Shown: positions 1 to 64,000 of the stretch, in pieces
Layout of the letters: the number at the start of each line of letters is the position of its first letter
Position numbering within the stretch: position 1 is the stretch's first letter
DNA from: Alteracholeplasma palmae J233
GTDB taxonomy: Bacteria; Bacillota_I; Bacilli_A; Acholeplasmatales; Acholeplasmataceae
Direction of reading: 5' to 3'
Length of the DNA stretch: 64,000 nt
Assembly (NCBI RefSeq): GCF_000968055.1
Contig: NC_022538.1
Coordinates: 1,213,499 to 1,277,498 of the forward strand
Notes under the pieces: generated by a model
Told to the model about the DNA's origin: nothing
Databases searched by the model: none
Seen by the model: only the letters and a program-made list of their open reading frames with translations
Made by a program: the position numbers and the translations under genes

Positions 1-235
1 GTAAAAAATGAACATGTGTAATGACAGGCTTACTTGAATACTTAGCAGCAAAGTAATTTCTCGGGTTAACTGTATGTGCGTGAAATAAGTCGTATTTTCC
101 TTTATTTACGCTAACACTAAATTCTTCTTTACATAATTCATCAATTAAACTTATTTGTTCTAAAGTCGCAGATAAAACACCTTGTCCTTCAATTTTTTCC
201 CCTACGAAAGACATTCTTATTCTAAAATTTTCCAT
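1..235 (-). CDS. Glycosyltransferase family 4, diglycosyl-diacylglycerol synthase-like (N-terminus only)
   Basis: The gene runs off the left edge, so only 78 codons are visible, starting at the ATG at 235-233. An AAAGGTGAG ribosome site sits about 8 nt upstream. The N-terminus contains GEKIEGQGVLSATLEQ at residues 12-27. It resembles the KGQGV-SAY-EQ signature that I recall from the 1,2-diacylglycerol-3-glucose glycosyltransferases of Acholeplasma and streptococci (DGS/CpoA type). DLFHAHTVNP and VITHVHF at about residues 54-77 are typical of the acceptor domain of GT4 enzymes. By family, such an enzyme adds the second sugar to a membrane glucolipid on the inner membrane face. The catalytic EX7E motif lies outside the window, so substrate and completeness are unproven. 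Another GT4 enzyme is the alternative. Confidence 0.6.
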   Translation of the reverse strand, partial: MENFRIRMSFVGEKIEGQGVLSATLEQISLIDELCKEEFSVSVNKGKYDLFHAHTVNPRNYFAAKYSSKPVITHVHFL

Positions 236-349
236 ATTGTTAATCTCACCTTTTCATAAATACAAATAAAACAGCACTCTTATTATATACGAAATCAGTA
301 TATTTGTCTATCTTTAGATTTTAATACACTGACTCTTAATTATAAAAAA

Positions 350-365
350 GGGACTGTAACGAAAT
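350..365. repeat. IS1182 left terminal inverted repeat
   Basis: GGGACTGTAACGAAAT matches the reverse complement of 2076-2091 at 15 of 16 positions. Confidence 0.9.
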
Positions 366-390
366 AAAAGTAACAGTCTATAAAACAAAA

Positions 391-421
391 AAGCCGCTCT
401 AGAATCCTAGGGCGGTTTTTT
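391..421. terminator. Intrinsic terminator inside the IS left end
   Basis: A 9-bp stem (394-402 with 407-415, one G-U pair, AATC loop) is flanked by an A tract on the left and six T's on the right, so it can stop transcription from either side. It lies just ahead of the transposase -10 box. It should block read-through from the neighbourhood into the transposase gene, a known self-limiting device of insertion sequences. Confidence 0.8.
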
Positions 422-423
422 GG

Positions 424-436
424 TATAATTATAGTA
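424..436 (+). promoter_or_regulatory. Transposase promoter giving a leaderless mRNA
   Basis: A perfect TATAAT at 424-429 would start transcription about 7 nt on, at the A of the ATG (436). There is no Shine-Dalgarno sequence before this ATG, so the message is probably leaderless. I see no good -35 box; that position falls in the terminator stem. Confidence 0.6.
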
Positions 437-1935
437 TGCAAACACAACAAAATATACAACATAATTTTAACCCAAAACAGTTAAAATTACCACTACAATT
501 AGACATAAAAATTCCTTTTGATAGTGAAGTTCGTACATTTGATGAAGTATTTAGAAAATTGGAGATAAAAAAATACTTAAATAGCTCAAAAGACCCAAGA
601 GGTCGTATGGGTTATAATCCGGTTCAAATGTTAAAACTGATCATGTTTTGTCAAATGGAAAAGATTCAATCTTTAAGAGATATGGCAAAAGCTGCTAGAA
701 ATGATATTAGAATCATGTGGCTTACAGATGAATTAATGCCAAGTCATCAAACAATAAAAACCTTTATGGATAAATACTTAGTTAAAGGAATAGATGAAAT
801 CTTTTATGAACTAAGTAAGTACTTAATAAAAAAAGAATCTATTGATACAGATAAATTATATATAGATGGTACTAAAATAGAATCGGTGGCTAATAAATAT
901 AGTTTTACATGGCGTGGTTCTATTGAAAAGTTTAGAGATAAGTTATATAAAAAAATAACCAAACAGATAGAATCCTTAAATAAAAGATATGAAGACTCAG
1001 ATATCTTCTTTCCAATACATGAAACATATAACACTGATAATTTAAATAGCATCAAAGACTTTCTACTTAATGAGATAGATAGGGAATTAATAGAGTTTAA
1101 ATATGGTAAAGGTCAAAGAAAAACTACTTTACAAAGAGATTATGAACATATCTTAGAATATTTAGCTAAACTTGTAGAGTATGAAAGACATTTAAAGATT
1201 ATGGGTAATGATAGAAACTCATATGCTAAAACAGATATAGACGCGACTTTTATGCATATGAAAGAAGATCATATGCGTAATAGTCAATTAAAACCAGGGT
1301 ATAATATACAAATTGGTGTATCAAATGAATATATCCTACATCTAGATATCTATAAAGAACGTAGTGATTATAAAACTTTGATTCCTTTTTTAGAAGGATT
1401 TAAGAAAAGTTATGACTTCTATCCAAAATATCCAGTAGCGGATGCTGGATATGGTGGATTAACGAATTATCGTTATTTAAAACTAAACGATATGGAGCTT
1501 TATCAAAAATATGCAATGTATGCTAAAGATACGCATGACAAAAAAAGAATGAAAGATCCATATTTTCCATTTAACCTTACTAAATCAGGTAATGATTATT
1601 TAACACCTAATGGAGATACTTTAAAGTATCTCTATAGAAATAATCGAGGTAATGATGTATATGAATTACCAAATGGTAAGCGTAAAGAGATTAATGATGA
1701 AAATCTTACATATCAAAAAGAGGTGATTAAAAATCTAACATCACCATTAGGGATTGAATTAAGAGTTCAAAGGTCAATTCAAGTTGAAGGTGCTTTTGGA
1801 GTGATTAAAGAAGCATTTAAAGTAAGAAGATTTAGACGAAGATTAACTCATAATGTTAAAATGGAGTTTTATTTAACAGCTATTGGATATAATTTAAGAA
1901 AATATCATAATAAAAAGTATAGAATAACAGAATAG
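436..1935 (+). CDS. IS1182-family transposase
   Basis: The 499-residue DDE transposase is full length for the family. The N-terminal half has the DUF772-type region, with GRMGYNPVQMLKLIMF (57-72) followed by SLRDMAKAARNDI and MPSHQTIKTFM (101-111). The DDE core starts with D144 in LYIDGTKIES, continues with VADAGYGG and ends with the QVEGAFGVIKEAFKVRRFRRR block that carries the catalytic Glu. No frameshift or stop interrupts it. Expression should be weak and self-limited because of the terminator hairpin upstream and the leaderless start. Confidence 0.93.
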   Translation: MQTQQNIQHNFNPKQLKLPLQLDIKIPFDSEVRTFDEVFRKLEIKKYLNSSKDPRGRMGYNPVQMLKLIMFCQMEKIQSLRDMAKAARNDIRIMWLTDELMPSHQTIKTFMDKYLVKGIDEIFYELSKYLIKKESIDTDKLYIDGTKIESVANKYSFTWRGSIEKFRDKLYKKITKQIESLNKRYEDSDIFFPIHETYNTDNLNSIKDFLLNEIDRELIEFKYGKGQRKTTLQRDYEHILEYLAKLVEYERHLKIMGNDRNSYAKTDIDATFMHMKEDHMRNSQLKPGYNIQIGVSNEYILHLDIYKERSDYKTLIPFLEGFKKSYDFYPKYPVADAGYGGLTNYRYLKLNDMELYQKYAMYAKDTHDKKRMKDPYFPFNLTKSGNDYLTPNGDTLKYLYRNNRGNDVYELPNGKRKEINDENLTYQKEVIKNLTSPLGIELRVQRSIQVEGAFGVIKEAFKVRRFRRRLTHNVKMEFYLTAIGYNLRKYHNKKYRITE

Positions 1936-1952
1936 ATATCCACAATAAACTT

Positions 1953-1978
1953 AAGATTTTAATAGAATCTTCTTTTAT
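1953..1978 (+). terminator. Weak hairpin after the transposase
   Basis: AAGATT (1953-1958) pairs with AATCTT (1966-1971) over a 7-nt loop, and CTTTTATC follows. It could end the transposase mRNA, but the stem is A/T-only apart from one pair. Confidence 0.4.
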
Positions 1979-2075
1979 CATGCTTAAAAATAGATGTTTT
2001 TTGATTTTATCCACATAGTTCACGGTAGATATAAGAAAAAAAGAACTGTTAAGTTCTGAAGTAGTGAATTACTTC

Positions 2076-2091
2076 ATTTCTTTACAGTCCC
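2076..2091. repeat. IS1182 right terminal inverted repeat
   Basis: ATTTCTTTACAGTCCC is the inverted partner of 350-365, with one mismatch. Confidence 0.9.
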
Positions 2092-2273
2092 ATGTCATGT
2101 ACCTATTTCATTTTAAGATAATATATTTAAGCATATACTTAGTTTCTCATAATAAAATAAAATTTTTATCATTTTTTATCAGAAAACAACCTTTTTATGA
2201 GTACTGTTAGCGCTCATTTAAATATCCTAAATTCGTGTTTTAATTCTATTTATTTAAAAATCTATTTGATAAC

Positions 2274-3536
2274 TTATATTCCTAAAGATCCAATTGAAAC
2301 AACATATATACCATCTTCTCTTCTATAGGAACTATTCCCACCTGTTAATACCATTAAAAATGATGGTTTATTCATTTTTTTATCATCTATTTTACTAACA
2401 AGATTGTTTAAAGATTTGATTGCGTCAGGTATCAAATGATCAGCAAGTTTTATTTCAATTGCCCCCCATTGGCCATTATCTAAATGAATGATTGCATCAC
2501 ACTCTAGACCGCTTTTATCTCTATAATGATACACATTTCCACCTAGTCCATCTGCATAAACTCGCAAATCTCTTATGCACATAGACTCAAAAAATAATCC
2601 CATTGTATTAAAATCAGTTAATAAATCATTGGGAGAAATCCCCAGTGCTGCAGTTGCTATTGAAGGATCAATAAAATGCCTTGTTGGTGATGTTCTAACT
2701 ACAACTTTTGAACGAAGATTTGGATTCCATGCAGATAAATCTTCAATTACATGAAGACTCTTCAAAATAGTCAAGTACTTGCTTATTGTAACATCAGATA
2801 TAAGATTATCAGTATTTTTTAAATCTTCAACCAAAGTAGAAATAGTAGCTTGTGTTGATATATTTCTTGATAAGGTTTTCATTAGAGATCTCATTTTATC
2901 AATATCTCGTATTGTTTCATCAACATTATTGATATCATAATCAATTAATGCATCATAGTAATTTTTAACTTGTTGTAGAGCAGCCTTCTCTTCAAGATTA
3001 ACCGCGACTGGCCAACCTCCTCTACAAATTAAAAAGGCTAATTTTTTAATCGTTAAATCATTTATAGCAGGGCTTACAGTCTTATTTAAAAACAAAGATC
3101 TAAGTGATATTTTACCATCAGAATCATCAGATTCTAATAAACTCATAGTCCTCATTTTTAATCTTGCTATTCTACCCACACCTGAATGAAGGATTTCTTC
3201 ACTTCTAGTAGGTACTGCAGATCCAGTTAAGATAAACTGTCCCATTTTACTTCTATTATCTACTTCATGTCTAACTGCATCCCAAAGAATTGGAGCAACT
3301 TGCCATTCATCAATCAATCTTGGATTAGCTCCAGCTAATATCATTTCTGGAGCAACTCTTGCAAAATTAAGATTTGAAACTCTATTTTTAGGATCATCCA
3401 TAACAATAAAGCTTTTACAAAATTGTTTTGCTGTTGTTGTTTTCCCTGTCCATTTGGGCCCTTCAATTAGTACAGCACCGCTTGCAGTTAATAAAAATTC
3501 TATTTGACTATCAACAATTCTTTTTTTATATGCCAT
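2274..3536 (-). CDS. AAA+ ATPase with C-terminal DUF4143 domain
   Basis: This 420-residue protein has a Walker A motif, GPKWTGKT (26-33), and a Walker B-like LIDEWQ (74-79). These are typical of the AAA_14/DUF4143 family. The C-terminal half has the DUF4143 region, including GLECDAIIHLDN and GAIEIKLA, an E-x-D / E-x-K arrangement reminiscent of the restriction-endonuclease fold. The molecular job of this family is not known, and such genes are usually scattered accessory genes. The start is well supported by AGGAGGCTGATATATTT ahead of the ATG. The gene is isolated between an IS element and a tandem-repeat array, so it is probably acquired DNA. Confidence 0.85.
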   Translation of the reverse strand: MAYKKRIVDSQIEFLLTASGAVLIEGPKWTGKTTTAKQFCKSFIVMDDPKNRVSNLNFARVAPEMILAGANPRLIDEWQVAPILWDAVRHEVDNRSKMGQFILTGSAVPTRSEEILHSGVGRIARLKMRTMSLLESDDSDGKISLRSLFLNKTVSPAINDLTIKKLAFLICRGGWPVAVNLEEKAALQQVKNYYDALIDYDINNVDETIRDIDKMRSLMKTLSRNISTQATISTLVEDLKNTDNLISDVTISKYLTILKSLHVIEDLSAWNPNLRSKVVVRTSPTRHFIDPSIATAALGISPNDLLTDFNTMGLFFESMCIRDLRVYADGLGGNVYHYRDKSGLECDAIIHLDNGQWGAIEIKLADHLIPDAIKSLNNLVSKIDDKKMNKPSFLMVLTGGNSSYRREDGIYVVSIGSLGI

Positions 3537-3559
3537 AAATATATCAGCCTCCTAGGTTT

Positions 3560-3565
3560 ATTATA
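3560..3565 (-). promoter_or_regulatory. -10 box of the DUF4143 ATPase gene
   Basis: A TATAAT on the minus strand lies about 24 nt before the start codon. Any -35 element would lie inside the first unit of the 23-bp repeat, so repeat DNA forms the upstream half of this promoter. Confidence 0.55.
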
Positions 3566-3570
3566 TCACA

Positions 3571-3854
3571 CTTTGCTTTTTGGCGATAGTTTGCTTTGCT
3601 TTTTGGCGATAGTTTGCTTTGCTTTTTGGCGATAGTTTGCTTTGCTTTTTGGCGATAGTTTGCTTTGCTTTTTGGCGATAGTTTGCTTTGCTTTTTGGCG
3701 ATAGTTTGCTTTGCTTTTTGGCGATAGTTTGCTTTGCTTTTTGGCGATAGTTTGCTTTGCTTTTTGGCGATAGTTTGCTTTGCTTTTTGGCGATAGTTTG
3801 CTTTGCTTTTTGGCGATAGTTTGCTTTGCTTTTTGGCGATAGTTTGCTTTGCTT
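3571..3854. repeat. Twelve perfect 23-bp tandem repeats
   Basis: Twelve identical 23-bp units occupy 3571-3846 (plus-strand unit begins CTTTGCTTTTTGGCGATAG). A further partial unit, CTTTGCTT, runs to 3854. No unit differs by a single base. The array fills the gap between the glmS terminator and the promoter of the DUF4143 ATPase. Because 23 is not a multiple of 3, the array is open in more than one frame, but nothing suggests it is translated. Confidence 0.97.
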
Positions 3855-3867
3855 ATTATAAATAAAT

Positions 3868-3897
3868 ACTCCCTCAAAAAAATTCATTTGAGGGAGT
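3868..3897 (-). terminator. glmS terminator
   Basis: An 11-bp perfect stem (3868-3878 with 3887-3897) begins about 20 nt after the glmS stop codon. On the minus strand it is followed by ATTTATTT. Confidence 0.8.
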
Positions 3898-3919
3898 AAC
3901 TTAATTTAACTATTAAATT

Positions 3920-5698
3920 TTATTCTACTGTAACAGATTTAGCTAAATTTCTTGGTTTATCAATATCAAATCCAAGATTTAATGCTGCATAGTATGAAAT
4001 AAGTTGTGTTGGTACAACCATTACAAGTGGTGTTAATAATGGGTGAACATCATCTAAGATAATGTCATCACCTTTTTGTTTAAGTGATTCTAGTGTAACA
4101 ATAATTGGGATTGCCCCTCTAGATTTTACTTCATGTAAATTAGATCTAGTATTTAGGTTAATAGTTTCATCAGAGATTAAAGCAATCACTGGTGTACCAT
4201 CTTCAATTAAGGCAATAGTACCATGTTTAAGTTCACCAGCAGCAAACCCTTCTGTATGAATATAAGAGATTTCTTTTAGTTTTAAAGCAGCTTCTAGGGC
4301 TGTTGCATAATCTATACCACGTCCTATATAAAAGGCGTGTTCTTTCTTAAAATACTTAGATACAAGTGCTTGTAAATTTTCTGTATCTGCTAAGAAGTTT
4401 TCAATGGCTTGAGCAACTTTAGATAATTCTAATTTAAGATCAAAGTCTTTAGCAGATAGTTCATATGCTAATATTGCTAAAACTGATATTTGAGCAATAT
4501 AAGCTTTTGTGGATGCTACTGCTATTTCTGGTCCTGCATAGATTTCTAATGCATAATCTGCTTCTCTAGCAAGGGTTGATGTAATGACATTTGTGATTGT
4601 TAGAGTTTTATATTTATTAGATCTTAAGTATGTAAGGCATGCTCTTAGGTCTGCTGTTTCTCCACTTTGTGAGATTAAGATAAAGAATGGATTAGTATCT
4701 AGTATAGGTCTATAATATGCAAATTCTGATGCTATATGTACTTCTACTGGTTTATTAGTAAGTTGTTCTAATAAACGTTTACCTACAAGGCCTGCGTGCA
4801 TTGAAGTTCCAGCAGCAAGTATATAGATTCTACTACTATTGTTAATTGATTTAATTAATGAAGGATTAAGATTAATTTCATAGTTATTAAAGTATTTAGA
4901 AATGATATTTCTAATCACTCCTGGTTGTTCATTAATTTCTTTTAACATGAAATGATCATAGTTGCCTTTTTCAGCAGCAGCAACATCTATGTTAAGTGGT
5001 TTAAATTTAATATCTAATTCTTCATGATCATAGTTATAGAATTTAATACCATTTTTAGTAGTTACTACAAATGTTTTATCTTCTATGACATGATACTCAG
5101 TTGCGTATCCTGCTAGAGCTAAAACATCTGATGAAATAGTAAACCCTTGTGTGTTTTTACCTACTAATAGTGGTGGTTTATCTTTAGCTGCATATAATTT
5201 ATCTGGATTTTGTGTATCTAGTATTAAAAGAGCATATGAACCATGTAATAGTTTTAAAGTAGTTAAGATAGCATTTTCTACTTCCATGTAAGTAGCAAAT
5301 CCTTCTATTAAATGAGCTATGACTTCAGTATCTGTTTCACTTAAGAAGGTATGTCCTTTTAAGTATTGTTCTTTAAGTTGTGAAAAGTTTTCTATAACAC
5401 CATTATGTACAATCATAAATCTACCTGAAGGTGATTTATGAGGGTGTGCATTAAGGGTTGTTACTTTACCGTGTGTTGCCCATCTAGTATGTCCAATGCC
5501 TATGTTAGATAATATTTTATTTGTTGATTTAGAAAGTACTGATACTCTTCCTACATCTTTATAGATATCAAATAGATTATCTTTGTTTAAAATAGCAAGT
5601 CCAGCTGAATCATAACCTCTATATTCTAAACGTTCTAATCCATGAATAATGATATCTCTTGCGTTATTTGTTCCTATGTATCCTACAATTCCGCACAT
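3920..5698 (-). CDS. glmS: Glutamine-fructose-6-phosphate aminotransferase (isomerizing)
   Basis: GlmS makes glucosamine-6-phosphate from fructose-6-phosphate and glutamine, the first step to UDP-GlcNAc, which feeds the capsule locus next door. At 592 residues it is full length. It starts MCGIVGYIG, with Cys2 as the class II amidotransferase nucleophile, followed by GHTRWATHG and the SETDTEV loop. Two SIS isomerase domains follow, with SQSGETADLRACL and ASTKAYIAQ, and the C-terminus is DKPRNLAKSVTVE. AGGAG lies well placed before the ATG. The upstream gap is only 112 bp, too short for a glmS ribozyme, so control must differ from that of the Bacillus gene. Confidence 0.97.
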   Translation of the reverse strand: MCGIVGYIGTNNARDIIIHGLERLEYRGYDSAGLAILNKDNLFDIYKDVGRVSVLSKSTNKILSNIGIGHTRWATHGKVTTLNAHPHKSPSGRFMIVHNGVIENFSQLKEQYLKGHTFLSETDTEVIAHLIEGFATYMEVENAILTTLKLLHGSYALLILDTQNPDKLYAAKDKPPLLVGKNTQGFTISSDVLALAGYATEYHVIEDKTFVVTTKNGIKFYNYDHEELDIKFKPLNIDVAAAEKGNYDHFMLKEINEQPGVIRNIISKYFNNYEINLNPSLIKSINNSSRIYILAAGTSMHAGLVGKRLLEQLTNKPVEVHIASEFAYYRPILDTNPFFILISQSGETADLRACLTYLRSNKYKTLTITNVITSTLAREADYALEIYAGPEIAVASTKAYIAQISVLAILAYELSAKDFDLKLELSKVAQAIENFLADTENLQALVSKYFKKEHAFYIGRGIDYATALEAALKLKEISYIHTEGFAAGELKHGTIALIEDGTPVIALISDETINLNTRSNLHEVKSRGAIPIIVTLESLKQKGDDIILDDVHPLLTPLVMVVPTQLISYYAALNLGFDIDKPRNLAKSVTVE

Positions 5699-5732
5699 GT
5701 TTTTTGTCTCCTGCGTTGTTAGATTAAAAATA

Positions 5733-5764
5733 AAACACTAGAAAGTGAATATTTCCTAGTGTTT
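5733..5764 (-). terminator. Terminator of the capsule operon (after wecB)
   Basis: AAACACTAGAAA (5733-5744) pairs with TTTCCTAGTGTTT (5752-5764), with a single bulge. On the minus strand it is followed by TATTTTTAATC. It lies about 50 nt past the wecB stop and also overlaps the start of the glmS leader. Confidence 0.75.
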
Positions 5765-5770
5765 ATTATA
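5765..5770 (-). promoter_or_regulatory. -10 box of glmS
   Basis: A TATAAT on the minus strand would start transcription near 5758, inside the capsule-operon terminator hairpin. I see no convincing -35 hexamer in the A-rich sequence upstream. Confidence 0.5.
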
Positions 5771-5810
5771 TCATGTTTTTATTTTTTTTATAAAAATACT
5801 TTAAATTATA

Positions 5811-6914
5811 TTAAATATCAGTAAACCCATGTTCTATGATATCTGCAATTCGTTGACTTGATTTTCCATCCCCATATGGATTGCTGGATTTAGCCATTTC
5901 AGCATACAATTTTTTATTTATTAATAACTCTTTGAAAGAATAGTATATATTATCTTCATCTGTTCCAACTAATTTCAAAGTTCCTGCTTTTATGCCTTCT
6001 GGACGTTCTGTTGTCTCCCTCATAACTAGAACTGGTTTTCCTAGGCTAGGAGCCTCTTCTTGTATTCCACCGCTATCAGTTAAAATTAAATACGCATGAT
6101 TCATAAAATTATGAAAATCAATAACTTCTAAGGGTTCTATAATTTTAATTCGGTCTTCATTCCCGAGAATCTCTCTCGCTGTTTCTCTAACTATAGGATT
6201 CATGTGTATAGGATAAATAGCTTTGACATCTGGGTGTTCTAAAATTATTCTTTTTATTGCCCTGAACATTTGTTTTAACGGTTCCCCTAAATTCTCTCTT
6301 CTATGCGCAGTAATCATTATCAATTTTGATCCTTTAGCCCACTCTAAATGCTCATGTACATAATTTTTTCTAACTGTAGTACTTAACGCATCAATAGCTG
6401 TATTTCCGGTAATATATATATTATTATTAATTTTTTCATTAAGTAAGTTGTTACGAGCTTGTTCTGTTGGTGCAAAGTGATATTTAGAGATAAGACTGAC
6501 TGCACGCCTATTAAATTCCTCAGGAAATGGTGAATTTATGTCATATGTCCTTAGCCCTGCTTCAACATGGCCAACCTCTACATTTTTATAGAATGATGCT
6601 AATGCAGCTGCAAATGTTGTAGTTGTATCCCCATGAACTAAAACTATATCTGGTGTAATTTTTTCAATAAGTTCTTTAGTCTTTTCAAGTATAGTACATG
6701 TAATATCAAACAGTGTTTGCTTATTTTTCATTATAGAAAAATCATAATCCGGTATGATATTAAAAACATTAAGCACCTGATCCAACATTTGTCTATGTTG
6801 TCCAGTAACACAAACAACAATTTCTAAATTTCTCCTTTTTTTAAGTTCTATTATAAGTGGGCACATTTTAATTGCCTCAGGTCTTGTACCAAATACCACT
6901 AATACTTTTTTCAT
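5811..6914 (-). CDS. wecB: UDP-N-acetylglucosamine 2-epimerase (non-hydrolysing)
   Basis: WecB/MnaA interconverts UDP-GlcNAc and UDP-ManNAc in the cytoplasm. The 367-residue length is typical. Diagnostic blocks are VVFGTRPEAIKMCPLI at the N-terminus, VHGDTTTTFAAALASFY, HVEAGLRT, PEEFNRR, the TAHRREN loop and SGGIQEEAPSLGKPVLVMRETTERPE. It is the last gene of the capsule operon and overlaps the GT32 gene by 4 bp (ATGA). No UDP-ManNAc dehydrogenase is in the window, so the product may be used as ManNAc itself. Confidence 0.96.
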   Translation of the reverse strand: MKKVLVVFGTRPEAIKMCPLIIELKKRRNLEIVVCVTGQHRQMLDQVLNVFNIIPDYDFSIMKNKQTLFDITCTILEKTKELIEKITPDIVLVHGDTTTTFAAALASFYKNVEVGHVEAGLRTYDINSPFPEEFNRRAVSLISKYHFAPTEQARNNLLNEKINNNIYITGNTAIDALSTTVRKNYVHEHLEWAKGSKLIMITAHRRENLGEPLKQMFRAIKRIILEHPDVKAIYPIHMNPIVRETAREILGNEDRIKIIEPLEVIDFHNFMNHAYLILTDSGGIQEEAPSLGKPVLVMRETTERPEGIKAGTLKLVGTDEDNIYYSFKELLINKKLYAEMAKSSNPYGDGKSSQRIADIIEHGFTDI

Positions 6915-7726
6915 TTTCTTTTTTTATCCTTTCTTTTTCTAAACTTATATTTTAATGATCCAATAAAACCTTTTTCTGATATTGCAGTCCCTATTCTTGA
7001 AATAGTACCACCTATTTTTTTACCAAAAATTTTTACTAGTAAAATATTTTTTTGTCTATTTTTTTTTTGTTTTTCAGTAAGCCAAGACCCCTTAAAATGA
7101 TGTATTGTATATGTATTTTCAGTTACAAATACTTTGCCATCCTTCCAATTTTTTGCACAAAAATAATCAAAAGGATAAATCATTAAACCCTCTTTTAAAT
7201 TTTGAATCTCCTGTTTGTGTTCCCATCCATATTTTTGCGCTGTAATTTTAGTAATCAAGATGGTATTAGGAGTTAAATCTAGTTCTCCATTTTCCTGAAT
7301 CAAAGTTTTTCCATCATATTCATCCAATATATCCTTAATCCACGGATGACCCTTTTCTGATGCCATTAATCCTGTAACAGAATATTCGTTATTTTCCATT
7401 CCAGTAAAAGCCCTGTTTTTGAGAAAAATGTCTAGATTCTTGATTACTTCAACATCAGAATCCATGTAAATTCCCCCATAATTATACAGTGCAAATAATC
7501 TTACATAGTCAGTGATAAAAGCCCATTTCTTGTTTTCGTATGCTTGCTTTGTATAAATATTAGACATTACATCAAAATTTTCTTCATTCCATAAAATTAT
7601 CTTATATTCAGGGCAGTAATTCTTCCAAGACTCAATAATTTTAAGTGTTTCTGTATCTATTTCATTCCCTCCAAACCAACAATAATGTATTATTTTAGGT
7701 ATCATTTTAATTTTTTGTATATTCAT
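6911..7726 (-). CDS. GT32-family capsular glycosyltransferase
   Basis: The 271-residue protein begins, after a short lead, with MIPKIIHYCWFGG, and has the DXD motif GGIYMDSDVEV that binds nucleotide-sugar metal. Both are typical of the Gly_transf_sug (GT32) family seen in capsule clusters. It transfers an unknown sugar during repeat-unit assembly. Two starts are possible, at 7726 and at the conserved MIPK (7705). Neither has a Shine-Dalgarno sequence, which is unusual for this window. The DNA just upstream is the decayed IS110 element, so the original start region may have been damaged. The basic C-terminus may bind the membrane. Confidence 0.8.
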   Translation of the reverse strand: MNIQKIKMIPKIIHYCWFGGNEIDTETLKIIESWKNYCPEYKIILWNEENFDVMSNIYTKQAYENKKWAFITDYVRLFALYNYGGIYMDSDVEVIKNLDIFLKNRAFTGMENNEYSVTGLMASEKGHPWIKDILDEYDGKTLIQENGELDLTPNTILITKITAQKYGWEHKQEIQNLKEGLMIYPFDYFCAKNWKDGKVFVTENTYTIHHFKGSWLTEKQKKNRQKNILLVKIFGKKIGGTISRIGTAISEKGFIGSLKYKFRKRKDKKRK

Positions 7727-7884
7727 TAGTATAATAATATTAACTTTGAATATACTGTCCTTTCATTTAATTTTATTACTATAATATTAATAGGTACTGT
7801 GGATTTGAGTCATATTTTTGTAGTTAGACTATTATAAGAAATTTAGCATGCGTTCCTGTTTTTAACTATCAATTAGTTTATTGA
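7727..7884. other. Gap before the IS110 remnant
   Basis: I see no gene or clear signal here. It is AT-rich and probably derives from the insertion that split the capsule operon. Confidence 0.4.
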
Positions 7885-8390
7885 CGCTTTAACAATTCCA
7901 ACGAAGGTTTTAGCCTTTTATTAACTGAACTTAAAGTTCTAGGAGATCCTACTAAAATAAAAGTAGGTATAGGATCAACAGGTCACTACGGTGTTAACTT
8001 AAAATTATTTCTGATCACAGAAGGTTATACCTTCATGGAATTCAATCCTTACTTAACAAGTCAGTTTTCGAAGGCTTTCTTGTTAAACGGTGCCCAAACC
8101 GATAAAATTGATTCTGAAATTATTTCTAAGTACTTAAGTGTGTAGATTACGATAACCTACACACTCAATTTTGTCACATTAATGACTTAAAAGACTTGGT
8201 ATGTTTAAGAAATAATTGTATTCAAGAGTGCTTAAGAGAACTTGTTAATTTAACTAATGTTCTTGATAAGATATTTTCTAAATTTAAACCCTTATTTAAC
8301 AATAATTTTGGCGTTACAGCTCTTTTTATCTTAGAAAACTAACTTCTAAAGATAAAATATCAAAACTTTTTAAAACACACTTTAATTAAC
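7885..8390 (+). pseudogene. IS110-family transposase remnant
   Basis: The conceptual translation from 7885 reads RFNNSNEGFSLLL, then VGIGSTGHYGVNLKLFL, FNPYLTSQFSK and AQTDKIDSEIISKYL, ending in a stop at 8143. These are the middle blocks of the IS110 DEDD domain (ESTGHYW-like, NP, KTDKIDA-like). A second block in another frame, LKDLVCLRNNCIQECL to FGVTALFILEN, matches the next region and ends at 8342. The N-terminus, start codon and transposase_20 domain are missing. It lies on the opposite strand within the capsule operon. Confidence 0.8.
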
Positions 8391-8436
8391 TTCATGATAT
8401 ATAATTGGAATTACAATCCAAATCAATTAATTCAGC

Positions 8437-8467
8437 ATCTAAAATTTAAGTAGTCTAGATTTTAGAT
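8437..8467. repeat. Inverted repeat downstream of wzx
   Basis: ATCTAAAAT (8437-8445) and ATTTTAGAT (8459-8467) form a 9-bp perfect but A/T-rich stem about 75 nt past the flippase stop. There is no T tract on the minus strand, so it is a poor terminator. Confidence 0.35.
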
Positions 8468-8541
8468 CAATATTCTGTACCTTAACTTCATTTTGAAGCA
8501 TTTTTCTGTTTTATGTATTTATTTGCTTGACTTATGATAGT

Positions 8542-10068
8542 TTATCTCCTTTTCAACATATTAATAATTCTATTAAATATAGATTTACTCTCTTTTGTAA
8601 AACCAAAAAGTATAATATACAGCAATGATGTTATAATTGTCACTATTACTCCTTTAATAACAAACGAAACTATAGTCACATTTTTTATATTTAAAATTGT
8701 TTCTTTACATATAAAAATAGCTGCAATAAATATAGTAAAATATAACACATATTTAAAAATATATTTTATTAGTTTTTCTTTTAATCCATATTTATATAAA
8801 ACATATGGATCAACCCATGCCGAAGTTAATAGAACAGCTAGAAAATAGCCTAATAGTATTCCTTCAAACTGAATATAATTAAATAGTATAATAGAAAAAA
8901 GCACTGCAAAAGTAGACTCAATCAAGGGTCTCAACCTGTCAACTTTAAAAATCCCCAACGCTTCTCTAAATGTTAAAACAGATCTTCTCATTGAATTAAT
9001 ATAAAAAGAAGCACAAATTAAAATAACTGACAATTCAGAGAGTAAAACCTCTTTTCCGAGCCATAATACTATAAAATCATTAATTAAAATGTAAAATCCT
9101 ACAGAAAAAACTCCAGTCAAAACAGCATTGATATAAAATACTTCATTAAAAACTTTAACTAATTTTTCTCTATTTTCTTCAGATGCTAGGCTTCCTACAC
9201 TGGACCCTATCGTATCAAAAATTTGTATACAAATCGCCATCAGCATATTCGTGATTACGATATAATTTGCATATATTCCAGCTTTTTCAACATTCACAAG
9301 TGCAGTTATAACTATACTAATAGAGCCTGTAATAACTACACCACCAACTCTATGAAATAGCAGTGAGTAAACATTCGAATATATACTTTTTTTAGTATCA
9401 CTATCTACGATTTCATCCTTATATAAGGGTAAATAATTATACTTCTTTCTTGCAATATAACTTATTAAAATATTCTCAGCAAGTGTTTTAATTATTTGTA
9501 ATAAAAGAAATAGAAAAAAACTTTTAAAAATATACAAAGCTATAATTTGCAAAATTATCATAATCATAGTTGAAAAATTTTGTGTTAACGATGTTATATA
9601 GTTTTTTTGATCCGCAATTATAAGTGATTTTTTATATACCATAAAATATGATGAAACCGAATTAATCAAAAAAAGAACATAATATAAAATAAAATTGCCT
9701 TTGCTTATTACGCTTGACTCTTGTTTTCCAGCAAGTATATAGATAAGCGGAATTATTGCTATTCCAATAATTAATATAAAAATTGCTATTCTATTATATA
9801 TTTTTTTATATAAGTTCATGATTCCAGCAATAGCAACTTGATTCTTTTCGGCAATTGGCTTATACAAACTAAAAACAAATGCACTAGCAAACCCAAGTTC
9901 AGCTAAAGATAGTACTGAAATAACATTTGATAATAGGCTATTAACTCCTAAGTAAACAACTCCAAGTTGTTCCAAAAATATTCTTCTTACAACAAGTGTC
10001 ACAACCGTTACAAGTAAAAAACCTAACAAAGAAACTATAACATTTCTCATTGAATTTTTAGTTCTCAT
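8542..10068 (-). CDS. Wzx-type oligosaccharide flippase
   Basis: This 508-residue polytopic membrane protein has about 12-14 hydrophobic segments and belongs to the polysaccharide transporter/MOP superfamily. The N-terminus resembles capsule flippases, with TLVVRRIFLEQLGVVYLGVN and LAELGFASAFVFSLYKP. It would move lipid-linked repeat units across the membrane before polymerisation by the EpsG-like protein encoded at 11252-12322. Its position inside the operon supports this. Substrate cannot be read from sequence. Confidence 0.88.
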   Translation of the reverse strand: MRTKNSMRNVIVSLLGFLLVTVVTLVVRRIFLEQLGVVYLGVNSLLSNVISVLSLAELGFASAFVFSLYKPIAEKNQVAIAGIMNLYKKIYNRIAIFILIIGIAIIPLIYILAGKQESSVISKGNFILYYVLFLINSVSSYFMVYKKSLIIADQKNYITSLTQNFSTMIMIILQIIALYIFKSFFLFLLLQIIKTLAENILISYIARKKYNYLPLYKDEIVDSDTKKSIYSNVYSLLFHRVGGVVITGSISIVITALVNVEKAGIYANYIVITNMLMAICIQIFDTIGSSVGSLASEENREKLVKVFNEVFYINAVLTGVFSVGFYILINDFIVLWLGKEVLLSELSVILICASFYINSMRRSVLTFREALGIFKVDRLRPLIESTFAVLFSIILFNYIQFEGILLGYFLAVLLTSAWVDPYVLYKYGLKEKLIKYIFKYVLYFTIFIAAIFICKETILNIKNVTIVSFVIKGVIVTIITSLLYIILFGFTKESKSIFNRIINMLKRR

Positions 10069-10119
10069 TAACTACTCTCCTATATTATAATTTCTAAAAT
10101 AGCATTTATTTCTAATCAT

Positions 10120-11031
10120 TTATTTAAGCCTTCTATAGAAAAATTTATATTTATAATATTTTATTATTGATCTAAAACTTTTTATTTTTTTATTTATTTC
10201 GTATTTCTTAATTAAACTTATATATTCTTTTTTATTGTTTGAATACTGAAAAAATAAATCTATATATTGTCGTGTAAAAAGATCTTGGCATGTCTTTTTA
10301 ATTTTTACATGATAGTTTACTCTTTCTTCATTTAATTTTAATATAAACAACATGTCAGTAATCGATTTTTTACTTCGTTTTTTATTTGATGTGATAGAGT
10401 TCATTCTTTTTAAGTAATTATGTAAAATTTCAGGAAAAAAAGTAACTTTATTTGCGCCAAGTATTACTTTTATAGACCATTCTTCATCTTCATGTATTAA
10501 TCCATTTTGGAATTGATATTCATTAGTTTTTAAATAAGCTGTTTCATAGAAGTAACTCCAAACTGTAGGTTTATATATTCTTTTTCTTATAACAGTTTGA
10601 AGAAAATCCTCCCCACTTAAAGTTATAATTTTATTGAACTCAATATACTTTTCTTTATATGATTCATAATCAATATATGAATTAAACATAACAATTTGTG
10701 ATCCATATTCATCCATCTTGAAAACCATCTTGCTAATAGCTTCCTTCTCTAAGTAATCATCTGAATCTAAAAAATATACATATTCTCCTGTTGCAAGTTC
10801 CAGTCCTTTATTTCTTGCAGCACTTAAACCATTATTCTCTTGATTAAGAATTTTTATTCTCGAATCAGTTTTTGAAAATTTTTCAACAACTGTCATGGAA
10901 TCATCTTTGGTTCCATCGTTAACTATAATTATTTCTAAATTACTGTAAGTTTGTTGTACAACTGAATTTAAACACTTATAGATGTATTTCTCTACATTGT
11001 AAACTGGTATAACAATTGAAATTTTTTTCAT
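10120..11031 (-). CDS. GT2-family glycosyltransferase
   Basis: The GT-A fold enzyme starts KKISIVIPVYNVEKYI, followed by LEIIIVNDGTKDDS, NNGLSAARNKGLE and the metal-binding LDSDDYLEKEA. The second in-frame ATG (11031) gives better spacing to AGAAGGG than the ATG at 11037. The N-terminal ~220 residues are catalytic; the tail is Lys/Tyr-rich and without recognisable domains. It acts in repeat-unit assembly; donor and linkage are unknown. Confidence 0.9.
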   Translation of the reverse strand: MKKISIVIPVYNVEKYIYKCLNSVVQQTYSNLEIIIVNDGTKDDSMTVVEKFSKTDSRIKILNQENNGLSAARNKGLELATGEYVYFLDSDDYLEKEAISKMVFKMDEYGSQIVMFNSYIDYESYKEKYIEFNKIITLSGEDFLQTVIRKRIYKPTVWSYFYETAYLKTNEYQFQNGLIHEDEEWSIKVILGANKVTFFPEILHNYLKRMNSITSNKKRSKKSITDMLFILKLNEERVNYHVKIKKTCQDLFTRQYIDLFFQYSNNKKEYISLIKKYEINKKIKSFRSIIKYYKYKFFYRRLK

Positions 11032-11037
11032 AAACAT

Positions 11038-11251
11038 TAGCCCTTCTTTTTTTACAAATATAATTCACTAGCTTTAAAATTCCTTAAATCTTTTAATTTT
11101 TCTACAAATAGCCATTGGGAAATATAGATAATAATCTCCATTTTACTTCCTACATCGTTATGTTTATAACTTGAGTATGGAAAACTTCTCATACTATCTG
11201 TTCATTATGGCTTATAATATAAAAACTTTCAGCATCTCTTTTGTGTGTGAT
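11038..11251 (-). other. Intergenic stretch with a possible gene remnant
   Basis: On the minus strand, near 11070-11150, a short open stretch reads NGDYYLYFPMAICRKIK and then a stop, preceded by an in-frame stop. It looks like the decayed C-terminus of a lost gene, but it is too short to identify. This is the widest gap between the surviving capsule genes apart from the IS110 site. Confidence 0.3.
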
Positions 11252-12322
11252 TTAAAAAAATAATCTATACTGTTGTAACTGACCCTCACTAAAAACAATT
11301 AAAAATCTAATGAGAATTACAGTCATAAGTAAATATACAGGTACTAAAACACCAATTCTTTCTCTTTCTTTCACTGATTTGATAAACTGTACAATACCTA
11401 AATATATTCCTATTAGAAAATATTCAGATATTCTATTAATTATACCAAACGGCAAAGAACTAAGCATAACGGTTATAGACATAAAAATAAATACATTATT
11501 CTTTTTACCGTAGTTAATTGAACTATAATATACATATACAATTACATATGTTACAATTCTAAAAATAAAATTAAATACATTGTTTTTTTCTGCAGTAATC
11601 AAATACCTAGCATAATCTGTATCGATCATAACATCTATAAATGATACTATTCGATACAAAAAATATTGGGAGAAAAATATCATTATTAAACTAAATATTA
11701 TTGAAAAAACAAATAGCCTAGAATTGTTTTTAATTCTTCTAAGGCACAAATACATCATATAAATTAGAAAAACTATGAGTGCACTACTATGAAATAAAAA
11801 TGCAAGTAAAAAAAGCAAAATACTAGTGATTATACTTTTATCATCACGTAATAGGGCGTACCAAACTATTAATAGTGCAATATTTTGTCTCAAAAGTATA
11901 AAATTATTCCAGAGAAATGTATAGGAAAAATACAGAAATAAAAATAATATTCTGTTTTTATAGTTCAAACTAGTTTTTTTCAAAACTAAATTTAACAAAA
12001 AGAAAGAAATAGACGTATAGAACACCTGGAATACCCTATAATCATCAGTAAAAGTCTTAATTAGACTATTTAGCACCCCATATCCAAATTCATACTTATA
12101 ATTTGCTGTGAAAACCCCAAAAATATTTGGAACAGATTTGAAAAAAGAAATATATTCTTGAGCATCAGTACCCCCAATTTCAATACTCCTAAACGCTGTG
12201 AAAACAAATAAAACAGCCATAACAATTAAATATTTTTTGATATTATTCTTATCTTCATTTGAAATAAAGTATGCTAAAAAAATTAAGATTGATATTGAGA
12301 CATATATCGTTATTCCCATCAT
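11252..12322 (-). CDS. EpsG/Wzy-like polysaccharide polymerase
   Basis: This 356-residue membrane protein has about 10 hydrophobic segments. The N-terminal TAFRSIEIGGTDAQEYISFF resembles the FR--GTD--Y motif of the EpsG family, and LFLFLYFSYTFLWNNFILLRQNIAL matches the conserved (N)-x-x-RQ- region. EpsG/Wzy proteins join flipped repeat units outside the membrane. It overlaps the upstream GT2 gene by 4 bp (ATGA). Confidence 0.8.
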   Translation of the reverse strand: MMGITIYVSISILIFLAYFISNEDKNNIKKYLIVMAVLFVFTAFRSIEIGGTDAQEYISFFKSVPNIFGVFTANYKYEFGYGVLNSLIKTFTDDYRVFQVFYTSISFFLLNLVLKKTSLNYKNRILFLFLYFSYTFLWNNFILLRQNIALLIVWYALLRDDKSIITSILLFLLAFLFHSSALIVFLIYMMYLCLRRIKNNSRLFVFSIIFSLIMIFFSQYFLYRIVSFIDVMIDTDYARYLITAEKNNVFNFIFRIVTYVIVYVYYSSINYGKKNNVFIFMSITVMLSSLPFGIINRISEYFLIGIYLGIVQFIKSVKERERIGVLVPVYLLMTVILIRFLIVFSEGQLQQYRLFF

Positions 12323-13224
12323 TGTATAACTTCCTTGTCATATTTTAGCCAAAATAGGTATAATACAACACTAGGGATTATGGTTATAATTTGCAGAATA
12401 TTAAATTTCGATCTTGTATATTTTTTGTAGTCTAACTTTTTTTTCTTGCTAAACAATAAGTATGTATTATAAAGTAAATAATTCTTGATTCTCAATTTTA
12501 ATTTAAATTGTTTATTAAAATACTTTTCTGCATGTAGCATGCCACCTATAGGATTATTTATTCTAAGTTTTCTTCCTAAATTTGTTAGTCCTTGACTTTG
12601 GTATTCACACAAATATAAAATTTCATTTATATAAACAATTTTATATTTCATCCCAATTGGTATCCATATAATACTTTCACCAATAAATTTTTCATTTTCA
12701 ATCTCTGGAAAAGAATATTCTTTCATTATTGAAGTATATATTACTTCAATTTTATCTCCTTTAATCTTCTGGTTTAAAACCTCAAAGATATTTCTTACTT
12801 TTTCGTTTTCTTTATAGCTATTGCCTATTACTTTTCTTGATAAGTCTCCTTTTAGAAAAGTAAATCCACCCAAATTTGGGTAATCATAATACTTATCATA
12901 GAAAAAACTAATCCGCTCAACTGCATTTTGTTCTAGGAGATCATCACTATCCAAAATCAATGTTAACTGACCAGATGCAAGTGGGATTGCTCGATTAAGT
13001 GACTTATGCTTTCCACTATTTTCTTTTTTAATATACTTGATACTTATTATTTTACTTTCAATCCATTCTAACACTTTTTTTTCTGTATCATCAGTACTTC
13101 CATCATCAACTATTATCCATTCAAAATTCTTATTTGTTTGCTTAATTAAACTTTCATATGTTCTCAAAATTAACTTTTCTCTATTAAACGTCGCTGTAAC
13201 TATTGACAATAAAATTTCATTCAT
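12319..13224 (-). CDS. GT2-family glycosyltransferase
   Basis: The N-terminus EILLSIVTATFNREKL, FEWIIVDDGSTDDT, ENSGKHKSLNRAI and the DXD-type LILDSDDLLE place this 301-residue protein in GT2. A hydrophobic segment near the C-terminus (IITIIPSVVLYLFWL) may anchor it. It shares ATGA junctions with both neighbours, so it is translationally coupled within the capsule operon. Confidence 0.9.
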   Translation of the reverse strand: MNEILLSIVTATFNREKLILRTYESLIKQTNKNFEWIIVDDGSTDDTEKKVLEWIESKIISIKYIKKENSGKHKSLNRAIPLASGQLTLILDSDDLLEQNAVERISFFYDKYYDYPNLGGFTFLKGDLSRKVIGNSYKENEKVRNIFEVLNQKIKGDKIEVIYTSIMKEYSFPEIENEKFIGESIIWIPIGMKYKIVYINEILYLCEYQSQGLTNLGRKLRINNPIGGMLHAEKYFNKQFKLKLRIKNYLLYNTYLLFSKKKKLDYKKYTRSKFNILQIITIIPSVVLYLFWLKYDKEVIQ

Positions 13225-14306
13225 TTTTTAAACAACTCTCTTTCGTATAATTCTAAATATTGATTACACATTTTTTCAATAGAATAGAACTTAGCTCTTT
13301 CTTTAGATTTTATTGTATATTCTACATATAGATTTTTATCGGTTAAAATCTTAGTTATTTCATCCGCTAGAATCACATAATTTTTGGGTTCGAAAAGAAC
13401 TCCATAGTTAGATACAACACCATTTAATCCTTCAACATCACTAGCAATTACGGGTTTTTCAGCAGCCATTGCTTCAACAGCAACTAATCCAAAGCCTTCC
13501 CAATTTGAAGAAACAATACACAAGTCTGCAGTTTTTGTTATTCGTTCAATATCATTTCTAATTCCTAAGAACTTAACTCTATTATCTAATTTTAATTCAC
13601 TTGCTAAATCATGACAAGTTTTAACTCTTTCACCATCTCCAACAAGTACCAGCTTGAATTTCTTAGGTAAAATAGTTAGTGCTTTTATAATAGTGTCTTG
13701 ATCCTTTTGTGCTGTAAATCTTCCAACCATAAGTAGGATTTTATCATCTTTTTCAAAATTAGGTATTATTTCATTCTTTTGATAGGCTATTGCACTATCA
13801 AATTTTTCAATATCTATGCCATTGTTAATAAGGTTAACTTTTTTAAAATTTTTTTTATTCAGCCATTTTTTCAAGTCGTTCTTAACACCTTCACTAATTG
13901 CAACTATAGCATCATATTTACTGTAAATAATATTTTCAATAAACTTGAAATACCATTTTCTCCTCTTATTATGTGTGTTATGTTCAGTAAATATATATTT
14001 TGCTGTTTTTGATTTTTTAAAAACTGAAAAGTACATTGCTGGAAAAAGATTTACATGAACTATTTTGAACTGATTATCTTTGATAAATTTATTGATATAT
14101 TTAGCTTGTCTGAAATTTCTAATGCCTTTCACAGGAGATACATATACTTTTACCTTGTTGCTTATCTTATTTAAATAAATTGAATCCTTATTTTCCAATA
14201 ATAGAATAGATACATCATTAGCTTTTGATATGTAATTTGACATTTGATATACTAACTTTTCTGCTCCACCACTACTCAAGTTATTTATTATATATAGTAT
14301 TTTCAT
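13221..14306 (-). CDS. GT4-family glycosyltransferase
   Basis: A GT-B enzyme of about 361 residues. It has MKILYIINNLSSGGAEKLV at the start, HVNLFPAMYF, the donor-site block LMVGRFTAQKDQDTII, LVGDGERV and the EX7E region SNWEGFGLVAVEAMAAEKPVIASD. I chose the ATG at 14306 because GAGGAAATTAAAG lies ahead of it; the ATG at 14321 lacks a ribosome site. The gene overlaps the end of the preceding GT4 gene by 26 bp. Many relatives join sugars such as GalNAc or glucose to lipid-linked intermediates; the exact donor is unknown. Confidence 0.9.
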   Translation of the reverse strand: MKILYIINNLSSGGAEKLVYQMSNYISKANDVSILLLENKDSIYLNKISNKVKVYVSPVKGIRNFRQAKYINKFIKDNQFKIVHVNLFPAMYFSVFKKSKTAKYIFTEHNTHNKRRKWYFKFIENIIYSKYDAIVAISEGVKNDLKKWLNKKNFKKVNLINNGIDIEKFDSAIAYQKNEIIPNFEKDDKILLMVGRFTAQKDQDTIIKALTILPKKFKLVLVGDGERVKTCHDLASELKLDNRVKFLGIRNDIERITKTADLCIVSSNWEGFGLVAVEAMAAEKPVIASDVEGLNGVVSNYGVLFEPKNYVILADEITKILTDKNLYVEYTIKSKERAKFYSIEKMCNQYLELYERELFKK

Positions 14307-15402
14307 CTTTAATTTCCTCATAGATTTTTAAATATTCTTCAACTATTTTTGCTCTATCAAAATTAGATTCAACATGTTTTCTACCAAGCTTACCCATATT
14401 TGAAGCACTATTAAAATCCATATTAATTAAAACTTCAATTTTTTCAATTAAATCTTTTGAATCCCTCAAGGTACAAGTGTATCCTGAAATTTTATTTAAG
14501 AAAGTTTCTCTAACGCCTGGGATATCTGTTCCAATTACTGGCCTACCAATGGCCTGTGCTTCTAGCATAACATTTGACATTCCCTCATGATATGACGGTA
14601 ATATCAAGCAATGAGATTCACTTATTACATCTATAGAATTCTCTAAAACACCTAGATATTTTATATAACCTTTTTCTTGATACTCTAATATTTTATCCCT
14701 ATAATTTTCTTCATAGAAACCTGCAATACTAAAAGAAACAGTATTTCCATACTTATTTTTTAAATACTCTGCTGATGTTAAATACTCTTCAATTCCTTTT
14801 TCTCTCATTATTCTTCCTAAAAATAAAAACTTAGTTTTTTCTTTTTGAGGATACTCTACATATGAAAATTTATCTATATTAACACCGGATCCAGAAATAA
14901 CCTTATAATCCTTAAGTTTACAAACATTAGACAAAAAAACACTGGCATTATCTTTATTTTCAAAATAGACTCTTCTATAAGATTTATTTGCAAATTTATA
15001 GAGATTCTTTATTAGTTTAAATTTAAGTTTTTTTGTATTTTGAAATGAACTTCCTAATCCTGATATTCTAGGAATAAAGGGTATCTTGTATTTTTTAGCA
15101 GCTATTGCACCATAAATATTAGGCTTAATTGTAAAACCAAAAATGCAATCAGGCTTTTCTTTTTTAAAAATTTTTTTATACTCTCTTATTAGTTTTAAAT
15201 CTTTAAAAATATTGGTATTTCTTCGCTCAATATCTAGTTCTATATACTTACAACCTGCATCAATAAAATGATCTATTTTCTTTCCATATGGAGAAACTAT
15301 AACCACTTCTACTCCATTTGATAAAAAGGCTTTTACTATTTCAAAAGTGAAATTATAGGCAACAACATCATGATTATATAAAAAAAGAACTTTATTTTTC
15401 AT
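14281..15402 (-). CDS. GT4-family glycosyltransferase (PglA-like)
   Basis: The 373-residue GT-B protein begins NKVLFLYNHDVVAYNF and carries FGFTIKPNIYGAIAAKK and PRISGLGSSFQNTKKLK. These are characteristic of the group that includes PglA-type N-acetylgalactosaminyltransferases acting on undecaprenyl-linked sugars. The donor domain has FLFLGRIMREKGIEEY, and LPSYHEGMSNVMLEAQAIGRPVIGTD supplies the EX7E glutamates. It probably adds the second sugar after the initiating transferase encoded at 16243-16854. It overlaps the SDR gene by ATGA. Confidence 0.88.
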   Translation of the reverse strand: MKNKVLFLYNHDVVAYNFTFEIVKAFLSNGVEVVIVSPYGKKIDHFIDAGCKYIELDIERRNTNIFKDLKLIREYKKIFKKEKPDCIFGFTIKPNIYGAIAAKKYKIPFIPRISGLGSSFQNTKKLKFKLIKNLYKFANKSYRRVYFENKDNASVFLSNVCKLKDYKVISGSGVNIDKFSYVEYPQKEKTKFLFLGRIMREKGIEEYLTSAEYLKNKYGNTVSFSIAGFYEENYRDKILEYQEKGYIKYLGVLENSIDVISESHCLILPSYHEGMSNVMLEAQAIGRPVIGTDIPGVRETFLNKISGYTCTLRDSKDLIEKIEVLINMDFNSASNMGKLGRKHVESNFDRAKIVEEYLKIYEEIKDENTIYNK

Positions 15403-16271
15403 TCATTAACCTCACCTATCGCACTCTCATACACAAGTTTGATTGTATCTACAAATTTTGTTTCGGCTTTTACTATATCTGTTTTAAGATACATTTTATT
15501 ACCATACACCTTATTAATTGTAGGAATAAAGATAGCCATTAACTTAATAATCCAATTAAATAATCTAGTACTTCTTACTTTTTTACCTGAAATAAGTCTT
15601 GCTTCTTTCATTATTTCATATGTTGAAAGATATGCTTCATTTTGTGGATAAAATACACCATTTGTTTCTTGATCTATATTAACTTTGATAAACTCGCTAA
15701 GGTTATCTATATAGATCATACTTCTCTCATTTTTGATCTTTGGTAAAATAGGAAGTTTTAAAGCTAATTTAATGAGTCTTGGGAAATTTCCTTTACAGCC
15801 TGGACCATAAACAATTGGAGTTCTAATAATTACTGTTTTAAATGTTTCATCTTGAAGTTCTTGTATACCTAAATCAGCTTCTAGCTTAGATTTACCATAA
15901 GCATTTATTGGACTATATTTTGTAACATCTATTGGTTTATAATTACCAATTTTATTATCTTTACCATAAATAATCATACTACTCATAAATATAAATTGTT
16001 TTACATTTGATAGTTTTGCTTTTTTTGCAGTTTCAATTGCTAAATCTCTATTTACTTTATAATATAGATCATCTAGTTTTTTATCTTTAGAAACATGAGC
16101 AATCCCAGCAACATGAAACACTACATCAAACTTACTAAAATCAAATTCTTTCCAAGTTTCATTTTTCATATCTAATGTTTCTACTTGATATTTATTAGGT
16201 TCTTTTAAAAGCCATTTTTCTACATTAGTTCCTATGTAGCTATTAGCCCCTGTTATTAGTATTCTTTTCAT
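15399..16271 (-). CDS. NAD-dependent nucleotide-sugar epimerase/reductase (extended SDR)
   Basis: The Rossmann signature ITGANSYIGTNV follows the start. SSMIIYG supplies the active-site Ser and YSPINAYGKSKLEA the catalytic YxxxK. The ATG at 16271 has AAGGAAGGTAAAG before it, whereas the ATG at 16292 has no ribosome site, so the protein has 290 residues. In related loci a protein of this kind is paired with an initiating phosphoglycosyl transferase and completes the sugar begun by a CapD-type dehydratase (here at 38451-40340), for example giving UDP-QuiNAc or UDP-FucNAc. That product is an inference. Confidence 0.85.
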   Translation of the reverse strand: MKRILITGANSYIGTNVEKWLLKEPNKYQVETLDMKNETWKEFDFSKFDVVFHVAGIAHVSKDKKLDDLYYKVNRDLAIETAKKAKLSNVKQFIFMSSMIIYGKDNKIGNYKPIDVTKYSPINAYGKSKLEADLGIQELQDETFKTVIIRTPIVYGPGCKGNFPRLIKLALKLPILPKIKNERSMIYIDNLSEFIKVNIDQETNGVFYPQNEAYLSTYEIMKEARLISGKKVRSTRLFNWIIKLMAIFIPTINKVYGNKMYLKTDIVKAETKFVDTIKLVYESAIGEVNE

Positions 16272-16854
16272 CTTTACCTTCCTTAACCCCATCTGATTTT
16301 AAAACTTTAAATGCTGTTTTAAAGATAAGTTTAAAATCTTTTAGAAGTGTAATCTTTTTAACATATTCTCCATCTATTTTAGCTTTAACTGGTATTTCTA
16401 ACTCATCTCTTCCTGAGACTTGTGCTAAACCAGTTAATCCTGGTTTTACATCATTAGCTTGATATTTATCTCTTTCTGCAATTAAGTCATCTTGATTCCA
16501 TAATGCAGGTCTTGGACCAACTATACTCATCTTACCGAATAAGATATTAAATAATTGAGGTAATTCATCTAAACTTGTCTTTCTTAAGAATTTACCAACT
16601 TTTGTAATATACTTATCTGGATTTTCTAAAGTATGTGTAGGTGCATCCTTTGGTGTATCAATTCTCATCGTCCTAAATTTATAGATATTAAATAACTTTT
16701 TATTTTTACCTACCCTTTTTTGTTTAAATAGTATAGGTCCTTTTGAAGTTAATTTAACTAATAGTGCAACTATTAATAATAATGGTGAGAAGATAATGAT
16801 TGCGAGTAAGCTTAAGATAAAATCCATAATAGGTTTTAATAAATACTTATACAT
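16243..16854 (-). CDS. Initiating undecaprenyl-phosphate sugar phosphotransferase
   Basis: This 203-residue small bacterial sugar transferase (PglC/EpsL-like) starts polysaccharide synthesis by moving a sugar-1-phosphate onto undecaprenyl phosphate. It has one N-terminal membrane segment (about 9-36). The conserved core is ILFKQKRVGKN, IYKFRTM, TSLDELPQLFNIL with the catalytic Asp-Glu pair, SIVGPRPAL and GLTGLAQVSGRDEL. It has no extra membrane region as in WcaJ. It is the first enzyme gene of the operon, 15 bp after the regulator. Confidence 0.95.
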   Translation of the reverse strand: MYKYLLKPIMDFILSLLAIIIFSPLLLIVALLVKLTSKGPILFKQKRVGKNKKLFNIYKFRTMRIDTPKDAPTHTLENPDKYITKVGKFLRKTSLDELPQLFNILFGKMSIVGPRPALWNQDDLIAERDKYQANDVKPGLTGLAQVSGRDELEIPVKAKIDGEYVKKITLLKDFKLIFKTAFKVLKSDGVKEGKDEKNTNNRG

Positions 16855-16869
16855 ATATTGTTATGCTCC

Positions 16870-17493
16870 TTAATTAAAAAAATTGATAATTTTATTCTTA
16901 TCAAAACCTTGTTTAATAAGATTTTGGCTAATTACTTTATGATGGGTATATGTAGCAACTATAATACCATCATTTGGGTAATTAACTATTTGGCTAATAT
17001 CTATAATAGGAACTTCTAATAATTTAGATCCTTGTCTATCTTTATTATCATCTATAATCCCTAATACTTTAATATTAATACTTAAATCTAATTTTAAAGT
17101 GTTTAAGATGATTTCTGCAACATCTCCTGAACCATAGAGTAAAACATCTTTATATCCATTATTAACAAGTTGATTTAAAAAAGAGGTTACTTCTACATTC
17201 GCTTGATTATAAATAATTTGTGATGCCTTTAAATATCTAATATTAAGTAGTTTCTTTCTTTCAATACCTTCAGGAGTAATATGATATAAAATAGTTTTAG
17301 AAGACTTATATTCTTTTTTAATATATCCTTTAACTTCATAAGACTCTAAGTACTTATTAATCATTGAAACAGCCACATTTAATATATGACTTAATTCTCT
17401 TTGCGTTATATCTGGAGTTTTTTGTAATGTATCAAGAATCATGTATTCTTTATACAATGGTGTTGGCTTAAAAAATAAATGATTTTTATCCAT
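16870..17493 (-). CDS. Winged-helix regulator with C-terminal Rossmann-like domain
   Basis: The 207-residue protein has a winged helix in residues 15-90: EYMILDTLQKTPDITQREL, NVAVSMINKYLESYEVKGYI and the wing YKSSKTILYHITPEG. A region from about 115 resembles the nucleotide/sugar-binding N-domain of PglD-type enzymes, with DVLLYGSGDVAEIILNTL, VLGIIDDN and GIIVATYTH. It is the first gene of the capsule operon, 15 bp ahead of the initiating transferase. It most likely senses a sugar nucleotide or NAD(H) and controls the operon, probably by binding the palindrome over its own transcription start. The ligand is unknown. Confidence 0.75.
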   Translation of the reverse strand: MDKNHLFFKPTPLYKEYMILDTLQKTPDITQRELSHILNVAVSMINKYLESYEVKGYIKKEYKSSKTILYHITPEGIERKKLLNIRYLKASQIIYNQANVEVTSFLNQLVNNGYKDVLLYGSGDVAEIILNTLKLDLSINIKVLGIIDDNKDRQGSKLLEVPIIDISQIVNYPNDGIIVATYTHHKVISQNLIKQGFDKNKIINFFN

Positions 17494-17507
17494 AGTTATC
17501 CCTCTTG

Positions 17508-17533
17508 TTTGTTATACGAACAAATATATTATA
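17508..17533 (-). promoter_or_regulatory. Capsule operon promoter with overlapping operator
   Basis: A TATAAT -10 box (17528-17533, minus strand) would start transcription near 17521. A palindrome, TTTGTT-5 nt-AACAAA (17508-17524), covers that start point, the usual place for a repressor site. TGTTAT and ATAACA in the same region form a second, wider inverted repeat. No clear -35 box is visible, which would suit activator control too. Confidence 0.6.
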
Positions 17534-17687
17534 ACACAAAATTTACATTAGAATAGTATTTTTTAGAATTTATAGACTTCAAAGATACATTTTGATCTTT
17601 TAATATAAAAATAAGGATTATTAAATAATTAATATAGCTAGATATTACTTATTTAACAACCCTAAATATATCTTATGAATCGAAATA

Positions 17688-18081
<394 letters not shown>

Positions 18082-20040
18082 CTAATTATTAGCCCAATTA
18101 CTCATCCATTCAATCCTATTTAAAAGCCAAGTTTTTAAAGCAAATTGTTCTTCATTCCAGTTTGTACTATGATTCCATCTTTGATAATCTCTTTGATATG
18201 AATCACTATATTGGGTAATAGTAGTAAAAAGAGCATTTATTTCATCGATAGTTTTAGACGTTATTTCTTTAAATCTATCCTTTACATTTTGTAGAAATAC
18301 CTCTTGTTTCATTAATTCAATATATATATCACTAGAGGTATGTTCAGATTCTTGCATAACCTTATCGATTATGTAAAGGCCTTCAGATGTTGAATCTCCT
18401 CTAGAAATACCTGAACTTAAATCAAAATCCCAAATTGGACCAAAGAATAATTTTCCACCTTTTTTCTTATACATATAAAATGAACTAAACCCAGTATCTG
18501 TATTTTTGAACAATTCGTGTATTAAATATGCATCTACAATAGAATCAATATCAGAAAGCTCGTTAACTTTTTCATAATCGCCTGAGCGTATTGCATCAAT
18601 AAATTCTTGAATATAGTTTTGTATATAAGAAATTTGATTTCTATAAGCTTCTTCTGTAATACCTTCTTTATTGTAGTCATCAGGATCTGGCGACTTTACT
18701 GTGAACGGATATTTTAATCCTTCTATAGAAAAATAATCTATGCCTTCTATTCCAGTAGCATATGCATCGTATTCAACAAGATACCCAGTATCTAAAATAC
18801 CATAGTCTTCATCTATATTAACTCTATTTTTATCTACTCTTATATGTTCAAATAGAGAATAAACGCCATGATACTTACCATTGACGTACAATTCTATAAT
18901 ATGAACAGACGTAGTATACTCTATGCCATCTAAGACATTATTAACGATGGTATAGGCAGTATTGTTTCTCATAAGACTATTATCGTGCCCATTTGCCACC
19001 AAAACCCAATGCTTTGATTTTTTTTCACCAAATAGTGATTGTTTTTTATTAAATTTTATACGATATCCTTTTTTATCATAGGTCCAACTACCATTTCCTC
19101 TTCCTTTAAATTCAGCATCAACTTCAGACAATTGATTTTCATCAGTAGTGTTTAATATTGAAATTTTTGAATTTACATAATTGTCTCTATTTACATCCTC
19201 CAAATCTACACCATCTAGAGTAACCGAAATAGTAGGTAGATTAAAAAATTCCATTTCATATATCGCTTCTAATATAATTACTTTGCCATCATCAGATTTT
19301 TCATTCCATTCAATAAACTTATATCCGAGTCTATAAGGAGAATCAATATATTCAATATTTTCATCATAATATTTCTTGTGTTCAGATAAAACACTGCCAT
19401 CATAATCTATAAATACAATAGTATATTCTTTTTTCTTATAAACAGCATTAACTACTAAATCACTTTTGATTTGACTATAATCTCTATCCCATCCTATAAA
19501 ATCATACCCCTCCCTATGAGGGTCGGTAGGAGCGTTTGCAGATTTAGTATATTCTACTAGTTCCTTGTTTAATTCATTACCATTGTAATCTTTAAATATT
19601 ACTGTATATTTTCTTACTTCATATACTGCATTGACTACTAAATCACTTTTGATTTGACTATAATCTCTATCCCATCTTATAAAATCATACCCCTCCCTAT
19701 GAGGGTCGGCAGGAGCGTTTGCAGATTTAGTATATTCTACTAGTTCCTTGTTTAATTCATTACCATTGTAATCTTTAAATATTACTGTATATTTTCTTAC
19801 TTCATATACTGCATTGACTACTAAATCACCTTTTATTTCACTATACTTTTTATCCCATCCTATAAAGTCATGTCCATCTTTATCAGACATCTCAGGGGGA
19901 AGTGCAGATTCACCTTCTATGACTAATTGGGTTTTAACAGTATTTTCTCCATCTTTAAATATCACTTCATACCTAGGTGAGCCACAACTAACCAAAACTA
20001 TTGATAACATTGATAAACATAATAATCTTATTTTTTTCAT
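18082..20040 (-). CDS. Surface lipoprotein: InlB B-repeats plus CotH domain
   Basis: A 652-residue exported lipoprotein. The signal peptide ends in the lipobox LVSC (Cys19). Four InlB/Listeria-Bacteroides (Flg_new) repeats follow, at about 22-81, 82-141, 142-201 and 202-263, each ending in a WD--YS-I-x-D-VVNAVY-like block. Residues about 280-645 form a CotH domain: EFKGRGNGSW, YRIKFNKKQSLFG, NGKYHGVYSLFEH, and the metal-binding-like GPIWDFDLSSG. CotH kinases can phosphorylate proteins; in surface proteins the role is unclear, perhaps adhesion or glycan contact. GAGGAAA precedes the ATG. Repeats 2 and 3 are nearly identical in DNA. Confidence 0.9.
   Translation of the reverse strand: MKKIRLLCLSMLSIVLVSCGSPRYEVIFKDGENTVKTQLVIEGESALPPEMSDKDGHDFIGWDKKYSEIKGDLVVNAVYEVRKYTVIFKDYNGNELNKELVEYTKSANAPADPHREGYDFIRWDRDYSQIKSDLVVNAVYEVRKYTVIFKDYNGNELNKELVEYTKSANAPTDPHREGYDFIGWDRDYSQIKSDLVVNAVYKKKEYTIVFIDYDGSVLSEHKKYYDENIEYIDSPYRLGYKFIEWNEKSDDGKVIILEAIYEMEFFNLPTISVTLDGVDLEDVNRDNYVNSKISILNTTDENQLSEVDAEFKGRGNGSWTYDKKGYRIKFNKKQSLFGEKKSKHWVLVANGHDNSLMRNNTAYTIVNNVLDGIEYTTSVHIIELYVNGKYHGVYSLFEHIRVDKNRVNIDEDYGILDTGYLVEYDAYATGIEGIDYFSIEGLKYPFTVKSPDPDDYNKEGITEEAYRNQISYIQNYIQEFIDAIRSGDYEKVNELSDIDSIVDAYLIHELFKNTDTGFSSFYMYKKKGGKLFFGPIWDFDLSSGISRGDSTSEGLYIIDKVMQESEHTSSDIYIELMKQEVFLQNVKDRFKEITSKTIDEINALFTTITQYSDSYQRDYQRWNHSTNWNEEQFALKTWLLNRIEWMSNWANN
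19443..19840. repeat. 180-bp near-identical coding repeats
   Basis: The DNA for B-repeats 2 and 3 recurs with a 180-bp period (60 codons) and only a few differences, for example R/G in DFIRWD versus DFIGWD and A/T in NAPADP versus NAPTDP. This indicates a recent duplication and possible repeat-number variation. Confidence 0.85.
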
Positions 20041-20480
20041 CCCATATTTCCTCTTTATTTTAAATTATTCTTAAAAAATTTATAACCATTATCAATTATT
20101 CTATCATAATTTAAGGAATATACAAAATCTATAAAAAACTGAATAACTGTTTAAGAATCTATAAGTATCAATATCAAGTTATAAATGACTCAAAATAATA
20201 GTCATAATATTTAGATATTTAAAACAGTCAATTGATGCTGGCGTATAAGATAAAAAAATATAATGCGCCTCAATAGTGTGTAAATTATTGAGGATAATTA
20301 CATTTAAGTCTAATTAATTTTACTTATTCAAACTGATGTTAGTTTAAATAATTAAATTATCTTTTTTGTCTTTATTACAAATAATAAATATGTCTCAGTT
20401 CATACATTGCTACGTATTATTAATAAACCTGCCAAACATGTAGTATTAATTTTAACTTTTTTGAATTTTCACTTTCATCT
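20041..20480. other. Gene-free stretch with one hairpin
   Basis: The only clear structure is an 8-bp inverted repeat, CCTCAATA (20268-20275) with TATTGAGG (20286-20293). On the minus strand a T-rich run follows about 8 nt further on. I see no convincing gene. Confidence 0.4.
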
Positions 20481-20576
20481 TTAAAATATGCCCCATGAAT
20501 TTGACTTATCATACCAATAACACCTTTTTTTATTAAAGTTCCACTGTGAGCATTTTATTATTGCATCCTTAGCCAT
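20481..20576 (-). CDS. Possible 31-residue small protein
   Basis: An ATG at 20576 follows a good ribosome site, AAAGGTGG, with 8-nt spacing. The frame encodes a small basic protein with two cysteines and several aromatics (KCSQWNF, RCYWYDKSNSWGIF) and ends in TAA. I do not recognise it. It could be a real small protein or the front of a decayed phage gene, since it lies at the edge of the prophage remnant. Confidence 0.3.
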   Translation of the reverse strand: MAKDAIIKCSQWNFNKKRCYWYDKSNSWGIF

Positions 20577-20723
20577 ACAAATTTCCACCTTTCAATAAAG
20601 TATCTAAATATAGAAGTTATTTGCACAGTTAACTAATAATTGCTGCCTCCAATTAAGAAATCACGTAATATCTACTGCACCCAAAACTTTATATTCATAT
20701 TTCAGTATCTAAGTAAACTTCTT

Positions 20724-21332
20724 TTAGTTAAGTATCTCAGCTATAAATTTATAATAGTGAGGTACTATTCCCATTTCTTTGTTTTCGTAAGAATTAGAAG
20801 ATAAACTTACTACAACTAATTTAGGACCTTCTTTAAATATTCTATATCTATCAAGACCTGCTATTTTAAATCTTTGATAGAATAATCCACTAAATGAGAA
20901 ATATCCATTATTTTGTGGATCGAATAAAAACTTATCAACAAAATTTAAAAATAGTGATGATTTAACAGAATCAATTTGATTAGGATAGATGACTCTATCA
21001 TGATTATGTATCACATAAGTTGTTTTAGTAAAATACTTTTGATAACTGTTAATAAAGTCTTCTAATGTCCAACTTCTTAAATATGTAATATTACCTTTTA
21101 AATATATATTCTCAGGCTGATGTTTATATACATTAGGAAAATCATGTTCTATTTCAAATTCACCCTCATCAAGTATAGAAATAGGTTGATTATTAGTATA
21201 TGTTATATCTATTGATATTTCTCCGGTATCAAGCATAGAATTTAATCTATATAGGTTAAAATCTTCTGTAGAAAAAATGGCTATAACAGGTACTCCATCT
21301 TTATTGGGTTTAGCTATAATTATTCCTCTCAT
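20724..21332 (-). CDS. Hypothetical protein, 202 aa
   Basis: The intact frame has a strong GGAGG ribosome site before the ATG. No membrane segment or familiar motif is visible. The protein begins RGIIIAKPNKDGVPVIAIFS and has an aromatic-rich centre (YFSFSGLFYQRFKIAGLDRYR). It has no frameshift, unlike the phage genes upstream on the same strand, so it may be under selection. It is followed by a gap rather than another gene. I cannot assign a function. Confidence 0.6.
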   Translation of the reverse strand: MRGIIIAKPNKDGVPVIAIFSTEDFNLYRLNSMLDTGEISIDITYTNNQPISILDEGEFEIEHDFPNVYKHQPENIYLKGNITYLRSWTLEDFINSYQKYFTKTTYVIHNHDRVIYPNQIDSVKSSLFLNFVDKFLFDPQNNGYFSFSGLFYQRFKIAGLDRYRIFKEGPKLVVVSLSSNSYENKEMGIVPHYYKFIAEILN

Positions 21333-21539
21333 ATGTATCTTTAACCTCCATTGTCTTATTAGGTAACTTAAAAAATATTTTATGTTCTTTTATTCTAAAT
21401 GCTGTTGTTCATCTACTTAATCTCTATTATTATAGCAAATCAACAAAAGTATATGAATACTAATGTAGTTTAATTGTACTTTCCAATTTTACTTGGTCCA
21501 ACCATTGGGGTTCGTTACGATCCTTGAATTGTTCATATT

Positions 21540-22100
21540 TCATTTATTATTTATTGACTCGGTAATGCTTATCACTGATTCAATTATCTTATCTAATTCT
21601 TCATCTGAAATACTAATATTATTTGGCTTAAGAATCTATAAAAAATAGATAATATATATTCCTTTTTTTGATCACCGTTTTTATAATATCCTTCAGCATT
21701 TACCAGTAGACTTTTTGTTAATGTATTTTCAGGTTTTGTAATTTTATCAAGTTTATTGTTAAGCCTTTTAGATCTGCCTCATTATATGTAATGTTACGCT
21801 GCATCTTTCTAAATTCAGTTTTAGAAACTTTACCTAGTTTTAATCCTTCTTTAGCTTTTTGTAATATTTTATTTTGTATATTTAAGCGTTTTTTAGCAAG
21901 ATTTAAGTTTCCATTGAGGTGACTTGTTTCTTTTTCCATAATCTAAGATTTTTACTGCCATGCTTGAGGCTTCTATTAATGGCATGTAAGTCTTTTTGTT
22001 GTTTTTTTAAATCTTTATTAATTCTTTTGATTTCATTATCTAAGTCTTTACCATCTAAAGATAGTTTGATATTGATTCCTTTAATTGTTTCTGCAATCTA
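21540..22100 (-). pseudogene. Phage tail tape-measure start fused by deletion to holin end
   Basis: From 22100 the translation reads IAETIKGINIKLSLDGKDL, EIKRINKDLKKQQKDL and INRSLKHGSKNL, the classic N-terminus of Siphoviridae tape-measure proteins. Its start codon is now ATT. A frameshift near 21945 leads to TSHLNGNLNLAKKRL and EFRKMQRNITYNEADLKG. After another shift it passes straight into KSLLVNAEGYYKNGDQKKEY and ISISDEELDKIIESVISI, which resembles LL-H-type phage holins. Thousands of bases of tail genes must have been deleted between the two. Confidence 0.7.
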
Positions 22101-22120
22101 ATCACCTACTTTCAAGTACT

Positions 22121-22161
22121 AAAAAAGCACATTAGATTTCTCTAACATGCTTCACTTTTTT
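22121..22161. terminator. Hairpin after the HNH gene
   Basis: GCA-C-ATTAGA (22127-22136) pairs with TCTAA-CA-TGC (22141-22150) with a small internal loop. It is flanked by six A's and six T's. It could end the HNH transcript on the minus strand. Confidence 0.5.
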
Positions 22162-22164
22162 AAA

Positions 22165-22533
22165 TCATCTGTGCCAATCAACTCTTTGGTCTGTCCCTTT
22201 GATGTATATACCGTATTCTGGTCTTTTAATCCTTCTAACTTCGTATACGATATCTTTGATTACGAATGATGTTTTATCTTCTGCTTCATCATTAGTTCCT
22301 ATATAAACAATTTCTAGATTAAGTGGATCATTAGTTCCACCCTTTGCTAGTGGTTGTTTATGATGAATATTCCATCCAAAATTTGCATGGGTCCCACTTG
22401 TTGTATTTCTCTGACGAGTTCTATTGTTATAGTCATCAAAGTAAATCCATCTTCCAGTTAAATCTTGAACTTGTGATACATCTCCATATCTTTCAAACCA
22501 AAGTCTTTTAGCGGTTTGTTCATTAATTTGCAT
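22165..22533 (-). CDS. HNH endonuclease, phage type
   Basis: This 122-residue protein has an HNH core, NIHHKQPLAKGGTNDPLNLEIV (about residues 55-76): a His-His pair, the GGT-D turn and the central Asn. A zinc-ribbon part is lacking. Small HNH nucleases of this kind usually sit beside terminase genes and help DNA packaging. Here it has been separated from them by another gene. The frame is intact and starts with MQINEQTAKRLWFERYG. Confidence 0.8.
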   Translation of the reverse strand: MQINEQTAKRLWFERYGDVSQVQDLTGRWIYFDDYNNRTRQRNTTSGTHANFGWNIHHKQPLAKGGTNDPLNLEIVYIGTNDEAEDKTSFVIKDIVYEVRRIKRPEYGIYIKGTDQRVDWHR

Positions 22534-22707
22534 TTAGTAATTCCTTTCACAAATAATTATTTTCCCACTAACTATAATTATACTGTTTTTATATAAAATT
22601 ACAATAAGAACATATCTATACCTTTAGATTAAGTTTAATTAATAATTTAAAAGAATCAGATTAGCCATGTTTTTTCTTTCTTTTAAATATGGCCATAAAG
22701 ACCTCCA

Positions 22708-23298
22708 TTAAATCGTTTTACTTTTTAAATCTTCAAGATGCTTTCGTATGCTCTTCATTAAATCATCTCTTTTTTTGCTTATTTCCTTGGTCTTCTTGAA
22801 TGAATAAATAAGTTTATGACCAGAATCTCTCATAAATGATTCTGCATCTTCTCTAATTCTATAATCCGGATACATAACAATTTGATCTTTCATTTCATTA
22901 GCAATATCAGTGAATTGAATAAATATTTTTTCATTAATGAAAGGTTCGTAAGACCTGATTAAATCCTGGTAGACTCCAAACGAATTAGCAGCCTTTCTAT
23001 ATAATTCTTTCCTGTTGTTAATCCTTTTATCAATATCATTATCTTCATTGTATATGCCCTGCGGATAAAGAGCGTAAACATCCAAATAGGTTTTAAATAA
23101 TTGCGATGAAATTTCTTTGTAAATTGCGATTTCAATATCAAATTGAGTGTTTGATATATGTTTATTTTTTTCTAGTTTATTACTTAGGTATGCGATTTTT
23201 TTATTTTGTTTATACAGTATGAAGAAACTTAATATTGTCCATATGAATATTAAACTAGAAAGTAACAAAGAACCCCATTCTCTTAAAAACTCTTCCAT
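22708..23298 (-). CDS. Hypothetical membrane-anchored protein, 196 aa
   Basis: One N-terminal membrane segment (about residues 9-29, SLLLSSLIFIWTILSFFILY) is followed by a mostly helical, charged cytoplasmic region that ends in a coiled-coil-like KSIRKHLEDLKSK. It starts 20 bp after the terL remnant stop, with GAAGGAG before its ATG. In an intact prophage the portal gene would be here, so this is either a moron-type cargo gene or a later arrival. No function can be read. Confidence 0.65.
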   Translation of the reverse strand: MEEFLREWGSLLLSSLIFIWTILSFFILYKQNKKIAYLSNKLEKNKHISNTQFDIEIAIYKEISSQLFKTYLDVYALYPQGIYNEDNDIDKRINNRKELYRKAANSFGVYQDLIRSYEPFINEKIFIQFTDIANEMKDQIVMYPDYRIREDAESFMRDSGHKLIYSFKKTKEISKKRDDLMKSIRKHLEDLKSKTI

Positions 23299-23318
23299 TT
23301 TATCACTCCTTCAGTTAA

Positions 23319-24876
23319 TTATATCATGTTTTCATACTCAAGTTTATACCTATTAAGAACCGCATAAGCAATAATTAGCGCAACACTTCCATCAATCCTT
23401 TTATACTTACTTCCTAGTTTGGATGGTTGGATATTGCCATTTACATCAACCTTTGCCTGAGTATTTGCAAGATTTCATTTTAAGATTGCGTTATTATTAT
23501 AGACTACTTTAGAGTTTTTAAGGTTTGCTTCTAACTGCTTCATTGGTTCTGATAATGAATAAATGCCTTGACGGACCTTTTCCATATTAAAACCTAACTC
23601 TTCCATTTCTTTAATCCACTAATGTTTATTTCATGGATCGTATTCAACCCATAGTGGTCTAGTCTTATATGTCCTTATCATATGCATAAACCACTGAGTG
23701 ACTCAGTGTAAAATTATTTTGGTTATCTTCTGTTACAGTAATTAACCACACTTAACCCAGATGCCATAAGTAACATTATCTTACTCTCGTCTTTTTTAAA
23801 TTACACCACTTGGCATAAAGAAATGTGGAATTATAAATTTCTTACCCTTCTTGATAATAAGTAGTACAGCAGCAATAGAATAACTATTCTTTAAATCATT
23901 GAGTTCATATGTTTCATCATTACTAGATCATCAAACGATAACCATGACCCTTATTATAATTGTTTAATATTAAAGTCCTTAGTTAACATTCCCGCTCTGG
24001 TTGCTAGATCTGTTATGATTTATTCATTAAATCATCTAAATATGAATAAGTCTTATCAGTACATAAACTAGGATTGGACTTTTACCATGTTCTTTTATCC
24101 CGATAGATTTGATCAAATGAATCCTGTGTAATAACAACGGCAGTCCCCTTTTCACCCTTGATCATCTTTCTAACATAATAAATTTTACTATTTAAAAAAC
24201 AACTACTGTATTGCCTTCAGTAGTAATAATAAATATCAGTGGTTCTGCTTTTATTGATTGGCTTTGTTTGATTGCATCATATACTTTACTATTGGCCATT
24301 TCATGAACTTCATCAATACAACCAACTTCAACGTTATAACCATCTTTATTTTTTGATTGAGCAGAGAGTTTCTTTATCTTATTTTTAGTCTTTGGTGAGT
24401 GATTATGAAGATATTCTTTTTACCCCTTTTCTCATTTGATAGTGCTTTTAATTATTCCCTCATGTTATTGATTTCCTCAAATAAAATATTGGTTTGATCT
24501 GTTGTATTGGATGCACATACAATATCAACAGCACCCTTTGATAAGAAAAACTCAGTTAAGTCAATACCAGCAATAAGTAATAATATTTCATTAAATCTTC
24601 TTAAATTCGTATCAGCCACCTTAAATCCATAAGCTGCTCGATGGACTACTTTTTCAAAGAGTTCTAAAATGAAAGGTTGCCCATTAAATGGACTTTTAGT
24701 GTGTTTACAAAAAGTCTCAATAAAATCAATTCTTACTTTGACCGCTTTTTCATCAAAAAAATATCTTGGATTATTAAGATCATCAATTAATCTTTCTATG
24801 ACGATCGCTAGTTCTCTACTAACTAATATGTCTACTTTTTGTAGCTTTTGATAATACTATATTAAGTAATTCACTA
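23319..24876 (-). pseudogene. terL: Phage terminase large subunit (broken)
   Basis: Blocks from all parts of a Terminase_1-type TerL survive in several frames: VRIDFIETFCKHTKSPF and GFKVADTNLRRFNEILLLIA near the start; CASNTTDQTNILFEEI; VEVGCIDEVHEMANSKV, containing the Walker B; VVITQDSFDQIYRD; and near the end ELGFNMEKVRQGIYSLSEP, LKNSKVVYNNNAILK and RIDGSVALIIAYAVLNRY. The part that should hold the Walker A loop is missing, and many frameshifts and stops occur. It probably used the GTG near 24875. Confidence 0.85.
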
Positions 24877-24878
24877 TT

Positions 24879-25204
24879 CTAAACTTTCGTGAATTCATCA
24901 AATTCATCGTTATCATCAACTACGTTCTTGTCCATTATTGAATTAAGGGTTTTAATAACAGTTCCATAACTGTTGACTAACTTGGTGTAGTATTTAGCTG
25001 CTTCAGTTTGCCTTTGAGTGCCTCTACTTGATATCTGAACTGCACCGCATTTTCTTATCTTTTGTTGTAAGTGTCCGGTTGTACTTTTATAAATGTTGCT
25101 TCATTAATTAAGTTATCTACTAACTCTGCTTTACTAGAATCAAGAGATGAAAAAAACAACCTTAGTCGCTCATACTCTAGTTTTACATTCTCTATTTCGG
25201 ACAT
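24879..25204 (-). pseudogene. terS: Phage terminase small subunit, P27-like (frameshifted)
   Basis: The ATG at 25204 opens MSEIENVKLEYERLRLFF and AELVDNLINEATFIKVQ. A single frameshift near 25080 then moves the frame to LQQKIRKCGAVQISSRGTQ, TEAAKYYTKLVNSYGTV and a DDNDEFDEFTKV tail. The layout fits P27-family small terminases, which recognise phage DNA for packaging. It overlaps the DUF3846 gene by 13 bp. Confidence 0.75.
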
Positions 25205-25605
25205 ACCGTTAACCTCATCTTTTCACTAACAATAAGAACAGGTCCAACTAAATCAATATCTAAAATCAACTTATCCAGTCTGTTATAAGGCATCTTCTTC
25301 ATCAAACCTTCTTCATTACAAATGATTATGTTGTTATTAATGTGTCTCGGATAAAACTCAATCATACCATTAACCAATTTCTGCAATTCCTCTAAAACGA
25401 AATATTTACCTTTAGGTTTCACAAGTCTAAACGTTCCATCAGTTGTTAATAAAAGAACATTTTGTTTATTCTTTCCTGCTAAATATTCTCTGTAGGGAAT
25501 CACTGCATTATAGTTTGCTTCACTTGAACACTTACCGTCAGAAATAGGTAATGCACTATGCTCATCACCTATAATTCCTTTTTCTATAATAATACAAATA
25601 CTCAT
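25192..25605 (-). CDS. DUF3846-domain protein
   Basis: In this 137-residue protein the region from about 47 to the end has the DUF3846 pattern: LTTDGTFRLVKPKGKYFVLEEL, LVNGMIEFYP, NIIICNEEGLMKKMPYN and DIDLVGPVLIVSEK. DUF3846 proteins are common in phages and mobile elements, with no settled biochemical role. The first 45 residues look unrelated. It lies directly before the broken terminase genes and survives intact. Confidence 0.75.
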   Translation of the reverse strand: MSICIIIEKGIIGDEHSALPISDGKCSSEANYNAVIPYREYLAGKNKQNVLLLTTDGTFRLVKPKGKYFVLEELQKLVNGMIEFYPRHINNNIIICNEEGLMKKMPYNRLDKLILDIDLVGPVLIVSEKMRLTVCPK

Positions 25606-25685
25606 TATAAAACCGTCTTTCTGACTTTTTTGTCATGTCCATTAAACACTCTGATCAACTTTTATATCAAGTCAAACCAACAAAA

Positions 25686-25705
25686 AAAGCCACTACTGCG
25701 ACTTT
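25686..25705 (-). terminator. Terminator overlapping a stop codon
   Basis: An 8-bp stem (25686-25693 with 25698-25705, two G-U pairs, 4-nt loop) is followed on the minus strand by a T tract. The stem contains the last codons and the TAG stop of the 396-residue gene. Confidence 0.7.
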
Positions 25706-26883
25706 AATTTCCCTTTAGCAAGGTTATCTATAAAAAGTGCAGTAGTAACCAATAATTGTATTTCTTTAAATGGCATTTTATAGTCTATATCTACATACTT
25801 ATCTGCTAATAATAACTTAAATTTGTCCAATTGTTGAAAGCCCCATTCAACATTGGATGGAGTTTTTGGATCATATGGTCCATTAATATCAAAATTATAA
25901 ATATTAGGACCATACATTTCTTCATTAAGATATGAGCCAATTTTTGATAATATGTAGCTTGACATTGAATTTTCAGTTATCCAATTAAAATCTAGAACTG
26001 AATAAAAAGAATGCTCATAAGCTGTATCATCCATTTTTTGATATAATGAGACAAACTCATTAATGTATGGAATAATATACAGTTTTAATTGATTAACAGC
26101 TTCTTGATTTTTAACAATACCACTTTTATACTCTAGTGTATAAATAACTTCATCAATATGATCAATTAATGCTTCATCATACCTTTTAATTGCTGCATTT
26201 TTAATGTTATTTAATGTTTCAATTGGATCTTTAGATATATCAATCACATCTGAAATTCGTTCTTCTTTATGAAGTCTTATTTCCTCTTCTATGTATTGAA
26301 TTAAACAACTAATCAAATTGTATCTACTTTCTACATACTTAATAAATTGTTTTTTAGGAATGCGCAAACTTATGTTGTCTTTTTCATTTATCGTTGAATA
26401 AACCATAATAATCACTTTGTCCTGATCAATACCCGATCCATTTAAAATAAATGGAGAATACTGAGTTTCTTGTTTTTCAATATATGGACTTGCATGATCA
26501 GTGCTTATAGAATGTGCAAAAGACAATGCTCTTATGTGTTTAAAAAACTTATCATCACTTCCTCTTCCATCTCCAACATTATTAAATATGCTAAAATCAT
26601 CTTTTAAAGGATTATCTATGCCTAACTTTTTAAAAAGTTTCGATATAGATTCAACAACTATGTCTACCTGGACTATAAAAGAAATAACATCAACTGGATC
26701 TCCTATACCATCTGTAAGATACTCCCTAGTGTTCAATACTTTTATTGAATCATCAATTCTATCCATAAATGCACAAATCATATTCCAATTGTTCTCATGC
26801 TTATCTGATTTATAAAATATCTTTGATGAATTTACTAAATCTCTAAATTTTTTAATTATATTCTCTTCTAAGTTAGGCTTCAT
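25693..26883 (-). CDS. Hypothetical protein, 396 aa
   Basis: An intact soluble protein with no membrane segment or motif that I recognise. It is predicted to be mainly helical: FRDLVNSSKIFYKSD, DVISFIVQVDIVVESI, a central RYNLISCLIQYIEEEIRLHKE and a C-terminal EIQLLVTTALFIDNLAKGK. TGAGGTAATAGT gives a good ribosome site, and it has its own terminator, so it is a self-contained transcription unit. It sits between prophage debris and the defence island and may be a defence or moron gene, but nothing in the sequence proves that. Confidence 0.65.
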   Translation of the reverse strand: MKPNLEENIIKKFRDLVNSSKIFYKSDKHENNWNMICAFMDRIDDSIKVLNTREYLTDGIGDPVDVISFIVQVDIVVESISKLFKKLGIDNPLKDDFSIFNNVGDGRGSDDKFFKHIRALSFAHSISTDHASPYIEKQETQYSPFILNGSGIDQDKVIIMVYSTINEKDNISLRIPKKQFIKYVESRYNLISCLIQYIEEEIRLHKEERISDVIDISKDPIETLNNIKNAAIKRYDEALIDHIDEVIYTLEYKSGIVKNQEAVNQLKLYIIPYINEFVSLYQKMDDTAYEHSFYSVLDFNWITENSMSSYILSKIGSYLNEEMYGPNIYNFDINGPYDPKTPSNVEWGFQQLDKFKLLLADKYVDIDYKMPFKEIQLLVTTALFIDNLAKGKLKSQ

Positions 26884-26965
26884 TATACTATTACCTCAAA
26901 ATTAATCTAAAATTCTGTAAATTTTTGTTAACTTTAATACTTCAGTCCAAAATACTAAATTTTGC

Positions 26966-27370
26966 TTAGCATCTAGAATATATAATATCTACAGTTTCAG
27001 CAAATATTGATCTAGATTTTTTATAAATGTTTGTATTTTCATTTTTAAGTTTAATATACAAATCTCTAACTCTTTGCCACTGTTTTTTGTTTTTAATATA
27101 TTTTATTTTTTCTTTAATTTGATAAAATTCTTGAGGCTGATATTGCCACTCATATGTATTTTTTCTTTTATCAAAATGAATGTATTGTTGCTTCACATCT
27201 TGTGCATCATTTATAACAGCAAAATCACAACTATGAATGATTCTAGCATTTTGTATATCTTTTACTTTAATAGCTATAACTCTTTTGCTATCTTCAGCAA
27301 AATCATAGTCAAAGTTATTTGAATACTTGTCAAACCCTTGTTTTATAGATGCATTAGAATCAACGATTGC
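26966..27370 (-). pseudogene. 5'-truncated unknown gene
   Basis: The minus strand is open from a stop at 27373 to a stop at 26966 (about 134 codons), but there is no start codon until residue ~59 (KQQYIHFDKRK). The upstream in-frame part reads SIKQGFDKYSNNFDYDFAED and RVIAIKVKDIQNARIIH. This suggests the original start was lost, perhaps when the IS256 element arrived next to it. No family is recognised. Confidence 0.5.
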
Positions 27371-27434
27371 TTACCTTTAACTCTAATGGAGTGATTACTG
27401 AAAAATATCTATACTGCTAGAGAATATGTGTGTT

Positions 27435-27900
27435 CACCATTATACCAAACAGGCTATATTAAACATTATAGCTGCCATCATTGCTGATATACATGCTTCT
27501 AATATTAGGAAGTTAACTAAACATCATGACTTTATTTTATTTAGATGCTACTTATTTTCCTGTTAGACGAGATACTGTAATGTCACTAAAGAAACTTTTG
27601 TTTTGCTTTAGGTATAACACGTCTGAAGATTATAAAAAATACTTTCATACGGCTTATATCCTACTATCCGATCATAACTTGGAACTGTTCTTATCTGATT
27701 TTAAGACTCATGGACTAGAATTAGCATTGTTATTTTTTACCTACGGATTAACTGGTATTACAGATGTGATATTAAACGTTTATCCTAAATCTAAGCATCA
27801 ATTTTGGTGGGCTCAATTATCCAAAAATGTATTTTTGGGGGTCAGAATTAAAGCTCAGATTGAAACATTAAATACTTTAAAGAAAGATCAATTGCTTTAA
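27435..27900 (+). pseudogene. IS256-family transposase fragment
   Basis: HHYTKQAILNIIAAIIADI leads, after a 1-nt shift near 27535, into FYLDATYFPVRRDTVMSLKK, then LALLFFTYGLTGITDVI, VYPKSKHQFWW and NVFLGVRIK. These are the central blocks of IS256 (Mutator-type) transposases. The second catalytic Asp (usually DGL) is now Tyr in TYGLTG, and both ends of the protein are missing. It is on the plus strand at the border of the defence island. Confidence 0.8.
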
Positions 27901-28011
27901 TACATTTCATTTACACATAATTCTTGACATTACCACATTTATGGATGGTATACTAATCTTTCATTAAATCATCTTAAACAATGATTATTTAATTCATCAA
28001 ATAGCATCTTT
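27901..28011. other. Short gap at the left end of the defence island
   Basis: No gene or clear signal is visible between the IS256 fragment and the stop of the HEPN/zinc-ribbon gene. Confidence 0.4.
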
Positions 28012-28995
28012 TCAATCATTAATCATTTTATATTCAATGCAATCTTTACACATAAATATATCATCTTCTCGTCCCGACTGGATTGGCCTTCCGCAGTTGC
28101 AACACCATTGAATTTCTTGAAAGTCTTCCCCGCAGTTAAAGCAATGAGCAACTTCTTGATTTATGACTAATGACTTAGTTCCACATTTAAAACACTCATA
28201 CAATGGAATATTATCACCATCTTGTTGCATTTGATAAATGCTTCCAATATTTTTTTCGATAAATGCTTCTGCTACCTCTTTAAACCCATTTTCATATTCT
28301 GGAGACCAATTACAGTAATAACAAAAGTGATTTCCTTTTTTATTTGGTGATAATGACAAAAAATCTTCAAAGCAATGTGGGCAAGTTACAATTCTATCTT
28401 CATCTACATCATCGATTTTTACTTGCTCCCGTGCCAAATTAGATAGTTCTTCTGTATATTGATCTAAATCTATTAGTTTATCTTTAATTTCTATAAAAAT
28501 ACTTTTTTCTTTTTCACTTACAATTGCATCTAAAAGGTTATTGGAAATAAATATTACTACTATTCTTACAACTTTTACTATATCATTTTCTAAAGCAATA
28601 ATCGTGTCTTGAAAATCATAGTGAACTAGCTTATTACGTTTTATTTTGAAATTGTTTAATACGGTCTTCTCTTGCTGCGATTTCTGAACTCCTGAAATCT
28701 TAGCTAACCTTTGGATAGCAGTTTCCAAATCAACAGATCTAAAATCTCTATTTTTAAATTTATTTTTATCTGCCTTATTCATATCATCAAATATATAAAC
28801 CCAATTTTCTTTTTCAAGTCTTTTTTTAAAGAAAATTTCCAATGATGCTGATAAATGTAGCAGTGAATACTTTAGCTTCTTTTTTGCAACATCTAGATTG
28901 CTTTTATCCAAAGGAAAATTTTCTATAGAAGACAACAAAAAATCTAATCCATTTTCAATCAATGTATATTTAATTAATTCGGTCATATTACTCAT
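28012..28995 (-). CDS. HEPN-like domain plus three zinc ribbons
   Basis: The 327-residue protein has a helical N-terminal domain with RNKLVHYDF (R120 to H125), matching the R-x4-6-H motif of HEPN ribonucleases. From residue 205 on there are three zinc-ribbon pairs: CPHC...CYYC (205-228), CFKC...CFNC (268-288) and CNC...CKDC (299-319). This combination would suit an RNA-cutting or RNA-binding effector. It follows the 97-residue gene by 93 bp on the same strand, so it is probably in the same operon as the PHP ATPase. Nuclease activity is inferred only from the motif. A DUF4145-like accessory protein is the alternative. Confidence 0.6.
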   Translation of the reverse strand: MSNMTELIKYTLIENGLDFLLSSIENFPLDKSNLDVAKKKLKYSLLHLSASLEIFFKKRLEKENWVYIFDDMNKADKNKFKNRDFRSVDLETAIQRLAKISGVQKSQQEKTVLNNFKIKRNKLVHYDFQDTIIALENDIVKVVRIVVIFISNNLLDAIVSEKEKSIFIEIKDKLIDLDQYTEELSNLAREQVKIDDVDEDRIVTCPHCFEDFLSLSPNKKGNHFCYYCNWSPEYENGFKEVAEAFIEKNIGSIYQMQQDGDNIPLYECFKCGTKSLVINQEVAHCFNCGEDFQEIQWCCNCGRPIQSGREDDIFMCKDCIEYKMIND

Positions 28996-29088
28996 CCTCT
29001 CTATGTTATAAAAGCCTAATCAAAACTAGTAGATAATTATATTTGTAGATTTCTATAAATTAACCCAACTAGTTAATTATCTGAAAAC

Positions 29089-29382
29089 TTAATCTGCATC
29101 CTCATTTAACAATTTGAATTTATCATTAATTTTTTGTGCGATACTATTAAAAATAGATTTTATATCAGTTACAATTCTTTTCTCATTCGCATCATCAATG
29201 GTTACATCATCAATAAAGTCAAACTCAACTTTAGTAGACAAATCCAACTTTGATATGAAACTGTCAAATAGTTTTTTTCCATCAATAGTTAGGTTATCTT
29301 TGGGAATAGAAACAACCTCCACACTCTCACATACTAGTTGAATTTGTGTATCTGTAGCCTTAAATTCAATTATCTTTTTCAT
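29089..29382 (-). CDS. 97-aa partner of the PHP ATPase
   Basis: A small acidic protein with no recognised family: IIEFKATDTQIQLVCESVEV, then KLFDSFISKLDLSTKVEFDF and a helical KSIFNSIAQKINDKFKLL tail. Its start overlaps the 3' end of the PHP ATPase gene by 17 bp, which indicates translational coupling and a shared function, perhaps as an inhibitor, sensor or adaptor. The function is unknown. Confidence 0.65.
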   Translation of the reverse strand: MKKIIEFKATDTQIQLVCESVEVVSIPKDNLTIDGKKLFDSFISKLDLSTKVEFDFIDDVTIDDANEKRIVTDIKSIFNSIAQKINDKFKLLNEDAD

Positions 29383-31753
29383 ATCGTTTCCATCTCTTTC
29401 TTATGGTTTCTACTCCACCATCAAGTAATGTTGCAACAAGATTCAGAATATTCGTTTTAGGGTCTTGATACTCTAGAGCTCCACTTTCAATATTAATCTT
29501 GTCTTTGTCCCTTGTGAACACGATTACATTATCAACATCTAAATTGACAACAAATTGAGGATTATGTGTTACTAAAAGAACTTGTCGATTACGACCCATA
29601 TCCTTGAAGTTCCTCAATAAATGACCTTTAATAGACTTTGGCGATACATCATCTTCTGGTTGGTCGATAAGATAAATACCATCTTTGTATCTATCGGATG
29701 AAAGTACGTCAAAATATATTTGAGCGTTCAATCCTGATGAATATTCTACATATTTACCAGTCTCGTCTAATTTGTTAGGAATTGCTTTTTGCACTAAATC
29801 TTTATCAATTTGTCCTATAACTTTCATTTGATAGAAATCTATAGCATCCATGGACTCATCATAGTCCTTCAGTATCTCTTTTAATTCTGTTTTGGTTTTT
29901 GCTGAATCATATGTTGCTTTCTTTGTTTTACTGAAAGGAGTATTTAAAAGATTAACAAGATAAGTATCATCAAACTTCTGAACAGTAGTTCTCTTGATAA
30001 AAGTGAAATTTAAATAGTCTCTACCCTCATCCTTTATTTCTTTTGTATCAATATGAGGTGCAATAGGTTTCAGTGCCTTATTTGAAAACAATAGTTCGGT
30101 AATTGCCTCTGTGAAAAGTTTCTCTTGTTGTATAAAACTTTCCAAATTTTGATCTGCAGTATTTTTTATAGCTGTTTTATTAACCTTGTAATCGTTAAAT
30201 GCATTATTTATGCAGTTGATTAAGGATATTGAAGTGATAATATCTACTCTTAGATTTTCATATTTCTTATTTAACCTATCTAAATGAGTAACAAAGTTAA
30301 CAATCTCAGTTTGTTCGGTAGTGGTTAGCAAACTTTTTAAACTGTTAAGTTCAGCTTTAGTCTTTGAAATTTGGGTTATAATGGCCGTTATTCGTGACTG
30401 TTCCTTTGTATGTACCTGATTTGATGCATCAATAACAGAAATGCTTGTTGCATCTTCTCTTTCTTTTAACATCGTTAAATTACCAAAACTAGTATATTTT
30501 TCATTGTAATCAAAACGAGTGTTTAATGAATCCACAACTTTATCCAATTCAGTTACCAAGAGCGATTTGATTGCTGAAGTATCAATATCTGGTGGATATT
30601 TATCTTTGAAAAAGACATCGCTTTTCAACTTACCTTGATTAAATTTAAGTCTAATATCACCTTGCATGTCAAAAGCAAAAATCTTATTTTGATCAATGGA
30701 AGTGTTAATTGTAAATTTATGTTGTGATAAATAATTATCATATCCACTTTTTAATGTTTTATTTAATGGTGTTATACTAGTCCCCCGATAATCAGTCATC
30801 TTATGCAATAACAATGATTTTCCAATTGAATTATCTCCAATGATGACATTTATTCCTTTTGAAAGAGGTATTTTCATCTCTTTTCCTTCAATTGATATTT
30901 CTATATAGTCTAGACAATATTTTCCTTGATTAAAGAAATTATCATCAAGACTAATTCTTGAATCATCCGTTAGAGATAGTGCTAAGCCTTTAAAGCTTGG
31001 TAGGCACTTTAATACAGTGTGTTTAAACTCAATGTCTTTAGATTTAGTTGAATACTTTGGATATGCATTCCATTCATGACAATCAGAGCCGGTAATAAAG
31101 CGAAGTAAGTCGTCATTTAATGTTGATTTAATATAATTGTTAAAAACTTGATTTTTACGATTCTTAAACTCAAAAGCTTCAAAATATTCAGAAAATAAGA
31201 ATTCATTAAATCTTTCTTCTCCAACACTATTAGCATCATTCTTCTCTGGCTTACTTTTTGAACTTAAGCTTTGTTTTTGGTGTGCAATACATACTACATC
31301 CAAATCTAGTTGACTAAGCAATTCAATGAACTTATTTTCGGTGAAAGCATTTTTTTCGTCATTATCATATTTGGGCCGATTTAACTTTTCATCAAACTGC
31401 AATATCGCTTCGATATTCTTAATTTTTTCTGTATATATATCATTAAACACACATACAATGTGTACTGGTTTTAGTGGATTCACACTGAAAGATACAGTAA
31501 ATTCTACAGCTGGAAACACTTTTTTTATTGAACCCTTTCCCTCTTCATTTTTAAGTTTCAAGTAAAGGTTATAGTCAAAAGAATCATGATCTGATATAGC
31601 ACACATATTTACATTAAATTGATTTAGTTTAGAAACTAAAATAGGAAGATTTTCTATAGTATTTTTATCTACTAATGAACCATCCTTGAACTTAGACTTT
31701 GAAGAATGAATATGTAAATCTATTTTTAATCCTGTTGAAACTACTTTTTCCAT
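29366..31753 (-). CDS. PHP-domain / SMC-like ATPase (TrlF-type)
   Basis: The 795-residue protein fuses a PHP phosphoesterase domain to an ABC/SMC-like ATPase. All PHP metal ligands are present: HIH (14-16), SDHD (54-57), Glu84, His158 and SDCH (223-226). Walker A is GDNSIGKS (306-313). A long helical middle follows, with a Walker B region LIDQPEDD (about 695-702) and LVTHN (about 727-731). This is the architecture that RefSeq calls TrlF-family AAA-like ATPase (from memory). Intact active sites suggest a nuclease or phosphatase gated by ATP. It overlaps the 97-aa gene by 17 bp and sits among anti-phage genes. Confidence 0.85.
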   Translation of the reverse strand: MEKVVSTGLKIDLHIHSSKSKFKDGSLVDKNTIENLPILVSKLNQFNVNMCAISDHDSFDYNLYLKLKNEEGKGSIKKVFPAVEFTVSFSVNPLKPVHIVCVFNDIYTEKIKNIEAILQFDEKLNRPKYDNDEKNAFTENKFIELLSQLDLDVVCIAHQKQSLSSKSKPEKNDANSVGEERFNEFLFSEYFEAFEFKNRKNQVFNNYIKSTLNDDLLRFITGSDCHEWNAYPKYSTKSKDIEFKHTVLKCLPSFKGLALSLTDDSRISLDDNFFNQGKYCLDYIEISIEGKEMKIPLSKGINVIIGDNSIGKSLLLHKMTDYRGTSITPLNKTLKSGYDNYLSQHKFTINTSIDQNKIFAFDMQGDIRLKFNQGKLKSDVFFKDKYPPDIDTSAIKSLLVTELDKVVDSLNTRFDYNEKYTSFGNLTMLKEREDATSISVIDASNQVHTKEQSRITAIITQISKTKAELNSLKSLLTTTEQTEIVNFVTHLDRLNKKYENLRVDIITSISLINCINNAFNDYKVNKTAIKNTADQNLESFIQQEKLFTEAITELLFSNKALKPIAPHIDTKEIKDEGRDYLNFTFIKRTTVQKFDDTYLVNLLNTPFSKTKKATYDSAKTKTELKEILKDYDESMDAIDFYQMKVIGQIDKDLVQKAIPNKLDETGKYVEYSSGLNAQIYFDVLSSDRYKDGIYLIDQPEDDVSPKSIKGHLLRNFKDMGRNRQVLLVTHNPQFVVNLDVDNVIVFTRDKDKINIESGALEYQDPKTNILNLVATLLDGGVETIRKRWKRYEKDN

Positions 31754-31869
31754 AATAACATCTCCTAATATACTAATTTTAGTATTTCTTGCTATTTTTT
31801 AAGTTTGATAATTATCACAATACTGACAATGTCATAAAGTTATTTTTAATCACTATTTAATGATACTAT

Positions 31870-32787
31870 CTAAAAATCACTTTTGATAAGACTTACATTC
31901 GTTTCATCTAGTCCTAGATTATTGCATAATTTAGTAATATTTTCAAAATCTTCAGAAGTATAATAGAAAAAAGTCCACTTGATTCCATTAAAATATCTAT
32001 TTATTGTTTCAAAATATTCGAAATCTATTTTACATGAATGACCAATAATTACAACTTCATTTAGATTCAAATTTTTAATAAACATATGTAAATCTTGAAT
32101 TCTAGGTGTTTTACTAAAATTATATACCTTATCATAAAGTTGCTCGTACGCTGTTTGAATATAGTAATCCTCAATGTTATTGATATAATCCATGACATTT
32201 TTGTATTCTCTTGGTGGCATATTATCATCTACTACTTCATACATAGGTTGAGGATCAAAATTACCATTTTCGTAGCCCATTATTATCTCTGTATGCCCAA
32301 CTTGCCCATGAGGATAAAATATTCTATTATGATTGATACCATAAAGAGTTTCAAGTGTTGATGTATAATTGAAAGAAATATAGTAATCATTTTGTGTAAG
32401 AAACTCTCTTATACTATTTTTTTCTGCTGTACTAGTTAATGCAGCTTGTGCATTTAATGCAAACTCATCGAGTGACTCCATCAAGTGACCAACTAAATCT
32501 ACTTGTGTAATAATTGAATCCCTATCAGACTCATGATCCGATGAATAATCTGGATCATATCCATCAAAAACTGTAAATAGTTCATTAAAGTCTGGATTGC
32601 CTAGTGATATCTCAAAATTTGACCACAAATTTTCTCCATGCCCATAATAATCCCAAAAATCAGAACTGTTTTCATGTCTTTTTGCTATACATTTAAAATC
32701 TTCTGTAAAACTAGTAGGCAATTTATGCATCAAATCAAATCCATTTCCAATTATTATTAGTCTCGAATAGTTATTTATTTTTTTCAT
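31870..32787 (-). CDS. AbiH-family abortive infection protein
   Basis: The N-terminal IIIGNGFDLMHKLPTSFTEDF is the AbiH hallmark (nucleotide-binding, SIR2-like fold). YYISFNYTSTLETLYG, the FYPHGQVG block and VVIIGHSCKIDFEYF complete the family pattern. AbiH was described as a lactococcal phage-exclusion protein; its mechanism is not settled. I chose the ATG at 32787 because GGAGATAAAA lies ahead of it; the ATG at 32799 has no site. It is the next gene upstream of the PHP ATPase, 116 bp away. Confidence 0.9.
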   Translation of the reverse strand: MKKINNYSRLIIIGNGFDLMHKLPTSFTEDFKCIAKRHENSSDFWDYYGHGENLWSNFEISLGNPDFNELFTVFDGYDPDYSSDHESDRDSIITQVDLVGHLMESLDEFALNAQAALTSTAEKNSIREFLTQNDYYISFNYTSTLETLYGINHNRIFYPHGQVGHTEIIMGYENGNFDPQPMYEVVDDNMPPREYKNVMDYINNIEDYYIQTAYEQLYDKVYNFSKTPRIQDLHMFIKNLNLNEVVIIGHSCKIDFEYFETINRYFNGIKWTFFYYTSEDFENITKLCNNLGLDETNVSLIKSDF

Positions 32788-32849
32788 TTTTATCTCCATA
32801 TTTTTTATAATTATAATTTTTTCTTACTAAGTATCTATAAAATTATTTT

Positions 32850-33356
32850 TCAAAGCCAAATTAATAAGATTGTTGTTATTAAGAAAAATAGAACTGTAGG
32901 TATCATAAATATAATTGAGATTTTCAACATTAAATGCTTAAATGAGCAAATTATTGCATTTTGCTTTATTTGTTCAATACTTATCCCACAATCATTAGCA
33001 TCTTTAAATAACATCATGTATTCATCATCACTCATAATATCTCTCAAATCTTTATAATACGTCAATGATTTCTTACTAGTCTTACCTTTTCTATTCTTAG
33101 GAAATAAAACTAAAACAGAAAAAGTCAATGATGTTATAATTGAAATTAAAAATAATATAAAAAAAATAAATATTTGGGGTTTAACTTTATCTGCTTTATC
33201 TGAAATAATTTCAATTACTGTAAATGATAGGGCAAATACAATTCCCATTATTGATACAACAACTGATGCTTTACTATCAAATGAGGATATTTGATTTAGA
33301 ACGATATCTAATGATATTTTTTTTTGCTCTCTTATGTCATTATTACTATCATTCAT
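32850..33356 (-). CDS. pycTM: Pycsar effector, transmembrane (PycTM)
   Basis: The 168-residue protein has three hydrophobic segments, at about 33-52, 62-88 and 147-167. The N-terminal pattern is SLDIVLNQISSFDSKASVVVS, the D-x-KAS signature of the Pycsar effector family (DUF5706). Known PycTM proteins bind cUMP or cCMP made by PycC after infection and disrupt the membrane, stopping phage growth. It overlaps the cyclase gene by 8 bp, the standard pairing. It lacks an extra N-terminal enzyme domain. Confidence 0.85.
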   Translation of the reverse strand: MNDSNNDIREQKKISLDIVLNQISSFDSKASVVVSIMGIVFALSFTVIEIISDKADKVKPQIFIFFILFLISIITSLTFSVLVLFPKNRKGKTSKKSLTYYKDLRDIMSDDEYMMLFKDANDCGISIEQIKQNAIICSFKHLMLKISIIFMIPTVLFFLITTILLIWL

Positions 33357-34107
33357 TTTTCATTCCTCTGTTTATCCAATTATTAAATTTTGAATTCATT
33401 AAGCTACATGAATAGTAAGTCCCTAGTTTTATATCACTTTGTTTTTTAAACCAAGATTCAACATTTTCACTCTCATTAGCTTTCCTAAGTTCAGAAATCA
33501 TACTATTATAAAAATTATCAGAAAATATAATTACATTATTTTGATTCTTATTAGCAATATTTGAAAATTTGCTTGCATACGAGACTACTTTACCTATCCA
33601 AACCAAATTATTAATACCTGACCCTTTTCTTCCTGTTTTAACTACAAGTTCTTGAGCTGTTGAAACACCAATCCCAACCTTAATTGGATTAATATTTTTA
33701 TCTTTTAAAAGTCCATTGAACATTTTCATAAATGTGTTGACACAAAATGCTTTCCGTGCAACTATTAAATTTTCTTTTTTTGTGCTTGTTGTATATACTG
33801 CATAAACACAATCTCCTCTAATACCAATTTCTCGTATATTTGGATCATCCCTTAATATTTCAACAATTTCTGACATGAACGCTCTTATCACCTTAGCTAT
33901 TGTGCTTTTCTTGTTATCAGAAAATATCTGTGTAGAATTTCTAATATCCACAAATATTGCGGTAACCCATGAATAGTAACCATTTTCAAAATTAAATTCA
34001 CTTTCAGAAGGAACTTTATTTGTTTCCTCGATATCATTTTGAGAATTAAGTACTTCCAATATTCTATTTTTACCATCTACCCATTTTTTTATATCATTAT
34101 AGCTCAT
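33349..34107 (-). CDS. pycC: Pycsar pyrimidine cyclase (PycC)
   Basis: A class III nucleotidyl cyclase of 252 residues. WVTAIFVDIRNSTQIFSD carries the first metal-binding Asp and GIRGDCVYAVYTT the second. KVGIGVSTAQELVVKTGRKG and NNLVWIGKVVSYASKFSNIA complete the cyclase fold. It has no membrane segment or sensor domain, as expected of PycC. It would make cUMP or cCMP on phage infection and trigger the membrane protein encoded beside it. Base specificity cannot be decided here. Confidence 0.87.
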   Translation of the reverse strand: MSYNDIKKWVDGKNRILEVLNSQNDIEETNKVPSESEFNFENGYYSWVTAIFVDIRNSTQIFSDNKKSTIAKVIRAFMSEIVEILRDDPNIREIGIRGDCVYAVYTTSTKKENLIVARKAFCVNTFMKMFNGLLKDKNINPIKVGIGVSTAQELVVKTGRKGSGINNLVWIGKVVSYASKFSNIANKNQNNVIIFSDNFYNSMISELRKANESENVESWFKKQSDIKLGTYYSCSLMNSKFNNWINRGMKNE

Positions 34108-34205
34108 ACTATATCACCCCCCTCTTAATATATATCTAGTTTATTTTGAATATTTTTTATTTATAAGTTATTATGCTTTATTAAAATAAGGCTAAAAATA
34201 AATTT

Positions 34206-36179
34206 TTATTCTACTAGATTAATTTTTTTAGTAAAAATTTTATTTCTTAGTTTGGCATCTTTAACCAGTTTGCTGAAGGAAATAAATTCAAAATAGGCGT
34301 TATTATTTGGATTATAAGATGTATATTTTTCTCCATTATCCGCTGTGGTGAATTTAGCATCTTCTAGCATTTCTTTCATTTCCCTTGTCAAGTCTCCGAT
34401 TATGTAACATGTAAATGCTATATTATTTGCTAAACTATACACTCTTTCATTGTAGTCATAAATTTCTCCTGCTGCTTTTATAGTTCTAATATACTTAATT
34501 AACTGATTATCCGGTCCTCCATCAGAGTAATTTTTTCTTCCAGGTTTCTTTATTTCTACAATAGTCATAGAATCTATAGTGGTTTTATCTTTATTTTCAC
34601 TATTTGTAAAGGAATTAATAAAGACAAGATCTGGTCTAGTATCTTCTTTTGTTTTCATAATTTTTCTTAACGGTATGTCTGAAAACCCACTATAAGAAAA
34701 AGATAATCGTTCATCAATCAACCACAAATTATGAGACTCATAGTCAATAGTGTCCAAACTTTCCTTCATAGGAAATAAAATATTATGCATAATTGACTCT
34801 CGTTCATACTTTTCATTTGTTTTTCCTAATTTTGACTCTAGTAATTCGATAAGAAGTTTTCTTCTAACTATGTACTCAGCCAAACTACTTTTTGAAGTAT
34901 CATCGATAGCATTTACTATTTCTTTAATTTGTTCTTGTGTAACTTCATCTTGTTCTACTTTTTTTCTAGTATCAATATAAAATCCACTGTCAATTTTCCG
35001 CAGTTCTTCATATAATTTATTATTATCCGTAACATCTCTATATGGTATACTCCTTAACTTTTCTCTCATACTTTTATGATGATAAAAATAATTAAAATGT
35101 GGTTGTTCTTTTGAAATATATTCTTTTATAATATCTTCTTTTTGTTCATATATCTTTTTTATATAAGATTCTAGATAATAGCTTACTGATTCATTAATTC
35201 TCTCAAACCCGTTAAGCCCTGTCATTCCTGATTTTTCTTTTTTTTCATATATAAAGTTATTAAACGCTAATCTTTCACTTGAAACATCTTCATCTAGATA
35301 TTTTGAAGTAATATAGCAACTATAATATAACTCTTTATCATCAATTAAATACGTTTCTGGTAATTCAATATATTTGTCTAATTCTACACTATTAACTACT
35401 CTATTTTGTGCACAGAAAAAGGCTATATTTGTGCCCTTAGCTAATTTATTAATTGAAAAAACATGTCTAATAAAAAATCTATGATCATCTATGTATATTT
35501 CCTTTACCTCTTGTTTCTTAATATACTCTGTAAAAAAAGTATAGTTTAAATTAATTATTTCATTTGTTTTTAGCTCGATCAGATCAACCTTTATTTTCTC
35601 ATTATTCATTAAATAAACAGATATATGCTTCATTAGTTCTGTTGCTATTTCTTTTAATTCAATAGCACTATTGGCTGAATATTGACTATTCATATTACGT
35701 AACTTTACATGTGTTCCTGATATTGCTTTTTGGTCTGCTAAAATATTTTCTTGATAGTCTTCAAATCCATTCTCGCTAAATATAAAATGTCTTCTTTTTA
35801 TCTTTTCATCGTCATAGTAGTTACTATCAATAACAGCACTTCCAAATACTTTTGCCCATGTTAATCTACCAACACCCTTGCCACCAATAACTATTTTATT
35901 ATCGGTATCACTTGTTCTAAACGCATCGAAATTTTTATCATTAAAACCTATTCCATCGTCTAGTATCTCAATAGTATCAATTTCTCCAATGTCATCAGGT
36001 AAAGTTGAATTTTTTCTGGTTATTTTAATAGTAATATTACCTGAATTACTCTTATCTCTTTCCTGAATAGATTGAAAACTGTTAATAACAGCCTCAAAAA
36101 GCGGGAACCATAAATCAGTTAACTTAATGTTTAAATTACGCACTCTTTGCTTAAGATTAACCTTTATACTAAGATCCAA
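34206..36179 (-). CDS. GHKL (MORC/Hsp90-like) ATPase with PD-ExK nuclease motif
   Basis: The 657-residue protein starts with a GHKL ATPase: N-box FEAVINSFQSI (Glu29, Asn33), G1 DDGIGF (74-79) and G2 GGKGVGR (99-105). The middle part (300-450) is helical. Near the C-terminus RPDLVF (Asp517) and TIVEIKKPGRK (Glu542, Lys544) give a PD-(25 residues)-ExK pattern of the restriction-nuclease fold. MORC-like ATPases with attached nucleases are known from restriction-type systems, which fits the island. GAAGGAGATGATTCAA lies before the ATG. The role in defence is inferred from neighbours. Confidence 0.75.
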   Translation of the reverse strand: MDLSIKVNLKQRVRNLNIKLTDLWFPLFEAVINSFQSIQERDKSNSGNITIKITRKNSTLPDDIGEIDTIEILDDGIGFNDKNFDAFRTSDTDNKIVIGGKGVGRLTWAKVFGSAVIDSNYYDDEKIKRRHFIFSENGFEDYQENILADQKAISGTHVKLRNMNSQYSANSAIELKEIATELMKHISVYLMNNEKIKVDLIELKTNEIINLNYTFFTEYIKKQEVKEIYIDDHRFFIRHVFSINKLAKGTNIAFFCAQNRVVNSVELDKYIELPETYLIDDKELYYSCYITSKYLDEDVSSERLAFNNFIYEKKEKSGMTGLNGFERINESVSYYLESYIKKIYEQKEDIIKEYISKEQPHFNYFYHHKSMREKLRSIPYRDVTDNNKLYEELRKIDSGFYIDTRKKVEQDEVTQEQIKEIVNAIDDTSKSSLAEYIVRRKLLIELLESKLGKTNEKYERESIMHNILFPMKESLDTIDYESHNLWLIDERLSFSYSGFSDIPLRKIMKTKEDTRPDLVFINSFTNSENKDKTTIDSMTIVEIKKPGRKNYSDGGPDNQLIKYIRTIKAAGEIYDYNERVYSLANNIAFTCYIIGDLTREMKEMLEDAKFTTADNGEKYTSYNPNNNAYFEFISFSKLVKDAKLRNKIFTKKINLVE

Positions 36180-36238
36180 ATTGAATCATCTCCTTCATAT
36201 TTATAAACTACATTTACTTCTGTATAAACTTGATTTTT

Positions 36239-36338
36239 AAAAAAGGCAGACACAAAAAGTGTCTGCCTAATTTCATATATTAATTTGATAATTTTTTTAT
36301 TTTTTAGCCCCATGATACCACATCCCCACACAATATCT
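36239..36338 (-). ncRNA. Candidate small RNA, about 100 nt
   Basis: On the minus strand a TTGAAA-16 nt-TACAAT promoter (36345-36372) is followed about 75 nt later by a perfect 9-bp terminator hairpin (GGCAGACAC with GTGTCTGCC, 36245-36267) and six T's. No gene ends here: the nearest upstream minus-strand gene stops at 37186 with its own terminator. The transcript holds only an 8-codon frame (MWYHGAKK). It ends 60 bp before the GHKL-nuclease gene starts. Confidence 0.5.
36245..36267 (-). terminator. Strong intrinsic terminator ahead of the GHKL gene
   Basis: Nine perfect pairs with a 5-nt loop and a following T6 run on the minus strand. It separates the defence island from whatever is transcribed upstream. 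Confidence 0.85.
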
Positions 36339-36344
36339 AATATA

Positions 36345-36372
36345 ATTGTATCATATTATTTCACATTTTCAA
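36345..36372 (-). promoter_or_regulatory. Promoter of the minus-strand small RNA
   Basis: TTGAAA (36367-36372) and TACAAT (36345-36350), with 16-nt spacing. Confidence 0.5.
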
Positions 36373-36419
36373 TCTTTATATTTCATTTTATGAAGTTATA
36401 TATCATATAATATTTCTAA

Positions 36420-36504
36420 CTTATCTGATACTTATATATAAATTTTACCGAATACAGCCTTTTGGTGATCTAATTTATTCAATAAAATTCTTATCTGATA
36501 CTTA
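36420..36504. repeat. Two direct 15-bp repeats
   Basis: CTTATCTGATACTTA occurs at 36420-36434 and at 36490-36504, 70 bp apart, in gene-free DNA. It may be a pair of binding sites or a small duplication. Confidence 0.6.
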
Positions 36505-36728
36505 AATATAGTTAAATTATTTTATAATCATGCAATACAATCACTCTTAAAAAGTGTTGCCATTCCAACCTAACTTAATAGAAGCCTTTCTTAAATATAA
36601 ATACCTCCTATAGATATTTATATTGTATATTAATATGACTACTTAGGACAAAACCAAAAGATAACACTTAAGACATTATCATAAGATAATCACAAATTTA
36701 AAAATTAAAAATTAAAAATAAATAATGA

Positions 36729-36757
36729 TTGACAGTTACTATTTTATTTGTTAGAAT
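36729..36757 (+). promoter_or_regulatory. Consensus promoter of the plus-strand small RNA
   Basis: A perfect TTGACA (36729-36734), a 17-nt spacer and TAGAAT (36752-36757) form the best-looking promoter in this gene-free kilobase. Start expected near 36764. Confidence 0.75.
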
Positions 36758-36763
36758 ATATGT

Positions 36764-36828
36764 CAATGGTGCTCTAGAAGCTTTAGTGGCCTAGAGACGA
36801 AGAGAGGAATGCGTTCCTCTTTTTTTAT
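36764..36828 (+). ncRNA. Candidate small RNA, about 65 nt
   Basis: The transcript would hold a 6-bp stem, CTCTAG with CTAGAG (36772-36777, 36791-36796), and end at a terminator, AGAGGAA-TGCG-TTCCTCT (36803-36820), with T7. There is no gene in or after it. It does not show the SRP, 6S or tmRNA motifs that I can recall, so its identity is open. Confidence 0.6.
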
Positions 36829-36837
36829 TTTCTAAAT

Positions 36838-37026
36838 AAAGTATATACTTTTAAAATATCTCCGAGGTAACAATTTTATTTTTCATCTAGTATAAACTAT
36901 GCTATGTTTTATTAAAACATATCGTAATTCGCAGTTATTAATGAGATTTATAAAAATTCGCACTTTATAGTGCGGTTTTAGTTTTAACCTAACTTGTGTC
37001 AACTTCGTTTCTTTATTATGACACAA
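36838..37026. other. Gene-free stretch rich in palindromes
   Basis: It holds an AAAGTATATACTTT palindrome (36838-36851), ATGTTTT-ATT-AAAACAT (36904-36920), and a plus-strand terminator-like stem CGCACT-TTAT-AGTGCG with T-rich tail (36959-36986). It also has TTGTGTCA / TGACACAA (36994-37001, 37019-37026). No gene is visible. Confidence 0.5.
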
Positions 37027-37148
37027 ATAATTCATAAGAATCTATTTAAATTAGAAATAGCTCATATGCCTAATTATCTAACTTTTTTATAAAAAAGTTT
37101 TTTACGATAAAGTAGTTTCTACTGTTAAATAGTTTCTATTATAAAAAT

Positions 37149-37179
37149 AGAACCAATCATCTAATAGACAATTAGTTCT
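37149..37179 (-). terminator. Terminator of the 384-aa membrane protein gene
   Basis: A 13-position stem (37149-37161 with 37167-37179, several G-U pairs) followed on the minus strand by ATTTTTATAATAG, just after the stop codon. Confidence 0.7.
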
Positions 37180-37185
37180 AAATAT

Positions 37186-38340
37186 TTATTCTATATCATT
37201 TATTACTTTATTAGCATTTTCTATTAACTGATGCAAATCATGTTTCTCATTTAATATCATATGTGCGTATTTTAGGGCATCCTCACGGTTATTTCTTGTA
37301 TGATGGTATTTCATCAATACATTAGCATTAATCAGTCTAGTAACGATTTTACGCTTATTTTTAACTTCTAGTTTTTTCTCTATATCATCTATAGTTATAG
37401 TAGTTGTTAGTATGATCAAATGAGTTTTCATTAATTTTGTAATTTTATTATTTCTTATAGATAATACTTGAAGTTTATTAGTGGCAGTTTTGTAGTCACC
37501 TTTATTTAAATAATGATAAAATTCTACATATTGGTAAAATAGTTTGTATTTGTTTATTTTACTACTATCTATATTTTCAAATAATTCTAATCCTTGTTCT
37601 AAATCAAATAAGTATAAATAATTTGCTTTAGCTAATTCTACTTGTGCTCTTATTTCAGGGTCTAAATTTTCTTCCAAAATTTCATTCAACTTAATTTCAA
37701 ATTTTTCAAAATTGGCAGTTCGTTCAAACTCTCTCATAGCTTTTAAAAATGGATTAAAGATAAGCATAATGACTAAATTTTCTATAAAAATTACTCCGGC
37801 TATAATGTATACTCCAGTATAAATATTTTGTTTAAATAAAATGATCCATAATGTAAGGAAAATAATCGCCGCTATCATAGATACTACTAAACTATTATCC
37901 AATATAGATTTTTGTTTTTTACTATAAATACCAAATCTATAAGTTTTATTCTTTTCTGGTTCTTCTGCTAATTCTTTATCTTTTTTACTAAAAATACTAA
38001 AAATACTAAAACAATAAATAATTACTAATACAATCGTATAAATGATGCTAAAAAGCCAGATACTTGCATTAACTGTAGTAATACCTTCTGGTATAACATA
38101 CAAAATTGCAATAACCATAACGAATAATAAAATGCCTCTTTTAATTGGTCTTGACCATTTAAATTCTAATAAATATAAACCAATAACGCTGATGCCTCCT
38201 ATAATCATATTATACTTAGTCGTATCAGACATTATTAAACCTATTTCAGAATCTAATCTATTATAGAACGTTACTGACATCATATACATTAATATAACTA
38301 ACTGAATTCCCATTACAACTGAAATATTCTTCTTTTTCAT
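37186..38340 (-). CDS. Hypothetical membrane protein with TPR-like C-terminal half
   Basis: Six hydrophobic segments fill the first ~215 residues: four before a charged linker (KKDKELAEEPEKNK) and two after it. The remaining ~170 residues are helical repeats such as LDPEIRAQVELAKANYLYLFD and EFYHYLNKGDYKTATNKLQVL, TPR-like in layout. The ATG at 38340, with GAGGGATAAG close ahead, is a better start than the GTG at 38352. No function is known to me. It forms its own transcription unit between the capsule gene capD and the small-RNA region. Confidence 0.75.
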   Translation of the reverse strand: MKKKNISVVMGIQLVILMYMMSVTFYNRLDSEIGLIMSDTTKYNMIIGGISVIGLYLLEFKWSRPIKRGILLFVMVIAILYVIPEGITTVNASIWLFSIIYTIVLVIIYCFSIFSIFSKKDKELAEEPEKNKTYRFGIYSKKQKSILDNSLVVSMIAAIIFLTLWIILFKQNIYTGVYIIAGVIFIENLVIMLIFNPFLKAMREFERTANFEKFEIKLNEILEENLDPEIRAQVELAKANYLYLFDLEQGLELFENIDSSKINKYKLFYQYVEFYHYLNKGDYKTATNKLQVLSIRNNKITKLMKTHLIILTTTITIDDIEKKLEVKNKRKIVTRLINANVLMKYHHTRNNREDALKYAHMILNEKHDLHQLIENANKVINDIE

Positions 38341-38416
38341 CTTATCCCTCACTTGGTGTTTTATATTTATAGCATATCATATATTCTATTTTTTAAATAC
38401 TTTGATAAATTAAAAA

Positions 38417-38441
38417 ATCTTACTTCCATTTGAAATAAGAT
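38417..38441 (-). terminator. capD terminator
   Basis: ATCTTACTTC (38417-38426) pairs with GAAATAAGAT (38432-38441), with one G-U pair. On the minus strand TTTTTTAATTT follows. It lies 10 nt past the capD stop. Confidence 0.8.
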
Positions 38442-38450
38442 CTTTTTAAT

Positions 38451-40340
38451 TTATTTTTTAATTGTATAAGTTTTAACGACACTAGCAACAAACTCTTTAG
38501 CATCATCATTAGTCATTTGTTCTAATGATTTAGCGATTGTATCTAGTTTTAATTCACTTAGTTTAATATTTCTTTGTTTTTCAATAAATATTTTCTTGTT
38601 TTCAGTTCTATGATGATCATCATTATTGACATCTACTAATAACTCTTCATATAGTTTTTCACCTGGTCTTAAACCAGTAAACTCTACTTTAATATCTATA
38701 TCAGGTCTTAAGCCGCTTAAACTAATCATTTTTCTAGCTAAATCTGCAATCTTAACAGGTTCTCCCATATCTAGGACAAATACTTCGCCACCTTCTGCAA
38801 AGACGGCACATTGTAAAATTAAGCCTACTGCTTCTGGGATGGTCATAAAGTATCTTGTAATTTCTGGGTGTGTTACTGTTATTGGACCACCATCTGCGAT
38901 TTGTTTTTCAAATAATGGTATCACACTACCATTACTTCCTAAGACATTACCAAATCTAACTGAGCTAAATTTAGTTTTATCACAGTGGCTTTGTTGTTCC
39001 TGGATAACAAGTTCTGCAAAACGTTTAGTTGCCCCCATGACATTAGTACTTCTAACTGCTTTATCACTACTTACTAAAACAAACTTTTTAACATTATATA
39101 AATTAGCTAAGCTTGAAACATTATATGTTCCTAACACATTTGATCTAACAGCTTCTTTTGCGCTATCTTCCATTAATGGAACGTGTTTATAGGCAGCTGC
39201 GTGGAAAACTAGAGTTGGTCTATATGTTTCAAATACTTCCTTTATACGTTCATAGTTGTATACACTACCAATAATTACTTTCAAGTCTAATACTTTGCCT
39301 TCTTTTTTAAACTTTCTAAGTAATTCTTGTTGAATATCATATGCATTATTTTCATAAATATCAAAGATGACCAATTGTTTAGGATTTAGTTGTGATATTT
39401 GGCGACATAATTCACTACCAATGGATCCGCCACCACCTGTTACTAATACAATTTCATCTTTAATAAATGCATTTACTGAATCATCTTTTAAACTAATTTC
39501 ACTTCTGTTAAGTAAATCTTGAATTTTAACTTTAGATATTTTAACTTTTTCATTTTTAACATCTTGAACATCTTCCATACCAGTAAATTTTTTCAACTGT
39601 ATGTTATTCTTAATCGCAATATTAGCTATTTTAACAATTTCTTCATTTGGAAAATGGTTGATTGCTACAATGATTTCTTCAATACCATATTTTAAGATTG
39701 CTTCTTCTATTGATTCTAAACTACCAACAACCTTGATACCCATCAGCTTATTTCCAATTTTTTCTTTATTATCATCTAAAAAAGCTACTGGTAAGTTATT
39801 TAAATTCTTGTTCTTATAAATTTCTTTTAAGACTCTTTCACCAACATAACCAGCACCAATAATTAAAGTTCTATTACCAAGTGATCTACCCCATTTAAAT
39901 TGGCGTTTAACATACATAATTAATCTATTTAAGATTCTTGGAATCGGTAATAAGATAATTTCATAGACTGTAATAGAGATATATGAAGATTTGTAAATAA
40001 ATTGTACTTGTGGATATCCACTAAAAATAGCTAGGAATAATACAATCGTAATATTAATACCTATAATAATTAAAATCAGTTTAATAAAATCTTCAAAGCC
40101 AAAATAGTCGACTAATACTCTATACGTACTTGTAAAAATAAAGACAACTATGTGTAGTGCTAATATAAAAGGTAGTGCTAAAAGTACTTTTTCTGTATTA
40201 AATACAGTTGGTGTATTTGGTGCAAGAGGTATCCATAAGAGTGGAAGGCTTGCTGATGCATAAGAAATAATAATCATGAATATATCAAATACGATATATG
40301 GTAAGGCTGATTTTACTCTTATTTTTTTTGTGTTTTTCAT
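38451..40340 (-). CDS. capD: UDP-GlcNAc 4,6-dehydratase, membrane-anchored (CapD/PglF-like)
   Basis: The 629-residue enzyme has four N-terminal membrane segments (about 10-135), then a CoA-binding-like Rossmann domain (TLIIGAGYVGERV, 160-280). A large SDR domain follows, with VTGGGGSIGSELCRQI, FHAAAYKHVPLMED, SSDKAVRSTNVMGATKR (Met in place of the usual Tyr in this branch) and RFGNVLGSNGSVIPLF. This is the long CapD/PglF/WbpM type that makes UDP-4-keto-6-deoxy-GlcNAc. It presumably supplies the capsule operon at 6-17 kb, although it lies 20 kb away. GGGGGAA precedes the ATG. Confidence 0.92.
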   Translation of the reverse strand: MKNTKKIRVKSALPYIVFDIFMIIISYASASLPLLWIPLAPNTPTVFNTEKVLLALPFILALHIVVFIFTSTYRVLVDYFGFEDFIKLILIIIGINITIVLFLAIFSGYPQVQFIYKSSYISITVYEIILLPIPRILNRLIMYVKRQFKWGRSLGNRTLIIGAGYVGERVLKEIYKNKNLNNLPVAFLDDNKEKIGNKLMGIKVVGSLESIEEAILKYGIEEIIVAINHFPNEEIVKIANIAIKNNIQLKKFTGMEDVQDVKNEKVKISKVKIQDLLNRSEISLKDDSVNAFIKDEIVLVTGGGGSIGSELCRQISQLNPKQLVIFDIYENNAYDIQQELLRKFKKEGKVLDLKVIIGSVYNYERIKEVFETYRPTLVFHAAAYKHVPLMEDSAKEAVRSNVLGTYNVSSLANLYNVKKFVLVSSDKAVRSTNVMGATKRFAELVIQEQQSHCDKTKFSSVRFGNVLGSNGSVIPLFEKQIADGGPITVTHPEITRYFMTIPEAVGLILQCAVFAEGGEVFVLDMGEPVKIADLARKMISLSGLRPDIDIKVEFTGLRPGEKLYEELLVDVNNDDHHRTENKKIFIEKQRNIKLSELKLDTIAKSLEQMTNDDAKEFVASVVKTYTIKK

Positions 40341-40366
40341 AATGTTCCCCCAACAAATAAACTTTA

Positions 40367-42127
40367 TTAAATTTGTTTATTAATAAGTTCGTTGACTCTG
40401 TCTATATCCCTTTTGATCATTTCTAAAGAATCCATCCAAAATTCTTTTTTAGTTATATCGATATTCATACTTAAAGCAACATCTTCTGCACTTGCTTTAG
40501 TAGTCAACGCAAGTAGTTTATCATATTTTTGAATAAAAGTCTTTTTATCTTTCAAATATTGTGCATATAATCCTTTAGAAAATAGTAATCCAAAGGCATA
40601 AGGGAAGTTATAGAAGTTTAATCCTGCACTATAATAGTGTCCTTTGTTTAACCACATATATGGGTGTAGGTTATTTTCATCTAATCCTTTACCATAGGCT
40701 TTCTTTTGAGCATCTATCATAAAGTTCTTCATTTCATCTTTTGAAATAGGTCTATTAGCTGTGTCTAAGACTTTAGTTTCAAAGATAAATCTAGAAAGGA
40801 TATCTATGATTACTTGAGTAGCATCTTGAACTGAATTTTCTAAGATAGAAAGTTTTTCTTCATCTTTTGAAAGTTTACTTAATAAATGATTGTTAATCAC
40901 TGTTTCACAAAAAATACTTGCGGTTTCAGCTAAAGGCATTGGATAACTCCAATGTAGTGGTGCATTTTCACTGATGACTTCACCATGGTAACCATGACCT
41001 AATTCATGGGCAATGGTTAAACAATCTGATAACGATCCAGTAAAGTTAGTAAGAATTCTTGATTCTTTTATTTGTGGTTGGTTACTACAAAAAGCTCCTC
41101 CACGTTTACCCTTTTTAGGGTAAACATCTACCCAATTATTATCAAAGGCTTTTTTAGCAAAATTACCTAATTTTTCACTATAACCATAAAACGCTTCTTT
41201 TACTAATTCTTGAGCTTCTTGGTAATTATAAGTTTTTTCTAGTTTTCCCATTGGGGCAAATAAATCATAAAATGGTAATCCATTTTTATGTCCTAAACTT
41301 TGTGCTTTAGTTAATAAATATTTTTCAAAATGAGGTTGGTAGTGGTAGATTGCCTCTAGCATCGCATCAAGTGTTTCTTTTTTCATTCTTGATTGTAATA
41401 ATGTTTTTTCTAAAGCTGAACTATAGCCTCTTAGTTCATTCATTGTATTAACTTCTCTTTTAATATTAGTTAAAGCTAAGGCAACAAAATCATCTACTTT
41501 TTCATAGGCTTTAAGTTCTGCTTGATATGCTTTTTTTCTTACATCAGGGTTATAATCATAAGCTAAGTTTCTTACTTCACTTAAAGTAATTTCCTTGTCA
41601 TCATAAATAACACTTAAATTAGATGTAGCAAGTCCTTGTAATCTTGACCATGAACTAGATGATAATTCACTTAATTTAGAATATAGAACTTCTTCTTTTT
41701 CAGATAGGAGGTGTTTAGCACTTTCTTGTTCTAATTGTAAGTTGTATAAATATTTTTTAATAAGTTCACTTTCACTAGCAAGTTTATCTAAATCTACTTC
41801 TTTTAAGTATCTTGTAAGTAAAACATTTTCTTTAGTTGATTTTCTTAAGATGCTTTGAATTTTTGATGTGTAACTTAATGCTTCTTGGTTTGTTACATTT
41901 GTTGATTGGGTAAGACTTGCGAAACTGTATAGATTTTTAACTAAGATCGTTAATTTTTCATCTAATGTTAAATATGCTTCTATAAAGTCTTTTTGTGTCT
42001 TTTCGTTTCTTTTTTCAACAAGTAAAATATACTCATCAACAATACTTTCTAATTTTAGTAAATCATTATGATAATCTTCATTAAATCCTTTATACAGACT
42101 ATCTAAGTTCCATGTTCCTTTTTCCAT
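40367..42127 (-). CDS. pepF: Oligoendopeptidase F
   Basis: This M3-family zinc peptidase of 586 residues cleaves short peptides in the cytoplasm. The zinc site is TIAHELGHGYHGE with the third ligand in PLAETASIFCE. The conserved GKRGGAFC and YSAGLNFYNFPYAFG blocks, as well as the N-terminal WNLDSLYKGF, are typical of PepF. Its ATG shares one base with the uvrB stop (TAATG), so the two are translated from one message. Confidence 0.96.
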   Translation of the reverse strand: MEKGTWNLDSLYKGFNEDYHNDLLKLESIVDEYILLVEKRNEKTQKDFIEAYLTLDEKLTILVKNLYSFASLTQSTNVTNQEALSYTSKIQSILRKSTKENVLLTRYLKEVDLDKLASESELIKKYLYNLQLEQESAKHLLSEKEEVLYSKLSELSSSSWSRLQGLATSNLSVIYDDKEITLSEVRNLAYDYNPDVRKKAYQAELKAYEKVDDFVALALTNIKREVNTMNELRGYSSALEKTLLQSRMKKETLDAMLEAIYHYQPHFEKYLLTKAQSLGHKNGLPFYDLFAPMGKLEKTYNYQEAQELVKEAFYGYSEKLGNFAKKAFDNNWVDVYPKKGKRGGAFCSNQPQIKESRILTNFTGSLSDCLTIAHELGHGYHGEVISENAPLHWSYPMPLAETASIFCETVINNHLLSKLSKDEEKLSILENSVQDATQVIIDILSRFIFETKVLDTANRPISKDEMKNFMIDAQKKAYGKGLDENNLHPYMWLNKGHYYSAGLNFYNFPYAFGLLFSKGLYAQYLKDKKTFIQKYDKLLALTTKASAEDVALSMNIDITKKEFWMDSLEMIKRDIDRVNELINKQI

Positions 42128-44085
42128 TACTTTACCTCTGCTTTCAGTTCATATATTAAGTCTCTTATTGTCGCAGCTTTTTCAAAGTCTAGGTCTTTGG
42201 CTGCTTGTTTCATGAGTTGTTCTAAACTATCAATCTCGTGTAATATTTCTTTTTTAGACAATTTCTTAGTTTTATTATTCTCTTCTAAGACATCTGTTTT
42301 AATCGTGATGTTATCTCTAATGTCTTTAGTAATTTGCATAGGTGAAACGTTATACTCAATGTTATATTTCATTTGGATTTCACGACGTCTATTTGTTTCA
42401 GTAATCGCAATTTGCATCGCATCACTTATTTTATCCGCATACATAATAACACGACCATTGATATTTCTTGCGGCTCTACCAATCGTTTGAATTAAACTTC
42501 TTTCACTTCTTAAGAACCCTTGTTTATCGGCATCTAAGATAGCTACTAAAGATACCTCAGGTAAATCAAGTCCTTCTCTTAGTAAATTAATCCCAATTAA
42601 ACAATCATATTTTCCTAATCTTAAATCTCTTAGAATTGCAGTTCTTTCAAGTGATTTAATTTCACTATGCAAATATGCTACTTTTAATCCTAACTCTTTA
42701 TAATGCGATGTTAAGTCTTCACTCATTCTAATCGTTAGGGTGGTGATTAAAACACGTTCATTTCTTTCAATTCTTTTTTTAATTTCAAAATATAAATCAT
42801 CTATTTGTCCTTCTGATTTTCTAATTTCAATTTCAGGATCTAATAGATAGGTTGGTCTAATGATTTGTTGAATGACTGGTAAATTCTTATTCTTTTCATA
42901 ATCTCCTGGGGTTGCGGAAAGGTAAATGACTTTATCAAGCCTTTCTTCGAACTCAGCAAACTGTAAAGGTCTATTATCTAAGGCACTAGGAAGTCTAAAT
43001 CCATAACTTACTAATGTCTCTTTTCTTGATCTATCACCAAAATACATTCCACGAACTTGTGGTACTGTTACGTGAGATTCATCTATAATCAACATATAAT
43101 CATCACCAAAGAAATCTATAAGCGTAGCAGGTGTTTCTCCTGCTTCTCTTAAGGCTATATGTCTTGAATAGTTTTCAACGCCACTACAGTAACCTAATTC
43201 CTCTAACATTTCAATATCATACTTTGTACGCATCTCAATTCTTTGAGCTTCTAGTAACTGATTATTTGCCTGGAAGAAATGTATTTGTTCAGCTAATTCA
43301 TTTTTAATTCTTCTAATACTTTCTTGAAGTTTTTCTTTATTTGTCATGAATAAGGTTGCCGGAAAAATCGTTAGAAAATTAGTATTTTCAATAGATGTTC
43401 CAGTTAGAACATCAAATACTCTAATTTCTTCAATTTCATCACCAAAGAAAGATACTCTAAAACCATGAGCACGTTCAGAGGCTGGAATGATTTCTACTGA
43501 ATCTCCTCTTACTCTAAAAGTCCCACGATGGAAATCTAGGTCATTTCTTTGATATTGTAGTTCAACAAGTTTATGTAAAAGATTATTTCTACCAAATTCT
43601 TCACCAACTCTTAAAAAGATCGTTGCATTCTTATAATCATCTGGATCCCCAATACCATAAATACACGAAACAGAAGCGACGACAATAACATCATCATTTG
43701 TTAAAAGGGATGATACTGCACTATGTCTCATTTCATCTATTTCATCATTAATAGATGAATCTTTTTCTATATATGTATCACTTGATACAACATATGCTTC
43801 TGGCTGAAAATAATCATAATAAGAAATAAAGTATTCTACTCTGTTATTAGGAAAAAAAGCCTTTAACTCACCATATAACTGGCCAGCTAAAGTTTTATTA
43901 TGTGCAAGCACTAAAGTCTTTTTACCTACTTGTTGTATTAAGTTTGCAATAGTAAAAGTCTTACCAGTTCCTGTGGCACCTAGTAAGATTTGTTCTTTTA
44001 CTCCATTATCTATATTGTTCTTTAAATCTTCGATTGCCTTTATCTGATCGCCTTGTGGTTTGTAGGGTGATTTTAAGTCAAACAT
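42127..44085 (-). CDS. uvrB: Excinuclease ABC subunit B
   Basis: UvrB is the damage-verifying helicase of nucleotide excision repair. It has Walker [13 protein letters not shown], the damage-gripping beta-hairpin region [35 protein letters not shown], the helicase motifs [16 protein letters not shown] and [40 protein letters not shown], and a C-terminal UVR domain ([15 protein letters not shown]). I take the ATG before FDLKSPY (44085), where the family usually begins; 44091 (ATG) and 44094 (GTG) are alternatives. uvrA is not in the window. Confidence 0.97.
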
Positions 44086-44153
44086 ATGCATCACTTCATT
44101 TCTATTTTATATATAAAAGAATTTAAACGAATAGTTTCAACTAACTTCTATTT

Positions 44154-44182
44154 ATTTTATCATTTTTATATATAAATGACAA
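44154..44182 (-). promoter_or_regulatory. uvrB-pepF promoter
   Basis: TTGTCA (44177-44182) and TAAAAT (44154-44159) on the minus strand, with a 17-nt spacer, about 65 nt ahead of uvrB. I see no LexA-type or other operator around it. Confidence 0.65.
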
Positions 44183-44529
44183 GAATACATAAATTTAGTC
44201 ATAATAATACTTTGAATCATTAACATATAACTAAGACTTAGCTCTTTTCAGTTTCTTCTACTTAATAAGTCCACGAGAATAATTGAGCCTAGCGTTATTA
44301 TCAAATCATGCTTACGAATTCTTTCACATCTAAATAGAACTCTATAACATTTTCTTTTTATTTACTAGAAAATATATAAGAAAAGTTCATCCAGTAAATT
44401 TATTGTTTTATTTTTATAGTTATTTCATATCTTAATCTTATATAGATATTGGTCTTAAGTTTTTAATATATCTAAGGTTTCTTTTCTTAATATTTTTGTT
44501 ATCCATATATTGCTATCTTCATTAAAATC
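44183..44529. other. Gene-free stretch upstream of the uvrB promoter
   Basis: AT-rich, with no gene, remnant or convincing hairpin that I can see. Confidence 0.4.
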
Positions 44530-45165
44530 TTATTTTACCAGTTTAATTGCTTGTAAATCACCACTTGTTAAGACTTCTAAATTTTCAAATATTTTTTCTT
44601 TATCCCAATCCCACCAAGAAATTTTTTCAAGATAGCTTATTAGTTCATCATCAAATCTTTTCTTTATTAATCTTGCTGGATTTCCACCAACAACTGTATA
44701 TGCAGCTACATTGCTTGTGACAACTGAGTTTGCCGCAATAATGGCTCCATTTCCTATTCTAACCCCTGGCATCACTGTAACATTTTGTCCAAACCAAACA
44801 TCATTGCCGACAATTGTATCACCTTTAAGAGGTAGTTTCTCTATGCCATCATCAATCTTTTGCCATCCATTAAAAAAGATGCTAAAAGGGTATGTTGTCA
44901 CACGATTCATTATGTGGTTTGCCCCATTCATAATAAACTCAATCCCTTGGGCAATTTGACAAAACTTACCTATTATAAGTTTATCTCCAATAAAGTCATA
45001 GTGATGTGTCACATGAGATTGAAAATCTGTAGCATCTTTTATATCAGAATAGTAAGTATAATCACCGACAATGATATTTTTATTTTTAATAACATTTTTA
45101 ATATAACAAACACTTTTTAAATTATCATTTGGGAATACTTTGTCTTTATCAGGTCCTATTTCCAT
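44530..45165 (-). CDS. Vat-like xenobiotic O-acetyltransferase
   Basis: This 211-residue left-handed beta-helix (hexapeptide) acetyltransferase has the layout of Vat streptogramin A acetyltransferases: NDNLKSVCYIKNVIKNKN, VGDYTYYSD, LIIGKFCQIAQGIEFIMNGANH with the active-site His, YPFSIFFNGW, LPLKGDTIVGNDVWFGQNV, PGVRIGNGAIIAANSVV and GGNPARLIKKRFDDE. It also resembles CatB-type xenobiotic acetyltransferases. No ribosome site is evident. Its substrate in this organism, and any resistance it gives, are unproven. Confidence 0.85.
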   Translation of the reverse strand: MEIGPDKDKVFPNDNLKSVCYIKNVIKNKNIIVGDYTYYSDIKDATDFQSHVTHHYDFIGDKLIIGKFCQIAQGIEFIMNGANHIMNRVTTYPFSIFFNGWQKIDDGIEKLPLKGDTIVGNDVWFGQNVTVMPGVRIGNGAIIAANSVVTSNVAAYTVVGGNPARLIKKRFDDELISYLEKISWWDWDKEKIFENLEVLTSGDLQAIKLVK

Positions 45166-45179
45166 TTATTATATACTCA

Positions 45180-45423
45180 TTATATGTTCGCAAAAAGGCT
45201 TAATAGATTGCCGTCTGGATCTTTTAAAATTGCATATCTTTTGGTTCAAATCCGTATACTGATGTAATCATTTCTTTAGAATTTAATGATATTCTAACAC
45301 CTTCTGTTTCTATTTCCATGTAATTAGGTTAAAAGCACTTTTTGAAATAAATCCTAGTTTTTGATAAAAATCAGTTGCCCTATTCATATCAGAAACAACA
45401 ATACCAACCATATCTAATTTCAT
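45180..45423 (-). pseudogene. VOC/glyoxalase-family remnant
   Basis: The ATG at 45423, with GGAGGTCTTAAA ahead, opens KLDMVGIVVSDMNRATDFYQKLGF. A break near 45325 leads in another frame to EIETEGVRISLNSKEMITSVYG. The rest of the domain is deleted, apart from a final KDPDGNLLSLF. The gene is dead, but its promoter and ribosome site still look intact and may now serve the acetyltransferase gene. Confidence 0.8.
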
Positions 45424-45698
45424 TTTAAGACCTCCATCATCTTTGTTAATTCTATTATAACACTAATCTTACTAGCTAAGAAAATCATGAGCTATCATAT
45501 CACTTATCTTCATGATAAAAATTATTCTACATTTTTTAAATAGAGATAAAAAAAAAGCCCCTATAAATAACACAGGAACTTACTGCTCGTTTAATAAATT
45601 TAAAAATTTTTAAGTTTTGCTAAACTAATTAAATCTATCCTATATATAAATAATTATTATCTTTATTATAAAGTGTATCCTTCTATTTTTGTTAAATA

Positions 45699-46121
45699 TT
45701 AAAGTTTAACAGGAACCTCAATGCTAAACAAAACATATCCATCTTTAGTAATACGATACTTTTCAATCTTAATTGGTATGTGGTCATTTTCTAATGATGC
45801 ATCAAAAAATGCTTTAAATGATATTTTTTCTTTCATAAGTTCTGTATAAATACTATATGCATCAGAGACTTCATCAACTATAAGATAATCACTTTCAGGT
45901 AAAACAAGATTACCACTATTATCTAAAGATCCAATAAAGTATTTAAATCCATCTACTTTATGGTGTGATGATAAACCAAAGAATTCATCTCCAATATTTT
46001 TATCACTCACATAGCTATCTAAGGCTTTTCTTATTTTGCCTTCCATTGCCTCTATGAATGTCGCTTCAACCCAACTACCTAAAAATCTACGTTCTTTGAT
46101 ATTTAATGTTTTTCTTGTCAT
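45699..46121 (-). CDS. Small protein, possibly GyrI-like
   Basis: This 140-residue protein has alternating strands and helices in a layout like the GyrI/AraC effector-binding fold: ERRFLGSWVEATFIEAM, an EFFGLSSHHKVDGFKYFIGSL stretch, the SDYLIVDEVSDAYSIYTEL element and IPIKIEKYRITKDGYVLFS. The match is weak and based on layout only. It has no DNA-binding part and would bind a small molecule if correct. Confidence 0.5.
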   Translation of the reverse strand: MTRKTLNIKERRFLGSWVEATFIEAMEGKIRKALDSYVSDKNIGDEFFGLSSHHKVDGFKYFIGSLDNSGNLVLPESDYLIVDEVSDAYSIYTELMKEKISFKAFFDASLENDHIPIKIEKYRITKDGYVLFSIEVPVKL

Positions 46122-46631
46122 CTTTTTTTCCTTTCAATTTTAACATTATTATATCATCAAATAAGTTCATATAGTTTCTTAATACTCCTTTTCTTTTAAA
46201 CTAATATAAGGGGTATGCTATTACATGTGTTATGATAAATCATTTAAGTTTAATAAAAGGTGTCTTATATATATGAATAAGGATCTCGACATCCGTGTTT
46301 TGTTTCCTTTTTTATAGTCATTCCATATTTATATCACTAAATAAAAGACATCATTATCGTTATTATAATGACATCTTTATCTTTATCTCAAATGAAGTTT
46401 AAAGTATTTAGTTTTATTATACTGAATTTCCATGATAATAATATTTTATCTAGTACTTTATTTTACTCTTAAATTTATTTCGAGTTAAATGCTATTTAAA
46501 ATACTAGTTACTAGTGACATCAATCATAAGTCCTGCAATACGTATTCTTTAACTAGTCCCAATTAAATCGTTTTGATAATGTAACTTTTATCTACTAAAT
46601 TGTTATAAAAACATATTTTAACTACCCATAT
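46122..46631. other. Gene-free stretch with one inverted repeat
   Basis: AGACATCATTAT (46346-46357) and ATAATGACATCT (46365-46376) form a 12-position stem with two mismatches. It may be a terminator of the gene that starts at 47291. I see nothing else. Confidence 0.4.
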
Positions 46632-47291
46632 CTACTTAATTTTCATCTTACCAATAATTCTATTAGAAGCCTCAATATGCATGATCCAGTGTCTTGTAAA
46701 TGGCATTTTCAATAATCCTTTAATATCCTTTTTACACCAATAATTTATTAGCCAAGCTGCGCTTTCATCTTCGGAGACAACATTTTCTTTATTTAATCTC
46801 ATAATATCCTGATTATCAAATCTTACTTTGAGATCTTCATATTTCAATTTTTTTAAAAAAATATCAGTTTCTTTGTAAACGTCACTAATATAATTATATA
46901 ATTCGTCAATATTCATTCTCTTAGATTCATCAACTACATCTGAAAGACTTAGTTCATTACCAGTTTTTATCACTGTTATCCCTAGTTTTTTATCATATCC
47001 ATTTTTATTTAAAATATCTCTTTTTTTGCCAATTAAAATATTACACACTATATCTTCTATTCTAAAAATATGATAAATAGAGTATGCAACTGTTTTGTTT
47101 TCATATCCCTTTGATTTTATAAAGGGTGCTAGACTATAATCCTCTTGACTCAACTTTTTTCTATATAATTGTATTTCATTAAATAAATCATTTCTTAATT
47201 CAGTAATAGTTGTTATAGCAAGTTCAAATGTTTCTTTTTTGTTAAGTAAAATTTGTATTTTCTTATTAGTATCAGACCATTCTTTATTCAT
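46632..47291 (-). CDS. DinB/YfiT-like four-helix protein
   Basis: This 219-residue, mainly helical protein has an N-terminal ETFELAITTITELRNDLFNEI, SIYHIFRIEDIVCNI in the place of the DinB metal-binding His, and MPFTRHWIMHIEASNRI near the end. It fits the DinB superfamily, whose members bind a metal through three His residues and act as thiol-dependent enzymes; some relatives are mislabelled as phage head-tail adapters. Assignment is tentative. Confidence 0.5.
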   Translation of the reverse strand: MNKEWSDTNKKIQILLNKKETFELAITTITELRNDLFNEIQLYRKKLSQEDYSLAPFIKSKGYENKTVAYSIYHIFRIEDIVCNILIGKKRDILNKNGYDKKLGITVIKTGNELSLSDVVDESKRMNIDELYNYISDVYKETDIFLKKLKYEDLKVRFDNQDIMRLNKENVVSEDESAAWLINYWCKKDIKGLLKMPFTRHWIMHIEASNRIIGKMKIK

Positions 47292-47605
47292 ATAGTCATC
47301 CCTTTCATGTGAGGTTAGAAAATTAGTATTAAACCTAGAAATACATTTTTCATTTTGCTAGTATTTATACATTATAATTTTATGTTGAATATAGATTTTT
47401 ATTAACTTTAATTTTTTAAAACTTACTATTTATTAAAACTAAGCTAGATAACGATATTTATAAAACTGATCTGTTGGAACTGTTAAATTGTAAAAGGTTA
47501 AATAATTTATTTTAGAAATCTTAGAAATATCTATTTTTATTATCCTGGAGCATTTTAGATAAAAATAATATTCTTCATATATTACTATAAAGTAAGTATA
47601 ATATC
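47292..47605. other. Gene-free stretch
   Basis: AT-rich, with no gene, repeat or hairpin that I can support. Confidence 0.4.
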
Positions 47606-48205
47606 TTATCTTTTCACAATATCTAATAAAAAAGCACTAACTACTCCAAATACTAATCCCACACTGTGAGCAATAAGTGCTGTTGTCAGTGATAAGTTAG
47701 GAATAATTAAATATAGTATTAAGATAATATAAAAGAGAATTGAAAAACTTTTCAAAGTATTTTTTTCTTTAACGCAAATAAAAATTAAGAATCCAATTAA
47801 TACATATATTGATCCACTTGCTCCTACAGAACCATTTGTAAAAAACATAGTTACACTTGAAGCTAAAAGACCTCCAAAAATAAAGATAGAAAGGTATACT
47901 CTCATACTAACTCTTTTTTCAAGTTCATTACCTATAAAATATAAAGCAACCACATTAACTAATAAATGTGGAATTCCTGCATGCAGAAAAATAGAAGTTA
48001 AAAGTCTATAATACTCATTATTCATTTCACTTACATTTATGAGTCTCCCATTTTGAGTAAGTACTCCCCAGTTATTACCATAAATCAGGTGATCTATACT
48101 AAAAATCTCAGTATTAGGGTATGTAAAAACAAAAAAATCTATAATAAAAATTAAAATAAATAACCTGCATAATAAGTTTGTTACTGAAAAATATTTCTTG
48201 TTCAT
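47606..48205 (-). CDS. Rhomboid-family intramembrane serine protease
   Basis: This 199-residue protein with six membrane segments has the catalytic serine in NGSVGASGSIYVLIGF and the partner histidine in LIAHSVGLVFGVVSA. The conserved LTSIFLHAGIPHLLVNVVALYFIG loop with His and Asn residues precedes them. It cuts membrane proteins within the bilayer. It lacks the extra TPR or zinc domains of longer rhomboids. It lies 18 bp after a CPBP protease gene, probably in one operon; the substrates are unknown. Confidence 0.92.
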   Translation of the reverse strand: MNKKYFSVTNLLCRLFILIFIIDFFVFTYPNTEIFSIDHLIYGNNWGVLTQNGRLINVSEMNNEYYRLLTSIFLHAGIPHLLVNVVALYFIGNELEKRVSMRVYLSIFIFGGLLASSVTMFFTNGSVGASGSIYVLIGFLIFICVKEKNTLKSFSILFYIILILYLIIPNLSLTTALIAHSVGLVFGVVSAFLLDIVKR

Positions 48206-48223
48206 AATTAGCTTCTTTCTAAT

Positions 48224-49024
48224 TTAAATGCCTTTATGATTACTTATATACTTTTTATAAATCCAATAACTTGAAAGATACATCGGCACTGATATTCCTA
48301 TAGATATTAATGCGTTTATTAAATTACTCATAAAAGAAACATCTGCTATTTGTGTTGTTGGGTATATTAGTACTGTAAACATTGCTACTATGTTAAGCAT
48401 GACATGTGCAATTATTGCTGCTATCAAATTACCACTTTTTAGGTAGATTAATCCAAATATTAAGCCTAAAGAAATAGTATAAATGACTTGTCCTATAGTA
48501 ACTAAATAGTGTTGTCCCCCTAAAATATTTAAAAAATGAACCATTCCGAACAATAAGGATGAAACCATAAGTGCTTTTAACTCTTTATTTTCTTTATTCT
48601 CAAATACTTTAATGAAAACATTTAATAAGATACCTCTAAATAGTAATTCCTCAAATAAACCGACACATATCATAAATAGAATATATCTGAAGGTTGCATC
48701 TACTCCTTGATATTCTATATCTGATATACTTAATCCAACTAGAGATTTAATTAATAAAGCAGCTATTAAAATATATATTGGAAAAGCGATTAAAAGCCCT
48801 TTTTTAATTCCTTTAATTCTAAAAAATGTATGTACTTTTTCAAACAAGAAAAAAGCAAATATTGCTGCAATACAAAACGATAGAAATTCTCCTAATACTT
48901 CTATATAGCTATATGTATCTAGATTATCCGTAAGTAATAATTGCCAAGATATCATAAATCCAATACTAAATACTAACATCAATAATGTAATCAGTATTAT
49001 TCTTTTATTAACTTTTAAGTTCAT
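48224..49024 (-). CDS. CPBP-family intramembrane glutamic protease
   Basis: This 266-residue protein with about seven membrane segments belongs to the CAAX/Abi (PF02517-type) family. It has the paired glutamates in GLFEELLFRGILL, the first His in FGMVHFLN and the second in IAAIIAHVMLNI. Relatives include Rce1-type prenyl proteases and bacteriocin self-immunity proteins; here the role is unknown. GGGGGAAATT gives a good ribosome site. It is cotranscribed with the rhomboid gene. Confidence 0.9.
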   Translation of the reverse strand: MNLKVNKRIILITLLMLVFSIGFMISWQLLLTDNLDTYSYIEVLGEFLSFCIAAIFAFFLFEKVHTFFRIKGIKKGLLIAFPIYILIAALLIKSLVGLSISDIEYQGVDATFRYILFMICVGLFEELLFRGILLNVFIKVFENKENKELKALMVSSLLFGMVHFLNILGGQHYLVTIGQVIYTISLGLIFGLIYLKSGNLIAAIIAHVMLNIVAMFTVLIYPTTQIADVSFMSNLINALISIGISVPMYLSSYWIYKKYISNHKGI

Positions 49025-49130
49025 AATTTCCCCCTATTATTTTCTTTTTTATTATACTATAAAAGCACTATTTTATAAACCTCATTATATTTTTAGTAAT
49101 CTAAAAGAGATACCCTGATTAAATAAAAAT

Positions 49131-49159
49131 AAACCTAGTAGTATGAATCTACTAAGTTT
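49131..49159 (-). terminator. Terminator of the ntp-ktr operon
   Basis: AAACCTAGTAG (49131-49141) pairs with CTACTAAGTTT (49149-49159); on the minus strand ATTTTTATTTAATC follows. It lies just after the ktrA stop. Confidence 0.85.
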
Positions 49160-49167
49160 ATTATAAG

Positions 49168-49839
49168 TTAGTTTTTACTAAATACTTCAGTAATTTTAGG
49201 GATATCCTTTTTTCTTCCAAAAATGAATATCTCATCATTTGGCATAAGCATGGTTTCTTTAGTAGGGATAATCATTTTCTTATCTCTTTCAATGACTAAA
49301 ATATTAATTTTAAATTTAGATCTAGAATCTAATTCTGTAATAGCAAGTGGTTCAAAATTTTCTTCAATTCTAATTTCGTAAACATCAAAGTCATTTTTAA
49401 TATTAAAATAATCCACGACATTACCAGATGCTACTTTATTAGCAATTCGCTCACTAGCAATTGAAAGTGGTGATATAACATCAGTAGCACCTACAAGCTT
49501 TAAAACCTCAACATAATCTTCTTCATCAGCTCTTGCAGTAATTTTTTCAATACCCAATTGTTTAAGCTTAATAATAGTCATAATACTAGAACTCAAGTTG
49601 GTTTTCTCGTTTTGTCCAATTGCTACAATCGCATGATCTACTGAGGCAATTCCAGCAGCTTTTAATGCATCTTCATTAGTTGAATCCACTATATAAACAT
49701 TCCTAGTTAATTCTCCGGCTTTTCTAACAGATTCTTTATTTTTGTCTATAGCAATAATATCAACATTCATCTTACTAAGTCTTTCAACTAAATTGAGACC
49801 AAATCTACTTAATCCAATGATAGCAATGCTTTTTTTCAT
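49168..49839 (-). CDS. ktrA: Potassium uptake regulator KtrA/TrkA
   Basis: The cytoplasmic ring subunit that gates KtrB, 223 residues. The RCK-N domain has IIGLSRFGLNLVERL (nucleotide-binding GxGxxG-like), DIIAIDKNKESV and a TRADEEDYVEVLKLVGATDVISP stretch. The RCK-C domain covers residues ~140-223, ending in NDEIFIFGRKKDI. It binds ATP/ADP or NAD(H). It is the last gene of the V-ATPase operon, 9 bp after the channel gene. Confidence 0.93.
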   Translation of the reverse strand: MKKSIAIIGLSRFGLNLVERLSKMNVDIIAIDKNKESVRKAGELTRNVYIVDSTNEDALKAAGIASVDHAIVAIGQNEKTNLSSSIMTIIKLKQLGIEKITARADEEDYVEVLKLVGATDVISPLSIASERIANKVASGNVVDYFNIKNDFDVYEIRIEENFEPLAITELDSRSKFKINILVIERDKKMIIPTKETMLMPNDEIFIFGRKKDIPKITEVFSKN

Positions 49840-49848
49840 CTTTAATAC

Positions 49849-51153
49849 CTATCCAATCATCATTTTTTCTTCAATATACTCAATGTTATGTAATTCTTTT
49901 TTATGCCATTCACTATTAAATAAACTTAAAATTGTAAGTGGTCCTAATCGACCAATAAACATTAAAATACAAAGTGTTAATTTTGAATAATCACTTAAAG
50001 TAGGGGTTAGATTTTTACTTAACCCTGTATTTGAGAATGCTGAGACAATTTCAAAAACTGCTTTTTCTAGGTTAACATGATCAAATGTTAATACTACAAA
50101 CGTTGATGAAATAATGATTAATAATGACACTGCAAGTAAAGTAGAAGCTTTATGCCTTGTTTCATTATTGATTAATCTTTGATATGTTATCACTTGTTTT
50201 CCTTTTGCATAACTAGGTATTCCTTTAAATATCGTATAGATGGTCGTTGTTTTAATACCGCCACCCGTTGATGATGGCGATGCTCCAATAAACATCAAAA
50301 TAATTAGCATAAGTGTTGCAACAGCTGAAATAGCGCTGATATCAATTGTAGTAAAACCCGCAGTCCGTGCTGTCACACTCAAGAAAAAAGATTCTAGCCA
50401 GGAAAACGATTTACCACCTAGATTAGAAAACTTAAACACTAGCATGCCCAAAATCCATAAAAGCAAATTAACTTTGAGTACAATTTTAGAATGGGTTGTC
50501 AATTTCTTATATGACTTTTTTTCTATTAAGTCATTAATAACAATAAAACCAATACCTCCTAACATAATTAAAGCCGCTGTATTGATGTTAAGTAATATAT
50601 GTGCTTGATAGTTTTGTAAACTAATCGATCCTAGTAAATCAAATCCTGCATTATTAAATGCAGATATAGCATGAAAAGCACTTATTCCAATAGCAGTTAC
50701 TGTGTCATACTGTGGTATAAAAACAAATAAATTTATAATAAAACCTGTAAATTCAATGCATAGTGTAAAAGTAACAATTCTAACAACAAGACTAACCATA
50801 CCTGATAAATCATTTTGATTTAAATTTTCCTTAATTAAAACACGATTACTGATACCTATTTTAGCACCAATAATATACATAATAAAAACAGAAATTGTCA
50901 ATACACTAAGTCCACCAATTTGAATTAAAACTGCCAATACTACTTTCCCAAAAGGTGATAAGATAATTGACAAATCCGAAACGGGAGAAAGTCCTGTGAT
51001 AGTAATTGCTGATGTGGATACAAAGAATGCATCTATAAAATCCAATGACCCTTTTCCTGTTTTTGATATAGGTAATAATAATAAAATCGTTCCTATCATA
51101 ATAATCACAAAGAAAGATAGTGTAATCATTACATACGGCGATATTTTTTTCAT
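49849..51153 (-). CDS. ntpJ: Potassium transporter KtrB / NtpJ
   Basis: A 434-residue K+ channel-like subunit of the Ktr/Trk family. It contains four pore-loop repeats with filter glycines in SAITITGLS, FNNAGFDLLG, ARTAGFTTID and FSNTGLSKN. It lies directly after the V-ATPase D gene, 4 bp away. In Enterococcus hirae the Na+-ATPase operon also ends with a KtrB-like gene, ntpJ, so the arrangement is shared. It imports K+, probably together with Na+, while the pump exports Na+. Confidence 0.93.
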   Translation of the reverse strand: MKKISPYVMITLSFFVIIMIGTILLLLPISKTGKGSLDFIDAFFVSTSAITITGLSPVSDLSIILSPFGKVVLAVLIQIGGLSVLTISVFIMYIIGAKIGISNRVLIKENLNQNDLSGMVSLVVRIVTFTLCIEFTGFIINLFVFIPQYDTVTAIGISAFHAISAFNNAGFDLLGSISLQNYQAHILLNINTAALIMLGGIGFIVINDLIEKKSYKKLTTHSKIVLKVNLLLWILGMLVFKFSNLGGKSFSWLESFFLSVTARTAGFTTIDISAISAVATLMLIILMFIGASPSSTGGGIKTTTIYTIFKGIPSYAKGKQVITYQRLINNETRHKASTLLAVSLLIIISSTFVVLTFDHVNLEKAVFEIVSAFSNTGLSKNLTPTLSDYSKLTLCILMFIGRLGPLTILSLFNSEWHKKELHNIEYIEEKMMIG

Positions 51154-51157
51154 CCTA

Positions 51158-51790
51158 TCACATCTTTCTATTCTTATCTAGAATAATCTCTTTACTCTTA
51201 ATCATTCTAATTGTATTGCTTCTTTCTAAATCACTAAGCTTCATCTTAATTGAATGTATCTGTTCGTTAATCTCTTTTAATATAATGTTTTCAATGGCAT
51301 TTACCCTTCTTTTTGATTTCTCAATTTCAACTAGCATACTTTCTATTTGACTTTCAAGTACTGCTAAATTTAATATTTCCGGTAATAAGGAGCGCCCATA
51401 TTTTAAAAGTATATCAAATGATGCTGATGTCTTAAAATAGCTATAATTATTTTCTACTACTGTTTCTCCTGATTTTATTGAAGCAAATTCAACTCCCATA
51501 ACTTTGCTATAGCTGTATGTGATATCCTGTATTCCTTTCGTCTCATTTAAATAATTATGAATATCTACTGTATCCATGTCTATTGCAGTTTCAAGATAAC
51601 ATTTTAGAAACTCATGAACTTTAACTTCTAATTGATTACGTTCTATTTTATATGTCTTTACAAGATATATAAATTGATGCATGAGTTCATCCTGTTTATC
51701 TTTTAGAAGTTTATGTCCTCTTTTCGTCGTTTCAAACTGTTTTTTAAGTTTCATCAGTTCCATTCTTGTTGGATTAATAGTTTGACTCAT
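51158..51790 (-). CDS. ntpD: V-type ATPase subunit D
   Basis: The central rotor stalk, 210 residues, mostly two long helices. It begins INPTRMELMKLKKQFETTKRGHKLLKDKQDEL, the family signature, and the C-terminal helix has IESMLVEIEKSKRRVNAIENIIL. It ends in TGA, which confirms that TGA is a stop here. It is 3 bp after the B gene. Confidence 0.96.
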   Translation of the reverse strand: MSQTINPTRMELMKLKKQFETTKRGHKLLKDKQDELMHQFIYLVKTYKIERNQLEVKVHEFLKCYLETAIDMDTVDIHNYLNETKGIQDITYSYSKVMGVEFASIKSGETVVENNYSYFKTSASFDILLKYGRSLLPEILNLAVLESQIESMLVEIEKSKRRVNAIENIILKEINEQIHSIKMKLSDLERSNTIRMIKSKEIILDKNRKM

Positions 51791-51793
51791 ATT

Positions 51794-53167
51794 CTATGAT
51801 TCCTTATAATACTGCTTAATAAAGTATGGATCAATTCTTTTTAATTCACTCTTAGGTAAAATACTTAATAATTCCCATCCGATAGAAAGAGTTTCTTCAA
51901 TACTTCTGTTTGTGTCAAAGCCCTGTGCTATATATTTTTTTTCAAAGGCATCAGCAAACTGTGCATACTTTTGATCAATCATAGAAAGAGCCGATTCGCC
52001 TAAAATAAGTGATAGTTCCTTGGCATCTTTACCTCTTGCATAAGCTGCAAAAAGTTGATTCATAGTATCAGCGTGATCCTCTCTAGTTTTACCTTTTCCA
52101 ATTCCCTTATCTTTTAAACGTGATAATGATGGTAATACATCTATCGCTGGTATAATGCCTTTAGCTGATAAAGTTCTTGATAAAATAATCTGACCTTCTG
52201 TAATATATCCTGTTAAGTCTGGTATCGGATGTGTCTTATCTTCCTCTGGCATAGTTAAAATAGGAATTTGTGTAATAGTTCCTTCTTTACCTTTAACACA
52301 GCCTGCTCTTTCATAAAGAGATGACAAATCTGTATACATGTATCCCGGATACCCTCTTCTTCCAGGAACTTCTTTTCTTGCAGCACTAATTTCACGTAAT
52401 GCTTCTGCATAATTAGTGATATCTGTCATAATCACTAAAACATGCATACCTAAATCATATGCTAAATACTCTGCTGCAGTAATTGCCATTCTAGGAGTTG
52501 CGATTCTTTCTATTGCAGGATCGTTTGCTAAATTAATAAACATAACTGTTCGGTCGATTGCATCTGTTGCCTCGAATACCTCATTAAAATAATTTGCTTC
52601 TTCAAAAGTAATCCCAATAGCAGCAAAAACTACAGCAAATTTTTCATCTTGTCCGCGAACAGTTGCTTGTTTAGCAATTTGTGCAGCTAATTTATTATGG
52701 GTTAACCCTGAGGCCGAAAAAATTGGTAACTTTTGCCCTCTAACTAACGTATTAAGTCCATCTATTGCTGAAATACCTGTCTGAATAAATTCATTTGGAT
52801 ATGTTCTTGCTACTGGATTTAATGGTACACCATTAATATCAATATATTTTTCTGCAATCATATGTCCTTTTTTATCAATTGGTCTACCTAATCCATCAAA
52901 TTTTCTTCCAAGCATAAGTGGTGATACACCAAAACTTAAGCCCTCACCTGTGAAAATTGCTTTTGCATCATTAATTTTAAGACCTTGGCTATTATCAAAA
53001 AGTTGAACGACTGCTTTATCTTTATCAATCTCAAGCACTTTACCCAATCTTTCAGTACCATTTTTTTGAACAACTCTTACCAATTCATCGTATTTAATAT
53101 TTGCAACTTTTTCTATGACCATAAGTGGACCAACAACTTCTTTAATTGTCTTATATGCTCTAATCAT
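51794..53167 (-). CDS. ntpB: V-type ATPase subunit B
   Basis: The non-catalytic nucleotide-site subunit of the V1 head, ~457 residues. It starts [15 protein letters not shown], as other NtpB proteins do, so I prefer the ATG at 53167 over 53176. Conserved parts are [36 protein letters not shown], in which the Walker A loop is replaced by SASGLTHN as is normal for B, and [34 protein letters not shown]. It overlaps the A gene end slightly. Confidence 0.96.
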
Positions 53168-54935
53168 AAATTTCATTGACTCCTTTTCTTAATTGTTCAA
53201 ATTGATCTATCAATTCAAGTTCAATACTTAAAATCTCTTTTTCTATTTCATTTTCTTCAACATACTTTAAGTGCCCTATACGTTCATTGACTGGTAATAC
53301 TTCAATTCGCTTATAGTCAACATGATTTTCTGTTGCTAAAAGTGCTAAATCAAACCAGCTTAAAATAATTCTAAGCATTGCATATTGTTTTTCTAATGAA
53401 GTATACGTATCTACCTTATGAAAAGCATTCTGGTGAAGATAGTCTTCTCTGATCATTTGTGCAACTTGTAACTTAACTCTATCCTTAGGACTTAATGAAT
53501 CAATACCTACTAATCTCACAATTTCAAGAAGTGCTGTTTCATCTTGCAAGATTACTCTGACCTTCTTAACTGTTTCCTCCCATAAAGGATAAGTTAAATT
53601 ATTAAACTGTTCAATATCAGTATCATACAGTGAATAACTTTTTAGCCAATCAATTGCAGGAAAGTGTCTTTTATATGCCAATCCCGCACTAAGCCCCCAA
53701 AATACCTTAACAATTCTTAGTGTTGCTTGACTCACTGGCTCTGATGTATCTCCACCTGGGGGTGAAACAGCACCAATTGCGGTAATTGATCCAATGCGTT
53801 CTTTTCCAAGTGTTTCAACCATTCCAGCTCTTTCATAAAAATCTGATAATCTAGATGCAAGATACGCAGGATATCCTTCTTCTCCTGGCATTTCTTCAAG
53901 TCTTGAACTCATTTCTCTTAAAGCTTCTGCCCAACGACTTGTTGAATCTGCCATAATTGCAACACGATATCCCATATCTCTAAAATATTCAGCAATTGTA
54001 ATACCTGTATACATTGAAGCTTCTCGTGCAGCAACTGGCATATTAGATGTATTTGCAATAAGTACTGTACGATTCATTAAAGAAAGCCCTGTTTTAGGAT
54101 CAATTAGTTCTGGAAATTCTCTTAAAACATCAGTCATTTCATTACCACGTTCCCCACAACCAATGTATATGATAATATCAGCATCAGCCCATTTAGCAAG
54201 TTGATGCTGTACAACTGTTTTTCCAGAACCAAACGGACCTGGAATTGCTGCAATACCACCTTTTGCAATTGGGAATAATGTATCAATAACCCTTTGCCCT
54301 GTTACCATCGGTTCTTTTGGAGCTTTTTTAACTTTATAAGGTCGTTTAATCCTAACCGGCCAAACTTGTAGCATTGTCATTTTAAACGTTTCATTTTCTG
54401 ACTTAATAGTTGCAATTTCATCTAAAATCGTGTATTCACCCTCAGAAAGTTTTGATATAATTCCTTCTTTTCCAACTGGTACCATAATTTTATGTATAAC
54501 TGCTTTTGTTTCTTCTACTGTACCAATGATATCACCTTCACAAACATACGTTCCATTTTCTACAATAGGCTTAAAGTGCCACTTTTTCTCTCTATTAAGT
54601 TTTGCAACTGATATACCGACAGGTATAAATGCTCCATGTTTTTCATAAATACTTGTAAGTGGTCTTTGAATACCATCAAAAATACTTTCAATAAGCCCAG
54701 GTCCAAGCTCAACAGATAATGGATGATCTGTTAATTCAACCGGTTCTCCCGGGCCTATACCCGCTGTTTCTTCATATACTTGAATGCTTGCCAAATCTTC
54801 TCTTAGTTCTATAATTTCTCCAATAATATGCTTGTTGCCAACATGAACAACATCATATACTTGTGCATTTCTCATGCCATCTGCAACAATAAGAGGTCCT
54901 GATATCTTAACAATTTTTCCTTTTATTTGACTCAT
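53160..54935 (-). CDS. ntpA: V-type ATPase catalytic subunit A
   Basis: The 591-residue catalytic subunit hydrolyses ATP. Walker A is [11 protein letters not shown], with [16 protein letters not shown] supplying the catalytic Glu, and [37 protein letters not shown] follows. The A-specific insert is near residues 110-200. The start is fixed by [21 protein letters not shown]. Complete for the bacterial V/A-type family. Confidence 0.97.
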
Positions 54936-54948
54936 CTCTTACCTCTTT

Positions 54949-55251
54949 CTAAAGTAAATCAATACCAATTGATTTTTTAATACGTTCTTTCATATCTAAA
55001 ACTTTATTCCCTATATTTTTTGATTCTAAAGGAAGTTCCAAAAATATAGGATATACTCCTTTTTTTTCCTGTTGATACACTTTAATTAAATCCTTTAACT
55101 CACTATCATATGCAATAACTTTCACATAGTGATTTAATTCTTTTAAAACTTTTATTAATTGCTGCTTTTCATCAATAATAAAGACTTCAAAACCAACAGC
55201 ACTTAAGGCTTCTGATTCTTTTTTTGTACTAATAAAAACTAAGTTATTCAT
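54949..55251 (-). CDS. ntpG: V-type ATPase subunit F (NtpG)
   Basis: A ~100-residue Rossmann-like subunit attached to the central stalk: NNLVFISTKKESEALSAVGFEVF, VKVIAYDSEL and VYPIFLELPLES. I take the ATG at 55251 because GAGGTGTGTG precedes it; the ATG at 55263 has no site. Gene position between C and A matches the E. hirae order. Confidence 0.88.
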   Translation of the reverse strand: MNNLVFISTKKESEALSAVGFEVFIIDEKQQLIKVLKELNHYVKVIAYDSELKDLIKVYQQEKKGVYPIFLELPLESKNIGNKVLDMKERIKKSIGIDLL

Positions 55252-55957
55252 CACACACCTCATTTAGATAATATATTGATTTAATTTGGTTAATTTGGTT
55301 TTTTCTCATCACAATATAGTAAATTAATATTTCTAATAAGTTTGTACTATAAGCATAACTTTTTATATACTCCAGATATTGCTTAGATAGTTTTCTATCA
55401 ATTTTTAAAACACTATCTGCTATATCAACATCAGTATTAAGTTCAGATTTTGTAAATTGAATTAATTCTTTTTTACCTTGAATATATGCAGTTTCTAATC
55501 TATCAATTTCATATTGATTTTGCTTTAACATATTAGATTTAAAGACTAATACATCTTCATTATTTTCACATAATCTATACGCCATAATAATATTTTTAAC
55601 TGAGTTTCTATAACTTATAATCTCAGATAATATATTTTGCGGCTTTATTTCATTGTATATTGTATTATAAAAATCAACTGATTTTTTCTGATTTGAAAAA
55701 AAGTATTGATATACTAAATGCTCTTTCCCAATATATGATGATATTTCATATTTTAAAGCTTCATCTAGACTTTTTAGTCCAAGTTTAAAATCTGAATGCT
55801 CCTCTATGAGAATACCATCATGATATAAGTATCTTAGTAAGTCCTTTTTTTCCATTGTTTTTAAAAGTTCATAGGTTTCCTTAGTGTATAGAGTTGTTAT
55901 CTTGGAATTTAGAAGACCAAGTAAATACTCATCATTCATTACCATAAAATTTTTCAT
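55244..55957 (-). CDS. ntpC: V-type ATPase subunit C
   Basis: This helical subunit links the rotor ring to the central stalk. With the ATG at 55957 (MKNFMVMNDEYL) it has 237 residues; extension further up would run deep into the E gene. That is shorter than the usual ~330 residues. It is assigned mainly by position and by features such as LLRYLYHDGILIEEHSDFKLGL and IVMRKNQINQIKSIYYLN near the end, the latter resembling the family C-terminus. Confidence 0.8.
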   Translation of the reverse strand: MKNFMVMNDEYLLGLLNSKITTLYTKETYELLKTMEKKDLLRYLYHDGILIEEHSDFKLGLKSLDEALKYEISSYIGKEHLVYQYFFSNQKKSVDFYNTIYNEIKPQNILSEIISYRNSVKNIIMAYRLCENNEDVLVFKSNMLKQNQYEIDRLETAYIQGKKELIQFTKSELNTDVDIADSVLKIDRKLSKQYLEYIKSYAYSTNLLEILIYYIVMRKNQINQIKSIYYLNEVCDE

Positions 55958-56546
55958 AAACTTCTTTCTCTCGATTTTTTTTATACTCATCCACAATTTG
56001 TTTGTAGTCAAAAATCAAGTCAAAATCATCCTTAACCACGATAAAACCTTCCTTGAAATTGAGATTATCTGTTTTAAGTTTAAACTTAAAATTCTTATTT
56101 TTCTTATTAAGTAAATCTAGATCATCTTTATCTTTTTTACTAGAAAAAGCCTCTAAGTATTTATCCATATTTTGACTTGATACATAAATTATTTCATCAC
56201 CAAAAATTTCATCCACATTAACTAGTTTATAAACCCAGTTGCAAAGTTCTTTTTTATCTAATTTAGTAATATATTCATAAACTTTATCAAATAATGATTC
56301 TACTTGAATTACTTTGGTTTCCTTTTGAAAACTGTTAAGTTCCGCTTCTTTTTTCTTTTCAAACATTAAAATATCGAGGTCGCTTTTTTCTTGAAATTTT
56401 TTTAAAGTATCTTTGACTTCTTCCTTGATTTTATTAAGTGCATCATGTTTTAAAGTTTCAATTTCTTGTGTAGTTTGTTTCTCAATCTCTAAAGATTTAA
56501 GTTTACTTTCTATAACAATTCTCTCATGAAGTGCTCTATCATTCAT
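55932..56546 (-). CDS. ntpE: V-type ATPase subunit E
   Basis: Peripheral stalk subunit of ~204 residues: a long charged N-terminal coiled coil (LHERIVIESKLKSLEIEKQ to about residue 90) and a globular C-terminal domain that ends with the GFIVVKDDFDLIFDYKQIV element. The ATG at 56546 follows GGAGTCTATT and is a better start than the TTG at 56558. Confidence 0.9.
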   Translation of the reverse strand: MNDRALHERIVIESKLKSLEIEKQTTQEIETLKHDALNKIKEEVKDTLKKFQEKSDLDILMFEKKKEAELNSFQKETKVIQVESLFDKVYEYITKLDKKELCNWVYKLVNVDEIFGDEIIYVSSQNMDKYLEAFSSKKDKDDLDLLNKKNKNFKFKLKTDNLNFKEGFIVVKDDFDLIFDYKQIVDEYKKNREKEVYEKFYGNE

Positions 56547-56558
56547 AATAGACTCCAA

Positions 56559-57032
56559 TTAAATGCTAATAGCACTATACATTAAAATACTTACTAAAAG
56601 TGCCAAAATTGCATATGTTTCAACAATTGCTGTCATAGTCATACCACGAGCTGACATATTAGGTTTTTTAGCAGTCATAGCAATTGCGCTTGCAGCCATT
56701 TTTCCTTGGTAAATACCTGATACTAAACCAACTACCGCAATTGGTAGTGTTGATGCAAAAAGCGATAATCCCTGTGCATCTGTAATTTGAATTGGTGTTC
56801 CTCCAACAAGCCCCACTTTAACTAAAATCAAAATTGCTAACAAAAAGCCATAAATACCTTGCGTACCGGGTAATGCTTGCAAAATCAATACTTTACCAAA
56901 AAGTTCTGGTTTCTCTGAAATAACACCTGCTGCTGCTTTCCCTGATAGAGCAACTCCAATTGCTGATCCAATACCTGCAAGTCCAATACTAAGTGCTGCT
57001 CCAATTAATGCATAAACTAATCCTGTTGTCAT
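56559..57032 (-). CDS. ntpK: V-type ATPase proteolipid subunit K (c-ring)
   Basis: The 157-residue double-hairpin proteolipid has four membrane helices. The ion-binding Glu is E138 in TAIVETYAIL. The residues that bind Na+ in the E. hirae ring are also present at the matching places: L54, T57, Q58 and Y61 in QALPGTQGIYG, and Q109 in IYQGK. This favours Na+ rather than H+ as the coupling ion. It is the fused, two-hairpin type as in E. hirae, with Gly instead of Glu in the first hairpin. Confidence 0.96.
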   Translation of the reverse strand: MTTGLVYALIGAALSIGLAGIGSAIGVALSGKAAAGVISEKPELFGKVLILQALPGTQGIYGFLLAILILVKVGLVGGTPIQITDAQGLSLFASTLPIAVVGLVSGIYQGKMAASAIAMTAKKPNMSARGMTMTAIVETYAILALLVSILMYSAISI

Positions 57033-57033
57033 T

Positions 57034-58926
57034 TTATTTTTTCTCCTTAATTATTTCATCTATATATTTAAACTGATATTCAAATGGGGTAAAAACAGTA
57101 CCTCCACCCTCGTAAAACTTTCCAAAAAACTCTAAATATTGTAGTCTTCCATCATGCACATATGCTGATAAAAGCCCCATTACAAAGTTAAATATATGCC
57201 CAACTAAATAAACAATAGTAGCTAGAATAAATCCAAATATACCTCCAGACACCATATCAGCCAACATATTCATTGTAAATGCAATGACTGCTGTTGATAA
57301 ACTTAAAGCAAGTATTCTTGAATAACTCAAGATGTCACTTAAATAATTTGTTATACCATAAAGTCCACCTAAGCCACTTAATGCCTTATTAAATATTCCT
57401 TTTTGATTATGACCCTTGAAGACTAAAATCATTAAAAATCCTAATATAATCATAGCTATCCCTATAATATTAGGCTTAACCAATATAAATAAAACTATGC
57501 CTAAAAGTATTAATATCCAACTTAACCCCTCAGATACCGCCGTTAAATATGATTTTTTACGTACTTCTATGATTATTTTAAGAACTAATCCAGAAATAAT
57601 ATGTAATACGCCAATCGCCAGAGATGCGATTAACATAGGAAGCGGATCTTTAATGGGTTCTAAAACAATAGAGGTTAAATTTGGGTTGCCCATCCATATT
57701 CCAATCGTATTCAACAAATCAAATTTAGCTCCAAAGAAACTACCAAATAGTATCCCAAAAATCACAGATGACACCCCAGAGTACGCAAAGACTAAAACAA
57801 GTTTTTTAAGTTCTCCTTTGGGTTTTTTAAATTTAACAAATAATGCAAAGAATATAACCATTGCAAGACCATAACCAATATCTCCCATCATTAACCCAAA
57901 GATAAGCCAATACCATATAGACATAATTGGGTTTGGATCTATTTCGGTGTGAGATGGAGCAGAATACATATTAGTAATTGTTTCAAATTGTCTGATAAAT
58001 TTATTATTTTCAATATATGTTGGTATTAAATCATTTTCTTCTATATCAATCTCTTCAATTTCACAAATCATTTTTTTGTTAAGTTCTTCTCTTAATTGCT
58101 CCACTTGATTAGAGGGTAACCATCCTTCCATATAAACCGTTTTTTCAGTGTGCTCTAATTTAACTAGTTTTTCTGTCATTTTATTTATTTTGTAATCATA
58201 GTAAAATTTAAGTGTATTATTATCTTTACTTAATTCTTTTAATCTTGATTCAATATCTTTTAATTTAGCTTCTTGTAAAATTGTATGTTTTTTGAGTCTA
58301 TTTAATTCATCCGGAATCAAAATATCCAACCTAGGAATCTCTATTTTTTTAATTACTGAATTGATAAAATTTATTTTACTTTGATATTGGTCCTGTTCTA
58401 AAACCAAAATACAATATTGTTTTTGATCTAATCTAGCGTATAATTCAACCATAATATTTTGTTGTTTCAAACTATCCATGATTTCTTCATGTTCTAGTTC
58501 ATTCCAATACCCAAATATGACTTTAACTCTCTTTAAGTCCAGTAAGTCTTTAGTATAAACATCTAAACTTTCAAATGGTATGAGTAATCCAAATTCATTT
58601 AACATGTTTTTATTTGATTCAGTAAGTTCTTTTTTTCTACGATGCAATTCATCTAGTTCTTCAAGTACTTTTTCTGCCTTTATTGCAATTTTTCCAAAAT
58701 CTTCTATTTTGACTTCTTTGTATTCAAAAAATTTTTTCTTAGTATACTTTTCTAAATTGATAATATGATTCTCAACATATTTTAAAAACTGTTCATCCTC
58801 GGTTAAAATCTTTTTTTGTTCACTGCCAGCAAGCATAACTCTTCCTTGCTCATGAATTTCACTGACAAACAAATGTTGGTTTTCTTGATGTGTAATCACT
58901 CTAATTTTTTTCACTGGAATAATCAT
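57034..58926 (-). CDS. ntpI: V-type ATPase subunit I
   Basis: The 630-residue stator a-subunit has a soluble N-terminal half with long coiled coils (residues ~60-300) and a C-terminal half with about seven or eight membrane helices, beginning near SIWYWLIFGLMMGDIGYGLAM. The essential arginine is expected in the YLSDILSYSRILALSLS helix, which matches the family. It forms the ion half-channels with the K ring. It overlaps the preceding gene by 4 bp. Confidence 0.95.
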   Translation of the reverse strand: MIIPVKKIRVITHQENQHLFVSEIHEQGRVMLAGSEQKKILTEDEQFLKYVENHIINLEKYTKKKFFEYKEVKIEDFGKIAIKAEKVLEELDELHRRKKELTESNKNMLNEFGLLIPFESLDVYTKDLLDLKRVKVIFGYWNELEHEEIMDSLKQQNIMVELYARLDQKQYCILVLEQDQYQSKINFINSVIKKIEIPRLDILIPDELNRLKKHTILQEAKLKDIESRLKELSKDNNTLKFYYDYKINKMTEKLVKLEHTEKTVYMEGWLPSNQVEQLREELNKKMICEIEEIDIEENDLIPTYIENNKFIRQFETITNMYSAPSHTEIDPNPIMSIWYWLIFGLMMGDIGYGLAMVIFFALFVKFKKPKGELKKLVLVFAYSGVSSVIFGILFGSFFGAKFDLLNTIGIWMGNPNLTSIVLEPIKDPLPMLIASLAIGVLHIISGLVLKIIIEVRKKSYLTAVSEGLSWILILLGIVLFILVKPNIIGIAMIILGFLMILVFKGHNQKGIFNKALSGLGGLYGITNYLSDILSYSRILALSLSTAVIAFTMNMLADMVSGGIFGFILATIVYLVGHIFNFVMGLLSAYVHDGRLQYLEFFGKFYEGGGTVFTPFEYQFKYIDEIIKEKK

Positions 58927-59231
58927 GACTTTAATATACCCTCTATCAATTCAAAGAATATCTCTTGATGCTTATCTTGTGTACTTGCATCTATTATTTC
59001 CTTTACTTGATCCATTTTAAATTTATGTATCTTTTCTAAATTTAGCAGTGCCTTTTGTTTTTCATCTTCAATATGTTTTTTTTCATTATTAATTGTTGCT
59101 AGTGCTTGTTTATTTGAAAGTTCTATGTATTCTTTAAGCTTTTTAGTTTCATCAACTTTACGATCATATGCCTCTTTTAACATCTTATCACTTTCTTTTT
59201 CAGCTTCTATAATTTGTTTTAGTGTTGTCAT
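58923..59231 (-). CDS. ntpF: V-type ATPase peripheral-stalk subunit NtpF (G-type)
   Basis: The 102-residue coiled-coil protein pairs with subunit E in the stator stalk. It starts MTTLKQIIEAEKESDKML, and the middle is charged helix to about residue 80. GGAAAGGATATACAA lies well placed before the ATG at 59231; the TTG at 59282 lies inside the attenuator and is not credible. First gene of the operon, as in E. hirae. Confidence 0.88.
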   Translation of the reverse strand: MTTLKQIIEAEKESDKMLKEAYDRKVDETKKLKEYIELSNKQALATINNEKKHIEDEKQKALLNLEKIHKFKMDQVKEIIDASTQDKHQEIFFELIEGILKS

Positions 59232-59261
59232 TTGTATATCCTTTCCTATTTTTTGTAAAGC

Positions 59262-59326
59262 AAAAAAAACCTTGTATTTCAAAGGTCCTTGCAGCTTATG
59301 ATTCTTTTTTATACCACAAGGACTTT
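59262..59326 (-). promoter_or_regulatory. Attenuator-like leader of the V-ATPase operon
   Basis: Four short segments can pair in exclusive ways on the minus strand. Segment A is at 59317-59326, B at 59281-59291, C at 59280-59285 and D at 59270-59274. C:D is a small terminator followed by eight T's (59262-59269), 31 nt before ntpF. A:B is a 10-bp stem with a bulge that uses up C, so it would prevent C:D. The stop codon of the leader peptide (59325-59327) overlaps A, so a ribosome there would block A and favour termination. This is the classic layout of translation-coupled attenuation; the signal sensed is unknown. Confidence 0.65.
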
Positions 59327-59420
59327 AGTCGTTGTGGTGTGATATCTCTGATGAATCATCACGAAGACGAACCATCATAAAAACATAAATATAGTCATTA
59401 CTAACTTGATTGTTTGCCAT
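59325..59420 (-). CDS. Putative 31-aa leader peptide
   Basis: An ATG at 59420 with AAAGATGGTGATCACA ahead opens a 31-codon frame: ANNQVSNDYIYVFMMVRLRD, then SSEISHHND and TAA. It begins about 29 nt after the predicted transcription start and ends within the first arm of the attenuator. No run of one amino acid stands out, but HHND precedes the stop. Confidence 0.5.
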   Translation of the reverse strand: MANNQVSNDYIYVFMMVRLRDDSSEISHHND

Positions 59421-59455
59421 TGTGATCACCATCTTTCTAGTTTAAATATGATGCT

Positions 59456-59484
59456 ATTATATAACTATATTATAAAATTGTAAA
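59456..59484 (-). promoter_or_regulatory. V-ATPase operon promoter
   Basis: TTTACA (59479-59484) and a perfect TATAAT (59456-59461) with a 17-nt spacer on the minus strand. Start expected near 59449, which gives a leader of about 218 nt before ntpF. Confidence 0.8.
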
Positions 59485-59604
59485 TAGTAGTACATATAAA
59501 TTAAGTATATGCTTTTATATATTTTCACTTAAAATATATGATAAGTGACTTAAGTTAAGACTCTTAAATAAACATAGTAAAATGCTTTCTGATGAATGGT
59601 TTAT

Positions 59605-60036
59605 TTATGATAATCTAGCTTTCAAGTAATTTTTTCTTAGTATAAGAGGTATGAGAATCATTAGAAATATGACAAGACTCATGCTAAATTGTCCAAAAAA
59701 CATCGAATCATATATGCCATTTGATGGTAAGATAACATTGATTATAACTCTGAAAAACCACACAACTGCAAGTAAATATGCTATATATGATGACTCTTTA
59801 TGTCTTGAAATAACCCCTTTTGAAACTATGATACTTAAAATACTTAAACCTGATAATAAAAGTGAAAAAAAGAAATTAACATAATCAATTGATACTCTTA
59901 GATTATAAGGTATATCAGGTACATATGAATACCATGAAAATAGATAAGGGAAACTAAAATGAAAAAGCCCTATAAATAAACTAAAACTACATCCTATAAT
60001 ATAAATTATTTTAATTTTTAATCCCCTTTTTTCCAT
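59605..60036 (-). CDS. Small membrane protein, 143 aa
   Basis: Four hydrophobic segments (about 9-30, 50-70, 83-102 and 113-134), with basic loops. GGAGATAAAGGC supports the ATG. No motif identifies it. It is followed by the V-ATPase promoter and probably is not part of that operon. Confidence 0.65.
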   Translation of the reverse strand: MEKRGLKIKIIYIIGCSFSLFIGLFHFSFPYLFSWYSYVPDIPYNLRVSIDYVNFFFSLLLSGLSILSIIVSKGVISRHKESSYIAYLLAVVWFFRVIINVILPSNGIYDSMFFGQFSMSLVIFLMILIPLILRKNYLKARLS

Positions 60037-60053
60037 GCCTTTATCTCCATTTT

Positions 60054-60422
60054 TTACTTAGTGAATGTTTGCTTGAATATTTGAAGCAGTAATTGTTCTG
60101 GAACTTCTTGTCCTAAATATATCTGAAGCATACCCTTTGGGGTAATTTTATATCCTTTTAAGAACTCTTTATTTTCTATAATTGCATTTTGATAAAGTAT
60201 ACTATCTTTATAAATTTGTGGATTTGAAACAATATTAATATGATCAGAAAAAAGTGCTAAAATAATTGTTCTTTTACCTATATAGTACATCGCAGTTTTT
60301 GACCATACTTTTTCTTCTATCACAAAATCAACACTTCTTTTAATCAAAGTATCTATTTGCCTCATTAAATCCAAAACTTCTATATTCAGATGCTGATATA
60401 ATTTGATAAAATCTTCATTCAT
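60054..60422 (-). CDS. DUF1801/YdhG-like protein
   Basis: With the ATG at 60422 (GGAAG ahead) the protein has 122 residues; a GTG at 60467 would be a poor start. VWSKTAMYYIGKRTIILALFSDH, a Y-D-S-I-type turn and EFLKGYKITPKGMLQIYLGQE resemble the DUF1801 (YdhG/iron-chaperone-like) fold. The identification is by layout only. It is 17 bp ahead of the small membrane protein gene. Confidence 0.55.
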   Translation of the reverse strand: MNEDFIKLYQHLNIEVLDLMRQIDTLIKRSVDFVIEEKVWSKTAMYYIGKRTIILALFSDHINIVSNPQIYKDSILYQNAIIENKEFLKGYKITPKGMLQIYLGQEVPEQLLLQIFKQTFTK

Positions 60423-60548
60423 ATCTATTACTTCCAATTCTATATTTTTAAAAAGCACATTATCCACTCAAGTAAATTTTACATGCGTGGATTTTATATC
60501 TATTATTGCACACTTTATTTTGATACATTTAAAGTCTAATTCTAAATA

Positions 60549-61883
60549 TTATTTTTTTGTTACCTGCAATAATTGAAGTACAGTCGTTTGATTAGTGATT
60601 ACATCTGTTTCCATTAAATATTGCTCATAGATAATAGAACTATCTATTTTATAAGTTTCATTATTCTTATACTCTCCATAAAGAAAATCCCATGAATCTG
60701 TAAGATTTTCAAAATTAATAAATTTTCTAACATAAGTCTTGCCTAAAACAAGCTCTTGTTCTGACTTTTTTTTATATTCAATATTTTCTGTTATAAAGTA
60801 TAGTTTATATTCAAAATCATCTGTCTGTTTTTCTTCTAAATCATAACTACCGAATATATAAATAGGGGCTTGCTCTTTTGCTAAATCAATTTTATTTTCT
60901 AAAAACCAAGTAGTAATATAAGATCTACCTTCTGAAATTGCGTTACTTCCTTTAAAGGTATAATAATTCGCCATTCTTTCTTTCATTTCTCTAATCTCTA
61001 ATGCATCAACTTTTGTATCTTTATAATCAATCGACATATAAAGATCTACATTTCCTATATGATTATACTCTTGATCAAAATCATGATGTTCTTCTAACCA
61101 TTGACGCTCTGTTAATATAAATTTGCTTGCTTGAAGCCATGTACCAAAGCGTTGCCATGTTTCTGCGATTGACTGTCCTATATGCTTATCTTCTTGTTTT
61201 TTAACAGTAACAACCGCGTACATTCCACCTTCTAGTACTTTAATATTTTCAAGGCTTACTTTTTGTTTAATATTTTTATTTAAAGTCACACATAATTCAT
61301 ACCCATAAACTCCTGAATCATCTTTCGGATTAGGGTTATTATAACCAAAAACACGTAGACCTTCTTTTACAATATCAATTTTGTTATTTTTTGCCCATTT
61401 TTTAAAAAGCTCAAACGCGCCATCTTCTGGATTATTGCCATAGTAATTAAAGTATATAACCTCAATACTTTCCATATGTTTTAAAATCTTAACCCCTAAT
61501 GCTTTTTCTTCTAAGTTCATAAAATTCCTTTCAAGTATATTTATTTTTTTAAACTGAAAGAAATGCTTTTCTTTTTTATATTTAGAAGGTAATACGCCAG
61601 TGATTTTTTTAAATGCTCTAGTAAATGAGTCTGGAGTATCATATGTATAAAGATATGCTAAATCAGTTACTGAATGTCCTTGTTTTAATTTACTTGCTGC
61701 TTCTGAGATTCTTCTTAGCCTGACATATTCTTTAATGTTATAACCAACAAGTGATAAAAAAAATCTATATACATTTGATAAAGACATACCAATACTTGAC
61801 GCTAGCTTATCAATATTAATATGTTGTTCTAAATGTTTTTCAATTTCTTCAATTACTTTTTGCATAAGTTCATAAATGTTCAA
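60549..61883 (-). CDS. AraC-type regulator with GyrI-like effector domains
   Basis: Residues 8-105 form an AraC DNA-binding domain: INIDKLASSIGMSLSNVYRFF, NIKEYVRLRRISEAASKL and DLAYLYTYDTPDSFTRAFKKITG. Two GyrI-like (Bacterial transcription activator, effector-binding) domains follow, at about 120-285 and 290-440, each with an aromatic-rich pocket (YYGNNPEDGAFELF, YGYELCV; NYYTFKGSNAISEG). The start is a TTG at 61883 with AAAGGATTTTATC before it. It probably senses a hydrophobic drug or metabolite and controls nearby genes. Confidence 0.85.
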   Translation of the reverse strand: MNIYELMQKVIEEIEKHLEQHINIDKLASSIGMSLSNVYRFFLSLVGYNIKEYVRLRRISEAASKLKQGHSVTDLAYLYTYDTPDSFTRAFKKITGVLPSKYKKEKHFFQFKKINILERNFMNLEEKALGVKILKHMESIEVIYFNYYGNNPEDGAFELFKKWAKNNKIDIVKEGLRVFGYNNPNPKDDSGVYGYELCVTLNKNIKQKVSLENIKVLEGGMYAVVTVKKQEDKHIGQSIAETWQRFGTWLQASKFILTERQWLEEHHDFDQEYNHIGNVDLYMSIDYKDTKVDALEIREMKERMANYYTFKGSNAISEGRSYITTWFLENKIDLAKEQAPIYIFGSYDLEEKQTDDFEYKLYFITENIEYKKKSEQELVLGKTYVRKFINFENLTDSWDFLYGEYKNNETYKIDSSIIYEQYLMETDVITNQTTVLQLLQVTKK

Positions 61884-61959
61884 GATAAAATCCTTCTTTC
61901 ATGCTTATATTTTAAAATATATGTTTAAAAGAAACTCGACTTTTTTTCCCAAAAACTAT

Positions 61960-62472
61960 TTATACTAATTTTTCTTTACATGGTAAGAAATAACCAAACT
62001 TATATATAGGGTTATTCTTATCTAAATTTACATATCCCACACTAGTGTAGTATTCTGCTGAAAATCCTAAACTATAGTCAGCTTCATAATTTGTTTCTTT
62101 TAAATGCTTTAACAACAAATTATGTGCACCTTTTTCAAGATTTGGGTTCTCTGCTGTAATCCAAAGCACTGCCATATTACAATCTGGTATATCTATATAA
62201 TCAAAACCATCTGGGACAATTGTATCTGGTTTTACAAATACACCAGGCATTTCTATAAATGTCTTTGTTTGAGGATTATATCCACCCATAAAGCCAATAC
62301 AATCACCTTTTGGTGAAACTCTATTTTCATTTTCTTGTAATAATTGATTTGATCCATCATTAAGATATTCTTGCCAGTGTTTTTTAGCATTAGAACCCAT
62401 CTTAACTAGTACTTTCTTACCCAGCATTCTAACTTTTTTAAAATCTAATATTTGAAGTTCATATGTTTTCAT
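61960..62472 (-). CDS. GyrI-like stand-alone effector-binding protein
   Basis: This 170-residue protein has the GyrI-like fold: YELQILDFKKVRMLGKKVLV, CIGFMGGYNPQTKTFIEMPGVFV, YIDIPDCNMAVLWITAENPN and a final YYTSVGYVN-FGYFLPC. It has no DNA-binding part. It lies upstream of the AraC/GyrI regulator on the same strand, 76 bp away, so the two may respond to the same compounds. Related proteins bind or hydrolyse small toxins. Confidence 0.8.
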   Translation of the reverse strand: MKTYELQILDFKKVRMLGKKVLVKMGSNAKKHWQEYLNDGSNQLLQENENRVSPKGDCIGFMGGYNPQTKTFIEMPGVFVKPDTIVPDGFDYIDIPDCNMAVLWITAENPNLEKGAHNLLLKHLKETNYEADYSLGFSAEYYTSVGYVNLDKNNPIYKFGYFLPCKEKLV

Positions 62473-62488
62473 TTTTTTCCCCTAAATG

Positions 62489-63043
62489 CTACTTATAGTG
62501 TAATTCTAATATTTTATTAACTGTTTTAATAGTTCTAATTGTAATTAATTGATTTACTTTAGTCGCTGCTAATTTTCCAAGTCCTGATTTTGAAAAAGAT
62601 GGTAAATAAGCTCTCCAATAAATAACATCAGTTTTTGCATGAATTACATCATAATCTGTAAGTTTGTTTTCTATTGTGTTTAAAACTGATTCTGCAGTTA
62701 CTCCAGGCATCATAAAAACAACTGTATCATAATAATCTTTATCTGATTCTTTAAATGTACTAGGTATTTGTTCAATAACTTTAATAAATTTATTTATCTC
62801 TACAATTAAAACTTTAATATCTAAACTAAACTGTTCCTTAATCAAAGATTCACAATGAGATATTATTTGATTGATATCAGTTTGTTCACTTGAAAATATA
62901 ACATTACCACTATTGATGTATGTTTTAACATTTTTAAAACCGGAATCTTCAAATAAAGTTTTAAGCTCTTTCATAGAAATAATATTCTTACCACCTACAT
63001 TAATACCACGTAATAACAAAATGTATGTTTCCAATTTATCCAC
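62489..63043 (-). CDS. DUF1697-family protein
   Basis: The 184-residue protein starts LETYILLLRGINVGGKNIISMKEL, followed by GFKNVKTYINSGNVIFSSE, the diagnostic DUF1697 N-terminus. YWRAYLPSFSKSGLGKLAAT and TIRTIKTVNKILEL complete it. The family is widespread and uncharacterised. The start is a GTG (63043) or the TTG three codons on; GAAGAAGG lies better for the TTG. Confidence 0.9.
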   Translation of the reverse strand: MDKLETYILLLRGINVGGKNIISMKELKTLFEDSGFKNVKTYINSGNVIFSSEQTDINQIISHCESLIKEQFSLDIKVLIVEINKFIKVIEQIPSTFKESDKDYYDTVVFMMPGVTAESVLNTIENKLTDYDVIHAKTDVIYWRAYLPSFSKSGLGKLAATKVNQLITIRTIKTVNKILELHYK

Positions 63044-63068
63044 ACCTTCTTCAATTAATTTAAATGAA

Positions 63069-63527
63069 TTATTTTTTTATTGTATTAATATCTTGTGTTA
63101 TTACCCAATCATCCATATTACTTTCTCTTAAATATTCAAACGCTTCTATTTCTTCTAATCTATCTACTTCAATAATACAAAGAAATTTCTTACCTGCCCA
63201 TCTTTCATACTGGTGTTTTGCTAGATTAAGTTTATCTTGGTGTTTATCAACAAAAGCTATTGATTCTTCTTCAAGCATTTTCTCTGTTTCTGTAACGTTT
63301 GTAACAATAGTTCTGTGCGTTACTAATAAATCGCCTCCAGTTTGAACAAAGTATAGTATATCTCCTATTTTAACTCTGCCGCCTAAAGGTGATTTTTTAC
63401 CTGCCGCTCCTCTAATGATCGCTGTTTTAGATCCTTCTAATAATTTTTCTAATTCTTTTCCCTTTTTATCTAAATAAACTAAATGTTCTGCTTTTCCTTC
63501 AACATGCTCATAATAACTACTTTTCAT
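63069..63527 (-). CDS. PUA/ASCH-like domain protein
   Basis: This 152-residue protein has a beta-rich layout: SKTAIIRGAAGKKSPLGGRVKIGDILYFVQTGGDLL, a V-T-E-E helical segment, and KKFLCIIEVDRLEEIEAFEY. The GGRVKIGDILYFV stretch resembles the PUA-like (EVE/ASCH) fold that binds RNA or modified bases. It is probably co-transcribed with the DUF1697 gene, 25 bp apart. The function is unknown. Confidence 0.55.
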   Translation of the reverse strand: MKSSYYEHVEGKAEHLVYLDKKGKELEKLLEGSKTAIIRGAAGKKSPLGGRVKIGDILYFVQTGGDLLVTHRTIVTNVTETEKMLEEESIAFVDKHQDKLNLAKHQYERWAGKKFLCIIEVDRLEEIEAFEYLRESNMDDWVITQDINTIKK

Positions 63528-63719
63528 TACCTTTGTCCTCCATATATTTTTATATTATTAATAGTATACTATTTATCTTATATGATAAATCACTATTCTT
63601 ATTACTTTTAATAATAACTTTTTTACTTAATTATTCTAAATAAACTATTATAAAAAAATAAATATCTATATTTTTTAAAGACTATTCATTTTTTGAAGTT
63701 ATCTTAATTATTCATATCT

Positions 63720-64000
63720 TTACTTAGTTATTCTTTTCTTGAATATATATGTAACTGTAAAAATTAAGGCTACTAGAATTAATACATGAAGTATTAGATG
63801 ATATAAATCAGGTATATAGACACTTTTTGATGGAAATAATTTAATCGTTTCTTTAAAATAATCTATTTTATTTAATCCGCCACCTGTAATCGTGTATATT
63901 TCATGTGACATAACTTGTATAAAAAGCCATAGAAATAAAAATATTGTTAACGCATATTTTCCAATTTTCTCTTTAAATAAAAATACCACAATTATTATAA
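63720..64000 (-). CDS. Membrane protein, possibly continuing past the window
   Basis: Two hydrophobic segments (KYALTIFLFLWLFIQVMSH and LYHLILHVLILVALIFTVTYIF) with an outside loop, and a basic KKRITK tail. A GTG at 63989 could start it, but the frame stays open to the edge of the window and there is no visible ribosome site. It may be the 3' end of a longer gene. It is not recognised. Confidence 0.45.
   Translation of the reverse strand, partial: IIIVVFLFKEKIGKYALTIFLFLWLFIQVMSHEIYTITGGGLNKIDYFKETIKLFPSKSVYIPDLYHLILHVLILVALIFTVTYIFKKRITK

Follow-up and report, generated by a model that had tools for sequence, protein, structure and literature searches.

In enterococci and clostridia, Na+ riboswitches stand before V-type ATPase genes (PMC9337991), and in E. 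hirae Na+ and/or alkaline pH induces the ntp operon (PMC12604602). In leaders of the mef(E)/mel type a stalled ribosome results in read-through (PMC4335068), in ErmDL stalling occurs when Leu occupies the P site and the second Arg the A site (PMC8298421), and MifM, which needs an acidic DEED cluster, stalls at several codons (PMC13183943; PMC6037786). For A. palmae itself, a survey lists a V-type Na+ ATPase without the atpC subunit (PMC4221730), and we found nothing on the leader described here in the open-access literature.

The genome of Alteracholeplasma palmae J233 is a single contig of 1,554,229 bases, and the stretch of 64,000 nucleotides that we analyzed (the window) contains a leader with a 31-codon frame directed toward V-ATPase and KtrBA genes. 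We read this leader as a ribosome-arrest leader-peptide attenuator of a Na+-type V-ATPase-KtrBA operon, with a probability of roughly 0.68, and the best reading of its place among known systems is that it represents a new nascent-peptide arrest family in which cation-transport genes come under attenuation. Leader-peptide attenuation of this operon had been proposed in a first-pass annotation; comparison with a related genome supports the proposal, with the switch redrawn as B:C against A:B plus C:D.

The leader and its operon

The promoter, ribosome site, 31-codon frame, segments A to D and T8 tract of that annotation are all present on the minus strand (Table 1). A frame with a ribosome site lies between promoter and hairpin/T8 in two genera, and the synonymous substitutions described below suggest that it is translated. 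Downstream, the genes run in the order stalk subunit, I, K, E, C, F, A, B, D, TrkH/KtrB-like and TrkA/KtrA-like. A family search gave no match for the first of these, subunit F was identified weakly, below the Pfam cut-off, and subunits E and C were assigned by position only. At the subunit C position there is a 255-aa open frame (window 55244-56011, minus strand) with a sub-threshold Pfam match to an unrelated family, which may be a divergent subunit C.

The ion specificity of the enzyme can be judged from its rotor. In an alignment with 2bl2, subunit K is identical at the LPGTQ, Gln and Glu ligand positions, which we take to be the Na+ ligands, and the V-ATPase of this operon is therefore likely a Na+ pump.

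Table 1. Features of the leader, its operon and the second peptide copy; positions are those of the window except in the last row
Feature	Position	Strand	Basis or remark
Promoter TTTACA-17-TATAAT	59456..59484 (-35 TTTACA 59484-59479; -10 TATAAT 59461-59456; 17 nt between)	-	11/12 consensus
Ribosome site of leader peptide, AAGAUGGUGA	59426..59435	-	sequence; GAAAGATGGTGA kept in G004
Leader peptide MANNQVSNDYIYVFMMVRLRDDSSEISHHND, 31 codons	59325..59420 (ATG 59420 to TAA 59327-59325)	-	
Conserved arrest-like core, codons 10-26, YIYVFMMVRLRDDSSEI	59343..59393	-	synonymous changes
Segment A, 5' arm of A:B, overlaps peptide codons 28-31	59328..59338	-	
Segment B, 3' arm of A:B and 5' arm of antiterminator B:C	59313..59323	-	
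Segment C, antiterminator arm, 11 bp with B	59285..59295 (as terminator arm 59290-59282)	-	
Segment D	59273-59265	-	
Predicted C:D terminator hairpin and T8 tract	59262..59290 (T8 59269-59262)	-	
V-ATPase-KtrBA operon	59231 to 49168	-	
First operon gene, putative V-ATPase peripheral-stalk subunit (NtpF/H position), 102 aa	58923..59231	-	position and length only
V-ATPase subunit I	57034..58926	-	NCBIfam PRK05771 models, E 3e-95
V-ATPase subunit K, membrane rotor, probably Na+ type	56559..57032	-	best PDB match 2bl2 (E. hirae NtpK)
V-ATPase subunits E, C, F, A, B, D	51158..56558	-	A, B: NCBIfam; D: Pfam
KtrB/TrkH-like and KtrA/TrkA-like K+ uptake genes, operon end	49168..51153	-	order same in G004
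Second peptide MKEPILMNYFVNFIFVYMMVRLREDSQ, 27 aa	L091:3802-3885 = G000:C1:1142801-1142884	-	

Competing stems and the position of the ribosome

A:B and C:D had been put forward as mutually exclusive, but the two can coexist (computed energies -11.9 and -7.9 kcal/mol), and the exclusive alternative is the antiterminator B:C, in which GUCCUUGUGGU pairs with GCUGCAAGGAC over 11 pairs at -14.2 kcal/mol and rules out both of the others. Because B:C is the exclusive partner of two compatible stems, the arrangement is the classic 1:2, 2:3, 3:4 layout, with the end of the peptide overlapping segment 1. The C:D hairpin of the window is weak, made up of four C-G/U-A core pairs and pairs to the T tract, and a consensus terminator scan did not call it (-7.9 kcal/mol with T8, against -12.5 in G004, the related genome described below). 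As score we took whichever of A:B and B:C was the weaker duplex, given a C arm able to pair with D, in 1000 dinucleotide shuffles of each leader. None of the shuffles of the window leader reached the observed 13.5 (maximum 8.5), and in a separate run none of those of the G004 orthologue reached its 10.0 (maximum 8.9), so that the stems exceed chance in both. As a side observation, a CCUUU in the C-arm region can form 5 bp with an AAAGG in the ribosome site of the first gene (59241-59288, minus strand), a pairing too weak to judge.

The consequences of translation were modeled by placing a ribosome at each codon in turn and folding the RNA left free on its downstream side, with the edge of its footprint either 14 or 17 nt past the first P-site base. 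With no ribosome, or with the P site at codon 22 or earlier, A:B is formed and C:D has a probability of 0.70-0.88 in the window and 0.82-0.84 in G004. In the window leader, a P site at codons 25-28 for the 14-nt edge, or at 24-27 for the 17-nt edge, abolishes A:B and raises B:C to 0.97-0.99, with one transition codon on each side of this zone. In G004, B:C reaches 0.36-0.55 at codons 26-28 or 25-27, peaking at 0.55 at codons 26-27 or 27-28 depending on the edge, and is at most 0.14 elsewhere, while C:D falls to about 0.3; since the G004 antiterminator attains only about 0.5 at equilibrium, kinetics would have to help. A ribosome whose P site has moved on to codons 30-31 occludes B, which restores C:D to 0.75-0.84. 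B:C is favored only in the middle zone, so expression of the operon would require a ribosome to linger at about codons 24-28. In both species this switch position coincides with the end of the conserved peptide core at codon 26, and the conserved segment (codons 10-26) lies within tunnel length of the predicted stall at codons 24-27.

If this model holds, the default fold of the leader RNA would be A:B with C:D behind it, and transcription would end at T8. A ribosome that finished the peptide and sat at its stop codon would cover A and B, C:D would again form, and the operon would stay off. Under the inducing condition, the nascent [YF]I[YF][VI][FY]MMVRLR[DE]DS would slow or arrest the ribosome when its P site reaches about codons 24-27, masking A and freeing B to pair with C, so that C:D could not form and RNA polymerase would read into the operon. 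Arrest by the peptide and termination at C:D are both inferences.

The same RNA logic would serve an amino-acid starvation attenuator, in which slow decoding of particular codons, not nascent-chain arrest, places the ribosome on A, and the productive P-site window, being several codons wide, would suit such a mechanism. The A-site codons at the pause, however, specify Glu, Ile, Ser or Leu, and His or Asn, with no run of a single residue, and not all of them are common to the two species. The conserved part of the peptide precedes the pause and sits within the tunnel, as arrest predicts, and the targets are ion transporters, all of which makes starvation quite improbable as the signal.

An antibiotic-responsive attenuator, in which R-L-R stalls macrolide- or ketolide-bound ribosomes as in the ErmDL, ErmK and MefE leaders, is suggested by RLR itself, a known +X+ arrest motif (PMC8298421), and by mef(E)/mel, whose transcription attenuation is driven by the peptide MTASMRLR (PMC4335068). 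The P site equivalent to the ErmDL stall is codon 19, however, and at that position the model gives A:B 0.91 and C:D 0.71, the off state. Stalling at R-L-R is thus disfavored, since a +X+ macrolide/ketolide leader should turn a stall at R-X-R into read-through and here the model predicts termination. Conservation also reaches beyond RLR on both sides, and the target genes are not resistance genes; we consider an antibiotic signal very improbable.

Conservation of the peptide and its second copy

The suggestion that relatives be checked for conservation of stems and peptide was borne out before one orthologous operon, the only sister operon found. In a DNA search of 61 genomes (A. palmae and 60 relatives), the one strong match to the leader beyond A. 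palmae came from G004, which belongs to the same family but to a different genus. It spans almost the entire leader at 69% identity; the subunit I proteins of the two operons share only 45% identity. The G004 leader directly precedes the orthologous operon, in which gene order is the same through KtrB and KtrA, and it has identical promoter hexamers with 17-nt spacing in the same place, the same ribosome site, and a peptide, MATVIEHVNYIYIFMMVRLRDDSSEILNHRI, equal in length and register to that of A. palmae.

Within the core (codons 10-26), 7 codons differ between the two species and 6 of these differences are synonymous, compared with a simulated synonymous share of 0.157 (P ~1e-4). The core YIY[VI]FMMVRLRDDSSEI is thus maintained through synonymous changes, whereas codons before and after it have mostly changed their amino acid and the N-terminal third is not conserved. 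By this comparison of codons, the core is under peptide-level selection.

The G004 stems are predicted at -12.3 (A:B), -12.9 (B:C) and -12.5 kcal/mol (C:D). A:B keeps 9 of its 10 pairs, one by a two-sided change, B:C keeps 10 of 11, four by one-sided changes, and C:D has one two-sided change from C-G to G-C. The covariation that had been proposed as a check is present to the extent that 8 of the 11 changed pairs, among 30 in all stems, still pair, but it is thin, with 2 two-sided changes, because the V-ATPase-type leaders in the data number only two.

A phylogeny of 15 subunit I proteins places the two operons that carry the leader together as sisters (support 95/96). The second V-ATPase subunit I gene of G004 groups, weakly, with a genus-mate (85/85) and lacks the leader motif, and the V-ATPase operons of genus-mates and of most relatives are without the leader. 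Given the sister grouping and the motif-free second copy, the leader belongs to one operon lineage and not to the family as a whole. The presence of two subunit I genes in G004 (L089, at G004:C1:490700-494400, and L090), of which only the leader-bearing one groups with A. palmae, hints at transfer or an old duplication.

A family-wide pattern search also recovered the motif core FIFVYMMVRLREDS elsewhere in the A. palmae genome, before a calcium/sodium antiporter gene (331 aa; TIGR00367 above cut-off; Pfam Na_Ca_ex). This second peptide (Table 1) ends 39 nt before the antiporter start codon and has its own promoter-like site upstream. Since it uses different codons from the V-ATPase leader at most motif positions, the two resemble each other at the peptide level. 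The antiporter leader has neither attenuator nor terminator, and without a terminator the peptide would have to act by another route. The antiporter ribosome site is 0.47 to about 0.7 unpaired, which predicts weak control, and strong sequestration of that site was rejected on these values. In place of codon 25 the antiporter copy has a stop codon, which would fit a stall with the P site at codon 24 in all three peptides. Farther upstream are genes for a P-type cation ATPase and for a two-component system, KdpDE-like by eye.

Small transporter proteins exist, KdpF among them, and in the antiporter copy RLRED comes after a hydrophobic stretch, PILMNYFVNFIFVYMMV; the frame could accordingly encode a microprotein with a function of its own, as a regulator or a small subunit of a transporter, and the RNA stems would then be incidental. 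The hydrophobic run of the V-ATPase copies, at 8-10 residues, falls short of a membrane span, however, and the N-terminal third is not under conservation. The stems beat all shuffles in two genera and stand in fixed register with the core, and a microprotein alone leaves the RNA unexplained, so we regard this alternative as unlikely.

A profile built from the three peptides, which scores its own members at E 1e-10 to 1e-13, found no other copy in overlapping sets of 160 genomes of the order (best other match E 0.0123), 395 of the class (0.0398) and 392 of the phylum (0.006). Phages and plasmids (tblastn) and viral contigs likewise yielded no copies, and no variant peptides were seen before V-ATPase or antiporter genes among the loci examined in family genomes. 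A strict degenerate pattern gave 10 matches among GTDB representatives, scattered over unrelated phyla, which were judged to be chance without individual inspection.

A possible signal and the relation to known systems

The arrest-peptide attenuator that we favor needs an inducer, and this most plausibly relates to cation status, with Na+ or alkaline pH the leading candidates because the E. hirae ntp operon responds to them. Na+ in particular is made plausible by the Na+ riboswitches of enterococcal and clostridial V-type ATPase genes, by the calcium/sodium antiporter as second target and by the conserved Na+ ligands of subunit K. The same riboswitches (PMC9337991) would suggest that the leader is itself a riboswitch, for Na+ for example, and not a peptide-controlled attenuator. 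Rfam searches of the A. palmae and G004 leaders, at loose thresholds too, returned chance-level matches only, the Na+ riboswitch covariance model RF03071 had no match in the leader or in either genome while its control worked, and conservation is at the peptide level with synonymous changes; a riboswitch here is extremely improbable.

A broader proposal, possible but doubtful at present, is that the motif defines an arrest-peptide family through which the translating ribosome senses cation state (Na+ or the Na+/K+ balance) and switches on at least two unlinked loci, V-ATPase-KtrBA by transcription attenuation and the antiporter by a translational route. If this were true, a nascent-peptide sensor would join the short list of bacterial readouts of internal cations, and a Na+ V-ATPase operon, elsewhere under a Na+ riboswitch, could be run by a leader peptide. 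Since the motif is short, portable and found at two loci, inducer and arrest would be accessible in vitro with a 31-codon construct.

Among known systems, the E. hirae ntp operon resembles that of A. palmae in gene content, including a KtrB-type gene (PMC12604602), and no leader-peptide attenuator for it is reported in the open-access literature that we found. The Na+ riboswitch RF03071 is also leader RNA controlling Na+ V-ATPase operons and meets the same physiological need (PMC9337991), but it senses directly through RNA without translation and is absent from A. palmae and G004. MifM, too, has a conserved core whose acidic residues lie close to where the ribosome stalls, yet it shows no evident sequence homology to our peptide and is a membrane protein that senses YidC, whereas the A. 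palmae peptide would act on transcription. At 31 aa, given the length of the ribosome tunnel, the latter cannot emerge fully before the pause point, which argues against membrane-insertion sensing.

The tna operon is Rho-dependent, with tryptophan as its signal, while the A. palmae leader has a predicted intrinsic terminator instead of Rho. What the two would share is control of a downstream operon by arrest of a short nascent leader peptide, as with TnaC (PMC8429421). Closest in construction are the mef(E)/mel and erm(K)/erm(D) attenuators, which are Gram-positive-type leaders and likewise combine a promoter, a short RLR peptide and competing stems; the stems end in an intrinsic terminator, in A. 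palmae a predicted one. Their peptides, however, are 8-14 aa long, drug-dependent and stalled at RLR itself, whereas the A. palmae core spans 17 residues, its predicted pause lies 4-7 codons past RLR and its targets are cation transporters. Within leader-peptide attenuation, the A. palmae peptide would thus stand as a new candidate arrest peptide.
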